A DNA stretch of 64,000 nucleotides, taken from assembly GCA_947503785.1 (NCBI GenBank), contig CANNFB010000003.1, positions 62,001 to 126,000 of the forward strand, given 5' to 3'. The notes under the pieces were generated by a model, which was not told where the DNA came from, did no database searches, and was given only the letters and a program-made list of their open reading frames with translations. Shown here piece by piece: positions 1 to 64,000 of the stretch (position 1 is the first letter of the stretch; every line of letters begins with the position of its first letter). A program made the position numbers and the translations under genes. This DNA is from an uncultured Campylobacterales bacterium. Lineage in GTDB: Bacteria; Campylobacterota; Campylobacteria; Campylobacterales; Arcobacteraceae.

Positions 1-96
1 CACTCTATATTTCCTTTATATGACGTTTTTAGTCTAAAAGTGTACAACAAAAGTGCTTTAACGCTTATATAGGATTGTGATTTTTTTTTGCTTTAA

Positions 97-843
97 CTAT
101 TCTTTAATAATTAAAAATTCACTATTTTCTTTTATATAGGGATACTTTAATTTTATATTATTTTCTAAAATATATTCCTGTGTTTTGTGTGAAATATGAA
201 TTAAATAGCCAGCTTTAACTTTTAATGTATCAAGAATATTACTTGCTTGAATATAATTTAAATGATTACCTGTTGATTTTCTTTCATCATAGCATGCATC
301 AATAAAAACTAGATCTAAATGCTTTTCTTTTAAAAAATCTAAATATTTCTTTTGAATACCTGCACAATCTGTTAAATATGCAAGCTTTTTATTTTTATAC
401 TCAATTAGATATCCGAATGTATTTTTAGAATGTATTAATGGAATTGATGTAAATGAAATACCATTAATCACAATTTTTTCAAGTATATCTACTTCTTTAT
501 AGGAAATGGAATGTTTATGTTTAAATAAATCAGAAAAACCTAAATCATCTTTTGGATGAAAACAATTTATCTTGTCTTTTGAATGTCTAAGTCTTAATAA
601 TCCTAAACAATGATCTGCATGGAAATGTGTTAAAAAAATAGCATTCAATTTTTTACCATCAAATTTATTAGAAATATTATCTATACCTGCATCAATAAGA
701 ATATATTCATTATTAATTTTTATATAGGCACAGGTTGATAGATTTTTTTTATTTTTATCTCTATAATATGTGCAAACTTTACAATCACAATTATGTACAG
801 GAATACCCGCACTATCAGCTGTTCCTATAAATTTGATTTTCAT
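97..843 (-). CDS. phnP: PhnP, phosphoribosyl cyclic phosphodiesterase
   Basis: Metallo-beta-lactamase-fold phosphodiesterase of the C-P lyase pathway; PhnP opens ribose cyclic phosphate left after C-P cleavage. The metal motif HFHADH is at residues 73-78. A Cys cluster (C19, C21, C24) with a late HISH motif matches the Cys3His structural zinc site known in PhnP. About 248 residues is normal for the family. An ATG at 870 is in frame but has no ribosome-binding site; the ATG at 843 follows AAGGAT at good spacing, so I chose it. It overlaps the end of phnN by 29 bases and is the last gene of the phn operon. Function is confident from motif plus context. Confidence 0.93.
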   Translation of the reverse strand: MKIKFIGTADSAGIPVHNCDCKVCTYYRDKNKKNLSTCAYIKINNEYILIDAGIDNISNKFDGKKLNAIFLTHFHADHCLGLLRLRHSKDKINCFHPKDDLGFSDLFKHKHSISYKEVDILEKIVINGISFTSIPLIHSKNTFGYLIEYKNKKLAYLTDCAGIQKKYLDFLKEKHLDLVFIDACYDERKSTGNHLNYIQASNILDTLKVKAGYLIHISHKTQEYILENNIKLKYPYIKENSEFLIIKE

Positions 844-1381
844 TTTTATCCTTATTATTTTTAAATTCATTTAATAATTTGAGGAAGGATTTAGAAGTAT
901 TATTAAGTGAACCTTCATTATTAAACTCTATTAAATTTTTAGCTTCAATATTTTTATATGTTCTATTTAGTCTTTGTTCTATTTCCTCTTTTGATTCTCT
1001 AGCTCTTAAAGTAAGTCTATTTCTTAACTCATCTTTTGAAACACTAATATTAATGGTATAAACATTATCAAATACATTTTCAAAATCTTTTATCTTAGAT
1101 CTTGAAATAGAAATAATATTAATACCCTTTTTAATTGAGTTTTTTGCAATACCATAAAAGTTATTATGAGCAGACCATGTTGAAAGAAAAAAACTATTAT
1201 TTTTTAATAGCTCAAAAGCATCATCGGCAAGATAATAGTTTTTCTCACTTTTATCAGGTTTTCTTGTTATGTATCTTTTTATAAAATGAAAATTTTTACC
1301 TAAATCTTTTTTAATCTCTTTTAACAAAGTATCTTTACCAACGCCACTTGCACCTACTATTAAAACTATTTTAGTACACAT
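815..1381 (-). CDS. phnN: PhnN, ribose 1,5-bisphosphate phosphokinase
   Basis: A 188-residue P-loop kinase of the guanylate-kinase-like fold. PhnN phosphorylates ribose 1,5-bisphosphate to PRPP, the salvage end of the C-P lyase pathway. The Walker A loop GASGVGKD is at residues 10-17; the Asp after the P-loop Lys is typical of PhnN rather than Gmk, which usually has Ser or Thr there. RESKEEIEQR in the C-terminal half fits the lid region. The ATG follows TAGGAT and sits one base after the stop of a 27-codon ORF. phnP overlaps its 3' end. Gmk is the alternative, but the setting between phnM and phnP makes PhnN far more likely. Confidence 0.92.
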   Translation of the reverse strand: MCTKIVLIVGASGVGKDTLLKEIKKDLGKNFHFIKRYITRKPDKSEKNYYLADDAFELLKNNSFFLSTWSAHNNFYGIAKNSIKKGINIISISRSKIKDFENVFDNVYTINISVSKDELRNRLTLRARESKEEIEQRLNRTYKNIEAKNLIEFNNEGSLNNTSKSFLKLLNEFKNNKDKNENQIYRNS

Positions 1382-1382
1382 T

Positions 1383-1466
1383 TTAAATCCTACTTTTTAG
1401 TATATTTATATACTTCTTCGTTAGTTTTACTTTTAATCCAGGGTTATGATTTTTTATTTTTGTCAT
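1383..1466 (-). CDS. 27-residue basic peptide ORF between phnM and phnN
   Basis: This ORF, too short for usual gene callers, fills the only sizeable gap in the phn operon. Its ATG uses the last base of the phnM stop (TAATG junction) and its TAA ends one base before the phnN ATG. The peptide is lysine-rich, begins MTKIKNHNPGLKVKL and has no Cys. I recognise no family. It may be a real microprotein, or a translated linker that carries ribosomes from phnM to phnN by termination-reinitiation. An AGAGG lies about 12 bases upstream inside phnM. The exact fit at both ends is the evidence; with so short an ORF, chance remains possible. Confidence 0.4.
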   Translation of the reverse strand: MTKIKNHNPGLKVKLTKKYINILKSRI

Positions 1467-2605
1467 TATAATTTAAAGCCTCTAATTCCATTATAAATTG
1501 ATTCTCCATCTTTTAATGTAAGCACGACTTTAGGAATATGTCTATCATCTATTACAATAATATCAGCTCTTTTCCCTTCTTCTATAATTCCTCTATCTTG
1601 AAGATTTGCATAATTTGCTGGAGTTGAAGTAATCATTGAAAAGCCTTTTGCTATATCAAGATTTGCATCTTCTTTCATTCTATAAACTGCTTGAAGCATA
1701 GACGTTGGATGATAATCTGAACATAAGTATTTACAAACACCCTCTCTTACTAATTCAATAGCCGCTATATTACCACTTTGACTTCCACCTCTTACAATAT
1801 TAGGTGCTCCCATACCTGTAGCAATTCCTTTAGAAACTGCATATTTAGCAACTTCTAAATCAAGTGGAAACTCTGAAAGTTGAACACCTAAATCTAAAAG
1901 ACCATCGAGTTTTTCTATACAATCATCATCATGGCTAAGTAATGTTAAATTATGTGTTTTTGCATAAGAAATTAAATCATTAATTTTTTTTTCATCTTTT
2001 GAAAGTTTTTTATCTACTACATCTTGAATTTCATCATTATTTAGTCCGTAATAATTTCCATAATATGTTTGAAACGACTCTAAAGATTTAAATTGACCTT
2101 GTCCTGGTGAATGATCCATAATAGATAAAAGTTTTACCATTCCTTTTGATATTACTTCTTTGATTGGTTCAACTGCTTCATCTGCACTTAACTCGAACCT
2201 TGCGTGTACAAAGTTATCAACACCTAAGTGTTTTTTATTTGCATTAAAAATCTCTTCTATTTGCTTTTTTGCTAAGTCTATACTTCTTTTTTTCTTTGGG
2301 TTTTCTTCAAAACCAATTGCATGAAACATTGTTGTAATTCCTGCCATTGATAGTTTTTTGTCAAGTTCAGCAACTGCTAATTCAACAGGAAATGTTGCTC
2401 CATGTCTTGGTTCTATTTCTTTTTCAATAGCATCGGAGTGTAAATCAACAATACCAGGAACTACTTTTTTATCTCCTAAATCAACAGCGACTTCATTTAT
2501 TCCATATTTATCAATTCTCGTAATAAACTCACCTTTTAAGACAACATCAGCACAAATAAATTGTTCATTTATTAAAACATTTTTACTTCTTAAAATTGTT
2601 TCCAT
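1466..2605 (-). CDS. phnM: PhnM, ribose 1-methylphosphonate 5-triphosphate diphosphatase
   Basis: A 379-residue amidohydrolase-superfamily enzyme that removes pyrophosphate from alpha-D-ribose 1-alkylphosphonate 5-triphosphate, giving the substrate of PhnJ. The metal-binding DLHSD is at residues 54-58. Further on are LLSHDDD near residue 224 and SDYHPTSML near 295, both characteristic of PhnM. Near the end, RADIIVIDD is the usual amidohydrolase beta-sandwich tail. Length is normal. Its ATG overlaps the phnL stop by one base. It is the last gene of the contiguous GHIJKLM block; phnN and phnP follow after the short ORF. Confidence 0.96.
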   Translation of the reverse strand: METILRSKNVLINEQFICADVVLKGEFITRIDKYGINEVAVDLGDKKVVPGIVDLHSDAIEKEIEPRHGATFPVELAVAELDKKLSMAGITTMFHAIGFEENPKKKRSIDLAKKQIEEIFNANKKHLGVDNFVHARFELSADEAVEPIKEVISKGMVKLLSIMDHSPGQGQFKSLESFQTYYGNYYGLNNDEIQDVVDKKLSKDEKKINDLISYAKTHNLTLLSHDDDCIEKLDGLLDLGVQLSEFPLDLEVAKYAVSKGIATGMGAPNIVRGGSQSGNIAAIELVREGVCKYLCSDYHPTSMLQAVYRMKEDANLDIAKGFSMITSTPANYANLQDRGIIEEGKRADIIVIDDRHIPKVVLTLKDGESIYNGIRGFKL

Positions 2606-3294
2606 TATTTAACTCTTTCTAACTTATAAATTTTATCACTAATTATTTCCATTGCTTCAAGATCATGAAAAATACCCACCATTGAAACACCTTGCTTTTT
2701 TATCTCTTTTAGTTTCTTAACGACTTTCATCGTGTTAGTCTTATCCAATGATGCAGTTGGTTCATCAAGTAAAAGTAAAGATTTTGGAGCAATAATTCCT
2801 TTTGCAATATTTACTCTTTGTTGTTCACCACCAGAAAAAGTTAAAGGAGATAAGTCAAATAATTCTTCTCTAATAGATAGATAATCTAATAGCTCTTTTG
2901 CTTTTTCTCTTGAACTAACTTCACTTTCACCCTTAAAAATTAACTGTTCAGCTACAACATCTACAGCAGACACTCTTGGAAGTATTTGTAAAAACTGCGA
3001 AACATAGCCAATCTCAGAATGTCTAAGGTTTAAAATCTCACTTTCACTTGCAGTAGAGATATCAATAACATCTCCATTATCTCTATAAAATAAAACATTT
3101 CCTGAAGTTGTAGTATATGTTCTATAAAGTGTTTTTAAAATAGATGATTTACCTGCTCCACTTGGCCCAAAAAGTGATAAAAACTCACCTTGTTTTACAT
3201 TAAATGTAATATTCTCAAAACCTCTTACTTCAATACTTCCTTGAGTATGTACCTTAAAAGTTTTATTTAAATTTTTTACTTCTAATCTAATCAT
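2605..3294 (-). CDS. phnL: PhnL, C-P lyase complex ABC-type ATPase
   Basis: A 229-residue ABC ATPase. Walker A GPSGAGKS is at residues 43-50, the signature is SGGEQQR, and Walker B LLLLDEPTASLD is followed by the H-loop FHDLEAM. PhnL and PhnK are ABC-type ATPases that bind the C-P lyase core rather than drive import, as known for the Escherichia coli complex. The gene lies between phnK and phnM and overlaps phnM by one base. The sequence could be confused with LolD-type ATPases, but the operon settles it. Confidence 0.93.
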   Translation of the reverse strand: MIRLEVKNLNKTFKVHTQGSIEVRGFENITFNVKQGEFLSLFGPSGAGKSSILKTLYRTYTTTSGNVLFYRDNGDVIDISTASESEILNLRHSEIGYVSQFLQILPRVSAVDVVAEQLIFKGESEVSSREKAKELLDYLSIREELFDLSPLTFSGGEQQRVNIAKGIIAPKSLLLLDEPTASLDKTNTMKVVKKLKEIKKQGVSMVGIFHDLEAMEIISDKIYKLERVK

Positions 3295-3313
3295 TTGTAT
3301 TTATCCTAACCTT

Positions 3314-4150
3314 CTAAAGTATTGATGACACAAGTAGCTGTGTATATGGATGTTGGGGGTCTTCTAAAATTTGATCTGTTAGACCTTTTTCAACTATCTG
3401 TCCATTTTTCATAACAACTGTAATATCTGTAAGATGTTTGATTACACCTAAATCATGGCTTACAATAACCATTGCAAAACCAATTTCATGTTGCAATTCT
3501 TTGATTAAATCAAGAATTTTTGCCTGAACTGATAGATCAAGTCCAGTTGTAGGTTCATCCAAAAGTAAGATTTTTGGATTTGAAGACAAGGCTTTTGAAA
3601 TTTGAATTCTTTGTTGTTGTCCACCTGAAAAGTATTCAGGATAATCATCAATTCTACTTATTGGAATTTCAGTTTTTTCTAAAAAGTATAAAGCTCTATC
3701 TCTAATCTCATCATACTTCTTATTTCCACTCATAATTACTCTTTCTGCAATATTTCCACCTGCTGAGAACCTATAATTTAGTCCTAATCTTGGATTCTGG
3801 TAAATCATAGACATTAGTGTATTTCTAAGATGTGATAATTCATTTAAATTTGCATCTAATATATTTTTTATTTGCCCATTTCTTCCAACAAACTCTTTTA
3901 CAAAAATTTCTCCAAGGTTTGCTTTTTGGTCTTGATAAATTAGTTGAAGTAAGGTTGATTTTCCACTGCCACTTTCTCCTACTATTCCTAAAACTTCGCC
4001 ATTAGATAGAGTTAAATTTATATTATTTACACCAACAACACTTTTACAAGTAGGACAGATTGAGCTGTTATAGTCTGCTCCCGTAGTTTCTAAACATTGT
4101 GAACAAAATTTTCCAAATACTTTTGAAACACTTCTCATATCAAGTATCAT
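3314..4150 (-). CDS. phnK: PhnK, C-P lyase complex ABC ATPase with Cys4 insertion
   Basis: A 278-residue ABC ATPase similar to dipeptide-transport ATPases. Walker A GESGSGKS is at residues 58-65, the signature is FSGGQQQR, Walker B is ILLLDEPTTGLD, and the tail HPYTQLLVSSIL is typical of PhnK. PhnK docks on PhnJ in the core complex and couples ATP hydrolysis to the C-P lyase cycle. The odd part is a Cys4 insertion near the N-terminus (C16, C19, C32, C35; spacing C-x2-C-x12-C-x2-C) before the P-loop, which the E. coli protein lacks. It should bind zinc or an Fe-S centre close to PhnJ. Its start abuts the phnJ stop. Confidence 0.95.
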   Translation of the reverse strand: MILDMRSVSKVFGKFCSQCLETTGADYNSSICPTCKSVVGVNNINLTLSNGEVLGIVGESGSGKSTLLQLIYQDQKANLGEIFVKEFVGRNGQIKNILDANLNELSHLRNTLMSMIYQNPRLGLNYRFSAGGNIAERVIMSGNKKYDEIRDRALYFLEKTEIPISRIDDYPEYFSGGQQQRIQISKALSSNPKILLLDEPTTGLDLSVQAKILDLIKELQHEIGFAMVIVSHDLGVIKHLTDITVVMKNGQIVEKGLTDQILEDPQHPYTQLLVSSIL

Positions 4151-4977
4151 TATTTACCTCCTATATTGATATTATTATCACAATAATCTGTGTCATTACA
4201 ATAATAATTTGTATCACCATTATCATCATAAACTTCATCTAAAAATGAAGTTGTACTTCCACATCTATCACAAGATTTTCCATCAAAATTCTCAACATTA
4301 AATTTTTTATCCTCAAACTTTAATGGTTCAACTTTTGTATAAGGAGGAATTGCATATATCTTCTTTTCTCTTCCTGCTCCAAATAGTTGTAGCGCTTTGC
4401 AATTACCAAGTTTTTGTGTATCGTATTTTGGTATTGGACTTGGATCCATTGCATATCTGTCATTAACCATAACTGGGTATCTATTTGAGATTCGTGAATC
4501 TCCAAATTGAGATGTGTCTTCATATAATAAAACCCATAGTTTTGAGTAATCCTTATTTGCATGAAGCAGCTTTTGTTTTCTAAGGTTTGGCTCTACTGTT
4601 TCTAAAATATCAGGAATTGGAACTTGAAAAACAAGTGTTTGTCTCTCTTTCAATTCAATTTCTGGAATTCTATGTCTGGTTTGAATAATACTAGCTTCTT
4701 TTGTGTCGACAGTAGTATTTGTATTTGTTACTGATTTAATGAAATTTCTTATATTTACAGCATTTACACTTCCATCACAACCTTGATCAATTACTTTTAA
4801 AGTATCTGTTTCATTTATAAGCGCTAGTGTAATTTGTAAACCACCTGTTCCCCAGCCCCTTGCTACTGGTAATTCTCTTGATGCAAAAGAAACTATATAG
4901 CCAGGAATGGCAATAGCTTTTAAAAGTGATTTTCTAATCTCTTTCTTTGCTTCTTCATCTAAAAATGCATATCTCAT
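4150..4977 (-). CDS. phnJ: PhnJ, radical SAM C-P lyase
   Basis: The catalytic subunit (275 residues) that cleaves the carbon-phosphorus bond by radical SAM chemistry. Its C-terminal cluster is C236-x2-C239-x20-C260-x5-C266. In E. coli PhnJ the first three equivalents bind the 4Fe-4S cluster and the fourth (Cys272) is the thiyl residue. Gly26, in AIPGYIV, aligns with the glycyl-radical residue Gly32. The GWGTGG and SCDRCGSTTSFLDEV stretches are diagnostic. The Cys spacing is one residue shorter than E. coli's. The gene overlaps phnI and phnK by one base each, so PhnI, J and K are translationally coupled, as expected for subunits of one complex. Confidence 0.97.
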   Translation of the reverse strand: MRYAFLDEEAKKEIRKSLLKAIAIPGYIVSFASRELPVARGWGTGGLQITLALINETDTLKVIDQGCDGSVNAVNIRNFIKSVTNTNTTVDTKEASIIQTRHRIPEIELKERQTLVFQVPIPDILETVEPNLRKQKLLHANKDYSKLWVLLYEDTSQFGDSRISNRYPVMVNDRYAMDPSPIPKYDTQKLGNCKALQLFGAGREKKIYAIPPYTKVEPLKFEDKKFNVENFDGKSCDRCGSTTSFLDEVYDDNGDTNYYCNDTDYCDNNINIGGK

Positions 4978-6047
4978 TATTTTGCTCCCTCTTGTTCTTT
5001 TTGATTTTCAGAGTATTTTTGAGCACATTTGAAAATTTGATAATCAGTTTGGAACGTCACATAATGTGGAAGTTTAAAGTGATTTGTCATACCAAATGAT
5101 TCAATCCCATCTAAATGATGCATAATCATTTCAAAGTCCGCAGCAATAATATGATCTCCACCAACAGAATAAGTGTTATTGTATAAAGTCAAATCAATAA
5201 TAGACATAGAAATTGCTTTTGTTTCATTCTTTCCAAAACAAAATCCAAATCCAGTAGTAAGTTTTGTATCACCCTCACTATCTTGATTAAATGTTCCAAC
5301 ACTCTCAACTGCTGTTGCTTCAATAGTTCCAATCTTTACATCATTTTTAGTAAATGGATGAGTGAAATTAATATCAAGTTCACCAATTCTAAGATCACCA
5401 ATGGTAGGATGAACATCTCCATACCCTCTCATTGTTGTGTATCCAACAGTTAATAAAGAACCAGCTTCTCCTCTACTCATAACTTGTAAAACTGCTGATC
5501 TCGGATATGGCGCACTTGGATAATTTCTTGTAATATCCCAAGGTGACTCTTCTTTTTTTAATGTTTTTATTAAATTATCATCTCGTAAAGGTGTAAGTGC
5601 TGATTTTATAACATTATCTGAAGATGAATACTTTTCAATATTTACATCTTCTTTTTTTAAATCTAGTAGTAATTTAATCTCATAATCATTTGATGGTCCT
5701 AATAATTGTCCTCCTTCGATGTCTTTAAAAGCTGAAGAAATTCTTCTACTTAATCTCATATTATTAACATCTATAGTTTTAGAAATACCAATTCTTTGGC
5801 AAGATGACCTATGTGCTCTTAAAAAGAAAGATGCATTTAACATGTCACCAGCACTTCTTTTAATAGCAATTGCTGCTAGTTTCTTTGAATAAAGAGAGCC
5901 TTCGCTCATAACTTTATCAATTGAGAAAGTTAAACCTTCAATTAAAACATTATCATCTATTTTTAAAGCATCACTAGTAATCTCTCCATAAAAACTTGAT
6001 GAGTTTTTAATAGCTTCTTCCCCACCTTTTATTGCATAATAAGCCAT
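4977..6047 (-). CDS. phnI: PhnI, C-P lyase core subunit
   Basis: A 356-residue core subunit; PhnI with PhnG, H and L attaches the alkylphosphonate to C1' of ATP, displacing adenine. Recognisable PhnI signatures are the N-terminal YYAIKGGEEAI, the central LQVMSRGEAGSLLTVGYT and the GYGDVHPTIGDLR segment. Length is close to the E. coli protein. It begins directly before the phnH stop and overlaps phnJ by one base. I see nothing missing in the conserved blocks. Confidence 0.96.
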   Translation of the reverse strand: MAYYAIKGGEEAIKNSSSFYGEITSDALKIDDNVLIEGLTFSIDKVMSEGSLYSKKLAAIAIKRSAGDMLNASFFLRAHRSSCQRIGISKTIDVNNMRLSRRISSAFKDIEGGQLLGPSNDYEIKLLLDLKKEDVNIEKYSSSDNVIKSALTPLRDDNLIKTLKKEESPWDITRNYPSAPYPRSAVLQVMSRGEAGSLLTVGYTTMRGYGDVHPTIGDLRIGELDINFTHPFTKNDVKIGTIEATAVESVGTFNQDSEGDTKLTTGFGFCFGKNETKAISMSIIDLTLYNNTYSVGGDHIIAADFEMIMHHLDGIESFGMTNHFKLPHYVTFQTDYQIFKCAQKYSENQKEQEGAK

Positions 6048-6584
6048 CTATATAACCTCTATTTTTGTTGTTCTTGATATTGCTGTAATATCGCCATCAT
6101 CATTTAGGAAAAAAACTTCATTTCCTAAAGGATAATAAGAATTTTTTTCATTAAAAAATTTCACAAACGATTTATCAATAGGAAGTGTTGAGTTGATAAA
6201 ACCATCAATTCCTGGACCACTTAATCGTACATTTAAACCTTCGAATTTTTTACATTTAAATATATAAGTAGATGAAAAATCAGGATCTATTGAAGTTCCA
6301 ATTTTGCCTTTATTAAATGTATATTCATTTAACTCATCACAAAATACATAATCTGCATTTTCTTCATTCTCTTTTTTCGCATTTGTAATAGCCTCTATTA
6401 ATGAAAATTCTTCCTTTCCATTATAAAAAAATGAAACTTCTGAATATAAAAGTGTATTTGCAATTGCTAATAAGTTTGAAGCAAATAGAGGTTCTACTTT
6501 TTCAATAGATCCAGGCATTGATAAAACATTTATCATTGACCTAAAGTTATTTCTGTTTAATTTTTCAATATCAACTGTATTCAT
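6048..6584 (-). CDS. phnH: PhnH, C-P lyase core subunit
   Basis: A 178-residue PhnH, which dimerises in the core complex and has a PLP-transferase-like fold without PLP. The conserved LSMPGSIEKV near residues 21-30 and LSGPGID near residues 121-127 are typical of PhnH. Sequence outside these blocks is divergent, as is common for this subunit. The start lies 9 bases after phnG and the gene abuts phnI without a gap. Confidence 0.93.
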   Translation of the reverse strand: MNTVDIEKLNRNNFRSMINVLSMPGSIEKVEPLFASNLLAIANTLLYSEVSFFYNGKEEFSLIEAITNAKKENEENADYVFCDELNEYTFNKGKIGTSIDPDFSSTYIFKCKKFEGLNVRLSGPGIDGFINSTLPIDKSFVKFFNEKNSYYPLGNEVFFLNDDGDITAISRTTKIEVI

Positions 6585-6593
6585 TCTCTTCCT

Positions 6594-7007
6594 TTACATT
6601 AAATCAAATGAAACTCTTGTAGAGTTTACTTTTTGATTTGTCATTTTGATTTCTAATTCTTTTTGTTCTTTTGCTTCTGTTAAAAGTTGTTTGATTTCAT
6701 TTTTTAAAATATTTGCTTCGTATGCTGCATCAAGTACTGCAATATGTAAAGATAAAGTTTCATTTGAATCCATTACCATTGACCAACCTTTTGATTTATC
6801 AATTTCTACAATTGTTGAAGTAACTAAAACCTCACCTGCATAAAATTCTCCACCTGAAATAGGATCTTTTACTGGAACTAATAAAGTCTGTTCAGTAGGT
6901 GCTGTTAGAACAATTATTTTATGATTTGTTTCAATTATTTTATATAAGTGTTCTAATTCATCTTTTTGCACTAACTGTGCTAAACTATTTATATCTTCTC
7001 TTTTCAT
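6594..7007 (-). CDS. phnG: PhnG, C-P lyase core subunit
   Basis: A 137-residue PhnG, part of the (PhnGHIJ)2 core. The conserved features are LLVPVKDPISGGEFYAGEVL in the middle and GWSMVMDSNETLSLHIAVLDAA later in the chain. It starts the core block, two bases after the phnE stop, so transport and lyase genes share one transcript. Slightly shorter than the E. coli protein (about 150 residues), with no obvious loss. Confidence 0.93.
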   Translation of the reverse strand: MKREDINSLAQLVQKDELEHLYKIIETNHKIIVLTAPTEQTLLVPVKDPISGGEFYAGEVLVTSTIVEIDKSKGWSMVMDSNETLSLHIAVLDAAYEANILKNEIKQLLTEAKEQKELEIKMTNQKVNSTRVSFDLM

Positions 7008-7009
7008 TT

Positions 7010-7867
7010 TTATATAAACCTTTTTCTGATTATTGCACTAAATTTGTCAAGTCCCCATACCGTTAATACAATTATTATAATAATCGTACACACATCGCCA
7101 TTTTCAAATGCTCTCATTTTGTCAAATAGATAAAAGCCAATACCTCCCGCTCCTACAAAACCTAAGATAGCTGCAGACCTAACATCACTTTCAAATCTAT
7201 ATAAACACATAGATACAAAATGAGGCATAGTTTGAGGAATAACGGCATAGACTAATACTTTTATAAAACCAGCTCCAGTTGTTGTTAGTGCTTCAACGGG
7301 ACCTGGGTCAATTGATTCGTTACCTTCACTTAAAAGTTTAGATAAAACACCAGCAGTATGAACTCCAAGGGCCAAAATACCTGCCATTGGGCCAAGTCCA
7401 ACGGCACTTACAAAAATTAGTGCCCAAATTATTTCATTTATGGATCTAAAAATATTTGCAAAAAAGGTAGCACTTCCATATATCACTCTTTTAGTAAATT
7501 CTTGAATTGGTGATTTTCCAGGAATTAGAATATCAAGAATATTTCTTGAACTCATATATGATAATGGAACTGCCACTAAAATAGAAAGTACTAAAGCAAC
7601 AATTGCCATTTGAATTGTTTCTAGCATTGATAAGCCATAAGTTATTAGATCTTCACTATTTAAATTTGGTGGAAAAAAACCACTATTTTCAATACTAGGA
7701 TTACCTCTTATATACTCAGCCATATATTGCCACCCATCAATTAAAGACATAAAACTCATTTGGGTATCATTCCAACTTTGTGCAATAATAAATAAAGCTA
7801 TTATGATGACAATTGATTTACCTAATGAAAAAGGATTACTATTTTCTTTTAACTCTACTACATTCAT
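7010..7867 (-). CDS. phnE: PhnE, phosphonate ABC transporter permease
   Basis: A 285-residue inner-membrane permease of the phosphonate importer. Hydrophobic segments lie near residues 17-30, 85-105, 130-160 and 240-275. The cytoplasmic EAA-type loop, EALTTTGAGFIKVLVYAVIPQTMP, docks onto PhnC. A single phnE is present, so the permease is presumably a homodimer. Gene order is C-D-E, the usual binding-protein-dependent arrangement. Homologues for phosphite or phosphate ester uptake look similar; the C-P lyase genes downstream point to phosphonates. Confidence 0.95.
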   Translation of the reverse strand: MNVVELKENSNPFSLGKSIVIIIALFIIAQSWNDTQMSFMSLIDGWQYMAEYIRGNPSIENSGFFPPNLNSEDLITYGLSMLETIQMAIVALVLSILVAVPLSYMSSRNILDILIPGKSPIQEFTKRVIYGSATFFANIFRSINEIIWALIFVSAVGLGPMAGILALGVHTAGVLSKLLSEGNESIDPGPVEALTTTGAGFIKVLVYAVIPQTMPHFVSMCLYRFESDVRSAAILGFVGAGGIGFYLFDKMRAFENGDVCTIIIIIVLTVWGLDKFSAIIRKRFI

Positions 7868-7916
7868 TTGTACTTTCCTTGAACAAAAGTTAGGAACTAA
7901 ATCCTAACTTTTAAAT

Positions 7917-8783
7917 CTATTTTTTATTTTTTAATTGTTTTTTTAATTGGATTAATTCTCTTACTGAATCGTAAACTGAATCATCACCTTTAATAAAACC
8001 TTTATTTTTAAGTCTTTCTAAACCTTTTGGATCACGATAAGAAAGAAAAGCACCTTTTAAAGCCATTTTTAGAGATGTTGGTAAACCACCACGTGCAGCA
8101 ACAGGAGCACCTGGAATTAAATCTGAAGTCCAAATCACGTTAAATTGATCTTTAGTCCAATGTCTTCCTATTCCTCTATTAAAATCTAAATTATTAGTAG
8201 ATGCTGCATCAATTTTCCCCGCTTTAACAGATAAAATAGAAGCTTCGTGACCACCTGAATAAAGTACTTTAGAAAAATATTTTTTTGGATCAATCCCAGC
8301 TTTTGAAAACATTACACTTGGAACTAATGTTCCTGATGTTGATTGCGATGAAGTAAATGCCCATGTTTTATTTTTTAGATCTTCTAAAGTTTTAAGGCCA
8401 GAACCTTTTTTAGTAATAATTGTTCCTCTATATCCAGGAAGTCCTGATTCACCATCAACTTCAACAACTAAAGCTTCAGCTTTTGCTCTTTTTGCAGCTT
8501 CAACATAAGATTTTGGTCCCAAATAAGCTACGTCAATATGATTATGTTGCATACCTGTGATAATACCAGTGTAATCACCTGCAAGTTTTAGTTCAACTTT
8601 AATACCTAATTGTTTTGTTAAGTAATCAGTTAAAGGTCCAAAATTTTCTTTCATAGATGTTGAACCAGCTACAGGAATTACACCAAAAGTAATTTTATCT
8701 GGCCATTTTTCTTGTGCTAACATTGAAGTTATGCTTAACCCTAAAACCATAGTTGTTACTGCTAATTTTGTATGTAGTTTCAT
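7917..8783 (-). CDS. phnD: PhnD, periplasmic phosphonate-binding protein
   Basis: A 288-residue periplasmic solute-binding protein. A Sec signal peptide is visible (MKLHTKLAV, a hydrophobic stretch, then MLAQE near residue 24). The mature protein has the PhnD blocks ITFGVIPVAG, DVAYLGPKSYVEA and SQSTSGTLVPS. These surround the ligand in PhnD/PtxB-type proteins and hold the Ser/Thr residues that bind the phosphonate oxygens. It captures substrate for PhnE/PhnC. It lies 15 bases after phnC, and the 49-base gap to phnE is one of the larger gaps in the transporter block. Confidence 0.95.
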   Translation of the reverse strand: MKLHTKLAVTTMVLGLSITSMLAQEKWPDKITFGVIPVAGSTSMKENFGPLTDYLTKQLGIKVELKLAGDYTGIITGMQHNHIDVAYLGPKSYVEAAKRAKAEALVVEVDGESGLPGYRGTIITKKGSGLKTLEDLKNKTWAFTSSQSTSGTLVPSVMFSKAGIDPKKYFSKVLYSGGHEASILSVKAGKIDAASTNNLDFNRGIGRHWTKDQFNVIWTSDLIPGAPVAARGGLPTSLKMALKGAFLSYRDPKGLERLKNKGFIKGDDSVYDSVRELIQLKKQLKNKK

Positions 8784-8798
8784 TTTAATTTCCCTTGA

Positions 8799-9533
8799 TT
8801 ATATTGTTGTATAAATTTTTTCTACTAACTTATTTGTTAGTTCATCGCTGCTTGCATCAAATACTACATTACCCTCATTTACACCAATGATTCGGCCACA
8901 GTACTCTTTTGCATACTCCAAATGATGAAGGTTTACTATTACCGTTACACCATAAACCTCATTTACCTTCTTCAAAATACTCATAACTTTCTTTGCACTT
9001 TTTGGATCTAGTGCGGAAACTGGTTCATCTGCTAAAATAATCTTTGGTTCAGCGGCTAAAGCTCGAGCAATTGCAACTCGCTGTCTTTGGCCTCCCGAAA
9101 GTTCATCACACCTTTTTAATGAATATTTTGTTATCTCAACAATATCCATATACTCTTTGGCTTTTTTCAACTCCTTATCTTTATATAATTTTAAAATTGC
9201 TCGAGATAGAGGAATATCTTTTAACATTCCACTTACTACGTTATCAAGTACATTTAATCTATCAACTAAGTTATATCCTTGAAAAATAACGCCAATTTGC
9301 TCTCTTAATTTGATTAAGTTTTTCTTTTTTATATTGTTCAAATCATAATTTAAAACTTCAAACTTTCCATCGAAAACTTTTATTCCACCCGTTATACTCA
9401 TAAGTAAAGTTGATTTTCCTGCGCCACTAGGCCCTATAATCCCAATAAATTCACCTTTTTTAATCTTTACGTTAACATCTTTTAAAATCTTCTCTTTTTT
9501 ATAACCTAATGTTAGGTTTTTCATTTTTATCAT
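8799..9533 (-). CDS. phnC: PhnC, phosphonate transporter ATPase
   Basis: A 244-residue ABC importer ATPase. Walker A GPSGAGKS is near residues 34-41, the signature is LSGGQRQRVAIARAL, Walker B is IILADEPVSALD and the H-loop is NLHHLEYA. LHHLEYAKEYCGRIIG is typical of PhnC. Two in-frame ATGs occur three codons apart (9533 and 9524); I took the first. It powers PhnE. The gene starts 10 bases after phnF, so the repressor is co-transcribed with what it controls. Confidence 0.95.
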   Translation of the reverse strand: MIKMKNLTLGYKKEKILKDVNVKIKKGEFIGIIGPSGAGKSTLLMSITGGIKVFDGKFEVLNYDLNNIKKKNLIKLREQIGVIFQGYNLVDRLNVLDNVVSGMLKDIPLSRAILKLYKDKELKKAKEYMDIVEITKYSLKRCDELSGGQRQRVAIARALAAEPKIILADEPVSALDPKSAKKVMSILKKVNEVYGVTVIVNLHHLEYAKEYCGRIIGVNEGNVVFDASSDELTNKLVEKIYTTI

Positions 9534-9543
9534 TTATTATCCT

Positions 9544-10266
9544 TCAAATTAAATCTACTTTGATTTTGCATGTATCACCTCTAAAGTAAGAAGTTCCATA
9601 TTCAACAAAATTTCCATCTTGATCTTTTGATAAAGTACTTGCTGTTAAAATTGGAGTATTGTTTGGCATTAATAATAATTCACTTAATTCTTTTGTTGAA
9701 TTAATTGCTTCAAAAACTGTTGATTCTTTGGTTACTTCTAAAAATGGATATGATTTTTCTAAAATCTTATAAAGAGAAAATGGTTCTAGATTTAAATTCC
9801 TAATAATTTCTGAATATAAAAAAGCATCAAAGTAAGAGTAAGAAATAGATATTGGTAAATCATTTGCAAATCTCAAAAGTTTTAATTCAATAACTTTTAG
9901 ATTTTTATTTAAATTCAAAGCTTTGGATACTTCAGCATTAGGTTCAATAATATCTGCACTTAATAATTTAGTTTTTGGTTCATACCCTAAATTTAAAATT
10001 TTAGAAGTATAAGAACTTTTATCTGAAATCGAATAAGGAACTTTTATATTAGAGATAAAGTTTCCCTTACCCTTTTGTGAAAATATCAAGCCTTTATCTT
10101 TTAATACTTCTAAAGCTTTTCTTACTGTGTGCCTATTAACATTAAACTCTTTTGCAAAATTATTTTCAGAAGGTAGTTTTGAATTAGTTAAATACTTTTT
10201 ATTTTCAATATTCTTCAAAATCTTTTCAAAAACTATAATATATTTTTCTTTTTTCTTTATTAGCAA
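9544..10266 (-). CDS. phnF: PhnF-type GntR/HutC family regulator
   Basis: A 240-residue GntR-family regulator of the HutC subfamily, first gene of the phn operon. The N-terminal winged helix (residues 1-70) contains LPSENNFAKEFNVNRHTVRKAL; the C-terminal effector-binding UTRA domain ends YGTSYFRGDTCKIKVDL. PhnF proteins repress phosphonate or phosphate-uptake operons. The start is TTG, preceded by AAGGAA at good spacing. A perfect palindrome lies about 75 bases upstream. Autoregulation as a repressor is inference; the effector is not visible from sequence. Confidence 0.88.
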   Translation of the reverse strand: MLIKKKEKYIIVFEKILKNIENKKYLTNSKLPSENNFAKEFNVNRHTVRKALEVLKDKGLIFSQKGKGNFISNIKVPYSISDKSSYTSKILNLGYEPKTKLLSADIIEPNAEVSKALNLNKNLKVIELKLLRFANDLPISISYSYFDAFLYSEIIRNLNLEPFSLYKILEKSYPFLEVTKESTVFEAINSTKELSELLLMPNNTPILTASTLSKDQDGNFVEYGTSYFRGDTCKIKVDLI

Positions 10267-10339
10267 TAAATTTCCTTTTTTTACAAATACAAGCTTTGTT
10301 AAAAGGAGTATAAAGAATCACAGTTACATAGTGATTACA

Positions 10340-10355
10340 ACTTGTCTATACAAGT
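10340..10355. promoter_or_regulatory. Candidate PhnF operator
   Basis: Perfect inverted repeat ACTTGT-CTAT-ACAAGT, 16 bases, about 75 bases upstream of the phnF start. HutC-subfamily regulators bind TGTCTATACA-like palindromes, so this fits a PhnF box. It lies just downstream of a TATTAT element on the minus strand, a place suited to repression. Binding is inferred. Confidence 0.6.
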
Positions 10356-10362
10356 TAGTACT

Positions 10363-10376
10363 CTTGTATAATAGAC
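10363..10376 (-). promoter_or_regulatory. Candidate phn promoter -10 and second operator half
   Basis: Read on the minus strand this is GTCTATTATACAAG. It contains a TATTAT -10 element (10373-10368) inside a stretch resembling the nearby operator with two extra bases. If PhnF binds here too, it would cover the -10 directly. No good -35 is visible, which is common in AT-rich Campylobacterota promoters. Confidence 0.4.
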
Positions 10377-10488
10377 TATTATTAATATTGCTTTCTTTGA
10401 CAATAAAATAGCTGTATAATTGTTGCTTTAATAAGTTTATTTTTATAAAAAAGTAGTGTTGTTTGTAGTAAATAGTGGGTAGAGAAAG

Positions 10489-10518
10489 TTTAAAGTACCC
10501 TAAAGTAGGTACTTTAAA
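10489..10518 (-). terminator. Hairpin after glyS
   Basis: An 11-base perfect stem (TTTAAAGTACC / GGTACTTTAAA) with an 8-base loop, 26 bases downstream of the glyS stop. The stem is AT-rich and the trailing T-run on the minus strand is weak, so termination strength is uncertain. The rest of 10267-10543 holds the phn promoter and operator; I see no gene in it. Confidence 0.45.
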
Positions 10519-10543
10519 TAAATTTTAGTAAGTTATATTTTAT

Positions 10544-12559
10544 TTATATCGTGATTTCTTTAATATCTGCTATTTTTCTAAATGCTTGATATACAAGTCC
10601 GATTGTGTTTTTTCTATTTGTTTTAATTTTATCATCTTCATGATTTACAAAAACTTTTTCAAAGAAATTATCAAGCTGTGGTTTCATAGCAAATAATGCT
10701 TCTAATTCTTCATCATATGTAACATACGACTGTGAAGTAACTTCTTTATATTTAGCCACAAGCTCTTTTTCTGCATCTTCTTCTAATAATGACTCGTCAA
10801 TAGTTAAAGTAGAGTTAAGATTTAAGTCTTTGATTATATTTGCAACTCTTTTAAATGTAGCTGCTGATTCTTTGAAGTTATCACTTTGAACTATCGGATT
10901 TAAAGCACAAAGTTTTTGAGATATTTTGTAGATATCAGTTTCACCACTTCCTAATACTGCTTTTAATACAGATGGATTTACGTCAAAGATTTTAAATAGT
11001 CTTTCATTAAAAAATTCTATTAATTGTTTTTTATCTAAACCTTTATAGTTTGATTCTAAAGCATCAATTATTTGTGGTAAATCAAGTGCTAATTTATGCT
11101 CCATTGCAATTTTTACAATACCAGCAGCAGCTCGTCTTAATCCAAATGGATCTTTTGAACCAGTTGGGATTTTTCCTACAGAGAATAATCCCATTAAGTT
11201 ATCTAATTTATAAGATAATGCAACTATAGATGAAAATGTATTTGATGGTAATTCAGAATCTTCACCATCTGGTAAATACTGTTCTTTAAGTGCTGTGTAA
11301 ACTAGTTCGTCTTCGCCTGAAAGTTTTGCATAGTAGTAACCCATTAAACCTTGTAATTCTGTAAATTCAAATACCATTTCAGACATTAAGTCAGCTTTAG
11401 AAAGCATTACTGCTTTTTCTACTAGCTCTTTTTTAGGTGCATCAAAAATATCTGCTAAGTGAGTTGCTATTTTTGCTTCTCTTTGCGATTTTTCATACAT
11501 TGAACCTAAGCCTTCTACGAAAGTAAGTTTCTTTAAGCCTTCATTGCTAAGTCCATTAGCAATATCGTTTTTATAGAAGAACATACCATCAGCAAGTCTT
11601 GGTCTTAATACTTTTTCATTTCCAGAAATTATATATCCAAAATCTTCAGTTTTAGAGTTTGATACAACAATAAAGTTGTTAGTTAAAACACCATCTTTAT
11701 ATACTGCAAAGTATCTTTGGTGTTCTTTCATAGATGTAACAATTACTTCTTCTGGTAATTCTAAGAACTCAACATCAAATTGACCTATTAAAGCTGTTGG
11801 GTATTCAGTGATTGCAACTACTTCTTCAAGTAATTCTCTATCTATATCAATTTTAACGCTATGTCTTCCTTCAATATCTTTCATTTGAGAAAGGATTCTT
11901 TCTCTTCTTTCATCTGGATATAAAATTACACCGTTGTTATCTAGTTTTGCGAAGTAATCTCCTGCAAAATTATAAGTAAAAGGTTCATAAGAAACCATTC
12001 TATGTGCAAATGAGAAGTTTGATGATTTAACACCAAATAATTCACCCTCAACTATTTCCTCACCTAAAATCATAGATAAAGTTCTAATAGGCCTAATAAA
12101 ACTATCAGTTCTATTTCCCCATCTCATTGATTTTCCAAAGTTAAGAGAGTTAATAAATTCGTTTACCATATCATTTAATAAGTCTTTTGAATCACTTCCT
12201 TTAACTTCTTTTTTAAAGTAAAGAACTTCACCTCTACCTTGATCAATTTTATCAAGTTGGGATACATCAACGCCACATTTTTTAGCAAACCCTAATGCTG
12301 CACCTGTTGGCTCTCCATCTTTAAATGCTATTTTAACAGGCGCTCCAAATTGTTCTATAATTGAATCTTCTTGTGAAACTTGGAACTCTTTATGCCATAA
12401 TACTAATCTTCTAGGTGTTGAATAAAATTCAAAATCACATAATAATCTATTCTTCTCTAAAATATCTGCCCATTTTTTTTCAATATTTGGTAATTCTTTT
12501 AAAAACGGAATTGCTGGTAATTCTTCAACACCTATTTCAATTAATAATGGTTTATTCAT
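10544..12559 (-). CDS. glyS: Glycyl-tRNA synthetase beta subunit
   Basis: A 671-residue beta subunit of the bacterial alpha2beta2 glycyl-tRNA synthetase; it binds tRNA-Gly and works with the catalytic alpha subunit GlyQ, which is not in this window. The N-terminus LLIEIGVEELPA, SMRWGNRTDSFIRPIR, and the GSKDPFGLRRAA segment near residue 470 are diagnostic. Length is standard. The start codon lies inside the end of a 55-residue membrane ORF (8-base overlap), suggesting coupled translation. Confidence 0.97.
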   Translation of the reverse strand: MNKPLLIEIGVEELPAIPFLKELPNIEKKWADILEKNRLLCDFEFYSTPRRLVLWHKEFQVSQEDSIIEQFGAPVKIAFKDGEPTGAALGFAKKCGVDVSQLDKIDQGRGEVLYFKKEVKGSDSKDLLNDMVNEFINSLNFGKSMRWGNRTDSFIRPIRTLSMILGEEIVEGELFGVKSSNFSFAHRMVSYEPFTYNFAGDYFAKLDNNGVILYPDERRERILSQMKDIEGRHSVKIDIDRELLEEVVAITEYPTALIGQFDVEFLELPEEVIVTSMKEHQRYFAVYKDGVLTNNFIVVSNSKTEDFGYIISGNEKVLRPRLADGMFFYKNDIANGLSNEGLKKLTFVEGLGSMYEKSQREAKIATHLADIFDAPKKELVEKAVMLSKADLMSEMVFEFTELQGLMGYYYAKLSGEDELVYTALKEQYLPDGEDSELPSNTFSSIVALSYKLDNLMGLFSVGKIPTGSKDPFGLRRAAAGIVKIAMEHKLALDLPQIIDALESNYKGLDKKQLIEFFNERLFKIFDVNPSVLKAVLGSGETDIYKISQKLCALNPIVQSDNFKESAATFKRVANIIKDLNLNSTLTIDESLLEEDAEKELVAKYKEVTSQSYVTYDEELEALFAMKPQLDNFFEKVFVNHEDDKIKTNRKNTIGLVYQAFRKIADIKEITI

Positions 12560-12719
12560 CTATCGTATCCTTAGCTTTGTTATTAGCTTTAATCTTTTCT
12601 TCGTTCTTTGCTACTTTGTCTGTATGCTTTTTAATTTGCTGTCTATTAAAGTTAATAATAAACATTGCCACCATAATTACGAACATTATTACTATTACTG
12701 TATCTAATATATCTTTCAC
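12552..12719 (-). CDS. Small single-pass membrane protein upstream of glyS
   Basis: A 55-residue ORF beginning with GTG, preceded by AGGA at a spacing of five. Residues 6-23 are hydrophobic (DTVIVIMFVIMVAMFIIN), followed by a highly charged, probably helical tail (RQQIKKHTDKVAKNEEK). It overlaps the glyS start by 8 bases. I recognise no family. The membrane segment plus coiled tail recalls small divisome or membrane-scaffold proteins, but that is only a resemblance. Independent support is the ribosome-binding site and the coupling to glyS. Confidence 0.6.
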   Translation of the reverse strand: MKDILDTVIVIMFVIMVAMFIINFNRQQIKKHTDKVAKNEEKIKANNKAKDTIDE

Positions 12720-12785
12720 ATTTATCCTAATATTTTCTTATATAAAGTAGTTATATTATCTAAAAATCTCTTATTATTACGTAAA

Positions 12786-13157
12786 CTAATTAAGTATATT
12801 TTTATATATAATTCCATCTATTTCTTTTTTTGCTATTTCTTCTATTTCATCACTTATTTCAATTACTGCTAAAATTTTTGAATCAAACATATAATTATCA
12901 GCTATTTTTTGAATATCTTTTGCTAATTCTTTTTCGCAAATTATATATCTTGCATTTAAATTATTTACGTAAATTGCTTCTTTTATTGAGCTTACCACTA
13001 CTGCATAATCTAAGTCATTTTCATAGGCATAAGTCAATAGATTTTCGTTGTAACGAAATGAAATAAGTGAGTTTGCTTTTGTATTTTTAATCTCATCAAT
13101 TGATGTAATATTAAAGAAATCAACAAATGGTATAAGCTTATCCCCAATAAGTATCAT
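12786..13157 (-). CDS. Conserved-looking hypothetical protein
   Basis: A 123-residue protein without signal peptide or membrane segment. It has alternating strands and helices (LISFRYNE, YAVVVSSIKEAIYV, ARYIICEKEL, SKILAVIEI) suggesting a small alpha/beta fold. No catalytic motif or Cys cluster stands out. It is the last of four closely spaced minus-strand genes after ribA, rsmG and the PP0621-like gene, nine bases after the last. I do not recognise it. Confidence 0.75.
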   Translation of the reverse strand: MILIGDKLIPFVDFFNITSIDEIKNTKANSLISFRYNENLLTYAYENDLDYAVVVSSIKEAIYVNNLNARYIICEKELAKDIQKIADNYMFDSKILAVIEISDEIEEIAKKEIDGIIYKNILN

Positions 13158-13166
13158 ACAAAACTC

Positions 13167-13385
13167 CTATTTGTTTTTTAAACAATCTTTTGAGCAATAA
13201 TATTTACCATTACTTAAAATTGATTCTTTTGTTGAGATGTAAGTTTCGCATGTTGGACACTCAACCATCTCATCTTCATATTTAATATCTTTCTTTTTAA
13301 CAATATCTTTTTCTCTGTTTTTCTTAAAAAAGATTATATATACAATAAATAGAACAACTGCAACTGCTAGAAATTTTAAAATCAT
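13167..13385 (-). CDS. PP0621-like membrane-anchored zinc-finger protein
   Basis: A 72-residue protein. Residues 2-20 form one transmembrane segment (ILKFLAVAVVLFIVYIIFF), then comes a basic linker and a C-terminal Cys motif: VECPTCETYIS, then YYCSKDCL. The C-x2-C / C-x3-C pattern should bind zinc. This layout fits the PP0621 family of unknown function. The ATG overlaps the rsmG stop by one base. Confidence 0.8.
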   Translation of the reverse strand: MILKFLAVAVVLFIVYIIFFKKNREKDIVKKKDIKYEDEMVECPTCETYISTKESILSNGKYYCSKDCLKNK

Positions 13386-13972
13386 TATTTACCTTTTATA
13401 TATAAATAGTTTCTATCATTTCTATTTACTATTTTATAGTTTTTATTTACGCTTGCTGCTTCTAGTTCTTCGTTTAACATGCTACCTTTATAGAATAAAT
13501 AAGAAGCATCTTCGTTAACTATATCTTTAGTAATATCTAAAAGTAATGATGTATTTGTAACAGCTCGTGAAGTTACTAAGTCAACTTTTAAATCTTTTAC
13601 TTTTTCAACTCTATCACAAATTATAGTTAAGTTATCAAGTTTTAACGAAGCTTTTACAAAATTTAAAAAAGAAACTCTTTTAATTCGTGGCTCTATTAAA
13701 TATGCTTTCATATCTTTTCTAGCAATTGCAAGTAAAAGTCCAGGATAACCTGCCCCTGTTCCTATATCTGCAAAACTATCATAAGAGTCAATAAAGTTTA
13801 ATGGATAAATAGAATCTAAGATATTTTGATTGATATCTTCTAAGCTTAATCTTCCAGTAAGATTATGAATCTTACCCCACTGCTGTAAAAGCTTAGTGAA
13901 AACGGTACAATCTTTATAAAAGTCTTTATTAAATTGAAAATCATTTTGTTCTAAAAGTTCTTGTAAATTCAT
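13385..13972 (-). CDS. rsmG: RsmG, 16S rRNA G527 N7-methyltransferase
   Basis: A 195-residue SAM-dependent methyltransferase that makes m7G527 in 16S rRNA. The N-terminal WGKIHNLTGRLS is the RsmG hallmark. The SAM loop ADIGTGAGYPGLLLAI is near residues 67-82, and VTSRAV is the family's motif near residue 133. It lies between ribA and the PP0621-like gene with one-base overlaps, so they are probably one transcript. Confidence 0.96.
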   Translation of the reverse strand: MNLQELLEQNDFQFNKDFYKDCTVFTKLLQQWGKIHNLTGRLSLEDINQNILDSIYPLNFIDSYDSFADIGTGAGYPGLLLAIARKDMKAYLIEPRIKRVSFLNFVKASLKLDNLTIICDRVEKVKDLKVDLVTSRAVTNTSLLLDITKDIVNEDASYLFYKGSMLNEELEAASVNKNYKIVNRNDRNYLYIKGK

Positions 13973-14547
13973 TACAGCATGTGCCCCATTTGATCTTTTT
14001 TTGTATTTAAATAATGTTCATTATACTTATTCATCTTAGTAATTGCTGGAATTCTTTCAACAATTTCAACACCAATACTTTTTATATAACTTATCTTATT
14101 TGGATTGTTCGTAATTAATTTTACTTCTTTAATATTTAAATCATTAAAAATATATTTTACTATTTTATAGTCTCTTTCATCTTCTTTGAAACCTAATTCA
14201 ATATTGGCTTCAATTGTATTTCTGCCTTGATCTTGTAAACAGTAGGCATTTACTTTATTAAGTAAACCTATGTTTCTTCCTTCTTGTCTATGATAAATAA
14301 CTAACCCACCCTCTTTTGCAATAAAGTCTAAGGATAAGTTTAATTGATTTTGGCAATCGCACTTTAAACTGCCTAACGCATCGCCTGTTAAACATTCAGA
14401 ATGTACTCTAACATAAGGAATTTTAATATTTTCAAAGTCTTCACTCATGATTGCTAAATGTTCTTGATTGTCGTCTTTATAAGCTTTTATTTTAAATTTT
14501 CCATGTTTTGTAGGTAGGTTTGCAATATTTGATTGTATTATATTCAT
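13972..14547 (-). CDS. ribA: RibA, GTP cyclohydrolase II
   Basis: A 191-residue GTP cyclohydrolase II, the first step of riboflavin synthesis. The zinc Cys residues C52, C63 and C65 (CLTGDALGSLKCDC) are in place. YHRQEGRNIGLLNK follows, with the Arg and Gln residues that handle GTP. LITNNPNKI is the typical C-terminal motif. It is monofunctional: there is no RibB domain. It is first in a minus-strand operon with rsmG and is divergent from hemB, with 59 bases for both promoters. Confidence 0.96.
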   Translation of the reverse strand: MNIIQSNIANLPTKHGKFKIKAYKDDNQEHLAIMSEDFENIKIPYVRVHSECLTGDALGSLKCDCQNQLNLSLDFIAKEGGLVIYHRQEGRNIGLLNKVNAYCLQDQGRNTIEANIELGFKEDERDYKIVKYIFNDLNIKEVKLITNNPNKISYIKSIGVEIVERIPAITKMNKYNEHYLNTKKDQMGHML

Positions 14548-14606
14548 TGTCTTTAAACCTTATTATTGTTATAATTCGCAGATTATAACCAAAAGAGGTA
14601 AATAGA

Positions 14607-15581
14607 ATGTTTAAACGATTTAGAAGATTAAGAATAAATGAAACTTTAAGAAACTTGGTTCAAGAAACGACAGTAACACCTGATGATTTTATATATCCAC
14701 TATTTGTACGTGAAGGGAAAGGGATTAAAAACGAAGTGTCTTCAATGCCTGGAGTATTCCAAATGAGCATTGATGAGATATTAAAAGAATGTGAATACCT
14801 AATAAGTATTGATTTAAAATCAATTATTCTTTTTGCTATTCCTGATGTAAAAGATTCTGTTGGTAGTGAATGTTTATGTAATGAAAGCATAATCTCTAGA
14901 ACTATTAGAGCTATTAAAGAAAAATTTCCTCAAATGTTTGTAGTTACTGATTTATGTTTTTGTGAGTATACAGACCATGGACATTGCGGAATTTTAGATC
15001 CTAAAACACAAACTGTTGATAATGATAAAACATTAGAAATTTCTGCACAACAAGCTATTGTGCATGCACAAGCTGGTGCTGATATGATTGCACCTTCTGG
15101 AATGATGGATGGAATTATCACAACACTTAGAACTGCACTAGATGAAAATGGATATGAGAACTTACCTATTATGGCATATTCAACTAAGTTTGCAAGTGGA
15201 TATTATGGACCATTTAGAGATGTTGCTGAATCAACTCCATCATTTGGAGATAGAAGAACATATCAAATGAATCCAGCTAATAGATTAGAAGCTATTGAAG
15301 AGTCATTGCAAGATGAAAAAGAAGGTGCAGATATCTTAATGGTTAAGCCAGCACTTGCTTTCTTAGATATTATTAGAGATATAAGAAATGAAACAAAATT
15401 ACCACTATGTGTATATAACGTAAGTGGTGAATATGCAATGCTTAAAAATGCAGGAGCTGCTGGACTTATTGATTATGAAAGAGTAATGATGGAAACACTA
15501 ATGGGCTTTAAAAGAGCTGGAGCTAATATAATTATTACATATCATGCTAAAGAAGCTTGTGAATTAATGAGAAAAGTATAA
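14607..15581 (+). CDS. hemB: Delta-aminolevulinic acid dehydratase
   Basis: A 324-residue porphobilinogen synthase, condensing two 5-aminolevulinate molecules. The zinc-type site CFCEYTDHGHCG is near residues 117-128. The Schiff-base lysines are in MAYSTKFASGYYGPF (near 195) and ILMVKPALAF (near 247). This is the zinc-dependent rather than magnesium-only type. A two-component pair follows 9 bases downstream, so the heme gene and a signalling pair may share a transcript. Confidence 0.97.
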   Translation: MFKRFRRLRINETLRNLVQETTVTPDDFIYPLFVREGKGIKNEVSSMPGVFQMSIDEILKECEYLISIDLKSIILFAIPDVKDSVGSECLCNESIISRTIRAIKEKFPQMFVVTDLCFCEYTDHGHCGILDPKTQTVDNDKTLEISAQQAIVHAQAGADMIAPSGMMDGIITTLRTALDENGYENLPIMAYSTKFASGYYGPFRDVAESTPSFGDRRTYQMNPANRLEAIEESLQDEKEGADILMVKPALAFLDIIRDIRNETKLPLCVYNVSGEYAMLKNAGAAGLIDYERVMMETLMGFKRAGANIIITYHAKEACELMRKV

Positions 15582-15590
15582 ACTAACTAA

Positions 15591-16697
15591 ATGAGCAATA
15601 CTTATCAAGAAGCAATAGAAAACTCTAATATAGTATCTAAAACTGATATTAATGGAATAATCACATTTGTAAATGATGAGTTTTGCAAAATATCTGGATA
15701 TTCTCGCGATGAACTTATGGGACAAAATCATAATATTGTAAGACATCCAGATGCTTTATCTTCAAATTTTAAAACTTTATGGGATACAATTCTTTCTAAA
15801 AAATCGTATAAATCTACTGTTAAAAATCTTTCTAAAAATGGCAATACTGTTTATCTTAATACTACAATTACTCCTATCTTAGAAGATAATGGTGATATTA
15901 AAGAGTTTATAGCTATTCGTTATGATGTTACAAAAGAAATTGAACTTCAAAAAAAGCTTGAAGAGAAACAAAAACTTCTTTTTTGGCAATCAAGAATGGC
16001 TTCATTAGGTCAAATGCTTGGCAATATCGCACATCAATGGCGACAACCACTTACTGAGTTAAACCTAAGCCTATTTAATATAAAAAAAGCTCACAAAAAT
16101 AATGACTCAAAAAAAATAGATGAATTATATAAAGAGAGTAAAGAGATAATTTTAAATATGTCTAATACTATTGAAGACTTTACTAACTTTTTTAATCCTC
16201 AAAAAGATAAAAAACTATTTTTTATAAAAGATGCAATAGATGAATCACTTACAATTTTAAAAAAAGTTCTTGAAAAAGAAGATATAAAACTAAATGTCAT
16301 AATAAATAGTAATAAAGAGGTATTAGGTGTTTCAAATGAATTATCACAAGTTATTATAAACCTAGTACAAAACTCAAAAGATGCGTTTATTATAAATGAT
16401 ATTGTAAATAGAAATATTGATATAGTTTTAGAAGATGAAAGAATAGAAGAAAAAAATTATGTATATATTTATATAAAAGATAATGCCTTAGGAATAAGTA
16501 ATAAGAATATTGATAAGATATTTGAACCGTATTTTACAACAAAGCATAAATCACAGGGAACTGGCTTAGGGCTATTTATGTCAAAAATGATTATAGAGAA
16601 AAGCCTTAATGGAAGTATAAAACATGAAAATAGTGAAAATGGATCAATATTTAGTATATGTATACCATTAACTATATCTTTTGAGGATAAAGAATAA
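15591..16697 (+). CDS. PAS-domain sensor histidine kinase
   Basis: A 368-residue soluble kinase. A PAS domain spans about residues 10-118, with FCKISGYSRDELMGQNHNIV being the Aer-like PAS signature. The H-box has phospho-acceptor His148 (GNIAHQWRQPL), and the HATPase domain has N-box VQNSKDAF, G1 IKDNALGIS and G2 GTGLGLFMSK. There is no membrane segment, so it senses a cytoplasmic cue, perhaps redox or a small molecule. Its stop directly precedes the ATG of the response regulator, and it is 9 bases from hemB. Confidence 0.9.
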   Translation: MSNTYQEAIENSNIVSKTDINGIITFVNDEFCKISGYSRDELMGQNHNIVRHPDALSSNFKTLWDTILSKKSYKSTVKNLSKNGNTVYLNTTITPILEDNGDIKEFIAIRYDVTKEIELQKKLEEKQKLLFWQSRMASLGQMLGNIAHQWRQPLTELNLSLFNIKKAHKNNDSKKIDELYKESKEIILNMSNTIEDFTNFFNPQKDKKLFFIKDAIDESLTILKKVLEKEDIKLNVIINSNKEVLGVSNELSQVIINLVQNSKDAFIINDIVNRNIDIVLEDERIEEKNYVYIYIKDNALGISNKNIDKIFEPYFTTKHKSQGTGLGLFMSKMIIEKSLNGSIKHENSENGSIFSICIPLTISFEDKE

Positions 16698-17378
16698 ATG
16701 AATTTAAATTTATTAAAAACTTTAAAAATCTTAATAGTAGAAGATGAATCTAGATTAGCTTCTTTATTGAAAGAAGCTATAAATGAATATTTTCACTCAG
16801 TAATAATTGCAAAAGATGGAGAAGAAGGTTTTAAGCGATTTAAAGTAAATAAGCCAGATATTATAATAACTGATATTATGATGCCTAAACTAAATGGCTT
16901 AGAAATGACTATAAAAATTAAAGAACTCGATGAATTAATTCCCATTATAGTATTAAGTGCACATTCTGATAAAGAAAAACTTCTAAGTGCTATTGATATA
17001 GGTATAAGTAAATATTTTATAAAGCCCTTTGATCCAGATGAGGTGCTTGAACATATAAATAAAATTGCACCAACACTAAATAAAAGAAAAAAAATTAAAT
17101 TAAAAGATGGATTTGTTTTTGATAATAATTCAACATCGCTATATAAGGATGGCACTTTGTTAAAACTTACAAAAAGAGAGAAAGAGTTCTTTTACTTACT
17201 TCTTAAACACCAAAATAAAGTTGTAGAAACATTACTAATTAAAGAAACTATTTGGGATGAAGAAGTAAACGATGAAAGGTTAAGAACTTTTATAAAGAGA
17301 CTTCGTCTTAAAACGTCTAAAGATTTAATTGAAAATGCTTCAGGTCAAGGTTATTTAATCTCGCCAACTTATATTTAA
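16698..17378 (+). CDS. OmpR-like response regulator
   Basis: A 226-residue regulator: receiver domain (residues 8-125) with acidic EDE at 15-17, phospho-acceptor D59 in IITDIMMP, LSAHS and K109 in FIKPFDP; then a winged-helix DNA-binding domain with LTKREKEFFYLLL and FIKRLRLKT. It is the partner of the preceding PAS kinase. The last 24 bases overlap the convergent mocA-like gene, so both stops lie within the neighbour's code. Confidence 0.92.
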   Translation: MNLNLLKTLKILIVEDESRLASLLKEAINEYFHSVIIAKDGEEGFKRFKVNKPDIIITDIMMPKLNGLEMTIKIKELDELIPIIVLSAHSDKEKLLSAIDIGISKYFIKPFDPDEVLEHINKIAPTLNKRKKIKLKDGFVFDNNSTSLYKDGTLLKLTKREKEFFYLLLKHQNKVVETLLIKETIWDEEVNDERLRTFIKRLRLKTSKDLIENASGQGYLISPTYI

Positions 17379-17948
17379 AAAATCTATATAATCTTTTCTT
17401 GTATCTATGTCTGTAGAATACTTATCTTCTAATAGAACAGATTTTGATGGATTTTCATATATTAATTTTTTTGCACCCTTATCTCCTTTTAAATTTTTTA
17501 ATAAATTAAAATAATTTTTAGGAAAGATAGCAGGAACTGCAATTTCATTTTGATATTTTGAACAAATTATTAAATTTTTATTTTGTAATGATTTTTTAAT
17601 CAAAGTATTATAATGATTTAAAGGTATTAATGGTTGATCACATAAAATGATTAATACCTTTTCAACTTCAGGAAAATTTGATATAGAATAAGATATTGAA
17701 TTGCCTATTCCCTCTTTATAACTTGGGTTAATTATTATTTTTATAGGAAAATTTTTTATTTCTTTTTTTATTTCATCACTTTTATGTCCTAATACAACAT
17801 ATACATTAGAACTTATTTGTAATGCTTTTTTAATAGCTATTTGAATCAATGTTTCATCTGCTATTTCTAGTAATTGTTTTGCTTCTCCTAAACGAGAAGA
17901 CGTTCCTGCTGCTAAAATCAATATTCCAAGATGATTAGATTTTTCCAT
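17355..17948 (-). CDS. MocA-like molybdenum cofactor nucleotidyltransferase
   Basis: A 197-residue NTP-transferase-fold protein with LILAAGTSSRLGEAKQLL at the N-terminus and LCDQPLI near residue 102, both typical of MocA/MobA-like enzymes. Next to xdhC and a molybdenum hydroxylase, the likely task is adding CMP to molybdopterin to form the dinucleotide cofactor used by this enzyme family. It overlaps the xdhC-like gene by 14 bases and the convergent response regulator by 24. MobA (GMP transfer) is less likely given context. Confidence 0.82.
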   Translation of the reverse strand: MEKSNHLGILILAAGTSSRLGEAKQLLEIADETLIQIAIKKALQISSNVYVVLGHKSDEIKKEIKNFPIKIIINPSYKEGIGNSISYSISNFPEVEKVLIILCDQPLIPLNHYNTLIKKSLQNKNLIICSKYQNEIAVPAIFPKNYFNLLKNLKGDKGAKKLIYENPSKSVLLEDKYSTDIDTRKDYIDFLNISWRD

Positions 17949-18825
17949 TTTTTCTAGCCTCTATTTGTGCACATATTGAAAGAGCAATTGATTGATGTGT
18001 ATTTCCACCAATATCAAAACCTATTGGAGCAAAAAATCTTTTATCATTATGAAGCTCAAATTTATCTATTTTTTTTTGCATATTTTTTTTATTTCCTAAA
18101 ATTCCAATATATTCTACTTTTGATTTTAATAATGCTTTTAAATATACATCGTCTGTTTTTGGACTGTGACTTAAAATAATTGAAGCATTATATGTATTTA
18201 AATCATAAGATAAAATATCTTCTAAGTTTTCTAGTTTTATTAATTTATCTGCTTCATTAACAAACTCTTCTCTAATTTCTATATCGATAATAGTAGTTTC
18301 CCATCCCATTATATTTGCCATGGAAACTAAAGATGTTACATGAGCTCCTGAACCAAAAATTAATAAAGAATAAGGCATTTCTATAGTTTGATAAAAGAAA
18401 TTATTTTCAAGTTTTGTTTTTATTTGCGTATCGATAATTTTAAAACTTTTATCTTTGATTGACCTACATAAAGTTTTTCCCATATTATTAAGGGAAATAC
18501 CTAAAGATCCATAATTTTCATTATATAAGAAAACTTGAACTAAATATTTACTTATTCCATGACCTGATTTTTTGTCTTTGGGAGTATTCTCAAAATATAT
18601 AGATTCTTTAGATTTCAATACTTCTTTACTTAAATCTAAAATCTTATTATGTAAAAAAGGGCTTCCTAAAACACCTATAAATTGTTCTTGTGAATTTATA
18701 AGAACCATATTTCCTGGTTTTGCATATGTAGAGCCTAGTGTTTCTATAACACTAACTCCAACAATATCACAACGTTTTTGTCTACTAATTTCAATAAAAT
18801 TTAAATAGTCTTTATTTGAAAACAT
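17935..18825 (-). CDS. XdhC-family molybdenum hydroxylase maturation factor
   Basis: A 296-residue XdhC/CoxF-type protein. XdhC binds molybdenum cofactor and helps its sulfuration and insertion into xanthine-dehydrogenase-family enzymes. The N-terminal XdhC/CoxI domain has NMVLINSQEQFIGVLGS. A Rossmann-like domain carries LLIFGSGAHVTSLVSMAN near residue 155, and the C-terminal FAPIGFDIGGNTHQSIALSI is the family signature. It starts five bases after the large subunit's stop. The neighbouring MocA-like gene supports the role. Confidence 0.88.
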   Translation of the reverse strand: MFSNKDYLNFIEISRQKRCDIVGVSVIETLGSTYAKPGNMVLINSQEQFIGVLGSPFLHNKILDLSKEVLKSKESIYFENTPKDKKSGHGISKYLVQVFLYNENYGSLGISLNNMGKTLCRSIKDKSFKIIDTQIKTKLENNFFYQTIEMPYSLLIFGSGAHVTSLVSMANIMGWETTIIDIEIREEFVNEADKLIKLENLEDILSYDLNTYNASIILSHSPKTDDVYLKALLKSKVEYIGILGNKKNMQKKIDKFELHNDKRFFAPIGFDIGGNTHQSIALSICAQIEARKNGKI

Positions 18826-18830
18826 GATTC

Positions 18831-20963
18831 TTACATTTTTATTGGCATAGAAGTGTATAACTTCCCAGTTGCATCAAAAATTGCATTTGGTACTGCTGCT
18901 AATATAGGAGGAGTTCCAGGTTCTCCTATACCACCAACTTTTTCGCCAGAGTTTATAATGCTCACTTCAATATCTGGTACATCCGAAATTCTTGTAACTG
19001 TATAATCATAAAAGTTACTTTGAACTGCTTCCCCATTCTTTATAGTTATTTCACTACTTAAAAGAGTAGCTAGTCCAAAGTTAATTCCACTAATCATTTG
19101 GTTTTCAACATTTTGTGGATTAAAAGCAAAACCACAATCAATTGAACACCAAACTTTTTCTACTTTATAATCATTTTTACTAACTCTTACTTTTGCAATT
19201 TGGGCACAAATAGAACCGAATGATTCAACTATAGCTACTCCATACCCTACGTTTTTTTCTTTTTTTCTATTCTTCCAATTTGATTTTTTGGCTACATCAT
19301 CAAGTAAATTGATAAATCTTTTATTTGTTAACATACCTTTTCTATATTCAATTGGGTCTTTACCTGCGATATGTGCAGCTTGGTCTATACTACATTCAAC
19401 AGTTTGTGCTGATTGGGTATGTCCTACTGATCTCCACCAAAGTACTGGAATTGGAGATTTTGTTATATGCGCTTGCATATCGTGACTATCAATATTGTAT
19501 GGATGATTAGCTAGTCCTTCTTTTTGTGCACCATCAACGCCATCTTTATACCCTACAGCTTCAAAAGGAGAACCTTTAAAAATAGATTGAGAAACAACTT
19601 TTGCATTAAAAGCAGTAATATCACCATGTTCATCAAGTGCTAATTTTACTTTGTTTTTATACTTTGGTCTATAACTTCCTAACTTGATATCATCTTCTCT
19701 TGTCCATAAAGTCATGATAGGGTAACCTTCATCTTTTGCAACAAAAAGCCCTTCTAATACAAAGTCAAGATTTATAGCCCCTCGTCTTCCAAATGCTCCA
19801 CCTAAAAATGGAGTATGGTATGTAATATCTTCTGCTTTTGTACCTAATACTTTCATTGTTGCACCAAATGCAAGTGTTTGAGACTGGGCTGTTGACCAAA
19901 CTGTAGCTTTATTTTTGTCATGATGAGCTACAAAACTTAATGGTTCCATAGCTGCATGGGCTAAAAATGGAAATTCATAATCTAATTCTAATGTATTCTT
20001 AGCTTCTTTAAATGCTTTATTAGAATCACCATCCTTTCTCATATAGGCACCATCTTTTTCTATTATAGATGAATATTCTTTATCCATATCAGATGTACCG
20101 ATTTTGGCAAACTCTCCTAACTCCCATTGCACTTCTATATTATTTAAGGCCTCTTTTGCAATAAACCAACTTTTGGCAATTACTGCGATTCCTGATGGAA
20201 TTTGTTTAACTTTAATAACTCCAACTTTTTCTTCTGCTTTACTTGCATCAAAGCTTTTAACTTTTGCTCCAAAAACTTTTGGATGAAGAACTGCTGCATA
20301 TCTCATACCTTCAACTCTTACATCTAAACCAAAAGCAGCATTTCCTGTAACTTTTGCCCAAGCTTCTTTTGGATGTCGTGAGTGAGCTTTTCCTACAACT
20401 GTACAATCTTTTAAATCTTTTATTTTAGGATTATTTGGAACTTTTATAGAATCTAAATCTGATACAAGATCTCCAAAAGTAAGTTCTTCTTTTGTTCTTT
20501 TATTAATTACTTTAGAATTTTTTGTTTCTACATCATAAGCTCTTACTTTCCATTTTTTTGAAGCTGCTTCTTTAATCATAATATTTAAAGCAGAACCAAT
20601 TTTTCTCATTTCTAATTGTTTTGCAATAATAGAAGAAGAACCACCTGTAATCATTAAAGGACCCCAAACATGATTATAAACGGGAGCTACAGGAGCTGCT
20701 TTAATATTTATTTCTTCCCAATTCACATTTAGCTCTTCAGCTATACACATAGCTAAAGTTGTATATGTACCCTGTCCCATTTCAACTTGTCCCATAATAA
20801 AATTAACTGTATTATCCGAATTAATTTCTACAAAAGCATTTGGCTGTAAGGCTTTATTTTGAGTTTTGACATCTGAACCTCTTGATTTAGTTGGAATATA
20901 AAAACCAATAATAAAAGCTGAAGTTGTTAGTGAACTTGTTTTTAAAAAATCTCTTCTTTTCAT
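18831..20963 (-). CDS. Molybdopterin-binding large subunit of xanthine-dehydrogenase-family oxidoreductase, Tat-exported
   Basis: About 710 residues. I chose the ATG at 20963, two bases after the small subunit's stop, because GGAGG lies just upstream and it gives a clean twin-arginine signal, MKRRDFLKTSS, then a hydrophobic stretch. Molybdopterin and active-site motifs include GQVEMGQGTYTTLAM, FLGGAFGRRG and the C-terminal VGGIGEPGTPP with the catalytic Glu region. It is the IorB/AldH type: a two-subunit enzyme with no FAD subunit, so electrons probably go through the 2Fe-2S protein to a periplasmic cytochrome. Substrate may be an aldehyde or N-heterocycle; sequence alone does not say. Confidence 0.9.
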   Translation of the reverse strand: MKRRDFLKTSSLTTSAFIIGFYIPTKSRGSDVKTQNKALQPNAFVEINSDNTVNFIMGQVEMGQGTYTTLAMCIAEELNVNWEEINIKAAPVAPVYNHVWGPLMITGGSSSIIAKQLEMRKIGSALNIMIKEAASKKWKVRAYDVETKNSKVINKRTKEELTFGDLVSDLDSIKVPNNPKIKDLKDCTVVGKAHSRHPKEAWAKVTGNAAFGLDVRVEGMRYAAVLHPKVFGAKVKSFDASKAEEKVGVIKVKQIPSGIAVIAKSWFIAKEALNNIEVQWELGEFAKIGTSDMDKEYSSIIEKDGAYMRKDGDSNKAFKEAKNTLELDYEFPFLAHAAMEPLSFVAHHDKNKATVWSTAQSQTLAFGATMKVLGTKAEDITYHTPFLGGAFGRRGAINLDFVLEGLFVAKDEGYPIMTLWTREDDIKLGSYRPKYKNKVKLALDEHGDITAFNAKVVSQSIFKGSPFEAVGYKDGVDGAQKEGLANHPYNIDSHDMQAHITKSPIPVLWWRSVGHTQSAQTVECSIDQAAHIAGKDPIEYRKGMLTNKRFINLLDDVAKKSNWKNRKKEKNVGYGVAIVESFGSICAQIAKVRVSKNDYKVEKVWCSIDCGFAFNPQNVENQMISGINFGLATLLSSEITIKNGEAVQSNFYDYTVTRISDVPDIEVSIINSGEKVGGIGEPGTPPILAAVPNAIFDATGKLYTSMPIKM

Positions 20964-20964
20964 T

Positions 20965-21414
20965 TTACACCTCCACTGTTGCAGCTTTAATAGCTGTTTT
21001 AATTTTATTATATGTTCCACATCTACAAATATTCCCATTCATTGCTGAAATAATTTCATCATCATTTGGCTTTGGATTTTCTTTTAATAATCCAGCTGCA
21101 TTCATAATTTGTCCAGATTGACAATATCCACACTGTACTACATCTTCTTTAATCCAAAACTTTTGAAGTTTTTGAACAGTTTTATCTTCTTTTGTTTCAA
21201 TTGTAGTAATCTTTGAATTTACTACACTATCAATAGGTGTTTGACAAGCTCGTGAAACTACACCATCAACTAATACTGTACATGCACCACATTGTCCAAC
21301 TCCACATCCAAATTTTGTGCCAGTTAAATTTAAATTATCTCTTAATACCCAAAGAAGTGGAGTATTTGGCTCTACATCTAGATAATAAACTTTTTCATCA
21401 ATAATTACTTTCAT
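20965..21414 (-). CDS. 2Fe-2S small subunit of molybdenum hydroxylase (IorA/CoxS type)
   Basis: A 149-residue protein with two 2Fe-2S clusters. The plant-ferredoxin-type site is CGVGQCGACTVLVDG plus a later Cys (residues about 37-59). The alpha-helical domain has QCGYCQSGQIM and NICRCGTY. It has no signal of its own and is presumably carried through the Tat system by the large subunit. It is first in the minus-strand operon, followed by the large subunit, XdhC and the MocA-like protein. The divergent tetR-type gene shares its promoter region. Confidence 0.93.
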   Translation of the reverse strand: MKVIIDEKVYYLDVEPNTPLLWVLRDNLNLTGTKFGCGVGQCGACTVLVDGVVSRACQTPIDSVVNSKITTIETKEDKTVQKLQKFWIKEDVVQCGYCQSGQIMNAAGLLKENPKPNDDEIISAMNGNICRCGTYNKIKTAIKAATVEV

Positions 21415-21488
21415 TATAATATTTCCTTTTAAATTAATAAACTTAAACTATTTGAACAAGTATAAACTAAGTATTCTTAATCATAAAT

Positions 21489-21509
21489 TAAACTATACAG
21501 TATAGTTTA
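21489..21509. promoter_or_regulatory. 21-base perfect palindrome, candidate TetR-family operator
   Basis: TAAACTATAC-A-GTATAGTTTA is a perfect palindrome between the divergent small-subunit and TetR-type genes, 36 bases from the regulator ATG. TetR-family repressors typically bind such sites in the shared intergenic region and control both directions. The match to this regulator is inferred from position. Confidence 0.65.
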
Positions 21510-21545
21510 GTTATTGTTTAAGTACAACTTTGCTATTATTAGACT

Positions 21546-22154
21546 ATGAAAAGAATTAGACCATTAAATCAAGAAAAAAGAGAAGCTATATTAAAAGCTG
21601 CCATAGAAGAATTTTATACAAAGGGATTTGAAGGTTCAAGTATGGATACTATTTCCAAATTAGCAAATGTATCTAAAGCAACTGTATATAATCATTTCAA
21701 AAATAAAGAAGAGTTGTTTCTCTCCGTTGCTACAATTATTAGAGAAAGAATTGAAGAAAGTTTCAAATATACATATTCAAATATCATAGATATAAAGACG
21801 CAATTAAAACAGATAGCAAAAAAAGAGATGAACTTTTTAAATAGTAAAGATAACATGAAATTAATTCAAATTATCACTATTGTGATGATTCAAAAAAATG
21901 AAATTGGTTTAAAACTTTTAGAAATATTTGAAGATGATTGTATGATTATGACTTCACAATGGTTTCAAGATGCAAAAATAGATGGAAAACTTGATTTTGA
22001 AAGTAGTCATTTTGTATCAAAACAATTTGTTGGTATGTTAAAATCATTTGCATTTTTGCCACAGCTTTATGGTTCTGCTATGTTAAGTAAAGAAGAAGAA
22101 AACAAAGTTATAGAGGAAGCAGTTTATATGATTTTAAAACTATATAAAAAATAG
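21546..22154 (+). CDS. TetR/AcrR family transcriptional regulator
   Basis: A 202-residue regulator. The N-terminal helix-turn-helix (residues 10-55) reads GFEGSSMDTISKLANVSKATVYNHFKNKEELF, a canonical TetR motif. The C-terminal helical domain resembles the AcrR/AefR-like C-terminal region (QFVGMLKSFAFLPQL). It is divergent from the molybdenum hydroxylase operon, with the palindrome at 21489-21509 between them. It probably represses that operon until an aldehyde-like or aromatic ligand binds; the ligand is unknown. Confidence 0.9.
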   Translation: MKRIRPLNQEKREAILKAAIEEFYTKGFEGSSMDTISKLANVSKATVYNHFKNKEELFLSVATIIRERIEESFKYTYSNIIDIKTQLKQIAKKEMNFLNSKDNMKLIQIITIVMIQKNEIGLKLLEIFEDDCMIMTSQWFQDAKIDGKLDFESSHFVSKQFVGMLKSFAFLPQLYGSAMLSKEEENKVIEEAVYMILKLYKK

Positions 22155-22167
22155 TTATAGAAAAAAA

Positions 22168-22851
22168 TTATAAATTTCTCCAAGATATATTTAACGATTT
22201 AAATTTTATATTATCTTTATAAATACTACTTTGTTCTTGGATATTACCAATATTTGTAGGTGTTTGTAAAAATTTTTGTAAGTAATAAGTATTTTTATAT
22301 CCTATTCCTTCTAATACTTCTATCATTTTATTTATATCTTCACTGCTTATTAGTTTAGAATGTATTGTTGTTCTTATTTCAAAATCAAAATTTATTTTAA
22401 TTAAATATTTTAGTGTTTTTATATACTCTTGGTATATATTTGTTTTTGTAATTTCATAAAACTTATTTTTTGGTGCTTTAAAATCAATAGCCATATAATC
22501 TATAAGATTTAAGGAAATTAATTCTTTTATCTGTTTTAAATTAGTTCCATTTGTATCAAGTTTTATTTTAAAACCTAATTTTTTTATTTCAATACAAAAA
22601 GGTATAAGATTATGAACACTAGCTTCACCTCCTGAAAGTACAACTGAATCCAAAAGCCCTACTCTAGTTCTTAAAAACTTTAAACATTCATTTAATGAAT
22701 AATTGCCCTCTTTTGAATAAACCAAGTCATCATTATAACAATAAAGACATCTAAGGTTACACTTTATAAACCAAACTACGCAAGACAAGTGTCCTACGTA
22801 ATCTGTGGTTGTAAACTTTGTTAGATTATAAACAATTCTTTGATTCAGCAA
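22168..22851 (-). CDS. nrdG: NrdG, anaerobic ribonucleotide reductase activating enzyme (radical SAM)
   Basis: A 227-residue radical SAM activase with C31-x3-C35-x2-C38 (CNLRCLYC) binding the 4Fe-4S cluster. The preceding FTTTDYVGHLSCVVWF is typical of the NrdG2-type activating proteins. It makes the glycyl radical on the reductase. The start is TTG, 26 bases inside the end of the small glycyl-radical ORF; the ribosome-binding site is weak (AGAG), so translation is probably coupled to that ORF. Its target glycine lies on the adjacent 54-residue protein, not on the large NrdD chain. Confidence 0.92.
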   Translation of the reverse strand: MLNQRIVYNLTKFTTTDYVGHLSCVVWFIKCNLRCLYCYNDDLVYSKEGNYSLNECLKFLRTRVGLLDSVVLSGGEASVHNLIPFCIEIKKLGFKIKLDTNGTNLKQIKELISLNLIDYMAIDFKAPKNKFYEITKTNIYQEYIKTLKYLIKINFDFEIRTTIHSKLISSEDINKMIEVLEGIGYKNTYYLQKFLQTPTNIGNIQEQSSIYKDNIKFKSLNISWRNL

Positions 22852-22990
22852 ATTTTACTCTTTGATTATGTTCAGCTTTTTTTCCAATATTAAAACTCTC
22901 AACAGGTCTATGATAACCCATAACTCTTGTATAAACCATACACCTTGTTCTTTTTACTTCATTTGCTTCAAGCACTTCTTGTTTGTTCAT
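22826..22990 (-). CDS. Stand-alone glycyl-radical domain of class III ribonucleotide reductase
   Basis: A 54-residue ORF overlapping the nrdD end by 23 bases and the nrdG start by 26. It carries RVMGYHRPVESFNIGKK (residues 22-38), the glycyl-radical tail normally fused to the C-terminus of NrdD; the radical glycine would be Gly25. Its ATG follows a strong AAGGAG (23003-22998) with a seven-base spacer, inside nrdD, so independent initiation is likely. The frame is shifted by one relative to nrdD. The nrdD chain stops after the zinc site and lacks this tail. It is probably a separate subunit; a programmed frameshift or base-call error would be the alternatives. Confidence 0.9.
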   Translation of the reverse strand: MNKQEVLEANEVKRTRCMVYTRVMGYHRPVESFNIGKKAEHNQRVKFAESKNCL

Positions 22991-25034
22991 TTTCTTTCTC
23001 CTTAATTAAAATTTCTTCATCACATTTGGGACAAAATTCATGTTCACCATTTAAGTACCCATGTACTTCACATACTGAAAATAATGGTGTTACTGTAATA
23101 TATGGAAGTTTGAAGTTTGTAATAGTATTTTTTACAAACTTTCTACAAGCATCTATTGAAGATATTTTTTCGCTCATGTATAAATGTAAAACAGTACCAC
23201 CTGTATATTTACACTGAAGTTCATCTTGTAATTCTAAAGCTTCAAAAGGATCATCCGTAAAATCAACGGGTAATTGAGATGAGTTTGTATAATAAATATT
23301 ATCATCAGATCCAGCTTGAATAATATCTTTGTATCTTTTCTTATCTTCTTTTGCAAATCGGTATGTTGTTCCTTCTGCAGGCGTTGCCTCAAGATTATAG
23401 AGATTTCCCGTTTCTTCTTGGAATTCAATCATTTTAGTTCGCATAAAATCTAATATTTCACTGCAAAAAGTATTTCCAAGCTCGCTTGATAAATCAACAT
23501 TTTCATTAAAATAGTTTTTAACCATTTCATTCATTCCATTTACACCAATAGTTGAAAAGTGGTTGTTAAATCCTGGTAAATATCTTTGTGTATAAGGGAA
23601 AAGACCTCTATCATACATATCTTGCACAAAAACTCTTTTTTTCTCTAATGTTGATTTTGCAAGTTGCATTAATTCTTCTAACCTTTTTAATAAAGCATTT
23701 ATGTCATGCTTATATAAAAATCCAAGTCTTGCCATATTAATAGTTACAACACCAATACTTCCAGTCATTTCAGCACTTCCAAAAAGCCCACCGCCACGTT
23801 TTAGTAATTCTCTTAAATCAAGTTGTAATCTACAACACATTGATCTTACATGCCCTGGTTTATATGCTTTATCATTTGGTACTAGTTTTCCATTTTCATC
23901 TTTTATATATTGACTTCCTATAAAATTTTGAAAATAAGAACTTCCAATTTTTGCCGTATTTTCAAATAAAACATCAGTGTTCTCGCCATACCAATCAAAA
24001 TCTTCTGTAATATTTACTGTTGGAATTGGAAAAGTAAAAGGCTGTCCTGTTTTATCGCCTTCCGTCATGACCTCATAATATGCCCTATTAATTAAGTTCA
24101 TCTCTTTTTGAAAATCTTTGTATGTTAAAGTTTCATCTATATCTTTTAAAAGATGTTGTTGATTTCTCGTTGGAATTTGATCTTTTAAATCATCTGGAAC
24201 AGTCCAATCAATAGTAATATTTGTAAAAGGACTTTGTCCCCAACGTGCAGGAACATTTAAGTTATAAATAAACGATCGTATAGCTTTTTTAATTTCAACA
24301 TAAGATAATTTATCTTTAAAAACATAAGGTGCCAAATAGGTATCAAAAGAAGAGAAAGCTTGCGCTCCAGCCCATTCACTTTGTAATATTCCTAAAAAGT
24401 TTGCCATTTGACCAAGAGCTTCTCTAAAATGATTAGGAGCAACGCTTTCAACTCGTCCTCGAACTCCATTGAAGCCTTCATCAAGTAAAACTCTTAAACT
24501 CCAACCTGCACAATAGCCGCTTAAACAATCTAAATCATGAATATGATAATCAGCATTTCTATGAGCATAGCCTTCTTCTTTTGAATAAACTTTATCTAGC
24601 CAATAGTTTGCAATAACTTTTCCTGCACTATTATTAATAAGTCCAGCATGAGAGTATCCTGTATTTGAATTTGCTTTTATACGCCAATCGCTTCCATTTA
24701 TATATTCTTGTATTGTTTGTGTTGAATTTATATATGTTGTATCAGAATCAATTTGCAGTATTTGTTCTCTTTGAATTTTGTGTAAATGTCTATACATCAT
24801 AAAAGATTTCATTACTTCAAAATATCTTGCTTTGTATAACTCTTTTTCTATAATATCTTGTATATCTTCAACTGTAACTATTCTTTTTTGTTTTAAAACT
24901 TCAATTACATTAAAGAAAATAGCTTGGCTATAAACTATATTTACACTTTGAAAAGCTTTTTTTATTACATCTTCTATCTTATATGGTTCAAACTTTTGTT
25001 TTATACCATCTCTTTTTAATATTTCTTTAATCAT
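22968..25034 (-). CDS. nrdD: NrdD, anaerobic ribonucleoside-triphosphate reductase large chain, lacking its glycyl-radical tail
   Basis: A 688-residue class III ribonucleotide reductase. The N-terminal ATP-cone (about residues 1-90) contains FMMYRHLHKIQREQ. The barrel has DLDCLSGYCAGWSLRVL with a thiyl-type Cys and PARWGQSPFTNI. The C-terminal metal site is C655-x2-H658 and C668-x2-C671 (CEVHGY... CPKC). The chain ends 17 residues later, before the RVxGY glycyl-radical motif that active NrdD needs. That motif is encoded in the overlapping next ORF. It serves deoxynucleotide synthesis without oxygen. Everything but the tail looks intact. Confidence 0.95.
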   Translation of the reverse strand: MIKEILKRDGIKQKFEPYKIEDVIKKAFQSVNIVYSQAIFFNVIEVLKQKRIVTVEDIQDIIEKELYKARYFEVMKSFMMYRHLHKIQREQILQIDSDTTYINSTQTIQEYINGSDWRIKANSNTGYSHAGLINNSAGKVIANYWLDKVYSKEEGYAHRNADYHIHDLDCLSGYCAGWSLRVLLDEGFNGVRGRVESVAPNHFREALGQMANFLGILQSEWAGAQAFSSFDTYLAPYVFKDKLSYVEIKKAIRSFIYNLNVPARWGQSPFTNITIDWTVPDDLKDQIPTRNQQHLLKDIDETLTYKDFQKEMNLINRAYYEVMTEGDKTGQPFTFPIPTVNITEDFDWYGENTDVLFENTAKIGSSYFQNFIGSQYIKDENGKLVPNDKAYKPGHVRSMCCRLQLDLRELLKRGGGLFGSAEMTGSIGVVTINMARLGFLYKHDINALLKRLEELMQLAKSTLEKKRVFVQDMYDRGLFPYTQRYLPGFNNHFSTIGVNGMNEMVKNYFNENVDLSSELGNTFCSEILDFMRTKMIEFQEETGNLYNLEATPAEGTTYRFAKEDKKRYKDIIQAGSDDNIYYTNSSQLPVDFTDDPFEALELQDELQCKYTGGTVLHLYMSEKISSIDACRKFVKNTITNFKLPYITVTPLFSVCEVHGYLNGEHEFCPKCDEEILIKEKENEQTRSA

Positions 25035-25092
25035 TTATTATCCTTAAAAATATTCGTAAGTATAAGTAAGATTTTCTTAATACTTAATAACG

Positions 25093-25118
25093 AAAAATGT
25101 CACTAAAGTGTCATTTTT
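25093..25118. promoter_or_regulatory. Imperfect palindrome between divergent nrdD and argF
   Basis: Arms AAAAATGTCAC and GTGTCATTTTT with one T:T mismatch and a four-base spacer. It lies 59 bases upstream of the nrdD start and 128 upstream of argF. The core ATGTCAC...GTGTCAT recalls CRP/FNR-type half-sites, and an oxygen-responsive site would suit an anaerobic reductase, but the regulator is not identified. A hairpin is the alternative reading. Confidence 0.35.
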
Positions 25119-25245
25119 AGGGCCTTTAAAGAGATTAATAAGAAAATAAACTTTCAAATCTTTAAATAAATAAAGTCAAATTTAAGTTAGTAATAATACG
25201 AAATCCTATAGAATATCAGCTTTTATTAATTACAGAGGAGTCATT

Positions 25246-26172
25246 ATGAGACATTTCTTAACATTAGCAGATTACTCAAAAGAAGAAATTCTTGAGATAT
25301 TAGATTTAGCTAAACAAATCAAAACAGAGACAAAAAATAAAGTATTCAAAGAGTATATGCCTAAGCAAACATTAGGAATGATTTTTGAAAAAAGTTCTAC
25401 ACGAACTAGGGTCTCTTTTGAAACTGGTATTTACCAACTAGGTGGAGTAGGACTATTTCTTTCTTCAAATGATATTCAACTTGGACGTGGTGAACCTTTA
25501 AGTGACACATCAAGAGTAATATCAAGTATGGTAGATATGGTAATGATTAGAACTTTTGGACATGAAAAAATCGAAGAATTTACAAAGTATTCAAAAGTTC
25601 CTGTAATAAATGGTTTAACAACAGAATATCATCCAGTTCAATTAATGGCAGATTATATGACTATTCAAGAAGCAGGTTTAGATAAAGATCTTGTTGTTTC
25701 TTATGTTGGTGATGGAAATAATCTTGCTCACTCTTGGTTAAATCTTTGTGCAAAATTAGGTTTTGAACTTAGAATTGCAACACCAAAAGGTTATGAAGTA
25801 AATGCTGATATCTTAGCTCGTGCACTAGAAATGGCTAAACTTTCAGGTGCTAAAATTATCATTGGTAATGATCCAGTTGAAGCTGTAAAAGGCTCAACAG
25901 TAGTTACTACTGATACTTGGGTTTCAATGGGACAAGAAGATGAAAAAGAACAAAGACTTAAAGATTTTGATGGATATATAGTTGATCAAAACATGATGAA
26001 ACTAGCACAAGATAAAGCTATCTTCTTACATTGTCTTCCAGCTTATAGAGGTTATGAAGTTAGTGAAGAAGTAATGGAAGGTGCTCAGAGTTTAATCTTT
26101 GAAGAAGCAGAAAATAGACTACATGCACAAAAAGGTGTAATGGTTTGGTTAGACAGAAAGAGAAACTCATAA
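25246..26172 (+). CDS. argF: Ornithine carbamoyltransferase
   Basis: A 308-residue ornithine carbamoyltransferase, forming citrulline in arginine synthesis. The carbamoyl-phosphate loop STRTR is at residues 51-55, HPVQLMAD is near residue 129, and the ornithine-site [11 protein letters not shown] is near 264. It is preceded by GAGGAG. hemN starts two bases after its stop, so these unrelated genes share a transcript. argG lies 14 kb away in the same window. Confidence 0.97.
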
Positions 26173-26173
26173 T

Positions 26174-27541
26174 ATGATTGATTTTAAGAAGTTCGAGAAA
26201 TACTCAAGACCAGGGCCTAGATATACTTCATATCCAACAGCACCAGAATTTAGTGAAGAATTCACTCAAGATGATTTAAAAGCTTACTACAAAAACCAAA
26301 GTGATGATAGAGCAATATCTATTTATATTCATATGCCTTTTTGTAGAAGTGCTTGTTATTTTTGTGGATGTAATACAATCTTTACTTCAAAAGAAGAAAA
26401 GAAAGTTGAATATATTACATACTTAAAAAAAGAATTAAATATATTAAAAAATCATCTTAATACTAACAGAGAAGTAACTCAAATGCACTTTGGAGGAGGA
26501 ACACCAACATTTTTTTCTCCAGAGCAACTTGAAGATGTTATTAACTCAGTGAAAGAAGTATTCCCTAACTTTAGAGCGGACGCTGAAGTTTCATGTGAAG
26601 TTGATCCTAGATTCTTTACAAAAGAGCACATGGACGTTTTAAAAGCTGGTGGATGTAATAGATTGAGTTTTGGTGTACAAGATTTAGATGAAAAGGTACA
26701 AAAAACAATTCATAGAATTCAACCTTTTGAATTAACACAAAATGTAATTAAAATTGCACGTGATGCAGGAATTCATTCTGTTAATACAGATTTAATTTAT
26801 GGTCTTCCTCATCAAACAAAAGAAAGTTTTAAAAAGACTTTAGAAAAAATGATTACATTAGATACAGATAGATTTGCTGTATTTAATTATGCTCATGTTC
26901 CATGGCTTATGAAAACTATGAGAAAATTTGATGAAACAACTTTTCCAAAACCTGAAGAAAAACTTGAAATGCTTAAAGATACAATTGATTTCTTTACTAG
27001 TAATGGCTATAAAATGGTTGGAATGGATCACTTTGCAAAACCTGAAGATGAATTATTTAAAGCTATTGAAAAAGGTGAATTACATAGAAATTTCCAAGGT
27101 TATACTACTAAAGGTGGTGCTGATTTAATTGGAATTGGTTTAACATCAATTGGTAATGGAGTTGATTATTATGCTCAAAACTTTAAAGATATTCCAACTT
27201 ATGAAGCTGCTTTAGATAATGGTGATTTACCAGTATTTAAAGGTTATAGATTAAGCGATGATGACCAATTAAGACAATTTGTTATTATGGAACTTATGTC
27301 TAACTTTGCTTTAAATATCACTAGAGTTGAAGAAGAATTCAATATAAACTTTAAAGAATACTTTTCCGATGCACTTGAAGCACTTGAAGAGTTTGTTGAA
27401 GCTGATTTAGTTGAAATAACTGATTCTAATATTCAAGTATCACAAACAGGTACAATGTTAATAAGAAACATTTGTATGCCATTTGATGCATATTTAAATA
27501 AAATACCTGAAGATAAAAGAAGATTTTCTAAGACTATTTAG
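26174..27541 (+). CDS. hemN: Oxygen-independent coproporphyrinogen III oxidase
   Basis: A 455-residue radical SAM enzyme of heme synthesis. N-terminal GPRYTSYPTAPEF is the true HemN signature, unlike HemW. The cluster motif is C57-x3-C61-x2-C64-G-C66, and MHFGGGTPTFF and DLIYGLPHQT follow. It decarboxylates coproporphyrinogen III without oxygen, matching the microaerobic or anaerobic character of nrdDG nearby. The C-terminal part is full length. A hairpin overlaps its stop. Confidence 0.96.
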   Translation: MIDFKKFEKYSRPGPRYTSYPTAPEFSEEFTQDDLKAYYKNQSDDRAISIYIHMPFCRSACYFCGCNTIFTSKEEKKVEYITYLKKELNILKNHLNTNREVTQMHFGGGTPTFFSPEQLEDVINSVKEVFPNFRADAEVSCEVDPRFFTKEHMDVLKAGGCNRLSFGVQDLDEKVQKTIHRIQPFELTQNVIKIARDAGIHSVNTDLIYGLPHQTKESFKKTLEKMITLDTDRFAVFNYAHVPWLMKTMRKFDETTFPKPEEKLEMLKDTIDFFTSNGYKMVGMDHFAKPEDELFKAIEKGELHRNFQGYTTKGGADLIGIGLTSIGNGVDYYAQNFKDIPTYEAALDNGDLPVFKGYRLSDDDQLRQFVIMELMSNFALNITRVEEEFNINFKEYFSDALEALEEFVEADLVEITDSNIQVSQTGTMLIRNICMPFDAYLNKIPEDKRRFSKTI

Positions 27542-27547
27542 TCTTAG
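27528..27547 (+). terminator. Hairpin over the hemN stop
   Basis: CTAAGACT / AGTCTTAG stem with a four-base loop spanning the hemN stop codon, followed by CTTCTTTT. It looks like a modest rho-independent terminator separating argF-hemN from the next pair. Confidence 0.5.
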
Positions 27548-27675
27548 CTTCTTTTATACAAACCTCCCTACTCCACGAAATCCAAGCTCCTTTTTATCAA
27601 CTATTAACCAACTTTTTAGTATATTTTATTTTTATTATAAATATTAAAATTTTTTAAACAAAAAGGTTATATAAA

Positions 27676-28971
27676 GTGTCAATAAATAAATTTAATTACA
27701 CAGCTGTATCTGATGCCTGTGTTAAATGTGGAAAATGTAAGCCTGTATGTACTATCTTTAATATAAACCAAGATGAAACAACAAGTCCTAGAGGATTTAT
27801 TGATTTATTAGGTGCTTATGAGCGAGATGAATTAGAACTAGATCAAAATGCAAAAGATATTTTTGAATCATGTTTTTTATGTACAAACTGTGTTGAAGAG
27901 TGCCCTATTGATTTACCAACTGATATGGTAATTGAACAAGTTCGAGCTGATATTGCGAAGAAATTTGGAATTGCTTGGTACAAAAGATTGTTTTTCTGGC
28001 TTTTAAGACATAGAAAAACTATGGATATGATGTCAAGAATGGGTTGGATGTTTCAAACATGTGCCTTAAAACTTGATAAAGATAAACAATCAGCTGAACC
28101 TAGATTTTCACTTCCTATTGTAAAAAAAGATAGAGTTTTACCATTTGCTGATATGAGAAGTTTTTTAAATAAATATCCTCAAAATATTTTTGCAAAAAAC
28201 AAGAAGGTTGAAGAGAATAAGAAAAATAAAGTTGCCATTTTTATTGGGTGTATGAGTAACTATACTTATACAAATACAGGAGATTCTCTTGTAAAAATTC
28301 TTAAAAAATTAGAACTTGATATTATGATTCCTAAAAAACAACTGTGTTGTGGAGCACCTGCGTATTTTACTGGGGCATTTGATACAGTTGATTATTTAAC
28401 TAAGAAAAATATTGAGTACTTTGAAACTTGGATTGATGACGTAGATGCTGTTATAATCCCAGAAGCTACATGTTCTGCAATGATTAACAAGGATTGGGAG
28501 CATTTCTTACATGACCAACCTGAGTGGCAAGCACGAGCGGTTAAGTTATCTAAGAAAATATTTATGGCTACAAAATGGTTAGATGATAATACAAAACTAC
28601 GTGAGTTATTAGCACAAAGTAAAAAGAAAATAGATACAACAGTTACCTATCATGATCCTTGCCATGCTAAAAAAATGCAAGGTGTTTGGAAAGAACCTAG
28701 AAACTTATTAAAGCAAAACTATGTTTTAACAGAAATGAGTGATTCAAACAGATGTTGTGGTTTTGGTGGAGTTACTATGCAAACTGAAAAATATGACTTT
28801 GCAAAAGCTGCTGGACTTCCAAAAGCTGCAATGATAAAAGAAACAAAAGCACAAGTTGTAAGTGCTGAGTGTTCTGCTTGTAGAATGCAAATTACAAATT
28901 CTTTATATTTATCAGATGTAGATGTGCAGTTTAAAAACCCAATTGAACTAATTGCTGAGGCATTAGATTAG
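27676..28971 (+). CDS. CCG-domain (Fe-S)-binding oxidoreductase subunit, GlcF/LutA/HdrB-like
   Basis: A 431-residue iron-sulfur protein. Two ferredoxin-type 4Fe-4S motifs lie in the N-terminal 80 residues (C15, C18, C21, C25; then CFLCTNCVEECP). Two CCG cysteine-rich domains follow, with CCGAPAYFTG near residue 225 and CCGFGG near 359. Such proteins pass electrons between a flavoprotein dehydrogenase (glycolate or lactate type) and the quinone pool or thiols. No FAD partner is adjacent, so the substrate is open. The start is GTG. The stop is one base before lgt. Confidence 0.82.
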   Translation: MSINKFNYTAVSDACVKCGKCKPVCTIFNINQDETTSPRGFIDLLGAYERDELELDQNAKDIFESCFLCTNCVEECPIDLPTDMVIEQVRADIAKKFGIAWYKRLFFWLLRHRKTMDMMSRMGWMFQTCALKLDKDKQSAEPRFSLPIVKKDRVLPFADMRSFLNKYPQNIFAKNKKVEENKKNKVAIFIGCMSNYTYTNTGDSLVKILKKLELDIMIPKKQLCCGAPAYFTGAFDTVDYLTKKNIEYFETWIDDVDAVIIPEATCSAMINKDWEHFLHDQPEWQARAVKLSKKIFMATKWLDDNTKLRELLAQSKKKIDTTVTYHDPCHAKKMQGVWKEPRNLLKQNYVLTEMSDSNRCCGFGGVTMQTEKYDFAKAAGLPKAAMIKETKAQVVSAECSACRMQITNSLYLSDVDVQFKNPIELIAEALD

Positions 28972-28972
28972 A

Positions 28973-29809
28973 ATGCAAGAATATTGGCAAAACATATATT
29001 CAAACTTTGAGCCAGTTGCATTTAACTTAGGTCCTGTATCAGTTCATTGGTATGGGATTATGTATGCGCTTGCTTTAATCTCCGCTATTTTTGTTGCAAA
29101 ATGGTTTATTAAGCATGATAAATTAAATATTTCAAATGAGTTATTTGATTCATATATTTGGTGGGCTGAGATTGGTGTTATTTTAGGAGCAAGATTAGGT
29201 TATATAATTTTCTATGACACTAATGCTATGTATTATCTTACAAAACCATGGCAAATATTTAATCCTTATGTAGATGGAGTTTATACTGGAATTTCTGGTA
29301 TGAGTTATCATGGTGCATTTATTGGATTTATAATAGCATCTGTTTTATTTTGTAGAAAAAACAAAGTGTCTTTTTGGTTTATAACAGATATTGCAATACT
29401 AGGAATTTCTGCAGCGTATGTATTTGGCAGAATTGGGAATTTCTTCAACCAAGAGCTTATAGGTAGAGTTACTGATGTTCCTTGGGGAATTTATGTTGGG
29501 CAAACATTAAGGCATCCCTCTCAGCTTTATGAAGCAATACTAGAAGGTTTAGTTGTCTTTGCTATTTTAGTTTACTTTAGAAAAAGAAAAACTTTTGATG
29601 GACAATTAGCACTAATGTATGGAGTCTTATATTCTGCAATGAGAATAATAGCTGAGTTTTATAGACAACCTGATATTCAACTAGGATTCATTTATAGTGA
29701 TTGGTTAACTATGGGTATATTACAATCTTCTGTAGTTTTATTAATAAGTTTAATAGTATACATGATTTTAAAAAGTAAAAGTGTGAAAGTAAAAGAAAGA
29801 GTGAAATAA
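28973..29809 (+). CDS. lgt: Prolipoprotein diacylglyceryl transferase
   Basis: A 278-residue integral inner-membrane enzyme that attaches diacylglycerol to the lipobox cysteine of prolipoproteins. The Lgt signature VFGRIGNFFNQELIGR, with the essential Arg and Asn, is near residue 150. HWYGIMYALA near the N-terminus and HPSQLYEA are also present. Several membrane helices are evident. It follows the Fe-S gene by one base and ends in a strong hairpin. Confidence 0.96.
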   Translation: MQEYWQNIYSNFEPVAFNLGPVSVHWYGIMYALALISAIFVAKWFIKHDKLNISNELFDSYIWWAEIGVILGARLGYIIFYDTNAMYYLTKPWQIFNPYVDGVYTGISGMSYHGAFIGFIIASVLFCRKNKVSFWFITDIAILGISAAYVFGRIGNFFNQELIGRVTDVPWGIYVGQTLRHPSQLYEAILEGLVVFAILVYFRKRKTFDGQLALMYGVLYSAMRIIAEFYRQPDIQLGFIYSDWLTMGILQSSVVLLISLIVYMILKSKSVKVKERVK

Positions 29810-29836
29810 AAATAGTTAACTAAAGTTAACTATTTT
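29809..29836. terminator. Bidirectional terminator between lgt and the convergent Cys-rich gene
   Basis: A 12-base perfect stem (AAAATAGTTAAC / GTTAACTATTTT) with loop TAAA. A-run on one side and T-run on the other allow use in both directions. It starts on the last base of lgt and covers the last codons of the opposing gene. Confidence 0.75.
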
Positions 29837-30089
29837 CTTCTATAAATCCAGCTCCAATAGCTAACTCATTAATTTTATTCTTTAATAAATCTAATCTCCA
29901 ACCATGTCTATTAGCAAAGTTTTCAATTTCTATTTCTCTTTGTTCTGGTGTACAAAACACAAAAATTCTTTTTAAGAATGGTTTTGGTACTTGAATTGCA
30001 ATTAATTGAAAGTAGTTTTCTTTGCAACTTCTAGAGCAAAAAGCTTTACTCATAGCTATCTTTTTTTTACAAAAAGGACAATGGGACAT
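29826..30089 (-). CDS. Small zinc-finger-like protein
   Basis: An 87-residue protein. C4-x2-C7 and C18-x3-C22 at the N-terminus make a YacG-like or treble-clef zinc site (CPFCKKK, FCSRSCKENY). The rest is a short helical region with FCTPEQREIEI. No enzymatic motif. Its start overlaps the stop of the 64-residue ORF by one base. Function not recognised; a small nucleic-acid or protein-binding adaptor is a guess. Confidence 0.7.
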   Translation of the reverse strand: MSHCPFCKKKIAMSKAFCSRSCKENYFQLIAIQVPKPFLKRIFVFCTPEQREIEIENFANRHGWRLDLLKNKINELAIGAGFIEENS

Positions 30090-30283
30090 TATTTATTACC
30101 TTTGGATATTAATTTATAGAATTTTGCATTAGTTATATCTTGAAGAAATTTTGGGTCTACATCATGTAAAGCTATAATATCTATCTCTTTATCATCCATA
30201 ATCCAAGCTTTTCCAGTATCTTTTAACTTTTCAGTTTCAAACATTTGAACAAGTTCTTCTTTTGTAACGATCAATTCTTCCAT
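30089..30283 (-). CDS. Hypothetical 64-residue protein
   Basis: A small acidic soluble protein beginning MEELIVTKEELVQMFETEKL; no Cys, no membrane segment, no known motif. It is coupled by a one-base overlap to the zinc-finger-like gene. The response regulator upstream on the same strand ends 39 bases before it. I recognise no family. Confidence 0.65.
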   Translation of the reverse strand: MEELIVTKEELVQMFETEKLKDTGKAWIMDDKEIDIIALHDVDPKFLQDITNAKFYKLISKGNK

Positions 30284-30322
30284 ATTATAACTTTTTTATT
30301 GATATTTTGCAAATCGATAATT

Positions 30323-31027
30323 TTAAGTGTTTTTAAAGTTATCGATAGTATAACCTTTATTAGAATGATTTCTAATAATTTCATAGTAAGTTTTTTGTCT
30401 AATTTTGTTAACAATATTTCTCATTGTATAAATTGACATATCCTTACCTTTCCATACTACATCTTTGATTGTATCATAATCAGTAATTTCAGTTCTTTTA
30501 GAAATAAGTAATTTCAAGAAAGATTTTTCTAATCTAGTAAAATCAACTAAAAGACCACCTGTTTTAAAGAATTGATCTCTATACTCATCAAAATAGATTC
30601 CACCTTGGAATTCTATTTTATCACCTCTTTTTGTTTGATTAAGACACATAATAACTGCTAACTTAATATCTTTTGGTCTTAACGGTTTTGAAAGAAAAGT
30701 ATATGCACTATAATTAATAGCTGTAACGATATCTTCATTATTATCTGAATCTGAAATAATAATCTTTGGTAATGTTGGAGCTAAATTAGCTAGCTGCGAA
30801 CATAACTCAGAAAAAGTTACTCCTTTAATATTTGTATCAATTATAACCATATCATATGTATTTGAACATGCTAGTTCTATAGCATCATTAATATTACTTG
30901 CAATTTTTAATTCTTTAAAATAATCATCAAACTCATTTTCTATTGTATCGTGAATTGTTTCATCACTACTAATGAAAAGTAGTTTCGCGTTATATAATTT
31001 TCTTATATTTCTTACTGTTTTTAACAT
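30323..31027 (-). CDS. Response regulator with winged-helix output
   Basis: A 234-residue two-domain regulator: receiver with probable phospho-acceptor D64 (VIIDTNIKG) and the conserved Lys in FLSKPLRP; and a C-terminal OmpR-like winged helix with FTRLEKSFLKLLIS and MRNIVNKIRQKT. No kinase is adjacent, so it is an orphan. The acidic pair at the domain start is shifted (SSDE), so phosphorylation may be altered. polA lies upstream on the same strand, separated by about 100 bases. Confidence 0.85.
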   Translation of the reverse strand: MLKTVRNIRKLYNAKLLFISSDETIHDTIENEFDDYFKELKIASNINDAIELACSNTYDMVIIDTNIKGVTFSELCSQLANLAPTLPKIIISDSDNNEDIVTAINYSAYTFLSKPLRPKDIKLAVIMCLNQTKRGDKIEFQGGIYFDEYRDQFFKTGGLLVDFTRLEKSFLKLLISKRTEITDYDTIKDVVWKGKDMSIYTMRNIVNKIRQKTYYEIIRNHSNKGYTIDNFKNT

Positions 31028-31130
31028 TTTCTGACTCTTTAAATATTGATTTAAGACATAATAATAACAAAAAAAACTTAATAAGTCAAAAGAATTGTAG
31101 ATATTTTACAATATTAAGTTAATTTTAAGA

Positions 31131-33809
31131 CTATTTTAAATCCTGCCAAGAATTTCCAATCGTGCTAGATACCTTCAATGGGACATTTAGAGTATAAACA
31201 CTTTCCATTATTTTAATTAGGTCTTTTGTTATTTTTTCTACTTCATTTTCTTCAATTTCAAAGATAAGTTCATCATGTATTTGTAATAACATACTCACTT
31301 TATCATTATTTTTATATTTTTTATATATTTCTATCATAGATAGTTTGATTAAATCAGCTGCACTTCCTTGAAATAAAGTATTTACGGATTCTCTTAAATA
31401 AGCAGCTTTTTGCATTCCATTTGCAGCATCAAAATCAAATAATCTCTTTCTTTTTAATAAAGTTTCAACATATCCATGTTCAAATGCATATTCTTCAATA
31501 GATTTCAAATAATCTTTTACGCTAACAAACGCTTCAAAATATGATTCTATATATGTTTTTGCCTCTTTAGTCGTAATTCCTAAAGTATCTGCAAGTTTTT
31601 TGCTACCCATTCCATATAATAAACCAAAGTTAATAGATTTTGCAACCGACCTCTTCTCTTTAGCTTGTTCCTCTCCAAATATCTTTACAGAAGTTTGATA
31701 GTGAATATCTTCGCCTGAGTTAAAAGCATCAACTAAGGCTTTATCTTCACTAAAATGAGCAAGTAATCTTAACTCAATTTGTGAATAATCAATTCCCACT
31801 AGTTTATATCCATCTTTTGGTATAAAAGCAGATCTAATTTCAGCTCCTGCTTGAGTTCTAACTGGAATATTTTGTAAGTTAGGGTTTTTTGAACTTAATC
31901 TTCCTGTTGCTGTTCCTGTTTGTAAGAATGATGTATAAATTCTATTTAGAGGGTTTTTAAGTCCTAAGTCTAATAATGGTTCAATATATGTAGATTGTAG
32001 CTTAAAGGCTTCTCTATACTTCAATAATAGGGGAATAATTTCATGAGCATCAAATAACTTATGTAATACAACTTCATTAGTGCTATATCCTGTTTTTGTT
32101 TTCTTTGATGGAGGTAGTTTTAATGTTTCAAATAAAATACTTCCTAACTGTTTTGGTGAGTTGATATTAAATTCAGTTCCAGCAGCAGCGTAAATTTTTG
32201 ATATTAATTCTTGTATTGTTTTGTTATTTGATATTTTTAATTCTTCTAATTTATTAACATCAACTTTTATACCTTTTTCAAACATATTTGCTAATACATA
32301 GATAAAATCAAACTCTACATCTTTTGCTAACTGTAGTAAAACTTTATTCTCTTTTTCATCAAACTCTTCTAAAAGCTTATTATAAAGTTTTAAAGTCATA
32401 AGTGCATCTTCTGCTGCATATTCACAAGCTTTAGAAATTTCTACATTTGAAAAGTTTTCACCTTTTTTTACTACATCTTTAAATGCAATCATTTTATGAT
32501 CAAAATATTTGTCTATCTGAAAATCTAAACCTACTCTTTGGCTTGTATTTAAAAGCCATGCCAAAATCATTGTATCTGCGTATAGTTTTAGCTCAATACC
32601 TAAATTAAATTTAACAATTTCATAATCATATTTAAAGTTTTGAAGAACTAATTTAAATGTATTTAAAGTATTTATTGCTTTTTTAGCAGCTTCTTGGGAT
32701 ATTTGCTCAGGTGCTCCTAAATAAAAGTGAGAAATTGGCGCATAATATGCTTTTGTTTTTTCATAAGAAAAAGAAAAACCAACTATTTGTGCATTGATTG
32801 TATCAATACTTGTAGTTTCTGTATCAAATGCTACTATTGAGTCTTTAGGAATTGAATTTAAAACTTTGAATAACTCTTTTTCATCATTTAGTAAAATGTA
32901 TTCTGTTTTTAATTCCTCTTTTGGTTTAGGCATTTCAGTTTTATAGTTTAACCCTTCTTTATTTACTCTCTCAACTACTCTATTTAATCCATATTCAATT
33001 AATGTATCTGATATTTTTAATATTGGATTTTCAACTGGTAAATGAAACTCTTCTAAATTATCAATACAGTGACAATCTTTTGATAAAGTAACTAACTCTT
33101 TAGAAATATAAGCTAACTCTTTTCCCTCAGTTAAAAGTGTTTGCCATCTTTTCTTTTCAATATTTTCAATATTTGCATAAATATTATCTAAGTCATTAAA
33201 TTGCTCGATTAGAGCTTGCGCAGTTTTAGCACCTACTCCTTTAACTCCTGGAACATTATCAGCGCTATCGCCTAATAATGATTGATAATCAGTAAACTGT
33301 TTTGGATAAACACCATATTTATCAAAACAAGTTTGTTCATTTATTACAGATCTTTTAATTGGATCAAATAAATAAATACCCTCTTCTATTAATTGGTATA
33401 AATCTTTATCATGAGAAACTACTCTAACTTCTAAACCTTTTTCTTTTGCATCTTTTGCAATTGAGGCAATAATATCATCTGCTTCAAAACCAATTTTAAT
33501 AGCTGTTTTAAAATCCATTTTTTCAATCCACTCAATAGCAATTGGCAGTTGTTTTAATAAATCTTCAGGGACATCAGGTCTATGTGACTTATATTCAGTA
33601 TAAATATCACTTCTAAAAGTAGGACCTTTTGCATCTAGTGCAAATACAATATAGTCAGTTTCAAAATCTTTTCCAACATTTGATATAAAATTCATAAATC
33701 CAGTTAAAAGTCCAGTTGGAAAGCCATCTTTTGATTTTAACGGGGGCAAAGCATAAAAACTTCTAAATAAGAAGCCAAAGGTATCAATAACAGTAATAGT
33801 TTTTTTCAT
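31131..33809 (-). CDS. polA: DNA polymerase I
   Basis: An 892-residue family A polymerase. The 5'-3' exonuclease domain is at residues 1 to about 290 (IVFALDAKGPTFR, DSADNVPGVKGVGAKTA). The 3'-5' exonuclease starts near 325 with VAFDTETTS, so the proofreading DxE is present, unlike many bacterial PolA. The polymerase domain has DYSQIELRLLAH, RSVAKSINFGLLYGMG and QIHDELIFEI. It repairs and processes Okazaki fragments. The gene is divergent from kdsB. Confidence 0.97.
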   Translation of the reverse strand: MKKTITVIDTFGFLFRSFYALPPLKSKDGFPTGLLTGFMNFISNVGKDFETDYIVFALDAKGPTFRSDIYTEYKSHRPDVPEDLLKQLPIAIEWIEKMDFKTAIKIGFEADDIIASIAKDAKEKGLEVRVVSHDKDLYQLIEEGIYLFDPIKRSVINEQTCFDKYGVYPKQFTDYQSLLGDSADNVPGVKGVGAKTAQALIEQFNDLDNIYANIENIEKKRWQTLLTEGKELAYISKELVTLSKDCHCIDNLEEFHLPVENPILKISDTLIEYGLNRVVERVNKEGLNYKTEMPKPKEELKTEYILLNDEKELFKVLNSIPKDSIVAFDTETTSIDTINAQIVGFSFSYEKTKAYYAPISHFYLGAPEQISQEAAKKAINTLNTFKLVLQNFKYDYEIVKFNLGIELKLYADTMILAWLLNTSQRVGLDFQIDKYFDHKMIAFKDVVKKGENFSNVEISKACEYAAEDALMTLKLYNKLLEEFDEKENKVLLQLAKDVEFDFIYVLANMFEKGIKVDVNKLEELKISNNKTIQELISKIYAAAGTEFNINSPKQLGSILFETLKLPPSKKTKTGYSTNEVVLHKLFDAHEIIPLLLKYREAFKLQSTYIEPLLDLGLKNPLNRIYTSFLQTGTATGRLSSKNPNLQNIPVRTQAGAEIRSAFIPKDGYKLVGIDYSQIELRLLAHFSEDKALVDAFNSGEDIHYQTSVKIFGEEQAKEKRSVAKSINFGLLYGMGSKKLADTLGITTKEAKTYIESYFEAFVSVKDYLKSIEEYAFEHGYVETLLKRKRLFDFDAANGMQKAAYLRESVNTLFQGSAADLIKLSMIEIYKKYKNNDKVSMLLQIHDELIFEIEENEVEKITKDLIKIMESVYTLNVPLKVSSTIGNSWQDLK

Positions 33810-33898
33810 AAAATTCTTCTTTCATATTCTTCTTTAAAGATTTTATAATATAATAATATGACTAAAAATAAGGTTTGATAACCTAGAGGAATATGTAA

Positions 33899-34624
33899 AT
33901 GATTATTATCCCAGCAAGATTAAATTCAAGTAGATTTGCAAATAAAATATTAGTTGATATTTTAGGTTTACCAATGGTAATAAAAACAGCAAAACAAGTA
34001 AGTTCATTAGATAAGGTTGTAATTGCAACTGATTCACAAGAAGTAATAGATTTAGCACAAGAGTATGGCTTTGATGCAGTTATGACTTCAAGTGAACACA
34101 ATAGTGGAACTGATAGAATAAATGAAGCTGTTAACAAGTTAAATTTAGATGAAAATGAAATTATTGTAAATGTACAAGCAGATGAACCTTTTATTGAAAA
34201 AGAAGTTGTTCAAGCTGTAATTGATCGTGTTTCAAAAGTAAAAGAGAATAATGAAGATACTATGATAGTATCTTGTCATAAAGAAATTTCTTCAGAGTTA
34301 GCGGATGATCCAAATCATGTAAAAGTAATACTTGATGAAAATTCAAATGCTATATATTTTTCACGTGCTAAAGTTCCATATCATAGAGATCATTATGAAG
34401 ATTCTTCATATAATGGTCATTTAGGTATTTATGGGTTTACTAAAAAGTCTTTAAATAAATTTTGCTCATTAAAAGCATCAAAATTAGAAAATATTGAAAA
34501 ACTAGAACAATTAAGAGCAATAGATAATGGTTATCAAATTGCAATGGTTAAAGTTCAATCAAAATCCTTTGGAATTGATACTCAAGAAGATTTAAATAAT
34601 GCATTAAAGATATTTGATAAATAA
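33899..34624 (+). CDS. kdsB: CMP-KDO synthetase
   Basis: A 241-residue cytidylyltransferase that activates 3-deoxy-manno-octulosonate for lipopolysaccharide inner core synthesis. MIIIPARLNSSRFANK at the N-terminus binds CTP; NVQADEPFIE near residue 94 and HLGIYGFTK are KdsB motifs. AGAGGA lies 8-13 bases upstream. An 11-pair hairpin follows the stop. The lptB gene for LPS transport lies nearby on the other strand. Confidence 0.95.
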   Translation: MIIIPARLNSSRFANKILVDILGLPMVIKTAKQVSSLDKVVIATDSQEVIDLAQEYGFDAVMTSSEHNSGTDRINEAVNKLNLDENEIIVNVQADEPFIEKEVVQAVIDRVSKVKENNEDTMIVSCHKEISSELADDPNHVKVILDENSNAIYFSRAKVPYHRDHYEDSSYNGHLGIYGFTKKSLNKFCSLKASKLENIEKLEQLRAIDNGYQIAMVKVQSKSFGIDTQEDLNNALKIFDK

Positions 34625-34631
34625 TTTTATT

Positions 34632-34663
34632 AACTTGTTGCTTAGATATATTAGTAGCAAGTT
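34632..34663 (+). terminator. Hairpin after kdsB
   Basis: An 11-pair stem with two G-T wobbles (AACTTGTTGCT / AGTAGCAAGTT), a ten-base loop and ATTTTAAG behind it. Likely a weak intrinsic terminator for kdsB before the cyclic-di-GMP pair. Confidence 0.45.
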
Positions 34664-34722
34664 ATTTTAAGCTAGTTTATGTAAAACTATATAAATAACA
34701 ATAATAATAATTAAGGAAATAA

Positions 34723-36702
34723 ATGCGTTTTGATGTATTAATAGCTGATAAAGAATTAAATTCTTTAGAAAAATTTGAAAATTATTCAGATGAAAAGCTA
34801 AAAAGCATAACAATTAATTTTTCTACTGATAGTAATAAAATAATAAATGATATAGAGAATTTAGACCTAATAGTTTTAAGTACACAACTAGATAATTATC
34901 AAGAGATAATTAAAAGTAGTATTGAAACTAAAACTTATGTAATTTTATTAGTAGATCCTAGTATTAACATAGATGAAGATTCGATCTATATAGATTACCT
35001 ATACACACCAATAAATACTAATAAGTTACTCCATAAGATAGAACAATATATAAATATTTTAAAAAAAGATATATTACATGCTCAAGAAAATGAAGTTTCA
35101 AACTCTATTATAAATAATATAACGAATCCTATTTTCTCAACAGATGGAGAAAAAGTGCTCTTTGCAAATGATTTCTTCTACAAATTAACAAATTGTACTT
35201 CTTTAGAAATGATAAATCAAAAATATGTTGAAATTGGTGATATATACCTTGAACATGAAAATTGTTTTACTAATGTGAACAATGATTGGCTAGAAAAATG
35301 TTCAGAAGAAGCTTTAAACGTATGTATTTTAAACCAAGAAGATAAGAATAGTTTTTTTACATTAAAAAAAATCTCTCTAAGTCACAATAATACGGATATA
35401 ATTCTCTTAAATGACATAAGTCATGAAATTAATCATAAAAAAGAACTATATAAACTTTTATATACAGATAATTTAACAAATCTAAATAACAGATCAATGC
35501 TAATTAAAGAATTACAAAATGATCAAAATCTAGTATTATCTTCAATATGTATTTTAGATATAAATTCTTTTAAAGAAATAAATGATTTTTATGGACATAA
35601 AGCGGGTGATTTAGTTTTACTTGAAATTGCTAATCTTATAAAAGAAATTATAAAAAAGTATTCCGATTTAAAATTATATAGATTTCCTTCAGATACTTAT
35701 TGTATTACGAATATAAAAGAGAATAAAGATGAGTTCTTAGAAACAATAAAAAAAATACTCGATACCTCTGATAAAACGGTATTTTATTATGATCAATTTG
35801 AAATTGATGTTAGATTAACAGCTGGTATTTCATTTTCACATAAAAACAATAAATTAATTACAGCTGATATTGCTTTACAAACTGCAAAAAAAGACCATAA
35901 AGATTATATGGTTTTCTATGATGAACTTGATAAACTGCAAGAGTATGAAAACAATATGTTATGGACTAAAAAACTAAAATCTGCATTTGCAACAGATAAT
36001 ATTGAAGTGTATTTTCAGCCACTTATAAATAATAAAACTCTAAAAGTTGATAAATATGAATGTTTAGTTAGACTAATTGATGAAGATGGAAAAGTTGTAG
36101 CACCATTTTTCTTTTTAGATATATCTAAAAAATCAAATCAATATACTAAATTAACTAAAATTGTTATTGAAAAATCTTTTAAGAAATTTGAGTATTTAAA
36201 TTTTGATTTCTCAGTAAATATTTCGTATGAAGATGTTGAAAACCCTGAGTTTTTAGAATTTATTCAAGAAATGCTTAAAAAATATGATGTATCTAATAAA
36301 GTAATCTTTGAAATACTTGAAGATGAAAACGTTAAAAATTATAGTCTTTTAATTTCATTTATTAATGAAATTAAATCTTTAGGTTGTAAAGTAGCTATTG
36401 ATGACTTTGGCTCAGGGTATTCAAACTTTGAGCATATACTAAAAATGAATATTGATTACTTAAAAATTGATGCATCCTTAATTAAAAATATAGCTATAGA
36501 TGAGAATTCCTATAAAATTACAAAAACAATAGTTGAGTTTGCAAAAAATCTAAATTTAAAAACTATTGCAGAATATGTTGAGAATAAAGAAATATTTGAT
36601 TTAACAAAAAAGTTAGGAATTGATTACTCTCAAGGGTATTATTTTTCAGAACCAATTTCTGACCCAAAGATAACTAATTTTAATAATGGACATAAAAGAT
36701 GA
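34723..36702 (+). CDS. PAS-like/degenerate GGDEF/EAL protein, likely c-di-GMP phosphodiesterase
   Basis: A 659-residue protein. Residues 1-110 look like a receiver-type fold that lacks a clear phospho-acceptor. A PAS-like region lies at about 125-240. A GGDEF domain follows whose signature is lost (RFPSDTY near 320-326), so it should not make c-di-GMP. The EAL domain (about 410-655) keeps the catalytic set: ECLVRL with Glu446, NISYEDV, DDFGSGYSNF near 560, LKIDASLI and AEYVENKE. It is probably a phosphodiesterase with an allosteric GGDEF. It overlaps the next gene by four bases (ATGA). Confidence 0.88.
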   Translation: MRFDVLIADKELNSLEKFENYSDEKLKSITINFSTDSNKIINDIENLDLIVLSTQLDNYQEIIKSSIETKTYVILLVDPSINIDEDSIYIDYLYTPINTNKLLHKIEQYINILKKDILHAQENEVSNSIINNITNPIFSTDGEKVLFANDFFYKLTNCTSLEMINQKYVEIGDIYLEHENCFTNVNNDWLEKCSEEALNVCILNQEDKNSFFTLKKISLSHNNTDIILLNDISHEINHKKELYKLLYTDNLTNLNNRSMLIKELQNDQNLVLSSICILDINSFKEINDFYGHKAGDLVLLEIANLIKEIIKKYSDLKLYRFPSDTYCITNIKENKDEFLETIKKILDTSDKTVFYYDQFEIDVRLTAGISFSHKNNKLITADIALQTAKKDHKDYMVFYDELDKLQEYENNMLWTKKLKSAFATDNIEVYFQPLINNKTLKVDKYECLVRLIDEDGKVVAPFFFLDISKKSNQYTKLTKIVIEKSFKKFEYLNFDFSVNISYEDVENPEFLEFIQEMLKKYDVSNKVIFEILEDENVKNYSLLISFINEIKSLGCKVAIDDFGSGYSNFEHILKMNIDYLKIDASLIKNIAIDENSYKITKTIVEFAKNLNLKTIAEYVENKEIFDLTKKLGIDYSQGYYFSEPISDPKITNFNNGHKR

Positions 36703-38018
36703 ATAAAGAAATATTAGAAAATATCTCTGTACTGTATGTAGAAGATGAAAAAGATGTTCGTGAATTTACGGCAAAACTTTTAGGCTCTTTAGTAAAAAAA
36801 GTATATTCAGCTGAAAATGGTTTAGATGGATTAGAACAGTTTAAAGAAAATAAAGAAACTATAGATTTAATTGTTTCAGATATTAATATGCCAAAAATGG
36901 ATGGTTTAGAGATGTGTGCACATATTAAAGAAATTAATAAAGAGATACCAATTGTAATCACAAGTGCTCATAATGATCCAAGCTTCTTAAAAAAAGCTAT
37001 TAATGTAGGTGTTAGTACATATGCTATGAAACCAATAGATTTATATCAACTAGTTGAGAGTATGATAAAAGCAATTGAGCCTATATATTTAAAAAGAAAA
37101 CTAGAAAAATTAAATATATCTTTAGAAACTAGAGTTGATAATGAAATAGAAAAAATAAAATCTATTCTTGATGCACAAGATAACATTATTCTTCTATCAA
37201 ATAAAAGAATTATAAAAAATGTAAATAAAAGCTTTTTAGAATTTTTTAAAGTAAATTCAATAGAGGAATTTAGAAAATTATCAGATAATATATTTGATTA
37301 TTTTATTGAAGATTATGGTTTTATTTCAAAAGAAACTCTAAAAGGACAAGAATGTTATTACCAGTATATAAAAAGTTTAAAAGAAGTTGATAGAGTTGTA
37401 AAGATTAAAAACTCTCAAGATGAAATAAAAATTTTTACAATTAATGTTGATAATTATGATGATATAAACGACTTTTATGTAATATCATTAACGGATATTA
37501 CGCAGTTAAAAGAAAAATCAAATTTATTAGAATACCAAGCTTCACATGATAATTTAACCGGATTATTTAATAGAAATAAGTTTAAAAGTTTATTTGGAAA
37601 AGAGATAAGAAGAGGAATTAGATACAGTAGTCAATTATCTTTAGTTTTATTTGATATAGACTTCTTTAAAGTTGTAAATGATACATATGGACACCAAGTA
37701 GGAGATGAAGTATTAAAAGAAATGGCTATTATTATAACTCAAAGTGTTAGAGAACATGATACTGTTGTTAGATGGGGAGGAGAAGAATTTCTTATCTTAC
37801 TTCCAGAAACACAACTTGAAGGTGCTCGTATAGTTGCTGAAAAAATCAGAAGTAGAATTTGTAAAAAACAATTAACAAAGAATAATTTAAATATAACAGC
37901 AAGCTTTGGAGTTACTGTTATGCAAGAAAAAGACACTGAAGATAGTTTTATCGCTAGGGCCGATGAAGCACTATATGAAGCTAAAAAATCAGGAAGAAAT
38001 AAAGTAGTAACTATATAA
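36699..38018 (+). CDS. Response regulator diguanylate cyclase (REC-PAS-like-GGDEF)
   Basis: A 439-residue protein. The receiver (residues 8-125) has D61 in IVSDINMPK and KPIDLYQ as the Lys motif. A PAS-like middle is at about 150-270. The GGDEF domain is active by motif: DIDFFKVVNDTYGHQVGD and GGEEF at 360-364. An I-site REHD lies five residues before GGEEF, so product feedback is expected. The upstream phosphodiesterase overlaps by four bases, giving an opposing enzyme pair under one promoter. No kinase is adjacent. Confidence 0.92.
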   Translation: MNKEILENISVLYVEDEKDVREFTAKLLGSLVKKVYSAENGLDGLEQFKENKETIDLIVSDINMPKMDGLEMCAHIKEINKEIPIVITSAHNDPSFLKKAINVGVSTYAMKPIDLYQLVESMIKAIEPIYLKRKLEKLNISLETRVDNEIEKIKSILDAQDNIILLSNKRIIKNVNKSFLEFFKVNSIEEFRKLSDNIFDYFIEDYGFISKETLKGQECYYQYIKSLKEVDRVVKIKNSQDEIKIFTINVDNYDDINDFYVISLTDITQLKEKSNLLEYQASHDNLTGLFNRNKFKSLFGKEIRRGIRYSSQLSLVLFDIDFFKVVNDTYGHQVGDEVLKEMAIIITQSVREHDTVVRWGGEEFLILLPETQLEGARIVAEKIRSRICKKQLTKNNLNITASFGVTVMQEKDTEDSFIARADEALYEAKKSGRNKVVTI

Positions 38019-38031
38019 TAGGTACTACTTT
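38001..38031. terminator. Bidirectional terminator between the GGDEF gene and lptB
   Basis: A long stem AAAGTAGTA / TACTACTTT extended by CTAT / ATAG across one mismatch. It begins within the last codons of the GGDEF gene and faces the convergent lptB end. Confidence 0.6.
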
Positions 38032-38040
38032 AATATAAAC

Positions 38041-38763
38041 CTAGAAGTTAAAATCTTCTCCCAAGTAATGTTCTCTTACTTTTTTGTCTAGTCTAATTTC
38101 ATCACTCGTGCCACTTGCTAATAAAGCCCCAGCTTTCATAACATAAGCTCTATCACAAATTTCTAAAGTTTCTCTTACATTATGATCTGTAATTAAAACT
38201 CCAATATTAATTTTTGTTAATTGTGCAATAATTGCTTGAATATCTTTTACCGCAATTGGGTCAACACCAGCAAAAGGTTCATCAAGCAATAAAAACTTAG
38301 GATGAGATACTAAAGCTCTAGCTATTTCAGTTCTTCTTCTCTCTCCTCCTGACAAAGAAACACCTTTTCTTTGTCTAATTGGTTCAATATTAAATACTTC
38401 AAGTAATTCTTCAACACGTTTATGTTGTTCAGCTTTATCATCAGTTACAATTTGAGCTGCTAGCATTAAGTTATCTTCAACAGATAAGTCTTTAAAAATT
38501 GAAGACTCTTGAGGTAAGTACCCTATTCCTCTTAAGGCTCTTTTATGTAAAGGAAGACTTGTAATATCTTTATCATCAAAATAAACTTCACCAGAAGTTG
38601 GTTTTACTAAACCACAAACTGTATAGAATGTTGTAGTTTTTCCAGCACCATTTGGTCCTAGTAAACCAACAATTTCCCCTGAATTTACTTCTAATGAAAT
38701 GCCATGTAAAATTTGTGTTTTTTTGATTGCTTTTGTTATATTTTCTATTCTTAATTTATGCAT
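38041..38763 (-). CDS. lptB: LptB, LPS export ABC ATPase
   Basis: A 240-residue ABC ATPase energising the LptBFG lipopolysaccharide extractor. Walker A GPNGAGKTT is near 35-43, the signature is SLSGGERRRTEIARAL, and FLLLDEPFAGVDPIAV is the LptB Walker B block. The H-loop is ITDHNVRETLEICDRAYVM. It overlaps tsaE by eight bases. The lptF/G genes are not in the window. Confidence 0.96.
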   Translation of the reverse strand: MHKLRIENITKAIKKTQILHGISLEVNSGEIVGLLGPNGAGKTTTFYTVCGLVKPTSGEVYFDDKDITSLPLHKRALRGIGYLPQESSIFKDLSVEDNLMLAAQIVTDDKAEQHKRVEELLEVFNIEPIRQRKGVSLSGGERRRTEIARALVSHPKFLLLDEPFAGVDPIAVKDIQAIIAQLTKINIGVLITDHNVRETLEICDRAYVMKAGALLASGTSDEIRLDKKVREHYLGEDFNF

Positions 38764-39169
38764 TTATTTTATATAACCTTTTATTATCACTTTTTTCTAT
38801 TTCTACTAAAATTACATTATATCCATACTCTTCTAATAGATTCTGTAGTTTTTCATCACCCCACTCTACAAAGTGAGTTCCTGTATGTTCAAATTCTTCA
38901 AGCATTCCTAATGCAATAAATTCTTCTAAAGTTTTATTGTAAATGTCATAGTGATAAATATTATTTGAATAAATTGATTGTAATGAAAAGGTAGGAGAAG
39001 TAACTAAGTCATTTAAGCCTAAGGCTTTTACATAGTTTTTAACAAGTGTAGTTTTTCCACTTGCTAAATCACCTCTTAAAATTACAATAGTATCCCCATT
39101 TATAATAGTTTTTAATTCATCAACAATAATATTTATATTTTTTAAATCTAAATTAAACTCTTTTCTCAA
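38756..39169 (-). CDS. tsaE: TsaE, tRNA t6A biosynthesis ATPase
   Basis: A 137-residue P-loop ATPase required with TsaB and TsaD for N6-threonylcarbamoyl-adenosine in tRNA. Walker A GDLASGKTTL is near 34-43, and SPTFSLQSIY and HYDIYN are TsaE motifs. FVEWGDE near residue 100 is a conserved element. It lies between trpD and lptB and overlaps the latter. Confidence 0.93.
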   Translation of the reverse strand: MRKEFNLDLKNINIIVDELKTIINGDTIVILRGDLASGKTTLVKNYVKALGLNDLVTSPTFSLQSIYSNNIYHYDIYNKTLEEFIALGMLEEFEHTGTHFVEWGDEKLQNLLEEYGYNVILVEIEKSDNKRLYKINA

Positions 39170-39177
39170 AACTAAAC

Positions 39178-40158
39178 CTATAATTGATTTGAAACTTTTA
39201 TAATTTGCTCAAGTTTTTCTTTTGATTTTCCATTTAAAATAGCTTCTTTTGCCATTTCAATTCCATCTTGAAAATCTCTAGCTTTTTCATCAACTATTAA
39301 AGCTGCTGCTGTATTTATTAAAACAATATCAAGCTTAGCACCTTTAATATTATTTGATAAAATTTCTTTAGTTATATTTGCATTAAAGTTTGCATCTCCA
39401 CCCATGACTTCCTCTTTAGGAGCTAGTTTTAAGCCATAATTTTCTGGATTAATTTCAAAGTCTTCTATTCTTCCATTGAACAATGACGTTCCATAAGATA
39501 TATCAGACATAGATATCTCATCCATTCCGTCTTTTGAAGATATTATTATTGATCTTTTAGTTTCTAACATATCTAAGGCATAAGCAATTTTATTAATATA
39601 TGATTTATCAAACACTCCAATTAGTTGTTTAGATACAGTCGCAGGATTTGATAGAGGACCTAAAATATTAAATATAGTTCTATGTGGAATACTTTTTCTA
39701 ATAGGCATAATATACTTCATTGCAGGATGATGATTTTGTGCAAACATAAATGTAAAACCAGTTTCTTCTATCATTTTTGCAGAATTTTCTAGGGATAAAT
39801 TAAGTTTAATATTTAATGATTCTAGCATATCCGCACTACCTGATTTACTTGTAATACTACGATTTCCATGTTTAGCAACATAAGAACCACATGCTGATAA
39901 AAGAATTGAAACTGTTGTAGAAATATTAAAAGAGTTTGATTTATCTCCACCTGTTCCACAATTATCAATAATTTTTTCTTTTAAATCATAATGAATTGGT
40001 AAAGGAATAAGATGATCTCTCATGGCACTCGCAGCTCCTGCTATTTCAGCAGCAGTTTCGCCTCTTTCGTAAAGTTCAATTAGATATTCTCTTACTTCAT
40101 CTTCGGGTAATCTATTTTCAAAGATATCATCAAATTTCAATTTTGCTGTATTAAACAT
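39178..40158 (-). CDS. trpD: Anthranilate phosphoribosyltransferase
   Basis: A 326-residue enzyme of tryptophan synthesis, transferring phosphoribose from PRPP to anthranilate. The PRPP motif DNCGTGGDKSNSFNIST is near 65-81, KHGNRSITSKSGSADMLE is near 109-126, and RTIFNILGPLSNP is near 165. It is not fused to TrpG. No other tryptophan gene is beside it; the trpB in this window is 15 kb away. Confidence 0.96.
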   Translation of the reverse strand: MFNTAKLKFDDIFENRLPEDEVREYLIELYERGETAAEIAGAASAMRDHLIPLPIHYDLKEKIIDNCGTGGDKSNSFNISTTVSILLSACGSYVAKHGNRSITSKSGSADMLESLNIKLNLSLENSAKMIEETGFTFMFAQNHHPAMKYIMPIRKSIPHRTIFNILGPLSNPATVSKQLIGVFDKSYINKIAYALDMLETKRSIIISSKDGMDEISMSDISYGTSLFNGRIEDFEINPENYGLKLAPKEEVMGGDANFNANITKEILSNNIKGAKLDIVLINTAAALIVDEKARDFQDGIEMAKEAILNGKSKEKLEQIIKVSNQL

Positions 40159-40161
40159 TAA

Positions 40162-40413
40162 TTATCCTTCAATCTTTTCTACGTATTCACCCATTTTAGA
40201 TTTAGGTGTAGATTTTACGCTTGGTATTTGCAATACTTTAAACTTATCACTTCTTTCAAGATATCTAATTTCTATAATATCTCCAAGCTTCACTTCTTTT
40301 GCTTTTTTAACTGCAAGATTATTTATAAAAACAACTTTATGTTGTAACATATCTTCAGCAACTGCTCTTCTTTTTGTAATATTAACTGCGTTTAAAAATT
40401 TATCTATTCTCAT
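40162..40413 (-). CDS. S4-domain RNA-binding protein (Hsp15-like)
   Basis: An 83-residue S4 RNA-binding protein: MRIDKFLNAVNITKRRAVAEDML is the S4 helix pair, followed by VKLGDIIEIRY. Hsp15/RqcP-like proteins bind stalled or free 50S subunits. It is shorter than E. coli Hsp15, so it may be just the S4 core. The trpD start lies three bases downstream. Confidence 0.85.
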   Translation of the reverse strand: MRIDKFLNAVNITKRRAVAEDMLQHKVVFINNLAVKKAKEVKLGDIIEIRYLERSDKFKVLQIPSVKSTPKSKMGEYVEKIEG

Positions 40414-40482
40414 AATTTGGATTATAGCTAATTTTAGATAAAATGATAGCCTTAAAAATAATGATAATCATAGGATAAATTT

Positions 40483-41730
40483 ATGAGTAAAAAAGATGTT
40501 AAAAAAGTAGTTCTAGCTTACAGTGGTGGGCTTGACACTTCTGTTATTTTAAAATGGCTTCAAGATGAATATAATGCTGAAGTTATCACATTTACAGCTG
40601 ATTTAGGTCAAGGTGAAGAAGTTGAACCTGCACGTGAAAAAGCACTTGCAATGGGTATTAAACCTGAAAATATTTTTATATTAGATATTCAAGAAGAGTT
40701 CGTAAAAGATTATGTATTCCCAATGTTTAGAGCAAATGCAATTTATGAAGGTGAATATTTATTAGGAACTTCTATTGCACGTCCTTTAATTTCAAAGAAA
40801 CAAATTGAAATTGCTGAAAAAATGGGTGCAGATGCTGTATCTCATGGTGCTACAGGAAAAGGTAATGACCAAGTTAGATTTGAACTTGGATATTTAGGAT
40901 TAAATCCAGATATTACTGTTATTGCTCCTTGGAGAGAATGGGATTTAAACTCAAGAGAAAAATTACTTTCTTATGCTGCAAAACATGGTATTACAATTGA
41001 TAAAAAACATTTAGATGCAGATGGTAATCCAGCAGTTAGTCCATATTCAATGGATGCTAACCTTTTACATATTTCGTATGAAGGTTTAAGTTTAGAAAAT
41101 CCAAATGCAGAACCTGAAGAATCTATGTGGTTATGGTCAGTCTCTCCTGAAAATGCACCTGATAAGGCTGAATACATTACTATTGGATATAAGAATGGTG
41201 ATCCAATTTCAATTAATGATAAAGAAATGTCACCTGCTACAATTCTAAGAACACTTAATGAATATGGAAATAAGCATGGTATTGGAAGAATTGATATTGT
41301 AGAAAATAGATATGTTGGTATGAAAGCTCGTGGTTGTTATGAAACGCCAGGTGGAACTATTATGCTAAAAGCACATAGAGCAATTGAATCTATTACTTTA
41401 GATAGAGAAGCTGCGCATTTAAAAGATGAATTAATGCCTAAGTATGCAAAATTAATCTACCAAGGTTACTGGTTCTCACCTGAGAGAGAAATGCTTCAAA
41501 CTGCAATTGATTCTACTCAAAAAGATGTTGAAGGTACTGTTAGACTTAAACTTTACAAAGGTAATGTAATTGTTGTAGGACGAGAGTCTGAAAAATCATT
41601 ATTTTCTGAAGCACACTCAACTTTTGAAGAAGATGAAGTTTATAATCAAAAAGATGCAGAAGGATTTATTAGACTTAATGCATTAAGATTTATTATTGCT
41701 GGACAAAATAAAAAATACTATCACTTATAA
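40483..41730 (+). CDS. argG: Argininosuccinate synthase
   Basis: A 415-residue ATP-dependent ligase joining citrulline and aspartate. The PP-loop [17 protein letters not shown] is at residues 9-25; [15 protein letters not shown] is near 115-129 and [14 protein letters not shown] is near 280. It is typical of the bacterial type. It uses citrulline made by ArgF 14 kb upstream. It ends in an intrinsic terminator. Confidence 0.97.
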
Positions 41731-41744
41731 AATATAAAACTTAA

Positions 41745-41773
41745 CAAAAAAGACTAGCTGCTAGTCTTTTTTG
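41745..41773. terminator. Terminator after argG, first copy of a repeated hairpin
   Basis: A 13-base stem with A-rich and T-rich arms around GACTAG / CTAGTC and a three-base loop. Both the plus-strand argG and the minus-strand receptor gene end next to it, so it can serve both. A near-identical hairpin occurs at 44155-44183. Confidence 0.85.
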
Positions 41774-41804
41774 TATTTACTCATCAATTAAAAGAAACTA
41801 CTTC

Positions 41805-43850
41805 CTAAAAATCATAAGAAAGTGTTAAACCAATTGTTCTAGGTGCTCCTGATTGTGTATAAAGTTCATCTGCCCATCCATTAGCAGGGTTGTTTCCAAA
41901 ATAAAATCCACGTACTTCATACTCTTTATTTGCAATATTTCTAATCCATGTTGATATAGTAAATGCCCCATCTGTATATTCTAAACTAGAATTAAAAAGT
42001 TCATAAGAAGCCGATTCTTCATTATGACTATCTGAGAAATAAGTAGATCCTTTTCCTTCAACATTAGCTTTAAATGTCCATGCATCAAAAAAGAAATAAT
42101 CGAAACCTACATTATATTGATAAACAGGTGAATTTGCAGGTGTACGTCCAGACATATCATATCTATCAATCTTATATTCATCAAATTTAGATTTTAATAA
42201 GCCTAGACTTGTATGAATATGTAAAACATCATTTGGATAGTAATCAAGTTGCGATTCTAAACCATAGTATGTTCCTTTTCCTGCATTAGTTAGGTAAGAA
42301 TCCCAAGAATCCCAAGAATTTACGCGTGGAAGATAGTTTTTTACTTGTTGGTCTTTTCTTTTTCCATAGAAAAAATTCAATCTACTTTTAACAATATCAT
42401 CAAAATGACTAGTGTTTAATCCTAAATCTAAATTCCATAAAGCTTCTGTATCATACTTTTTTTGATTAAGGGCTAATCTATTAACAGAATTTACACCACC
42501 GGGTTTATATCCTTTAGAAAGTGTCGTATAAAAAAGACTATTTGATGTAGCTTGATAGTTCAATCCTAGTTTACCACCAAATAAAACTTCATTAGTATCT
42601 ATATTAATATTTGCACTATCATTATAATCTGATTCCCATTTTTCAACTCTTAAACCTGAAATAAATGTTAATTTATCAGTAAAGTGTGTATCTAATTGTC
42701 CATAAATAGCTTTATTTTTAGTTTTATAATTACTATTAAAACTATTATCTTCATTCATTCTCTCACTATAGTCTTTATAATAAGTTCCTACCGTCCAATC
42801 TGTAAGCCCATTAAAAATTCGGCCATCTTGATCTGAAACTAGTCTCATATCAATATCTGTTTGTTTTCTATCTCTAAGATATTCTTTAAATGAACTCCAA
42901 ACAATAGCATTATTATTATACCAATCTTCATCATAACTATATTCTAAATCAGACTTACTATGGCTAAGAGAAGAAATTAAATGCATTTTAGAATTAAGTT
43001 GATAAGTTGATTTTAATGAAAAAGCATTAGTATCTTCTTTATCTTTTCCTGGTTCATCTGAGTATGAGTTTCTAGTGCTATCATACGTCCAGGCATCATA
43101 TCCATTATTAATATTTGTATGATTTATATTCATGTCTACTTGATGGTCATCTGAAGTAAACCATCTAAGATGTGCTTTAGCAGTTAGTTCATCAATATTA
43201 TTTGTATCATCACGTCCTAAATAGATGTTTTTCATATAGCCATCACTTGTATTTTTATACAAAGAAAATCTTGAAAGTAATTTGTTCTCAATTATTGGTG
43301 CATTAATTGCAATACCAACTGCTTTACTATTATAATTTCCTATTGTAGTTTCAATACGTCCACTTGCATCATTTGTAGGTTCATTACTTTGAACATTTAT
43401 AACACCGGCCATTCCATTTGCACCAAAAGTAGTGCCTTGCGGACCTCTTAGTACTTCTACTTGTTTAACATCAAAAAGATTTAATCCTAAGGTACTTTGA
43501 GAATAATCAATCCCATCAGATATTACTCCGACAGATGGATTAGTTGGAGTAGCATATTGACTTCGCTCCCCTATTCCTCTGATTTGAATATATTTTGCTT
43601 TTGATGCACCTGATGAAAAGTTTACGTTTGGAGTTGAGGCTAAAGTTTCAACAAAAGATTTTGAAGCTTTATCGTAAATCTCGCCTTCTCCTATCACAGT
43701 TACACTATTAGTTGTTTGTGACAGCTTCTTTTCTCTAAAATCAGCTCCAACAACAATAGGATCAAGGGTAATAGTTTCTTCTGCAATTGCAGTTGTATTA
43801 AGTGTTGCATAAGATGTAATCATCAATACGTTTAAAATGTTAGATTTCAT
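41805..43850 (-). CDS. TonB-dependent outer-membrane receptor under TPP riboswitch control
   Basis: About 681 residues from the ATG at 43850, which follows AAGGAAAC and gives a signal peptide (MKSNILNVLMITS... TTAIA). The plug domain has LDPIVVGADFREK, VEVLRGPQGTTFGANGMAGVINV and IRGIGERSQYAT. The rest is a beta-barrel ending RTIGLTLSYDF with a terminal Phe. It imports a ligand with TonB energy. The TPP riboswitch directly upstream argues for thiamine or a precursor. A longer in-frame start at 43928 adds a hydrophobic 26-residue leader and is less likely. Confidence 0.9.
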   Translation of the reverse strand: MKSNILNVLMITSYATLNTTAIAEETITLDPIVVGADFREKKLSQTTNSVTVIGEGEIYDKASKSFVETLASTPNVNFSSGASKAKYIQIRGIGERSQYATPTNPSVGVISDGIDYSQSTLGLNLFDVKQVEVLRGPQGTTFGANGMAGVINVQSNEPTNDASGRIETTIGNYNSKAVGIAINAPIIENKLLSRFSLYKNTSDGYMKNIYLGRDDTNNIDELTAKAHLRWFTSDDHQVDMNINHTNINNGYDAWTYDSTRNSYSDEPGKDKEDTNAFSLKSTYQLNSKMHLISSLSHSKSDLEYSYDEDWYNNNAIVWSSFKEYLRDRKQTDIDMRLVSDQDGRIFNGLTDWTVGTYYKDYSERMNEDNSFNSNYKTKNKAIYGQLDTHFTDKLTFISGLRVEKWESDYNDSANINIDTNEVLFGGKLGLNYQATSNSLFYTTLSKGYKPGGVNSVNRLALNQKKYDTEALWNLDLGLNTSHFDDIVKSRLNFFYGKRKDQQVKNYLPRVNSWDSWDSYLTNAGKGTYYGLESQLDYYPNDVLHIHTSLGLLKSKFDEYKIDRYDMSGRTPANSPVYQYNVGFDYFFFDAWTFKANVEGKGSTYFSDSHNEESASYELFNSSLEYTDGAFTISTWIRNIANKEYEVRGFYFGNNPANGWADELYTQSGAPRTIGLTLSYDF

Positions 43851-43929
43851 TGTGTGTTTCCTTAAAATATTAAAAAGGAAAGAGAATATAATTAAATTAA
43901 AAATAAGTGAGTATTCAAAATAAAACATT

Positions 43930-44035
43930 ACTCTTCCCTACGCTGGTATTATCCAGTTCAAGTTCAACGGGTTAAGTATGAATTACTATTCTCAGCTAAA
44001 TCTTAATGATGAAGCACCCCGAGAGTCGAGAGGAT
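43930..44035 (-). promoter_or_regulatory. TPP riboswitch (THI box)
   Basis: Read on the minus strand it has the THI-box core elements in order: CGGGGTGC, GCTGAGAATAG, ACCCGTTGAACTTGAACTGG, ATAATACCAGCGTAGGGAAG. P1 pairs ACTCTC (44026-44021) with AGAGT (43934-43930). It precedes only the TonB receptor gene. The mechanism is uncertain: I see no strong terminator stem between it and the gene. The remaining gap to the receptor ATG is 79 bases. TPP should shut the gene down. Confidence 0.95.
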
Positions 44036-44038
44036 TTT

Positions 44039-44075
44039 ATTATAAGCTATATAAAAATACCCTTAACATATTATA
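44039..44075 (-). promoter_or_regulatory. Candidate -10 elements for the riboswitch transcript
   Basis: Two TATAAT boxes occur on the minus strand, at 44044-44039 and 44075-44070. The nearer one would start transcription close to the first base of the THI box. No clear -35 is visible for either. Which is used cannot be told from sequence. Confidence 0.4.
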
Positions 44076-44154
44076 AGACCTGAGTTATTTCTGTCTAATT
44101 AATAAAATCAAACAAGTAAGCATGTCATTTATATATAATTTACATATAACTTAC

Positions 44155-44183
44155 CAAAAAAGACTATTTTTTAGTCTTTTTTG
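44155..44183. terminator. Orphan terminator, second copy of the argG hairpin
   Basis: Stem CAAAAAAGACTA / TAGTCTTTTTTG with a five-T loop, nearly identical to 41745-41773 including flanking ACTTA(A/C). It lies between two divergent genes, so it does not end any gene I can see. The 366-base gap 43929-44294 holds this, the riboswitch and promoters only; I find no ORF in it. Confidence 0.75.
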
Positions 44184-44294
44184 TTTCTTTTTAAAGCTAC
44201 AGTTTTGTTATACTATTCGTATAAATTTTATATATACATAAATTGCTTCTATATTGCTACTATTATTATGTAAGATTTCAGTACAAATAAATGT

Positions 44295-45398
44295 ATGGAT
44301 AAGATCATGGAATACTTAAAAGATTTAGAAAAGATTATAAATATCAACTCTTATACTAAAAATAAAGAAGGTGTTGATAATGTTGCTCAGATTATGTCCT
44401 CTTGGCTTAAAGAATTAGGTTTTAATGAAACTACTTATCAAAGAGAAATAATTGGAAACCATCAATTATTTACCACCCAAAGAAAAAAGAATCTAAAAAA
44501 TATTTTATTACTTGGACACAATGATACAGTATTTCCTGCTGGAACATTTGAAGGTTTCACTGAAGATGAAGATTGGGTTTATGGACCTGGTGTTTGTGAT
44601 ATGAAAGGCGGTAATATAGTTGCTCTTGAATCGCTTAGAAACATTTATAAAGATAATAAAAGTATAAGTAATGTTGATTTTCTTTTAGTTTCTGATGAAG
44701 AAAGTGGAAGCGATGATTCAAAACACGTAACATTAGATATTGCAAAAAACTATGATTATTGTTTTGTTTTTGAAGCAGCTGGACCTAATTTAGAAGTAGT
44801 AACCGGAAGAAAAGGTGTTGGAACTTTTACTATATCAATTCAAGGAGTACCTGCACATGCTGGAACTTCTTATTTAAAAGGTATTGATGCAAATTTAGAA
44901 GCTTCCTATAAATTACAAGAACTTTCTAAGCTAACAAATTTAGATTTAGGAACTACTGTAAATGTTGGAAAAATAGAAGGTGGTATTGGTGCAAATACTA
45001 TATCTCCTAAATGTGAAATGTTATTAGAAATAAGATATACAACAAATCAAGAAAGAGATAGATTGCTTTGTGCATTAGATGAAATAACTAATACATCTTA
45101 TGTTAAAGGTACTACTTCTAAACTTAGTGGTTTAATACAAAGAGATGTTATGGAAGCAAATGAAAACCAAGCAATACTTATTAAACAAATAGAAGAGATT
45201 ACACAAACTTCAATTCTTACTGAAAAAAGAGGTGGAGTTAGTGATGCAAATCATGTTTCTAGTTGTGGAGTAACAACAATTGATGGATTTGGTCCATTTG
45301 GTGATGGTGATCATACTAAAAAAGAAAGAGCTTTAAAAGAAAGTTTTAATCATAGAATTAAAATGATGACAGATATTTTAAAACATTTTCAAAAATAG
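44295..45398 (+). CDS. M20-family metallopeptidase, carboxypeptidase G2-like
   Basis: A 367-residue cytoplasmic M20 peptidase with a full set of metal and catalytic motifs. These are LLGHNDTVFP, GPGVCDMKGG (bridging Asp), SDEESGSDD (catalytic Glu and metal Glu), FEAAGPN and GPFGDGDHTKKE (last His). VPAHAGTSY sits in the dimer-lid domain. M20 enzymes release amino acids from amide or peptide bonds; carboxypeptidase G2 removes Glu, and LysK removes lysine from the LysW carrier. It is first of five same-strand genes with two ATP-grasp ligases and an M14 peptidase. Substrate is unknown. Confidence 0.85.
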   Translation: MDKIMEYLKDLEKIININSYTKNKEGVDNVAQIMSSWLKELGFNETTYQREIIGNHQLFTTQRKKNLKNILLLGHNDTVFPAGTFEGFTEDEDWVYGPGVCDMKGGNIVALESLRNIYKDNKSISNVDFLLVSDEESGSDDSKHVTLDIAKNYDYCFVFEAAGPNLEVVTGRKGVGTFTISIQGVPAHAGTSYLKGIDANLEASYKLQELSKLTNLDLGTTVNVGKIEGGIGANTISPKCEMLLEIRYTTNQERDRLLCALDEITNTSYVKGTTSKLSGLIQRDVMEANENQAILIKQIEEITQTSILTEKRGGVSDANHVSSCGVTTIDGFGPFGDGDHTKKERALKESFNHRIKMMTDILKHFQK

Positions 45399-45423
45399 TA
45401 TAATAATTTTTTAAGGGGGCGTT

Positions 45424-46326
45424 ATGGATGAAAGAAGAATTGGTATGTGGTTATATCAAAATGGTGGTGGAGATAAAATCCAAAAAAAGATTATTAAAAA
45501 GTTAAAAGAGAGAGAAATTTCGGTTCTTCCAGGAGTTAATCTAAGAGATGCAATTGCAAAAAATAGTCATATTCTTTGGGAAAAAGAAAAACTTGATAAG
45601 TTAGACCTATTCTTTTCCTATAATGCGGGAGAGCAAACTCAATATCAAATGTATTTAGCAAAAGCATTAAATCATGTAGTTCCAATGATAAACTCATTTG
45701 AAGCTTTAGAATTAACAGAAGATAAGTTTCAAACTTCTTTTTTATTAAGAAGAAATGGTATTCAAACAGCTGATTATAAATTATGTCATAGGGATGATAC
45801 TCATCATTTAAAAACAATAATAAAAAAATGGGATAAAATGGTATATAAACCAACTGATGGTTGGGGTGGAGTTGGTCTTACAAAGATTGAAAACCAAGAG
45901 ACATTAGATATGATTATGCCTTTTTTAAATCAAATGGATTTAAGATACTTTTATGTTGAAAAATTTATTGACTATGATAATACTGATTATAGAGTTGATA
46001 TTGTTGATGGTCAATTTGTTGGTTGTTATGGAAGAAAAGCCTCTGGAACGGATTGGAGAACTAATGTAACAAGCGGTGGTAGTGTTTTTATAAGGGAACC
46101 AAATGATGATGTAATCAATTTGGCACTAAATGCTACTAAAGTTACAGGATTAGATATTTCAGGTGTTGATATTATTTATGATAGAAAAAAAGAGGAATAT
46201 GTAGTTCTTGAAGTAAATGGAATTCCTGCATTTGCAACACCAGAACAAGAAAAAATGGGATTGAATTTTAATGATAAAAAAATTGATCTAATTGTAGATT
46301 TGATAGATAGAAAAACAAAAAAATAA
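45424..46326 (+). CDS. RimK-like ATP-grasp ligase
   Basis: A 300-residue ATP-grasp protein. The nucleotide lysine is in MVYKPTDGWGGVG (near 138-150), FYVEKFIDYDNTDYRVDIV supplies the purine-side residues, and VVLEVNGIPAF holds the metal-binding Glu and Asn. This is the RimK/LysX layout: such enzymes form an amide from an acyl phosphate and an amine. The N-terminal pre-grasp region (GMWLYQNGGGD) is unlike RimK. It has a strong AAGGGGG site and lies 25 bases after the M20 gene. Substrate is unknown. All metal residues look intact. Confidence 0.8.
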   Translation: MDERRIGMWLYQNGGGDKIQKKIIKKLKEREISVLPGVNLRDAIAKNSHILWEKEKLDKLDLFFSYNAGEQTQYQMYLAKALNHVVPMINSFEALELTEDKFQTSFLLRRNGIQTADYKLCHRDDTHHLKTIIKKWDKMVYKPTDGWGGVGLTKIENQETLDMIMPFLNQMDLRYFYVEKFIDYDNTDYRVDIVDGQFVGCYGRKASGTDWRTNVTSGGSVFIREPNDDVINLALNATKVTGLDISGVDIIYDRKKEEYVVLEVNGIPAFATPEQEKMGLNFNDKKIDLIVDLIDRKTKK

Positions 46327-46350
46327 ATTATTACAAAAAAAGGGAAGAAA

Positions 46351-47865
46351 ATGAGTAAATTACCAAAGTTAGGCTTTTTATATATGGATTATGTTTTAAG
46401 ATTTTTTGACTATTCAAACTTTAAAGGATGGCCAAATAAAATTGAAACGGTTACATATCACTGGGGAAAAGATAAACAAAGATTTATCAATGAAGTTAGA
46501 GCTAAGAAAATTGACGTATTAATTGGAAATATTCCAGCGACTGCTTATGAAACATTTAGAGAAATTTCTAATGAACTTCCAAATATAAGATTTGTTCCAT
46601 CATTAGAAACACAGTTCCCAAATAAGTCAAAAGAAAATGTAACACTCTTTTGTGAAAAGCATGATATTGCAATTCCAAAAACAAAGATTTTTCATCAAAA
46701 TAAAGAAAAAGCTTATGATTATTTAAAAAATGAAGCAACATATCCTCAGATTATTAAAAAGTCTTATGGGCCTTCAAATTACGGGGGATACTATGTACAT
46801 AAAGCTGATAATTTCAAAGAAGCATATGATTTATTAGAAAAAGAAAAATATGACCCTATTTATACTCAAAATGGAATTGACTTAAAATTCTCAGGAGATT
46901 TAAGAGTAATGTTAATAGGTCATAAACCTGTTTGTGCTTTCTGGAGATTTTCAGGGGAAGGTGAATGGATAACTAACACTTCTCAAGGTGGAACAATGTC
47001 TTATGAAAATGTTCCAATGAATGCATTAGAGTTAGCGGTTAAAGCTTCTAAAGCTGCAAAAGCTGAGTATTGGGCTTGTGATATTGCAATTGATGCAAAT
47101 GATGATAAGCCATATATTTTAGAATGTGCAACTGCATTTGCTGCTTTTCCATATATTAGAGATTGGATTTGTCAATACTTAATGTGGGACTTTTCAAATG
47201 GTAAATATCAAATACCTCATGTTCCTCTTTACTCATGGATTGAGTTAGGTAAAATTGATCCATCATTATTAAGAACAATGAGACATATAGGATTTAGTAA
47301 ATATAAACCATCTTGTGATGGATCATTTTTCATAAATGAAAAAGATGATTCTTTTGATATGGAAAAAACTTTATTAAATGATCCAAGTGATTATCCAGAA
47401 GAGTATTCTTATGATAAATTGCCACAATATGTACAACTTGAAGATATTCAAACTAAAGATATTAAAAATGAAGTAGAAATTAATAGAATTAACTTTAACA
47501 CTGCTTCTTTAACAGATTTAATGACACTTCATGGAATGGAAGATGAACTAGCTATTGAGATTATGGAGTTTAAAGAGAATAATACAATTACAGATGCAAG
47601 TGATTTATTAGAATTAGAATCAATTGATGAACAAATGATTGAAACTTGGAATGAAAATATTACTGATATGAGAGTTGATATAAATGATGCAGATGAAAAT
47701 ACTTTAAAGAAAATAAAAGGTATTGGTGCTAAACTTGCAAAAATCATTTTAGATTTCAAAGATAAAATTGAAAAATTTACAGATTTAGACCAGTTAAAAG
47801 ATATTGAAGGAATTGGAAAAAGTAAATTTAATCAATTAAAATCTAGACTAAAAATAGGAGAATAA
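46351..47865 (+). CDS. ATP-grasp protein fused to two helix-hairpin-helix units
   Basis: A 504-residue fusion. Residues 1 to about 330 are ATP-grasp-like: PQIIKKSYGPSNYGGYYV, LKFSGDLRVMLIG and ILECATAFAAF. In the last motif the usual metal-binding Asn of E-x-N is replaced by Ala, unlike the preceding gene. Residues about 385-504 are two ComEA-type (HhH)2 units beginning INFNTASLTDL and VDINDADENTL, the second with IKGIGAKLAKIIL and IEGIGKSKFNQLK. Such units normally bind DNA non-specifically or mediate protein contacts. The stop lies three bases before the M14 gene. The combination is unusual; I do not know it from any named family. Confidence 0.75.
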   Translation: MSKLPKLGFLYMDYVLRFFDYSNFKGWPNKIETVTYHWGKDKQRFINEVRAKKIDVLIGNIPATAYETFREISNELPNIRFVPSLETQFPNKSKENVTLFCEKHDIAIPKTKIFHQNKEKAYDYLKNEATYPQIIKKSYGPSNYGGYYVHKADNFKEAYDLLEKEKYDPIYTQNGIDLKFSGDLRVMLIGHKPVCAFWRFSGEGEWITNTSQGGTMSYENVPMNALELAVKASKAAKAEYWACDIAIDANDDKPYILECATAFAAFPYIRDWICQYLMWDFSNGKYQIPHVPLYSWIELGKIDPSLLRTMRHIGFSKYKPSCDGSFFINEKDDSFDMEKTLLNDPSDYPEEYSYDKLPQYVQLEDIQTKDIKNEVEINRINFNTASLTDLMTLHGMEDELAIEIMEFKENNTITDASDLLELESIDEQMIETWNENITDMRVDINDADENTLKKIKGIGAKLAKIILDFKDKIEKFTDLDQLKDIEGIGKSKFNQLKSRLKIGE

Positions 47866-47868
47866 TTT

Positions 47869-50454
47869 TTGAAACAACTTTATAGATCATATAATGAGTC
47901 TACTGATATTTTCAAAGATCTAGAAAATAAATACTCTAACTATATTAAGTTAGAGTCAATTGGAAAAACTTGGGAAAAAAGAGATATTAATTTAATTACT
48001 ATCTCTAAAGATATTAAGACAGCACATACTAGACCTGCATTGTTTTTTACAGGAACTATACATGCAAGAGAATGGGTAGGACATGAAGTAGCAATTGAGT
48101 TTGCAAAATATGTATTAGAAAACTATGAAAATGATCCTACTATTCAATCATACTTAGAAAACACAACTATATATATGGTTCCTTGTGCAAATCCTGATGG
48201 ATATGAATACTCAAAGAACCACTTCTCTTTTTGGAGAAAAAATAGACGTGTAAATGTAGATGGAACTTATGGAGTAGATTTAAATAGAAACTTCCCAATA
48301 GGTTATGTAAAATCTTCAATTCCCTCATCAAATGTATATGGTGGCCCAGAACCATTTTCAGAACCAGAAACTAGAGCATTAAGAGATTTCGTTGAAGCTC
48401 ATGACAATATTTGTATTGCATTAGATTATCATTCACAAGGAAATGTATTTTTCCCTGCTCATGATTTTAGACATGAAGATACAATTGATACAACTGATAT
48501 GAATACTTTATGTGCAAATATGGCAGATGAGATTAAAAAAATATCAGGTAGAGAATATGGTATTCATCAAGGGAAGCCACCTACTAAACTTATTTCTGGT
48601 TCAGGAAGAGAATTCTATTATTCAAAAGGTATTATTGCTAGTGTTGTAGAAGTTGGTACTCGAAATATATCTGATTATATGGATGATATGGATGAGCATT
48701 TAAGAGAGCATATTCCAGCTTTATTAGCAGCAGTTAAAGAAGTTCCTAATTATGATAAAAATAATAAAATCAAAAGAGTTGATTCTTTTGAAATTACAGA
48801 AATTGGTTCAAACCATGCAAATCTAAAATGGAAATATTCAAGTGAAGAAGAAGTTTTCTTTGAAATATATAGAAGCTTAAAAAATAAATCATTTTGTAAT
48901 AGTTCAAACTTAATTGCACGTACACAAAACCTAGAATTTAGTGATATTAACCTGCAAAGCAATAAAGATTATTATTATAACATTAGAGTAGTAAATAAAA
49001 AAACAAATATAAAATCACCATTTTATCCTCAAATTGTGCTTAGAACTGATCCTGAATATGATGAATTTTCTAGAACATACTATGCATCATCAAAGGAAAC
49101 AGGATATGTAGCTGAAAATATAAATGACAATGCTAAACACTTTGGTATTAACTCTCTATTTGTAGGAGTTGATGAAAATAAAGGTGTTTCCTATGCAATT
49201 GTTACTATTAATGTATCATCACTTCCTGAAGATGCAATTATTAAATCAGCAAATGTAAATCTTTATCCAATTAATAGAGTTTCTACTACTATTGAGAAAT
49301 ATGGTGAATGGAATGTTGGTATAGTTGACCAAGATACAATGGGAGATATTACAGATTTTGATGATGTTGATAATATGAAAATACTACAATATATTGGAAG
49401 ACCTACATCATCTGATAAATTAACGCAAGGTATTTGGAGAACATGGGAACTTTCAGGAATCGAATGTGAATGTTTAGAAGAAGTTGCAAAAAATGGAAAA
49501 GTTGTTTTAAGAGTTGAAGGACCTAAAGAGTTAATTATAGGTAGAACAAGACAAATGATGCAATGGGATATTGGATATGGAAAATTCGGTTATGGATTAC
49601 CTTTTAGACCAAGAATTGAACTTACATATACAATTAAACCAACAATTACAACTTTATACCCAAAAGCTTTATATACCTTAAGTAAAGATGGAATTACAAA
49701 TGACGAATTAATTTCAGGTTATGATGATCAAGGAAGTAAGATTTATTCTACTTTTGAATTTAATATTTCATCACTTCCCCCTTATAATGAAACTTTTATA
49801 ACTAGAGCTTATTTTGAGTTAAACTCTACAAAAATTTATATTAAAGATGATATTAGATTTCATTTAGAGTTTGTTGATGAAAATATTGATAAAGATTACG
49901 AGGGTATTGTAAATAGAGAAATTATTCAAAACATTGGTTATGATGTAAGTGCGAATGAACTTAAAAACAATCAAACTCAATATTTTGCTTTTGATACTTT
50001 TTCAGAAATCACTTTAAATGAAAAACTTAAAAATAAAAGTGATGTTGCTTTTGTTTTAAGACCTACTTCATCTAGAAAAGCAAATAAAAGTAAAACTGTA
50101 TCTTGGGAAACAAAAAATCAATCCTTAAGTCCAAAACTTATAATTGAACATATTCCAAAAAGAAGAGAAGCTTTACCACCAGTTGAAAATGCTCAATTAA
50201 TAAATGAAAATGGGAAAATTAAAATTACTTGGACAAATCCTAAAGATAGGGATTTAAAAGGTGTAAAAGTTATGAAAAATGCATATAGAAAGCCCTATTC
50301 TACTCACGATGGTCAAAAACTTTTCGCGGGAATGGCAGATTATACATTTGACGATTTTGGGGCTTTAGATATTGATAAATATTATGCTATTTTTACTTAT
50401 GATGAAGTTCCAAATTATTCTGAACCTGTAATATTAAAATATACTGCAAGATAG
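47869..50454 (+). CDS. M14 zinc carboxypeptidase with FN3-like and DNRLRE-like modules
   Basis: An 861-residue protein starting with TTG after AGGAGAATAATT. The M14 domain is at about residues 1-300, with zinc ligands in GTIHAREWVGHE and ALDYHSQG, substrate residues in PCANPDGYEY and VDLNRNF, and catalytic Glu in ASVVEVGTRN. After it come an FN3-like module (about 305-395), two DNRLRE-like modules (about 400-590 and 595-765, each with a XIxxA(N/Y)xxL strand) and a final FN3-like one. These modules are normally extracellular, yet no signal peptide is visible. It sits between an ATP-grasp gene and a hexapeptide gene. It removes C-terminal residues from an unknown substrate. Confidence 0.82.
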   Translation: MKQLYRSYNESTDIFKDLENKYSNYIKLESIGKTWEKRDINLITISKDIKTAHTRPALFFTGTIHAREWVGHEVAIEFAKYVLENYENDPTIQSYLENTTIYMVPCANPDGYEYSKNHFSFWRKNRRVNVDGTYGVDLNRNFPIGYVKSSIPSSNVYGGPEPFSEPETRALRDFVEAHDNICIALDYHSQGNVFFPAHDFRHEDTIDTTDMNTLCANMADEIKKISGREYGIHQGKPPTKLISGSGREFYYSKGIIASVVEVGTRNISDYMDDMDEHLREHIPALLAAVKEVPNYDKNNKIKRVDSFEITEIGSNHANLKWKYSSEEEVFFEIYRSLKNKSFCNSSNLIARTQNLEFSDINLQSNKDYYYNIRVVNKKTNIKSPFYPQIVLRTDPEYDEFSRTYYASSKETGYVAENINDNAKHFGINSLFVGVDENKGVSYAIVTINVSSLPEDAIIKSANVNLYPINRVSTTIEKYGEWNVGIVDQDTMGDITDFDDVDNMKILQYIGRPTSSDKLTQGIWRTWELSGIECECLEEVAKNGKVVLRVEGPKELIIGRTRQMMQWDIGYGKFGYGLPFRPRIELTYTIKPTITTLYPKALYTLSKDGITNDELISGYDDQGSKIYSTFEFNISSLPPYNETFITRAYFELNSTKIYIKDDIRFHLEFVDENIDKDYEGIVNREIIQNIGYDVSANELKNNQTQYFAFDTFSEITLNEKLKNKSDVAFVLRPTSSRKANKSKTVSWETKNQSLSPKLIIEHIPKRREALPPVENAQLINENGKIKITWTNPKDRDLKGVKVMKNAYRKPYSTHDGQKLFAGMADYTFDDFGALDIDKYYAIFTYDEVPNYSEPVILKYTAR

Positions 50455-50462
50455 GAAGAGTT

Positions 50463-50963
50463 ATGATTTTAAAGTTTAAAGAATACTACCCACAAATTCA
50501 TCCTAGTGCTTGGATTGCTCCAAGTGCTGATGTAATTGGACAAGCTACAATTGGTGAAAATTCATCTGTTTGGTTTCAATGTGTACTAAGATCAGATGTA
50601 AATAAAATTATCATTGGTAAAAACTCTAATATTCAAGATTTATCAATGATTCATACAGATATTAACTCTCAAACAATAATTGGGGATAATGTGACAATTG
50701 GACATAAGGTTATGCTTCATGGTTGTAAAATTGAAGATAACTGTTTAATTGGTATGAGTGCAACTATTTTAGATAATGCTATAATTGGGAAAGGTTCTAT
50801 TGTTGGAGCTAATTCACTTGTAACTGCTGGAAAAGTATTTCCACCTAATTCTTTAATTATGGGAAGTCCTGCTAAAGTTGTAAAACAACTGACATTTGAA
50901 GATGAGCAAGGTTTAATAAAACATGCTGCTCATTATGTAGATTCTAAAAACGATTATTCTTAA
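50463..50963 (+). CDS. Gamma-carbonic-anhydrase-type hexapeptide repeat protein
   Basis: A 166-residue left-handed beta-helix protein of the YrdA/CaiE/PaaY type. The three metal-type His residues are present: MIHTDI, then IGHKVMLHGC. Repeats such as IGENSSVWF and IIGKNSNIQD are visible, with LIMGSPAKVVKQL at the end. Members may be zinc enzymes (carbonic anhydrase or thioesterase-like) or acyltransferase relatives. Eight bases after the M14 gene, it may belong to the same pathway or just share the transcript. A terminator follows. Confidence 0.85.
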   Translation: MILKFKEYYPQIHPSAWIAPSADVIGQATIGENSSVWFQCVLRSDVNKIIIGKNSNIQDLSMIHTDINSQTIIGDNVTIGHKVMLHGCKIEDNCLIGMSATILDNAIIGKGSIVGANSLVTAGKVFPPNSLIMGSPAKVVKQLTFEDEQGLIKHAAHYVDSKNDYS

Positions 50964-50968
50964 GAAGC

Positions 50969-50996
50969 TTAGCTTAGTAATTTTTTACTAAGCTAA
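50969..50996. terminator. Terminator after the hexapeptide gene
   Basis: A 12-base stem TTAGCTTAGTAA / TTACTAAGCTAA with a four-T loop, five bases after the hexapeptide stop, followed by T-rich sequence. It separates the operon from the convergent dUTPase gene and can work both ways. Confidence 0.75.
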
Positions 50997-51008
50997 TATT
51001 TTACTTTA

Positions 51009-51932
51009 TTATTTACACTTACTATATGCTTGAGTTAACTCTGCATATAAGATATCAAAACTAACATTTTCCATAGTTTCAATAATTTCTACCATTACAA
51101 CGTTATCTTCTCTACCATTCCATTCTTTAATATAAGAACCCTCTTTATATCCATTGTCTTGTCTAAATTTGTTTAAACAGTTTTTACCAATATAAAGTTT
51201 TTGTAACCAAGTAAAAGATAATCCAGAAATTTTACAACATCTAAAAAATTGATCAATAAATCTTTCAATTCCAGAAAATGTTGGCATGTTTCCAGTTTCA
51301 ATTGCAAGTGATATATAAGACAGTTTTTCTGATTCTTTAACCATTGCCTTTACATCTACATTTTCAACAGCTTCATAAATACAATGAGTATTTACTAAAG
51401 ATACAGCCCTAGGAACATTTGTTTCTTGTAAAATATAAGACATTAAAAAATGCCAGATATCAACAAGCTCTACATGAATATTATTCATATCAGGTTCGGC
51501 ATTGATATTTTTCCAGTGTTTCCAAGGAGTTGATTCAATTAGTTCTGCAACTTCCATATGAATACATCTAAGCCAATTAATATCTTTACCAAATCTATTA
51601 ATACCTAATTCCCAATTCTTACCATTTGTAGAGTCATTTAATTGTTTTTGTAATAAAAACATTTCTTCTAACTTATGAGGAAAAGAAGAGGCTTCTTCTA
51701 AAAGTGAAGCTAAAGGCAAACACTCTTCTATAACATTATCTAAAGCACTATCATTAGGAAGAGTCTTCTCCCCTTTTAACAAATGAACTATTAACGATAC
51801 AGTATAAGGAATATCATCTTTTTCTTCCCATTCTAGAACATCTACTGATGTAACTCCAATGTATTTCATAAAATCTTCAATTGATAAAAACCCTAATGAT
51901 TTAATACTAGTTTTAAAATCTTTATATAACAA
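51009..51932 (-). CDS. Dimeric all-alpha dUTPase with N-terminal HTH-like extension
   Basis: A 307-residue protein. Residues from about 85 onward are a dimeric dUTPase (MazG-like NTP pyrophosphatase): EVAELIESTPWKHWK and ELVDIWHFLMSYIL carry the metal Glu/Asp residues, and GNMPTFSGIERFIDQF and NKFRQDNGYKEGSYIKEW lie in the lid. It makes dUMP and keeps uracil out of DNA. Residues 1-75 are an added domain (FLSIEDFMKYIGVTSVDVLE) resembling a small helix-turn-helix, making the protein longer than the roughly 230-residue form known in Campylobacter. It lies ten bases after the kinase. Confidence 0.83.
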   Translation of the reverse strand: MLYKDFKTSIKSLGFLSIEDFMKYIGVTSVDVLEWEEKDDIPYTVSLIVHLLKGEKTLPNDSALDNVIEECLPLASLLEEASSFPHKLEEMFLLQKQLNDSTNGKNWELGINRFGKDINWLRCIHMEVAELIESTPWKHWKNINAEPDMNNIHVELVDIWHFLMSYILQETNVPRAVSLVNTHCIYEAVENVDVKAMVKESEKLSYISLAIETGNMPTFSGIERFIDQFFRCCKISGLSFTWLQKLYIGKNCLNKFRQDNGYKEGSYIKEWNGREDNVVMVEIIETMENVSFDILYAELTQAYSKCK

Positions 51933-51941
51933 ACTTATCTC

Positions 51942-53438
51942 CTATTCTAATGGTAATTTAATGGTAAATTTTGCACCTATATTTGTATTCTCAACACTTA
52001 TAACACCATGACTATGCTGTTCAATTATTGTTTTACACATATATAGTCCTAAACCTGTTCCATTTTTGTTAGTTTTAGTAGAAAAATATGGTTCAAATAT
52101 CTTTCCAATAACATTATCAGGTATTCCACCCGCATTATCTTCAATCATAATACAAATATAATCACTTTGCTTAGCAGTGGATATATTTATAACTTTTTCT
52201 TCATTGTTTTTTTCGGTTAGTGCATCGCAAGCATTTTTTATAATATTTATAATTGCTTGAACAATCTCATTTAAATATACATGAACATCAACCTGCATGT
52301 CATTTTTGATATTTAATTTAATCGCGTTAGCTTTTAATAGATATCCTAAAAAATCAATAGATTTGTTTACAATTATTGATATATTTATAGTCTCTCTACT
52401 ACGGTTTGGCTTAAAAAAATCTCTGAAATCATCAATGGTCTTTGACATATATTGAAGTTGCTTTCCAACATCATCAACTACACTATCAACTAAATCATCC
52501 GTAATCTCACCATCTATCATTTTTGTAAGTGGTAACTTTTGAACTAAAATTGAAACAGCTTGTAAAGGTTGTCTCCATTGATGTGCTATCATTGAAATCA
52601 TTTCACCCATTGCTGCATGTTTTGATTGCTCAATTAATAAATTCTGCTGACTTTCTATAACTTTTTTTGAAGTTATATCTTGACTAATAGCATCAAAACT
52701 TATAATATTTCTCATATTATCAAAGTTTGGATAAATAGTCGTTTCAACCCAATAAAAATCTCCATTTTTTTTAATATTTTTTATTTCACCTACCCAAATT
52801 TTTCCAGATTTTATAGTTTCCCATAAATCGTTAATTATTTCATTAGCAGTATCATTATGCTTTAAAATATTATGTGACTTTCCAACTAATTCTGAATTTT
52901 TATATCCACTCATTTTGCAAAATGCAGATGAAACTTTTAATATCTTTCCATTATAATCAGTTCTTGATAAAATAACTTGTTTATCAACTATATCTGCAGA
53001 TTTATTTAAGGCATTTTCTATTGCTTTTGCTGTCTTACTATATTTTTCTAAAAAATTTGTAAAAATCTTTTCAAAAAGAGTATTTAAATCATTTGAAATT
53101 TCTATACTGTTTGAATTTAATTCAGTTAAAAATTCAAGAAGTGCATTTTTAAGTTCTGAACATAGAGTATAAAGTTCTTCTGGATGTACATTTTGTTTAT
53201 TTAAATAGTTAAGAAAATCATTTGAAGATGAAGATTTACCTATTATTGTATTTTCACTAATTAAATCTATATAATAATCTAATAAACCAAAAGCATATCT
53301 TTTTATAAAAAGCTCTTTATTGATTTTACGAATATTTAAAATTTGTACAATATTTTCTTTATTTATCCAATATCTAATAATTGCAAATTTATTTTTCTTA
53401 AAATTATTAACTTGTTCTTTTAACTCATTTTGTTTCAT
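51942..53438 (-). CDS. PAS-domain sensor histidine kinase
   Basis: A 498-residue soluble kinase. Residues 1-160 are helical with no named motif and could be a sensor bundle. The PAS domain (about 160-275) has AFCKMSGYKNSELVGKSHNIL. The H-box is MIAHQWRQPLQAV near residue 290, and the ATPase has IKNACDAL, IEDNAGGIPD and GTGLGLYMCK. No response regulator is nearby. It lies in a run from recR through a zinc-finger-like gene to the dUTPase, so its transcription is tied to DNA maintenance genes. Confidence 0.88.
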   Translation of the reverse strand: MKQNELKEQVNNFKKNKFAIIRYWINKENIVQILNIRKINKELFIKRYAFGLLDYYIDLISENTIIGKSSSSNDFLNYLNKQNVHPEELYTLCSELKNALLEFLTELNSNSIEISNDLNTLFEKIFTNFLEKYSKTAKAIENALNKSADIVDKQVILSRTDYNGKILKVSSAFCKMSGYKNSELVGKSHNILKHNDTANEIINDLWETIKSGKIWVGEIKNIKKNGDFYWVETTIYPNFDNMRNIISFDAISQDITSKKVIESQQNLLIEQSKHAAMGEMISMIAHQWRQPLQAVSILVQKLPLTKMIDGEITDDLVDSVVDDVGKQLQYMSKTIDDFRDFFKPNRSRETINISIIVNKSIDFLGYLLKANAIKLNIKNDMQVDVHVYLNEIVQAIINIIKNACDALTEKNNEEKVINISTAKQSDYICIMIEDNAGGIPDNVIGKIFEPYFSTKTNKNGTGLGLYMCKTIIEQHSHGVISVENTNIGAKFTIKLPLE

Positions 53439-53444
53439 TATTTA

Positions 53445-53618
53445 TTATCTTTGCTTCTCTTGATAAAAACTACAATCAGTCTTGCTTGAGTTTTTAACAA
53501 CAATAGAAGGTATTTGTTGAGATTTAAAACCATAGGCATTACAACCATGAGGTTTATTCTGTTCCCATGTTACATAATAATAAACACATTTTTGGCATAC
53601 TATTCTTTTTGTATTCAT
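53445..53618 (-). CDS. Small Cys-rich protein
   Basis: A 57-residue protein from the ATG at 53618, two bases after the recR stop; a longer frame would run back into recR. Cysteines C8 and C11 (IVCQKCVYYY), one in HGCNAY and one in TDCSFYQ suggest a zinc or Fe-S site. No known function. It lies between recR and a sensor kinase on the same strand. Confidence 0.7.
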   Translation of the reverse strand: MNTKRIVCQKCVYYYVTWEQNKPHGCNAYGFKSQQIPSIVVKNSSKTDCSFYQEKQR

Positions 53619-53619
53619 A

Positions 53620-54192
53620 TTAAATTTCCACTTTACTCTGTATTGCTTTTGATAAAGATAATATATCAACATTTTCTAAACTAACACCCGTTGGAACTCC
53701 TTGGGCAATTTTTGTAAATTTAATATCTTTATTTTTTAATTTATCTTCAATATATAAAATAAATGCATCATTTGCAATAGATGGTGTGATAGCAAATAGT
53801 ATAGTTTCAACTTCGTTACTAAGTACAAACTCATTTAAACTATCTAAAGCGTGTTGTTCTAACTCTTCAATAACAAAATATTTACCATCAAATTGTTTAG
53901 AATCTTCAATTATAAATATATCTTTTGCACTTTGAACAATACACATTTTTGTACTATCTCGTGAGTCATCTAAGCATACTTCACATATTTCATGTTCACT
54001 CATCGAGCCACATTTAACACATTTTGTAATATTTTTTAAAGCATTTTCAATACTATGGGCAATTTTTATTCCACAATAATTATCATTCATCACGACATGA
54101 TAAGCTAACCTAAGTGCAGACTTTTTACCTATAGTTGGTAATGATTCAAATGCTTCTACTAGTTCATAAAATTTTTCTAGACCTTTTTTCAT
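53620..54192 (-). CDS. recR: RecR, recombination mediator
   Basis: A 190-residue RecFOR-pathway protein that loads RecA at gaps. The N-terminal HhH is LVEAFESLPTIGKKSALRLA; the Cys4 zinc site is CVKCGSMSEHEICEVC (near 56-71). A Toprim domain follows (CIVQSAKDIFIIEDSKQF), and the C-terminal GVPTGVSLENVDILSLSKA is typical. Normal length. First gene of a four-gene minus-strand run and divergent from dnaJ. Confidence 0.96.
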   Translation of the reverse strand: MKKGLEKFYELVEAFESLPTIGKKSALRLAYHVVMNDNYCGIKIAHSIENALKNITKCVKCGSMSEHEICEVCLDDSRDSTKMCIVQSAKDIFIIEDSKQFDGKYFVIEELEQHALDSLNEFVLSNEVETILFAITPSIANDAFILYIEDKLKNKDIKFTKIAQGVPTGVSLENVDILSLSKAIQSKVEI

Positions 54193-54274
54193 ATCGCGAT
54201 TATATCAAATATTTATTTTTTTTTAGATAAAATCGCGGATTAGATTAAATATAAATATTATTTAGGAGTTTACA

Positions 54275-55399
54275 TTGACTGAAATTGATTACTATGAACT
54301 ATTAGAAGTAAGTAGAGATGCTGATAAAAGTATTATTAAAAAAGCATATAGAAAAATGGCTATGAAGTATCATCCAGATAAAAATCCAGGTGATAATGAA
54401 GCTGAAGAATCATTTAAAGCAGTAAATGAAGCATATCAAGTATTAAGTGACCAAGAAAAAAGAGCTATCTATGATAGACATGGGAAAGCTGGGTTAGAAG
54501 GACATGGACAACAAAGAGGTGGTTTCTCAGGTGGTGGATTTGATGATTTAGGCTCAGTTTTTGAAGAAATGTTTGGTTCTGCCTTTGGTGGTGGCGGTTC
54601 TAGAAGACAAAAGAAATCGTATAACTACAATCTTGATGTTGCTGTTGAAGTTAGATTAGAATTTAATGAAGCAATTTTTGGATGTAAAAAAGATATTAAA
54701 TATCACTATAAAACAGCTTGTAAACCTTGTAAGGGTACAGGAGCTAAAGATGGTAAGTTATCTACATGTTCAACTTGTGCAGGGCAAGGTCAAGTTCATG
54801 CAAGACAAGGTTTTATGACTTTTGCACAAACATGTCCAACTTGTTCAGGTTCTGGACAAGCTGCTAGTTCTTCTTGTAAAAAATGTAATGCTACAGGTTA
54901 TGATGAAGTTAAAGATAACTTTAAAGTAGATATTCCTGAAGGTGTAAATGATGGAATGAGAATTAGAGTTTCTAATAAAGGAAATATTGCTCCAGATGGT
55001 TCAAGAGGAGATTTATACCTTGAAGTTTCTGTTAATGAAGACTCTCATTTTGTTAGACATGATGATGATATTTATTATGAAGCTCCAATTTTCTTTACAC
55101 AAGTAGCTCTAGGTGGAAAGATTACAATACCTGGATTAAGAGGTGAATTAGAACTTGATATCCCAGCAGGTGCAAAAGACAAGCAACAATTTACATTTAG
55201 AAACGAAGGTGTTAAATCTGTTCAAGGTCATGGAAAAGGTAATTTAGTAGTACAAATTAAAATTGAATATCCTAAAAAGTTAAATAATGAACAAAAAGAA
55301 CTTTTAGAAAAACTACAAGAAAGCTTCGGAGTTGAGAGTAAACCTCATGAAACAAGTTTTGAAGGTATGTTTGAAAAAGCAAAAAAGTGGTTTTCTTAA
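54275..55399 (+). CDS. dnaJ: DnaJ, Hsp40 co-chaperone
   Basis: A 374-residue type I DnaJ. The J domain is at residues 1-70 with YHPDKNPG; the Gly/Phe-rich region is at about 75-110. The zinc domain has four CxxCxGxG-type repeats ([32 protein letters not shown]), followed by the substrate-binding domains. It stimulates DnaK. The start is TTG after TAGGAG. It is divergent from recR. Confidence 0.97.
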
Positions 55400-55488
55400 A
55401 ATAAATATTCAAAAAAGTTTGATTACAAAACCATATTTATATAAAAATTAATGTAAAATATTTTTATAAAATGATAATAAGGAAATAT

Positions 55489-56706
55489 ATGAAATCTAAT
55501 TATTTAGAAACTACTCCAGATAAAGATGGATACTTTGGTATATTTGGTGGATCGTTTATTCCACCAATGCTTGAAAAACCATTTCAAGATATAAAAAAAG
55601 CATATGAACAACTTAAAAATTCTCCAGAATTTATTGATGAACTTAAATATGTTAGAAAACATTATCAGGGAAGACCTACTCCTATTTCATTTGCTAAAAA
55701 CCTAACAAAACATTGTGGTGGAGCAAAAATATATTTAAAAAGAGAAGATTTAAATCACACAGGTGCACATAAATTAAATCATTGTATGGCTGAAGTAATA
55801 TTAGCAAAACATTTAGGAAAAACGAAAGTAATTGCTGAAACTGGTGCTGGACAACATGGTGTTGCTCTAGCTACTGCTGCTGCTTATTTTGGTTTAGAGT
55901 GTGAAATTCATATGGGTGAAGTTGATATTATTAAAGAACACCCAAATGTTATTAGAATGAAAGTACTTGGTGCAAAAATTGTACCTGTTACAAAAGGTTT
56001 AAAAACACTAAAAGAAGCAGTTGATTCAGCATTTGAATCGTATATAGCTCAAACTGAGGATGCAATATATTGTATTGGTTCAGTGGTAGGTCCTCATCCT
56101 TTTCCAATGATGGTAAGAGATTTTCAAAGTATAATTGGTATTGAATCAAAAGAGCAATTCAAAGAACATGAAAATTCAAATCCTAATCATGTAGTTGCAT
56201 GTGTGGGTGGTGGTTCTAATGCTATGGGTATATTTGCAGGCTTTATAGACGATGAAGATGTAAATTTAATCGGTGTTGAACCTATGGGAGTTGGTGAAGA
56301 ATTAGGTGAACACGCAGCTTCTTTAACTTATGGTGAAGAAGGTGTTATGCATGGATTTAATTCTATTATGTTAAAAGATGAAAATGGAGAACCTGCTCCT
56401 GTTTATTCAATAGGTTCTGGAATTGATTACCCATCAGTTGGTCCAGAACATGCACATTTAAAAGACATAGGTAGAACAAAAGTTGGCTTATGTAATGACA
56501 GTGAAGCTGTTGATGCATTTTATAAGCTTTCTCAATTAGAAGGTATTATTCCAGCTTTAGAATCAGCTCATGCAATTGGTTATGCCATGAAATTAGCTAA
56601 AACATTACCTGAAGATAAAACTATATTAGTTAACTTATCAGGTCGTGGAGATAAGGATATTGATTTTGTTGTTGAAAATCACCCTATTCCAAATGCAAAG
56701 TTCTAA
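55489..56706 (+). CDS. trpB: Tryptophan synthase beta chain, orphan type
   Basis: About 405 residues from the ATG at 55489 (AAGGAAAT upstream; an earlier in-frame ATG at 55471 has none). The PLP lysine is in [10 protein letters not shown], catalytic Glu in [11 protein letters not shown], the phosphate loop is GGGSNA and the end motif is [13 protein letters not shown]. The HKLNHCMAE and [13 protein letters not shown] stretches differ from classical TrpB and resemble a paralogue group often found without trpA. No trpA is adjacent. It makes tryptophan from indole and serine, or scavenges indole if a second TrpB exists. Its last four bases overlap a convergent gene. Confidence 0.88.
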
Positions 56707-57374
56707 AACTGTTTAATTAAATTTTTATTAATATTATCAAGCTCTTCATATTTGAACTTTAATTGTTCATATTGAAGAGCATAATCTTTATATAAAAAAG
56801 AGTAATCGTTTTCATCTTCATCTTTATATCTTCCATATCTATCTTTTGTAGTACTTGATAAAGCATCAACAAAACTAAATGAATTTATTGAAGTTAATAT
56901 TTGATCTAAGCTATCTTGTGAAATTACATCTGTAGTTTTTCTATTTGCATTATCTATTTTATTTGAAATAGAAACCTGTAGTAAGTCTGCTAAAGAATTT
57001 GAAGAAGATGAGTTTAAAAAACTATTTTTATCTTCATATCTATCATAGAGATAAGAGTATCCTATCTCAAAAGGTTGTCCTAAAACAGTATTAAATAAAG
57101 CCTTTCCTAAAATATCATCTTGTGTAAAAAGTGTAGAAAGTCTAAGGTTTTTTGCCATTTGTTTATCTTTTTCATCTTTAAAGACAGTATCTATTTCCTC
57201 TAGGGTTATTCCTTTAATATTATCGTATGTAAAAGAATTATTTCTTTTTATATCTTCTATATCTGTTTTGGATGTTGAAATTAAAGAGTTTAAAAAATCA
57301 TTTGACTTAACTGATGTATCTAATTCTTTAAGCTCATTTTTTAATAAAATTTCATTTATAGTAGATGTAATCAT
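56703..57374 (-). CDS. Hypothetical protein
   Basis: A 223-residue, charged, Asn/Ser-rich soluble protein with no Cys and no signal peptide. Helical stretches dominate, with a likely coiled coil at the end ([19 protein letters not shown]). Two low-complexity serine patches ([12 protein letters not shown] and [11 protein letters not shown]) are present. It follows the ferritin-like gene by 15 bases on the same strand and overlaps trpB by four bases at its end. I recognise no family. Confidence 0.65.
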
Positions 57375-57389
57375 CTTAATACCTTTAAA

Positions 57390-58208
57390 TTACTTACAAT
57401 CATTTTTCTTAGATAAAATTTTTAGAACATCACAAGAAAAACCTGCTTGCTTTCTTGCTTCAAAATTTAAATCCATTTTTCTTTTTGTTGAACCTGGATA
57501 AACATCTTCAATAATTTCTAAATATGTAGAATCATAATCTAATCCTTCTAAATCGCAGGCATATTTATACCATGTATCACCTTTTCTAACATGATCAACT
57601 TCTTCTTCTAAAATAGTTTCTAAAACAGCTAATATTTTTCTATTAAAAGGATCATTATTTGATTTTAATTTTTCCATAATCTTAGGGTTTTGATCTAAAC
57701 CATTTGCTTCAAGATATCTAGGAACGGCAGCCATTCTTCTTAAAAAAGTAGGAGTGTCTTGTAAGGCTTCAAATAAATTTTTATGTACAGGAAAATCACC
57801 ATACTTCCCATTTAACTCATTTAATAATTTTTCTAACATTAAAAAATGTCTAATTTCATCACTAGCAACTTCAAGCCAATCTTGATAATATTTTATTGGT
57901 AAATCTTTAAATCTTAATGCAGCATCAAGAGCTAAATCAATTGCAGAATATTCAATGTGTAAAATAGTATGTATTAAATATCTTTTGCCATCATCAGTAT
58001 TAAAATTCTTTATTTTTGGAAGTGCTGTTGGTTTAACTATTTCTAGAAAAGTACTGTATGCTGGCTGTATTAACTTACAAGGTTTATATGAATCGTTTAA
58101 CGTATAATCATTGTTTAAAAATTTTTCATAAAATTTATTAAACTTATCTATCTTATTTTTAGGTTCACTTGCTAATAAAACTTCTTCAAGTGTATTAAAA
58201 TAATCCAT
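57390..58208 (-). CDS. Ferritin-like DUF455 protein
   Basis: A 272-residue helical protein of the DUF455 ferritin-like group. The di-metal-type motifs are HIEYSAIDLALDAALR near 89-104, ASDEIRHFLMLEKLL near 115-129, and EEEVDHVRKGDTWYKYAC near 201-218. These put Glu and His at the usual places for a carboxylate-bridged iron pair. Members are thought to act in RNA or small-molecule oxidation, but no function is settled. A hypothetical gene follows, and an MBL hydrolase is divergent. Confidence 0.82.
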   Translation of the reverse strand: MDYFNTLEEVLLASEPKNKIDKFNKFYEKFLNNDYTLNDSYKPCKLIQPAYSTFLEIVKPTALPKIKNFNTDDGKRYLIHTILHIEYSAIDLALDAALRFKDLPIKYYQDWLEVASDEIRHFLMLEKLLNELNGKYGDFPVHKNLFEALQDTPTFLRRMAAVPRYLEANGLDQNPKIMEKLKSNNDPFNRKILAVLETILEEEVDHVRKGDTWYKYACDLEGLDYDSTYLEIIEDVYPGSTKRKMDLNFEARKQAGFSCDVLKILSKKNDCK

Positions 58209-58261
58209 TCGTAACCTCTTTCTTGATATAATTTACCAATTTTAGCAAAGTAAGGTTTAAA

Positions 58262-58855
58262 ATGGATATAAAAGTTCAAGCAATGGGTGATTATCAAACA
58301 AATTGTTATATTGCAACTATTGATGGAAAAGATTTAATAATCGATCCAGGTATGGATTCATTAAGATGGATAAAGACTCAAGTTACAAATCCAATAGCGA
58401 TATTAAATACACATGGACATTTTGATCATGTATGGTCAAATGCAGAAGTACAAAAAGAGTATAACTTAAAAATATATACTCCTACAGATGATACTTTTAT
58501 GTTAGAGAAAGACCCCTATGGATTAGGAATGCCACCTTCAACTCCTGATGTATTAATACAACCTGATGAAGAAATTGAGATTGAGGGAATTAAAATAAAA
58601 TTCCATCATTTTCCAGGACATACCCCTGGATGTTCTGCAATACAAATAAATGAGCACTTATTTACAGGTGACTTTATTTTTAAAGGTACGATTGGAAGAT
58701 TTGATTTTCCAGCTTCAAATGCCTTACAAATGAAACAAAGTATTAAAAAAGTTTTAACATGGGATGATGATTTTCATATTTATCCAGGTCATGGAGATAA
58801 AACAACATTAAGAAGTGAAATACATACATTAAAACAATGGGAAGCTAGTATATAA
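58262..58855 (+). CDS. MBL-fold metallohydrolase, glyoxalase II-like
   Basis: A 197-residue metallo-beta-lactamase-fold enzyme with NTHGHFDHVW (near 43-52), the later HFPGHTPGCSAI and TGDFIFKGTIGRFDFP, and final IYPGHGDKTTL. This is the glyoxalase-II/persulfide-dioxygenase-like subset; the substrate might be a thioester or other ester. It is first in a plus-strand run with two GGDEF-like genes starting 10 bases after. Confidence 0.85.
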   Translation: MDIKVQAMGDYQTNCYIATIDGKDLIIDPGMDSLRWIKTQVTNPIAILNTHGHFDHVWSNAEVQKEYNLKIYTPTDDTFMLEKDPYGLGMPPSTPDVLIQPDEEIEIEGIKIKFHHFPGHTPGCSAIQINEHLFTGDFIFKGTIGRFDFPASNALQMKQSIKKVLTWDDDFHIYPGHGDKTTLRSEIHTLKQWEASI

Positions 58856-58865
58856 AGGACTAATT

Positions 58866-59771
58866 TTGAATCAAACTTGTGAAGATATAATTAAAAAAAA
58901 TGAGGAATTAAAACTATTAAATAGATTAGAAGATATCTATTTAGAAATATTCAATCATTTAAAAAAAGAATATAATATTTCTCAAATGGAAATATTATTA
59001 AAAACAATAGATAAAACAGAATCTTTATATAAATCAGAAGAAATTATTTATGATGATTTTTTAAATAGCTTAAAATATATTGAAAATGAAAATACTCAGA
59101 TATATTTTTTAATTTATTTAAAAACAAAAGAAGATAATGATTTAATTATCAAAGATTTACCTAAATTAAAACTTGCATTAGAGTTCTATTCTTCATCTTT
59201 GTATAATAAATATCTTGAAAAGTCTATTCATGAATTGTCAATTGTAGATTCTGTTACGGGAGCCTTTAATAGGTCTTATTTAGATGTATATGTTGATAAT
59301 ATACTCAATATATCAAATAGAGAACAGAAAAAAGTTGGTTTTTTAAAAATAGGAATTGATCAATTTAAAGCAGTTGTTGATGAGTTTGATTATACAGTTG
59401 GCGATAAAGTATTAGTTGAATTAACTTCTACATTAAAGGAAAGTGTAAGAATATCAGATATCGTTATTAAAATGTCAGAAGATGAATTTTTAGTTATCTT
59501 ATTGAATGTTATTAATGAAAATAATGCTACAATAGTAACAGATAAATTAATTAATAATTTTTCTAATAGAAAAGTATTAGTTAATGATGACACAAAGCAA
59601 ACTCTTAAAAAAACTATTTGCGTTGGTATGTCTATCTATCCCGATGATGCTACAAATATTGATGATGCTATTAAAAAAGCAGATGTTGCATTATACGAAG
59701 CAAGAAATATAGGAAGAAGTAAATATTACAAGTATAGTGAAGAGAGTGTTAATTCAATTGATTTTTTTTAG
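58866..59771 (+). CDS. Degenerate GGDEF-domain protein A
   Basis: A 301-residue protein starting with TTG. Residues 1-125 are a helical N-terminal region with no membrane segment. The GGDEF domain (about 130-298) has SVTGAFNRSYLDVY and KADVALYEARNIGRSKYY. The signature is MSEDEF instead of GGDEF, and the guanine-binding Asn is lost (FKAVVDEFDYTVGD). It is therefore unlikely to make c-di-GMP and may bind nucleotide or act as a partner. The next gene is a clear paralogue with similar losses. Confidence 0.82.
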   Translation: MNQTCEDIIKKNEELKLLNRLEDIYLEIFNHLKKEYNISQMEILLKTIDKTESLYKSEEIIYDDFLNSLKYIENENTQIYFLIYLKTKEDNDLIIKDLPKLKLALEFYSSSLYNKYLEKSIHELSIVDSVTGAFNRSYLDVYVDNILNISNREQKKVGFLKIGIDQFKAVVDEFDYTVGDKVLVELTSTLKESVRISDIVIKMSEDEFLVILLNVINENNATIVTDKLINNFSNRKVLVNDDTKQTLKKTICVGMSIYPDDATNIDDAIKKADVALYEARNIGRSKYYKYSEESVNSIDFF

Positions 59772-59780
59772 GCGGTAATT

Positions 59781-60755
59781 TTGAAAAATAAGATTTTAGA
59801 TTTAATTAAGTCATCTACAAATAATAAAAATGATTTCATCGCATTAAGTAGTATATTTACTCTACATGAACAATTGCAATATGCATCTAATATTAATCAA
59901 ATGGCTGATGATATTTATACATGGTTAAATAAAGAATTTAGTATTGATAATGTTGTTTTTGCATTATTTGATATTAATACAAACTCAAGAGAAGAAATTT
60001 TGATAAAAGGTGAAGATTTTTATCTAGATGATGATTACTCTTGTTTCTTTATAATAAATACTCATACAAATTTAAATGCTACAGTATCTTTTAATGCTAC
60101 ATCAAATGTACATTTTCAAGTAATACAATCAAAATACAATACAATCGAAGCTGCATTTTTTCAAATTTCTCCAATAATTCAAAATGGGATAATGAAAAAA
60201 AACTTCATAGAATCATCTTCTTTGGATTCAGTAACAAAAGTTTACAATAGAAATTATTTAATTGAAAACTTAATGAAACACCTAAATCTTACAAAACACA
60301 ACAACAGCGAGATTTATTTTCTAATGGTTGGTGTTGATCGTTTTAAAGCAGTAATTGATGAGTTTGATTATGATGCAGGAGATAAAGTATTAATAGAATT
60401 AGCAAAAATTATTCATACTAATATTAATGAATTTGATATGGTTGCAAGACTTAATGCTGATGAATTCTTAGTTACAATATTAAGTAATTCTTCTGAATAT
60501 GAAGCAATGCAAACAGCTAAAAGAATTATTGAAGGTTTTGCAAATAAAAAAATAGTAATTAATGAAAGTACACATCAAACATTACTAAAAACTACATCTA
60601 TTGGTTTTGAAACATTTGATAATAATGACGATCGAACGATTACAGACTCAATAAAAAATGCAGACATCGCACTTTATGAAGCAAAAAATAAAGGTCGAAG
60701 TCAACTATTTAAATTTTCTGATTTAAAAGAAGAAGATACAATAGATTTATTTTAA
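59781..60755 (+). CDS. Degenerate GGDEF-domain protein B
   Basis: A 324-residue paralogue of the preceding gene, starting with TTG after GGCGGTAATT. The N-terminal 150 residues differ in sequence but are also soluble and may form a GAF-like sensor (SIDNVVFALFDIN). The GGDEF domain keeps DSVTKVYNRNYLI and NADIALYEAKNKGRSQLF, yet reads LNADEF and FKAVIDEFDYDAGD. The same two features are lost, so the pair is probably a conserved non-cyclase module. Its 3' end is part of a 15-base hairpin. Confidence 0.82.
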   Translation: MKNKILDLIKSSTNNKNDFIALSSIFTLHEQLQYASNINQMADDIYTWLNKEFSIDNVVFALFDINTNSREEILIKGEDFYLDDDYSCFFIINTHTNLNATVSFNATSNVHFQVIQSKYNTIEAAFFQISPIIQNGIMKKNFIESSSLDSVTKVYNRNYLIENLMKHLNLTKHNNSEIYFLMVGVDRFKAVIDEFDYDAGDKVLIELAKIIHTNINEFDMVARLNADEFLVTILSNSSEYEAMQTAKRIIEGFANKKIVINESTHQTLLKTTSIGFETFDNNDDRTITDSIKNADIALYEAKNKGRSQLFKFSDLKEEDTIDLF

Positions 60756-60768
60756 TCTATTGTATCTT
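60733..60768. terminator. Convergent terminator built from coding ends
   Basis: A 15-base perfect stem AAGATACAATAGATT / AATCTATTGTATCTT with a six-base loop. The left arm is the last codons of the GGDEF gene and the right arm the last codons of cmoB, so the terminator is entirely within or next to both coding ends. T-rich sequence on both sides allows use in either direction. Confidence 0.75.
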
Positions 60769-61680
60769 TTTAGCTTTCATATATACTCTTTTTGGAGCAG
60801 GATATCCTTCAACTGTTTTAGTTTTGTCTTTTTCATCTAAAAAGTCTTCTAAACTTTGATCAAATGACCAAGGAGTTTTTCTTTGCTCTTCACTTGTAGT
60901 TGTTGTAACTGCAATTACCTCTATATTTTCAAAACCAGCTCTACTTAACCAATTTGTTAATGCAGGAATTGTAGGAATAAAATAAATATTAGGAATTTTA
61001 GAATATCTTTTATTAGGTGTTAAGCAAATCTCTTCATCTCCATCTATCATAAAAGTATCAATTAAAATCTCACCCTTAGAGTTTAAACCTCGAGCAAGTG
61101 ACTTTAATGTTCCAACAGGATCTGCTCTATGATATAAAACACCTAGCATGAATATAAAATCAAACTTATGATTATAAAACTCTAAATGCTCGACACCTAA
61201 CATTTCATAAGTAATATCTGATTTTACAAAATGATTAATAAACTCAAATTGATGTAATGTTAAAGGAGCAGGATCAAAACCAATTAATTTTTTTGGTTTG
61301 TCTTCTAGCATTCTAAACATATAATATCCATTGTTACAACCAATATCTGCAACAACCTTATCTTTTAAATTAAAATGAGGTCTTATTAAATTATATTTAA
61401 TATTACTTTGCCATTCACTATCTATTTCAATACCAAATAAATTAAAAGGTCCTTTTCTCCAAGGAATCAAAATTTTAGCAGTTTCTTCAACTAATTGTAA
61501 TTCTTCTTCTGTTAAATCTTCTTTTTTTCCAATACTAAACCAATCACTATAATCAATTGATAAATCATCAATATTTATAGCCTTAGAAACTTCTTGAATT
61601 TTTGTGAACCAAGGCTCTACATTCTTCCAAGTTCTGCAATCTTCTTTCTTTTTTTGTAATGTTATTAAATCCATTTGCAA
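60757..61680 (-). CDS. cmoB: CmoB, tRNA U34 carboxymethyltransferase
   Basis: A 307-residue SAM-fold enzyme that uses carboxy-SAM to make cmo5U at tRNA position 34. WRKGPFNLFGIEIDSEWQS and VADIGCNNGYYMFRML (near 121-136) are CmoB signatures, and LGVLYHRADPVGTLKSLA and RKTPWSFDQSL are also diagnostic. Its partner CmoA is not in the window. It is divergent from the ccsBA gene. Confidence 0.95.
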   Translation of the reverse strand: MQMDLITLQKKKEDCRTWKNVEPWFTKIQEVSKAINIDDLSIDYSDWFSIGKKEDLTEEELQLVEETAKILIPWRKGPFNLFGIEIDSEWQSNIKYNLIRPHFNLKDKVVADIGCNNGYYMFRMLEDKPKKLIGFDPAPLTLHQFEFINHFVKSDITYEMLGVEHLEFYNHKFDFIFMLGVLYHRADPVGTLKSLARGLNSKGEILIDTFMIDGDEEICLTPNKRYSKIPNIYFIPTIPALTNWLSRAGFENIEVIAVTTTTSEEQRKTPWSFDQSLEDFLDEKDKTKTVEGYPAPKRVYMKAKKIQ

Positions 61681-61740
61681 TTATAAGTATTTTTAATAAA
61701 ATGTTATCTTAAATCAATAAGAAATAAACTCTTCTTTTGA

Positions 61741-61763
61741 TATAATTGTGTTTTAATCACAAT
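61741..61763 (+). promoter_or_regulatory. Candidate ccsBA promoter and palindrome
   Basis: A TATAAT box (61741-61746) overlaps a palindrome ATTGTG-TTTTAAT-CACAAT (61745-61763) in the 204-base cmoB/ccsBA gap. The palindrome just downstream of a -10 suggests a repressor site. Further down, GTTAAC-GATAA-GTTAAC (61825-61841) is a second repeated element. No regulator is identified. Confidence 0.4.
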
Positions 61764-61884
61764 ATATTAGATTTGGCACTTTTGTAGCACAAATAATATG
61801 TAAAATATTCAAAAGATATTCTTTGTTAACGATAAGTTAACTACTTATGAATATAATTAAACAATAATTTAAAAAGGATTTTTA

Positions 61885-64000
61885 TTGAAAATTTCAAGCG
61901 TCTTATTTTCTTTTAAGACAACATTAATATTACTTGCTATTTTAGCAATTGGAGCTGGTTATGCTACCTTTATTGAAAATGATTTTGGTACATCAACAGC
62001 TAGAGTATTAGTTTATAATAACATCTGGTATGAAACAATATTAGTATTAACTACTATAAACTTAACAGGTATTATTTTTAAATATAAAATGTGGAAAAAT
62101 ACTCCTAGATTTATATTTCACTCTTCATTTGTGATTATACTAATAGGTGCTGGTGTTACTAGATATGTAGGATATGAAGGTATCATGCAAATTAAAGAAG
62201 GAACTACAGAAAACAGAATGATTTCTTTAGAGCCATACTTACAAGTAACTATTGTAGAGGGTGAAAAAACGTACTTTAAAGAGTACCAAATGGAATTTAC
62301 TACATTACTTAAATCAATAAATGAATTTAAGCATACTATTTCATATGAGGATAAAAACCTTAACATTGATTACAAAAACTATATGCTTGCTAAAAAAGGC
62401 GATGCAAAGATGGGTATGTTAACTGTTGATGTTACAGTTAATGGTGAAACTCAAGAACTTAAATTACCAGGAAGAAGAAGTCAAAAAGGTCTTAAAAGAG
62501 AATTGAAATTTGGTGATACTTCGGTGTTTTTAGAGTATGGTTCTAAAGTACTTACATTACCTTTTGCAATTAAACTAAATGATTTTCAACTTGATAGATA
62601 TCCAGGAAGTATGTCTCCTTCTTCATATGCATCTGAAGTAACTGTTATTAAGGAAGATGGAAATACTTACGATTATAGGATTTTTATGAATAAAACAATG
62701 CACGAAGGTAACTTCTTATTTTTCCAAAGTTCATATTTTCCTGATGAAACAGGTACTGTGTTATCTGTAAATAATGACCCTGGAAAATGGCCAACATACT
62801 TAGGTTATTTCCTTTTAACTTTAGGACTTTGTCTAAACTTTTTTGATAAAAAATCAAGATTCAGAAAGCTTACGAAATTTGTGGATTCTAAAAGTATTGC
62901 TTCAATAGCAGCTGCATGTATTTTTGTTTTTAGTGCAACATCACTTGAGGCAAATGAAGATGATACAAACTTTAAAATAAAAGCACAGCAAACTGTTGAA
63001 TATTTAAAAACTTTTAAAGAAGAATCAGCGCAAACTGCAAATAATTTTGCAAGATTAGTTACTCAAAGTTCTTCAGGAAGAATGAAACCAATTTCATCTT
63101 TAAACAGAGAAATTGTTTTAAAATTAAGTGGAAAAACTGAGTTTCTTGGAATGAATGCAGATCAAGTTGTTCTTGGTATTTTATCTCGTCCAGAAATTTG
63201 GAGAGATATTAAATTAATAAAAATTAAAACACCAAAACTTAAAAATTTTCTAGGTGTTGATACATCAAGAAAGCATATAGCCTTTTCTGAAGTATTTAAA
63301 GATGGTAAATATCTTTTAGCAAAAGAATCTGAAAAAGCGTCTTTATCAAAGCCGAATGAAAGAGGAACTTACGAAAGAGATATTATTAAAATAGATGAAA
63401 GATTAAATATTATATATGCAGTATTTAATGGAAACTTATTTAATATCTATCCAGAAGTTGAAACTTCAAAAAAGACTACAAATACAAAAGTTAGCAATAA
63501 ATGGTTTACTCCAATGGACGCTATGAATGATTTTGAAGGTAGAAATAAAACAGCAGTTGAAGCCATGACTAGAGGTTTAATAAACTCTATTATTCAGAAT
63601 AAATGGACTGAGGCTGACAACTTTATTTCAATGATAAATACATATCAACAAAAAGTTGGTTCAAAAGTTGTATTAAGTCAATCAGAAATTGATAATGAAA
63701 TTACGTTTAATGAAATTGATATCTTTCCTAAAGTTATGTTGGCATATATTTTCTTAGGAATTATTATATTAATTGCTGCATTCTTTGTAGTATTTAATCC
63801 TAGTATTAAACCTAAAAAGACTACATTTGTATTCTTTGTACTACTTTCATTAATATTTGCAGTTCATACTTATGGTATGGGATTCAGATGGATTATTTCA
63901 GGGCATGCTCCATGGTCTGATACCTATGAAACTTTACTATACATTTCATGGTCAGCAGTATTTGCAGGTATTATGTTCTTTAGAAAATCTTTACTAGCAC
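61885..64000 (+). CDS. Fused cytochrome c biogenesis protein CcsBA (partial, runs off the window)
   Basis: An open frame of at least 705 codons starting with TTG after AAAGGA, with no stop before the window end. The N-terminal ResB/CcsB part has SFKTTLILLAILAIGAGYATFIENDFGT and four membrane helices around a large periplasmic domain. The 3' end enters a CcsA domain (GFRWIISGHAPWSDTYETLLYISW). The single-chain ResB-CcsA fusion is typical of Helicobacter and relatives; it moves heme to apocytochrome c in the periplasm. Assignment is confident; length and C-terminal WWD/His residues lie beyond the window. Confidence 0.93.
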   Translation, partial: MKISSVLFSFKTTLILLAILAIGAGYATFIENDFGTSTARVLVYNNIWYETILVLTTINLTGIIFKYKMWKNTPRFIFHSSFVIILIGAGVTRYVGYEGIMQIKEGTTENRMISLEPYLQVTIVEGEKTYFKEYQMEFTTLLKSINEFKHTISYEDKNLNIDYKNYMLAKKGDAKMGMLTVDVTVNGETQELKLPGRRSQKGLKRELKFGDTSVFLEYGSKVLTLPFAIKLNDFQLDRYPGSMSPSSYASEVTVIKEDGNTYDYRIFMNKTMHEGNFLFFQSSYFPDETGTVLSVNNDPGKWPTYLGYFLLTLGLCLNFFDKKSRFRKLTKFVDSKSIASIAAACIFVFSATSLEANEDDTNFKIKAQQTVEYLKTFKEESAQTANNFARLVTQSSSGRMKPISSLNREIVLKLSGKTEFLGMNADQVVLGILSRPEIWRDIKLIKIKTPKLKNFLGVDTSRKHIAFSEVFKDGKYLLAKESEKASLSKPNERGTYERDIIKIDERLNIIYAVFNGNLFNIYPEVETSKKTTNTKVSNKWFTPMDAMNDFEGRNKTAVEAMTRGLINSIIQNKWTEADNFISMINTYQQKVGSKVVLSQSEIDNEITFNEIDIFPKVMLAYIFLGIIILIAAFFVVFNPSIKPKKTTFVFFVLLSLIFAVHTYGMGFRWIISGHAPWSDTYETLLYISWSAVFAGIMFFRKSLLA

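Follow-up and report, generated by a model that had tools for sequence, protein, structure and literature searches.

A gene for a TonB-dependent receptor in a genome of the genus Poseidonibacter (Arcobacteraceae, Campylobacterota; 2.76 Mb) very probably encodes an outer-membrane importer of thiamine, possibly also of thiamine phosphates, that is driven by TonB and whose translation is shut off by thiamine pyrophosphate (TPP). The gene lies in a stretch of 64 kb, referred to here as the window, and several computed elements bear on its role: an aptamer, the fold of the receptor, the conserved linkage of the two, the partner genes and the alternative pairings available to the leader. The locus is organised as follows.

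40483-41730, plus strand: argG, neighbour gene converging on the 3′ end of the receptor gene
41748-41770, no strand assigned: terminator-like palindrome in the gap where argG and the receptor gene converge (found by pattern search; chance expectation 0)
41805-43850, minus strand: TonB-dependent receptor, 681 aa (Pfam Plug and barrel domains, AlphaFold model, FyuA match)
43850-43848, minus strand: start codon ATG of the receptor, downstream of the Shine-Dalgarno (SD) sequence AAGGAAA
43918-44031, minus strand: full-length TPP riboswitch aptamer (cmscan 74.7 bits, RF00059)
44039-44044, minus strand: candidate -10 box TATAAT, 7 nt ahead of the aptamer (by eye)
44097-44070, minus strand: alternative promoter-like site (by eye)
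44295 (start), plus strand: M20 peptidase gene, neighbour divergent from the receptor

The comparison of the window with all Rfam 15 families by cmscan gave a single match at the gathering level, the TPP aptamer RF00059, at 44031-43918 on the minus strand (E 7.2e-13; gathering cut-off 54.3 bits). An earlier note on this DNA had described a complete THI box at 43850-44035, directly preceding the receptor gene and no other. The alignment bears this out, since it spans model positions 1-105 of 105 at 74.7 bits, and the interval named corresponds to the aptamer plus the leader as far as the ATG. The exclusive position was also confirmed: argG is convergent, the M20 peptidase gene is divergent, and the receptor is the sole gene behind this riboswitch in the host genome. 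The aptamer is separated from the ATG by 67 nt. The longest open frame of the receptor reaches 43928, a start inside the aptamer; 43850 was taken as the receptor start because an SD sequence lies ahead of it and the same start is conserved in relatives. The promoter scan found no more promoter-like sites near the receptor leader than in shuffled sequences.

Two further features of the surroundings deserve mention. The terminator-like palindrome, AAAAGACTA...TAGTCTTTT, occurs twice, at 41748-41770 and at 44158-44180, where none is expected in shuffles, and the second copy is oddly placed, in the interval that separates the riboswitch from the divergently oriented M20 peptidase gene. Beyond it, the M20 peptidase gene opens a cluster at 44295-50963 that also encodes a pair of ATP-grasp ligases of the RimK type (one carries an HhH domain), an M14 carboxypeptidase and a protein with hexapeptide repeats. 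The cluster resembles a set for peptide tailing or peptide processing, and its first genes adjoin the receptor in two congeners too.

The receptor protein contains a Plug domain (PF07715, 62.4 bits) and a barrel domain (PF00593, 93.4 bits), both far above the Pfam cut-offs. Inspection by eye revealed an apparent signal peptide at about residues 1-23, followed by the TonB-box-like stretch ETITLDPIVV, and both the signal peptide and an ITLDPIVV-type box are largely kept in relatives. The receptor is predicted to depend on TonB, and the host genome encodes two TonB_C proteins. The AlphaFold model, built with 41 orthologs, is a barrel (pLDDT 86, pTM 0.87) whose best match among solved structures is FyuA (E 2.5e-37, 21% identity), followed by siderophore receptors; PqqU, a cofactor receptor, ranks 8th and BtuB 45th, and no solved thiamine receptor appears among the best 50 fold matches. 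Fold and sequence indicate a TonB receptor without naming its cargo. Because the nearest solved structures are siderophore receptors, and because the best NCBIfam model for the protein is TonB-siderophore, it could be argued that the receptor takes up a metal chelate and that the riboswitch is tied to the metal demand of thiamine synthesis, in which ThiC carries an iron-sulfur cluster; a Nramp-like gene at the end of another TPP operon of the host would fit this idea. However, FyuA shares just 21% identity with the protein and is simply the closest receptor with a solved structure, and the genes that neighbour the receptor across phyla encode thiamine permeases and kinases and no siderophore functions. 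Assignment to the siderophore receptors (TIGR01783) was rejected on the latter ground and on the score of 125.6 bits, well short of the 223.5 that the model requires, and uptake of a metal chelate appears very improbable. A thiamine importer remains the preferred reading.

The association between aptamer and receptor is conserved. Among 104 Arcobacteraceae genomes, receptor orthologs (55-90% identity) were found in five, all of them Poseidonibacter and including that of the window, and the aptamer precedes the receptor in all five. The receptor is accessory, given that 5 of the 10 Poseidonibacter genomes lack it. About 70 other TonB receptors occur in Arcobacteraceae, at most about 33% identical, and a comparison of coordinate lists placed none of them near a TPP match. 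Relatives in public genomes include that of Poseidonibacter lekithochrous A1R12. The scan of public genomes kept 80 receptor loci, mostly from Sulfurovum and related Campylobacterota (51-71% identity), with Gammaproteobacteria in addition (33-46%). A TPP aptamer is present in the genomes of 79 of them. At 67 of the 80 loci it shares the strand of the receptor and precedes it by 36-292 nt; 77 of the 80 had upstream DNA to check and three held almost none. These figures are counts and not probabilities, since related loci are not independent of one another. An evenly drawn sample of the phylum, 397 Campylobacterota genomes, contains nine with the receptor, eight of them with the aptamer 47-97 nt upstream. 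At the exceptional loci L144, L152, L103, L088 and L126, no sub-threshold aptamer was found ahead of the receptor down to an E value of 5. Two of these, L088 and L126, have the receptor about 100 nt behind thiG, so it looks like part of a thi operon. The Pseudoalteromonas orthologs (L144, L145, L146, L151, L152 and L155) have no aptamer of their own, and the single TPP riboswitch of the genome controls a divergent thiC operon about 1.1 kb from the receptor. In many of the wider loci, thiC-thiO-thiG lie just upstream of the receptor.

The host genome contains three TPP riboswitches. Besides that of the receptor, one precedes thiC-thiO-thiG-thiE and another is located between thiZ-thiX and tenA-thiY-thiM-thiD-thiE. 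These riboswitch-linked gene sets imply that the host is able to make both thiamine moieties. The ThiXYZ/TenA operon, whose ThiY is of the NMT1 type, serves salvage of the pyrimidine (HMP) and is separate from the receptor locus. At L032:5216-6854, thiZ and thiX stand ahead of the aptamer and tenA and thiY behind it, so that this riboswitch does not directly control the permease and the ATPase of ThiXYZ unless they are transcribed through. The tenA-thiY-thiM-thiD-thiE operon is closed by a divergent transporter of the Nramp family (PF01566, 34.5 bits; L032:10854-12059), possibly involved in metal or precursor transport. As regards intact thiamine, thiB, thiP and thiQ are on a contig other than that of the receptor, outside its operon and with no TPP aptamer of their own, and ThiB scores above the equivalog cut-off. 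The host also has ThiL-like proteins and a kinase that shares 38% identity with the ThiK-like kinases of the receptor operons of relatives. No thiamine pyrophosphokinase (PF04263) was found in Poseidonibacter.

Evidence on the cargo that is independent of the riboswitch came from the genes next to the receptor in other genomes. In two other Poseidonibacter genomes, the riboswitch, the receptor, thiB and thiP form an operon, in which thiQ comes next at L042, and the two ThiB proteins score 375 and 365 bits against an equivalog cut-off of 317. Partner genes were counted within 1.5 kb downstream of the receptor at the 71 of the 80 loci that have at least 900 nt of downstream DNA. At 57 of these there is either thiB (17) or a gene of the PnuC/PnuT family (40), while a YkoF-like protein, of a thiamine-binding type, is encoded at 37 and a ThiK-like APH kinase at 42. 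The permease of the relatives exceeds 170 bits for PF04973 and, judging from its genomic context, is probably PnuT, for thiamine, rather than PnuC. All 18 of 18 members of the small YkoF-like group match the Ykof family (best E 6.6e-6); the Poseidonibacter protein taken alone falls just below the cut-off. These are single-domain proteins of 84-94 aa with no obvious signal peptide (for instance L040:2488-2766, with 33 relatives), and at about half of the loci their gene separates the receptor from pnuT or thiB. ThiB itself is present in 5 of 5 receptor genomes versus 10 of 104 Arcobacteraceae overall, a co-occurrence that would have a probability of about 3e-6 were the genomes independent, which they are not.

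Taken from sequence, this partner-gene evidence supports thiamine as the probable cargo. A TPP riboswitch by itself cannot separate thiamine from its precursors, and an alternative is that the receptor takes up a substance from which thiamine is made or into which it decays (HMP, formylaminopyrimidine or a thiazole) and that the riboswitch controls salvage. The host does possess ThiY, ThiX, ThiZ and TenA under another TPP riboswitch, and at L123 and L125 thiC, not a thiamine permease gene, is the first thiamine gene downstream of the receptor. Yet thiXYZ was seen behind the receptor at no locus, and the host has ThiC, by which it makes its own HMP. HMP is also an unlikely cargo because the conserved partners, ThiBPQ and the PnuT-, YkoF- and ThiK-like proteins, act on intact thiamine or its phosphates; for this reason a receptor for HMP or formylaminopyrimidine was downgraded, and uptake of any such precursor or breakdown product is considered improbable. 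With fair confidence, the ligand would be thiamine or its phosphates rather than HMP. The earlier note had proposed an importer of thiamine, TPP or a precursor such as HMP. Thiamine and its phosphates gain from the partner genes, whereas HMP, which the ThiC and ThiXYZ/TenA operons supply, loses ground.

The leader contains the elements of a predicted translational switch, all on the minus strand.

43931-43939, minus strand: AGGGAAGAG, 3′ end of the aptamer core including the 3′ strand of P1, and alternative partner of the linker (Rfam alignment, ligand-free fold)
43876-43884, minus strand: CUCUUUCCU, the linker, putative anti-SD and anti-P1 strand of the expression platform (duplex energies, behaviour kept in relatives)
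43857-43863, minus strand: SD sequence AAGGAAA of the receptor gene (sequence; sequestered when the linker is folded without the aptamer)

In the ligand-free minimum-energy fold, AGGGAAGAG (43939-43931) pairs with the linker CUCUUUCCU (43884-43876), whereas leaving the aptamer out of the fold makes the SD sequence the partner of the linker. The duplex energies of the linker are -14.6 kcal/mol with the 3′ end of the aptamer and -6.6 kcal/mol with the SD sequence, and the SD-sequestering hairpin is weak in the leader of the window (-5 kcal/mol). Both pairings were compared with dinucleotide shuffles in 44 distinct Campylobacterota leaders. Pairing of the linker with the P1 3′ strand was much stronger than in the shuffles (Stouffer Z 9.8) and reached p ≤ 0.05 individually in 23 of the 44 leaders; pairing with the SD sequence was moderately stronger (Z 4.7), and 8 of the 44 passed individually. 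Own partners outpaired those swapped between species (p 0.009 for the P1 3′ strand and 0.03 for the SD sequence in the 44 leaders), and the P1 swap test on the full set of 60 leaders gave p 2e-5. For the leader of the window alone, neither pairing passes 0.05. A purpose-built covariance model held 8 base pairs only and was left out. The expression platform is thus exclusive with P1, in that the P1 3′ strand and the SD sequence are alternative partners of one shared linker, a choice that is kept in relatives. This pattern fits a translational OFF switch, as predicted from these pairings, the SD half of the argument being the weaker one. TPP riboswitches of the termination type exist alongside those of the translational type, and the linker is U-rich, so the aptamer might act through transcription termination or transcript decay instead of translational masking. 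Against this, no terminator-like site was found between the aptamer and the ATG, on which ground a transcription-terminator platform was rejected, and pairing between linker and SD sequence is above chance in relatives; termination or decay is accordingly judged unlikely.

A translational switch serving thiamine import would work as follows. At low cytoplasmic TPP, the P1 3′ strand of the aptamer would pair with the CUCUUUCCU linker, leaving the SD site free, and the receptor would be made. It would then carry scarce thiamine over the outer membrane with energy from TonB; ThiB would bind thiamine in the periplasm, ThiPQ would move it into the cell, and the ThiK-like kinase together with ThiL would convert it to TPP. 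At high TPP, the RNA, predicted to bind this ligand, would hold P1 closed, the linker would pair with the SD site and receptor synthesis would stop. A broader proposal is offered tentatively, as a possibility that is rather doubtful at present: that Campylobacterota and some sulfur-oxidising Gammaproteobacteria share a distinct receptor lineage within a full thiamine import operon (receptor, single-domain YkoF-like protein, interchangeable ThiBPQ or PnuT, thiamine kinase) under one translational TPP switch, with a thiamine specificity of separate origin from that of Bacteroides OMthi.

General models label this receptor family as siderophore receptors; the predicted cargo would apply to it in many sulfur-oxidising Campylobacterota and some Gammaproteobacteria. 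Many carriers of the receptor retain thiamine synthesis and would nonetheless maintain high-affinity uptake as well, a combination relevant to how vitamins are exchanged in marine and vent communities. For ligand testing in cultured Poseidonibacter, the receptor-ThiBPQ operon offers a simple handle.

A familiar parallel is BtuB, an outer-membrane TonB-dependent vitamin receptor controlled by a vitamin-sensing leader RNA, the cobalamin riboswitch. BtuB pairs with the ABC importer BtuFCD (PMC6977713). Both systems would join a vitamin-sensing leader, a TonB-dependent receptor and an ABC importer; they differ in the vitamin, in the aptamer class and in the receptor family (BtuB being 45th in the fold search). 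The enterobacterial ThiBPQ is the same inner-membrane system as that which follows the receptor in relatives. To our knowledge, the enterobacterial system has no TonB receptor part. The earlier note knew of no well-characterised thiamine TonB receptor in this lineage; this holds for the open-access literature, in which no earlier description of a Campylobacterota thiamine receptor was found, and the thiC TPP riboswitch is the only one described in C. jejuni (PMC3847290). Elsewhere, predicted thiamine receptors fall into several clusters, with function predicted only (PMC2771747), and a Variovorax operon includes another (PMC10409787). Closest in description is OMthi (BT2390) of B. thetaiotaomicron, likewise a TonB-type receptor under a TPP riboswitch, which works with the PnuT permease; when a biosynthesis mutant also lacks OMthi, its EC50 for thiamine increases from 2.8 to 15.8 nM (PMC5613172). 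The two are likened by description, OMthi belongs to another phylum, and the Poseidonibacter relatives have ThiBPQ instead of PnuT as the partner at the inner membrane. Shewanella oneidensis SO2715, listed as a TonB receptor with a TPP riboswitch (PMC2659441), and omr1, with a riboswitch nearby in SAR86 and Flavobacteriales (PMC10881298), resemble the present receptor in being TonB-dependent, with a TPP riboswitch ahead or nearby and predicted thiamine transport (PMC2659441; PMC10881298). They come from different taxa and are again likened by description, although relatives of the receptor with 33-46% identity do occur in Gammaproteobacteria. In conclusion, the arrangement is already known from B. 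thetaiotaomicron OMthi, with genetic evidence, from Shewanella SO2715 and from the marine omr1, and the most distinctive point of the system described here is the operon of receptor, YkoF, ThiBPQ or PnuT, and kinase.
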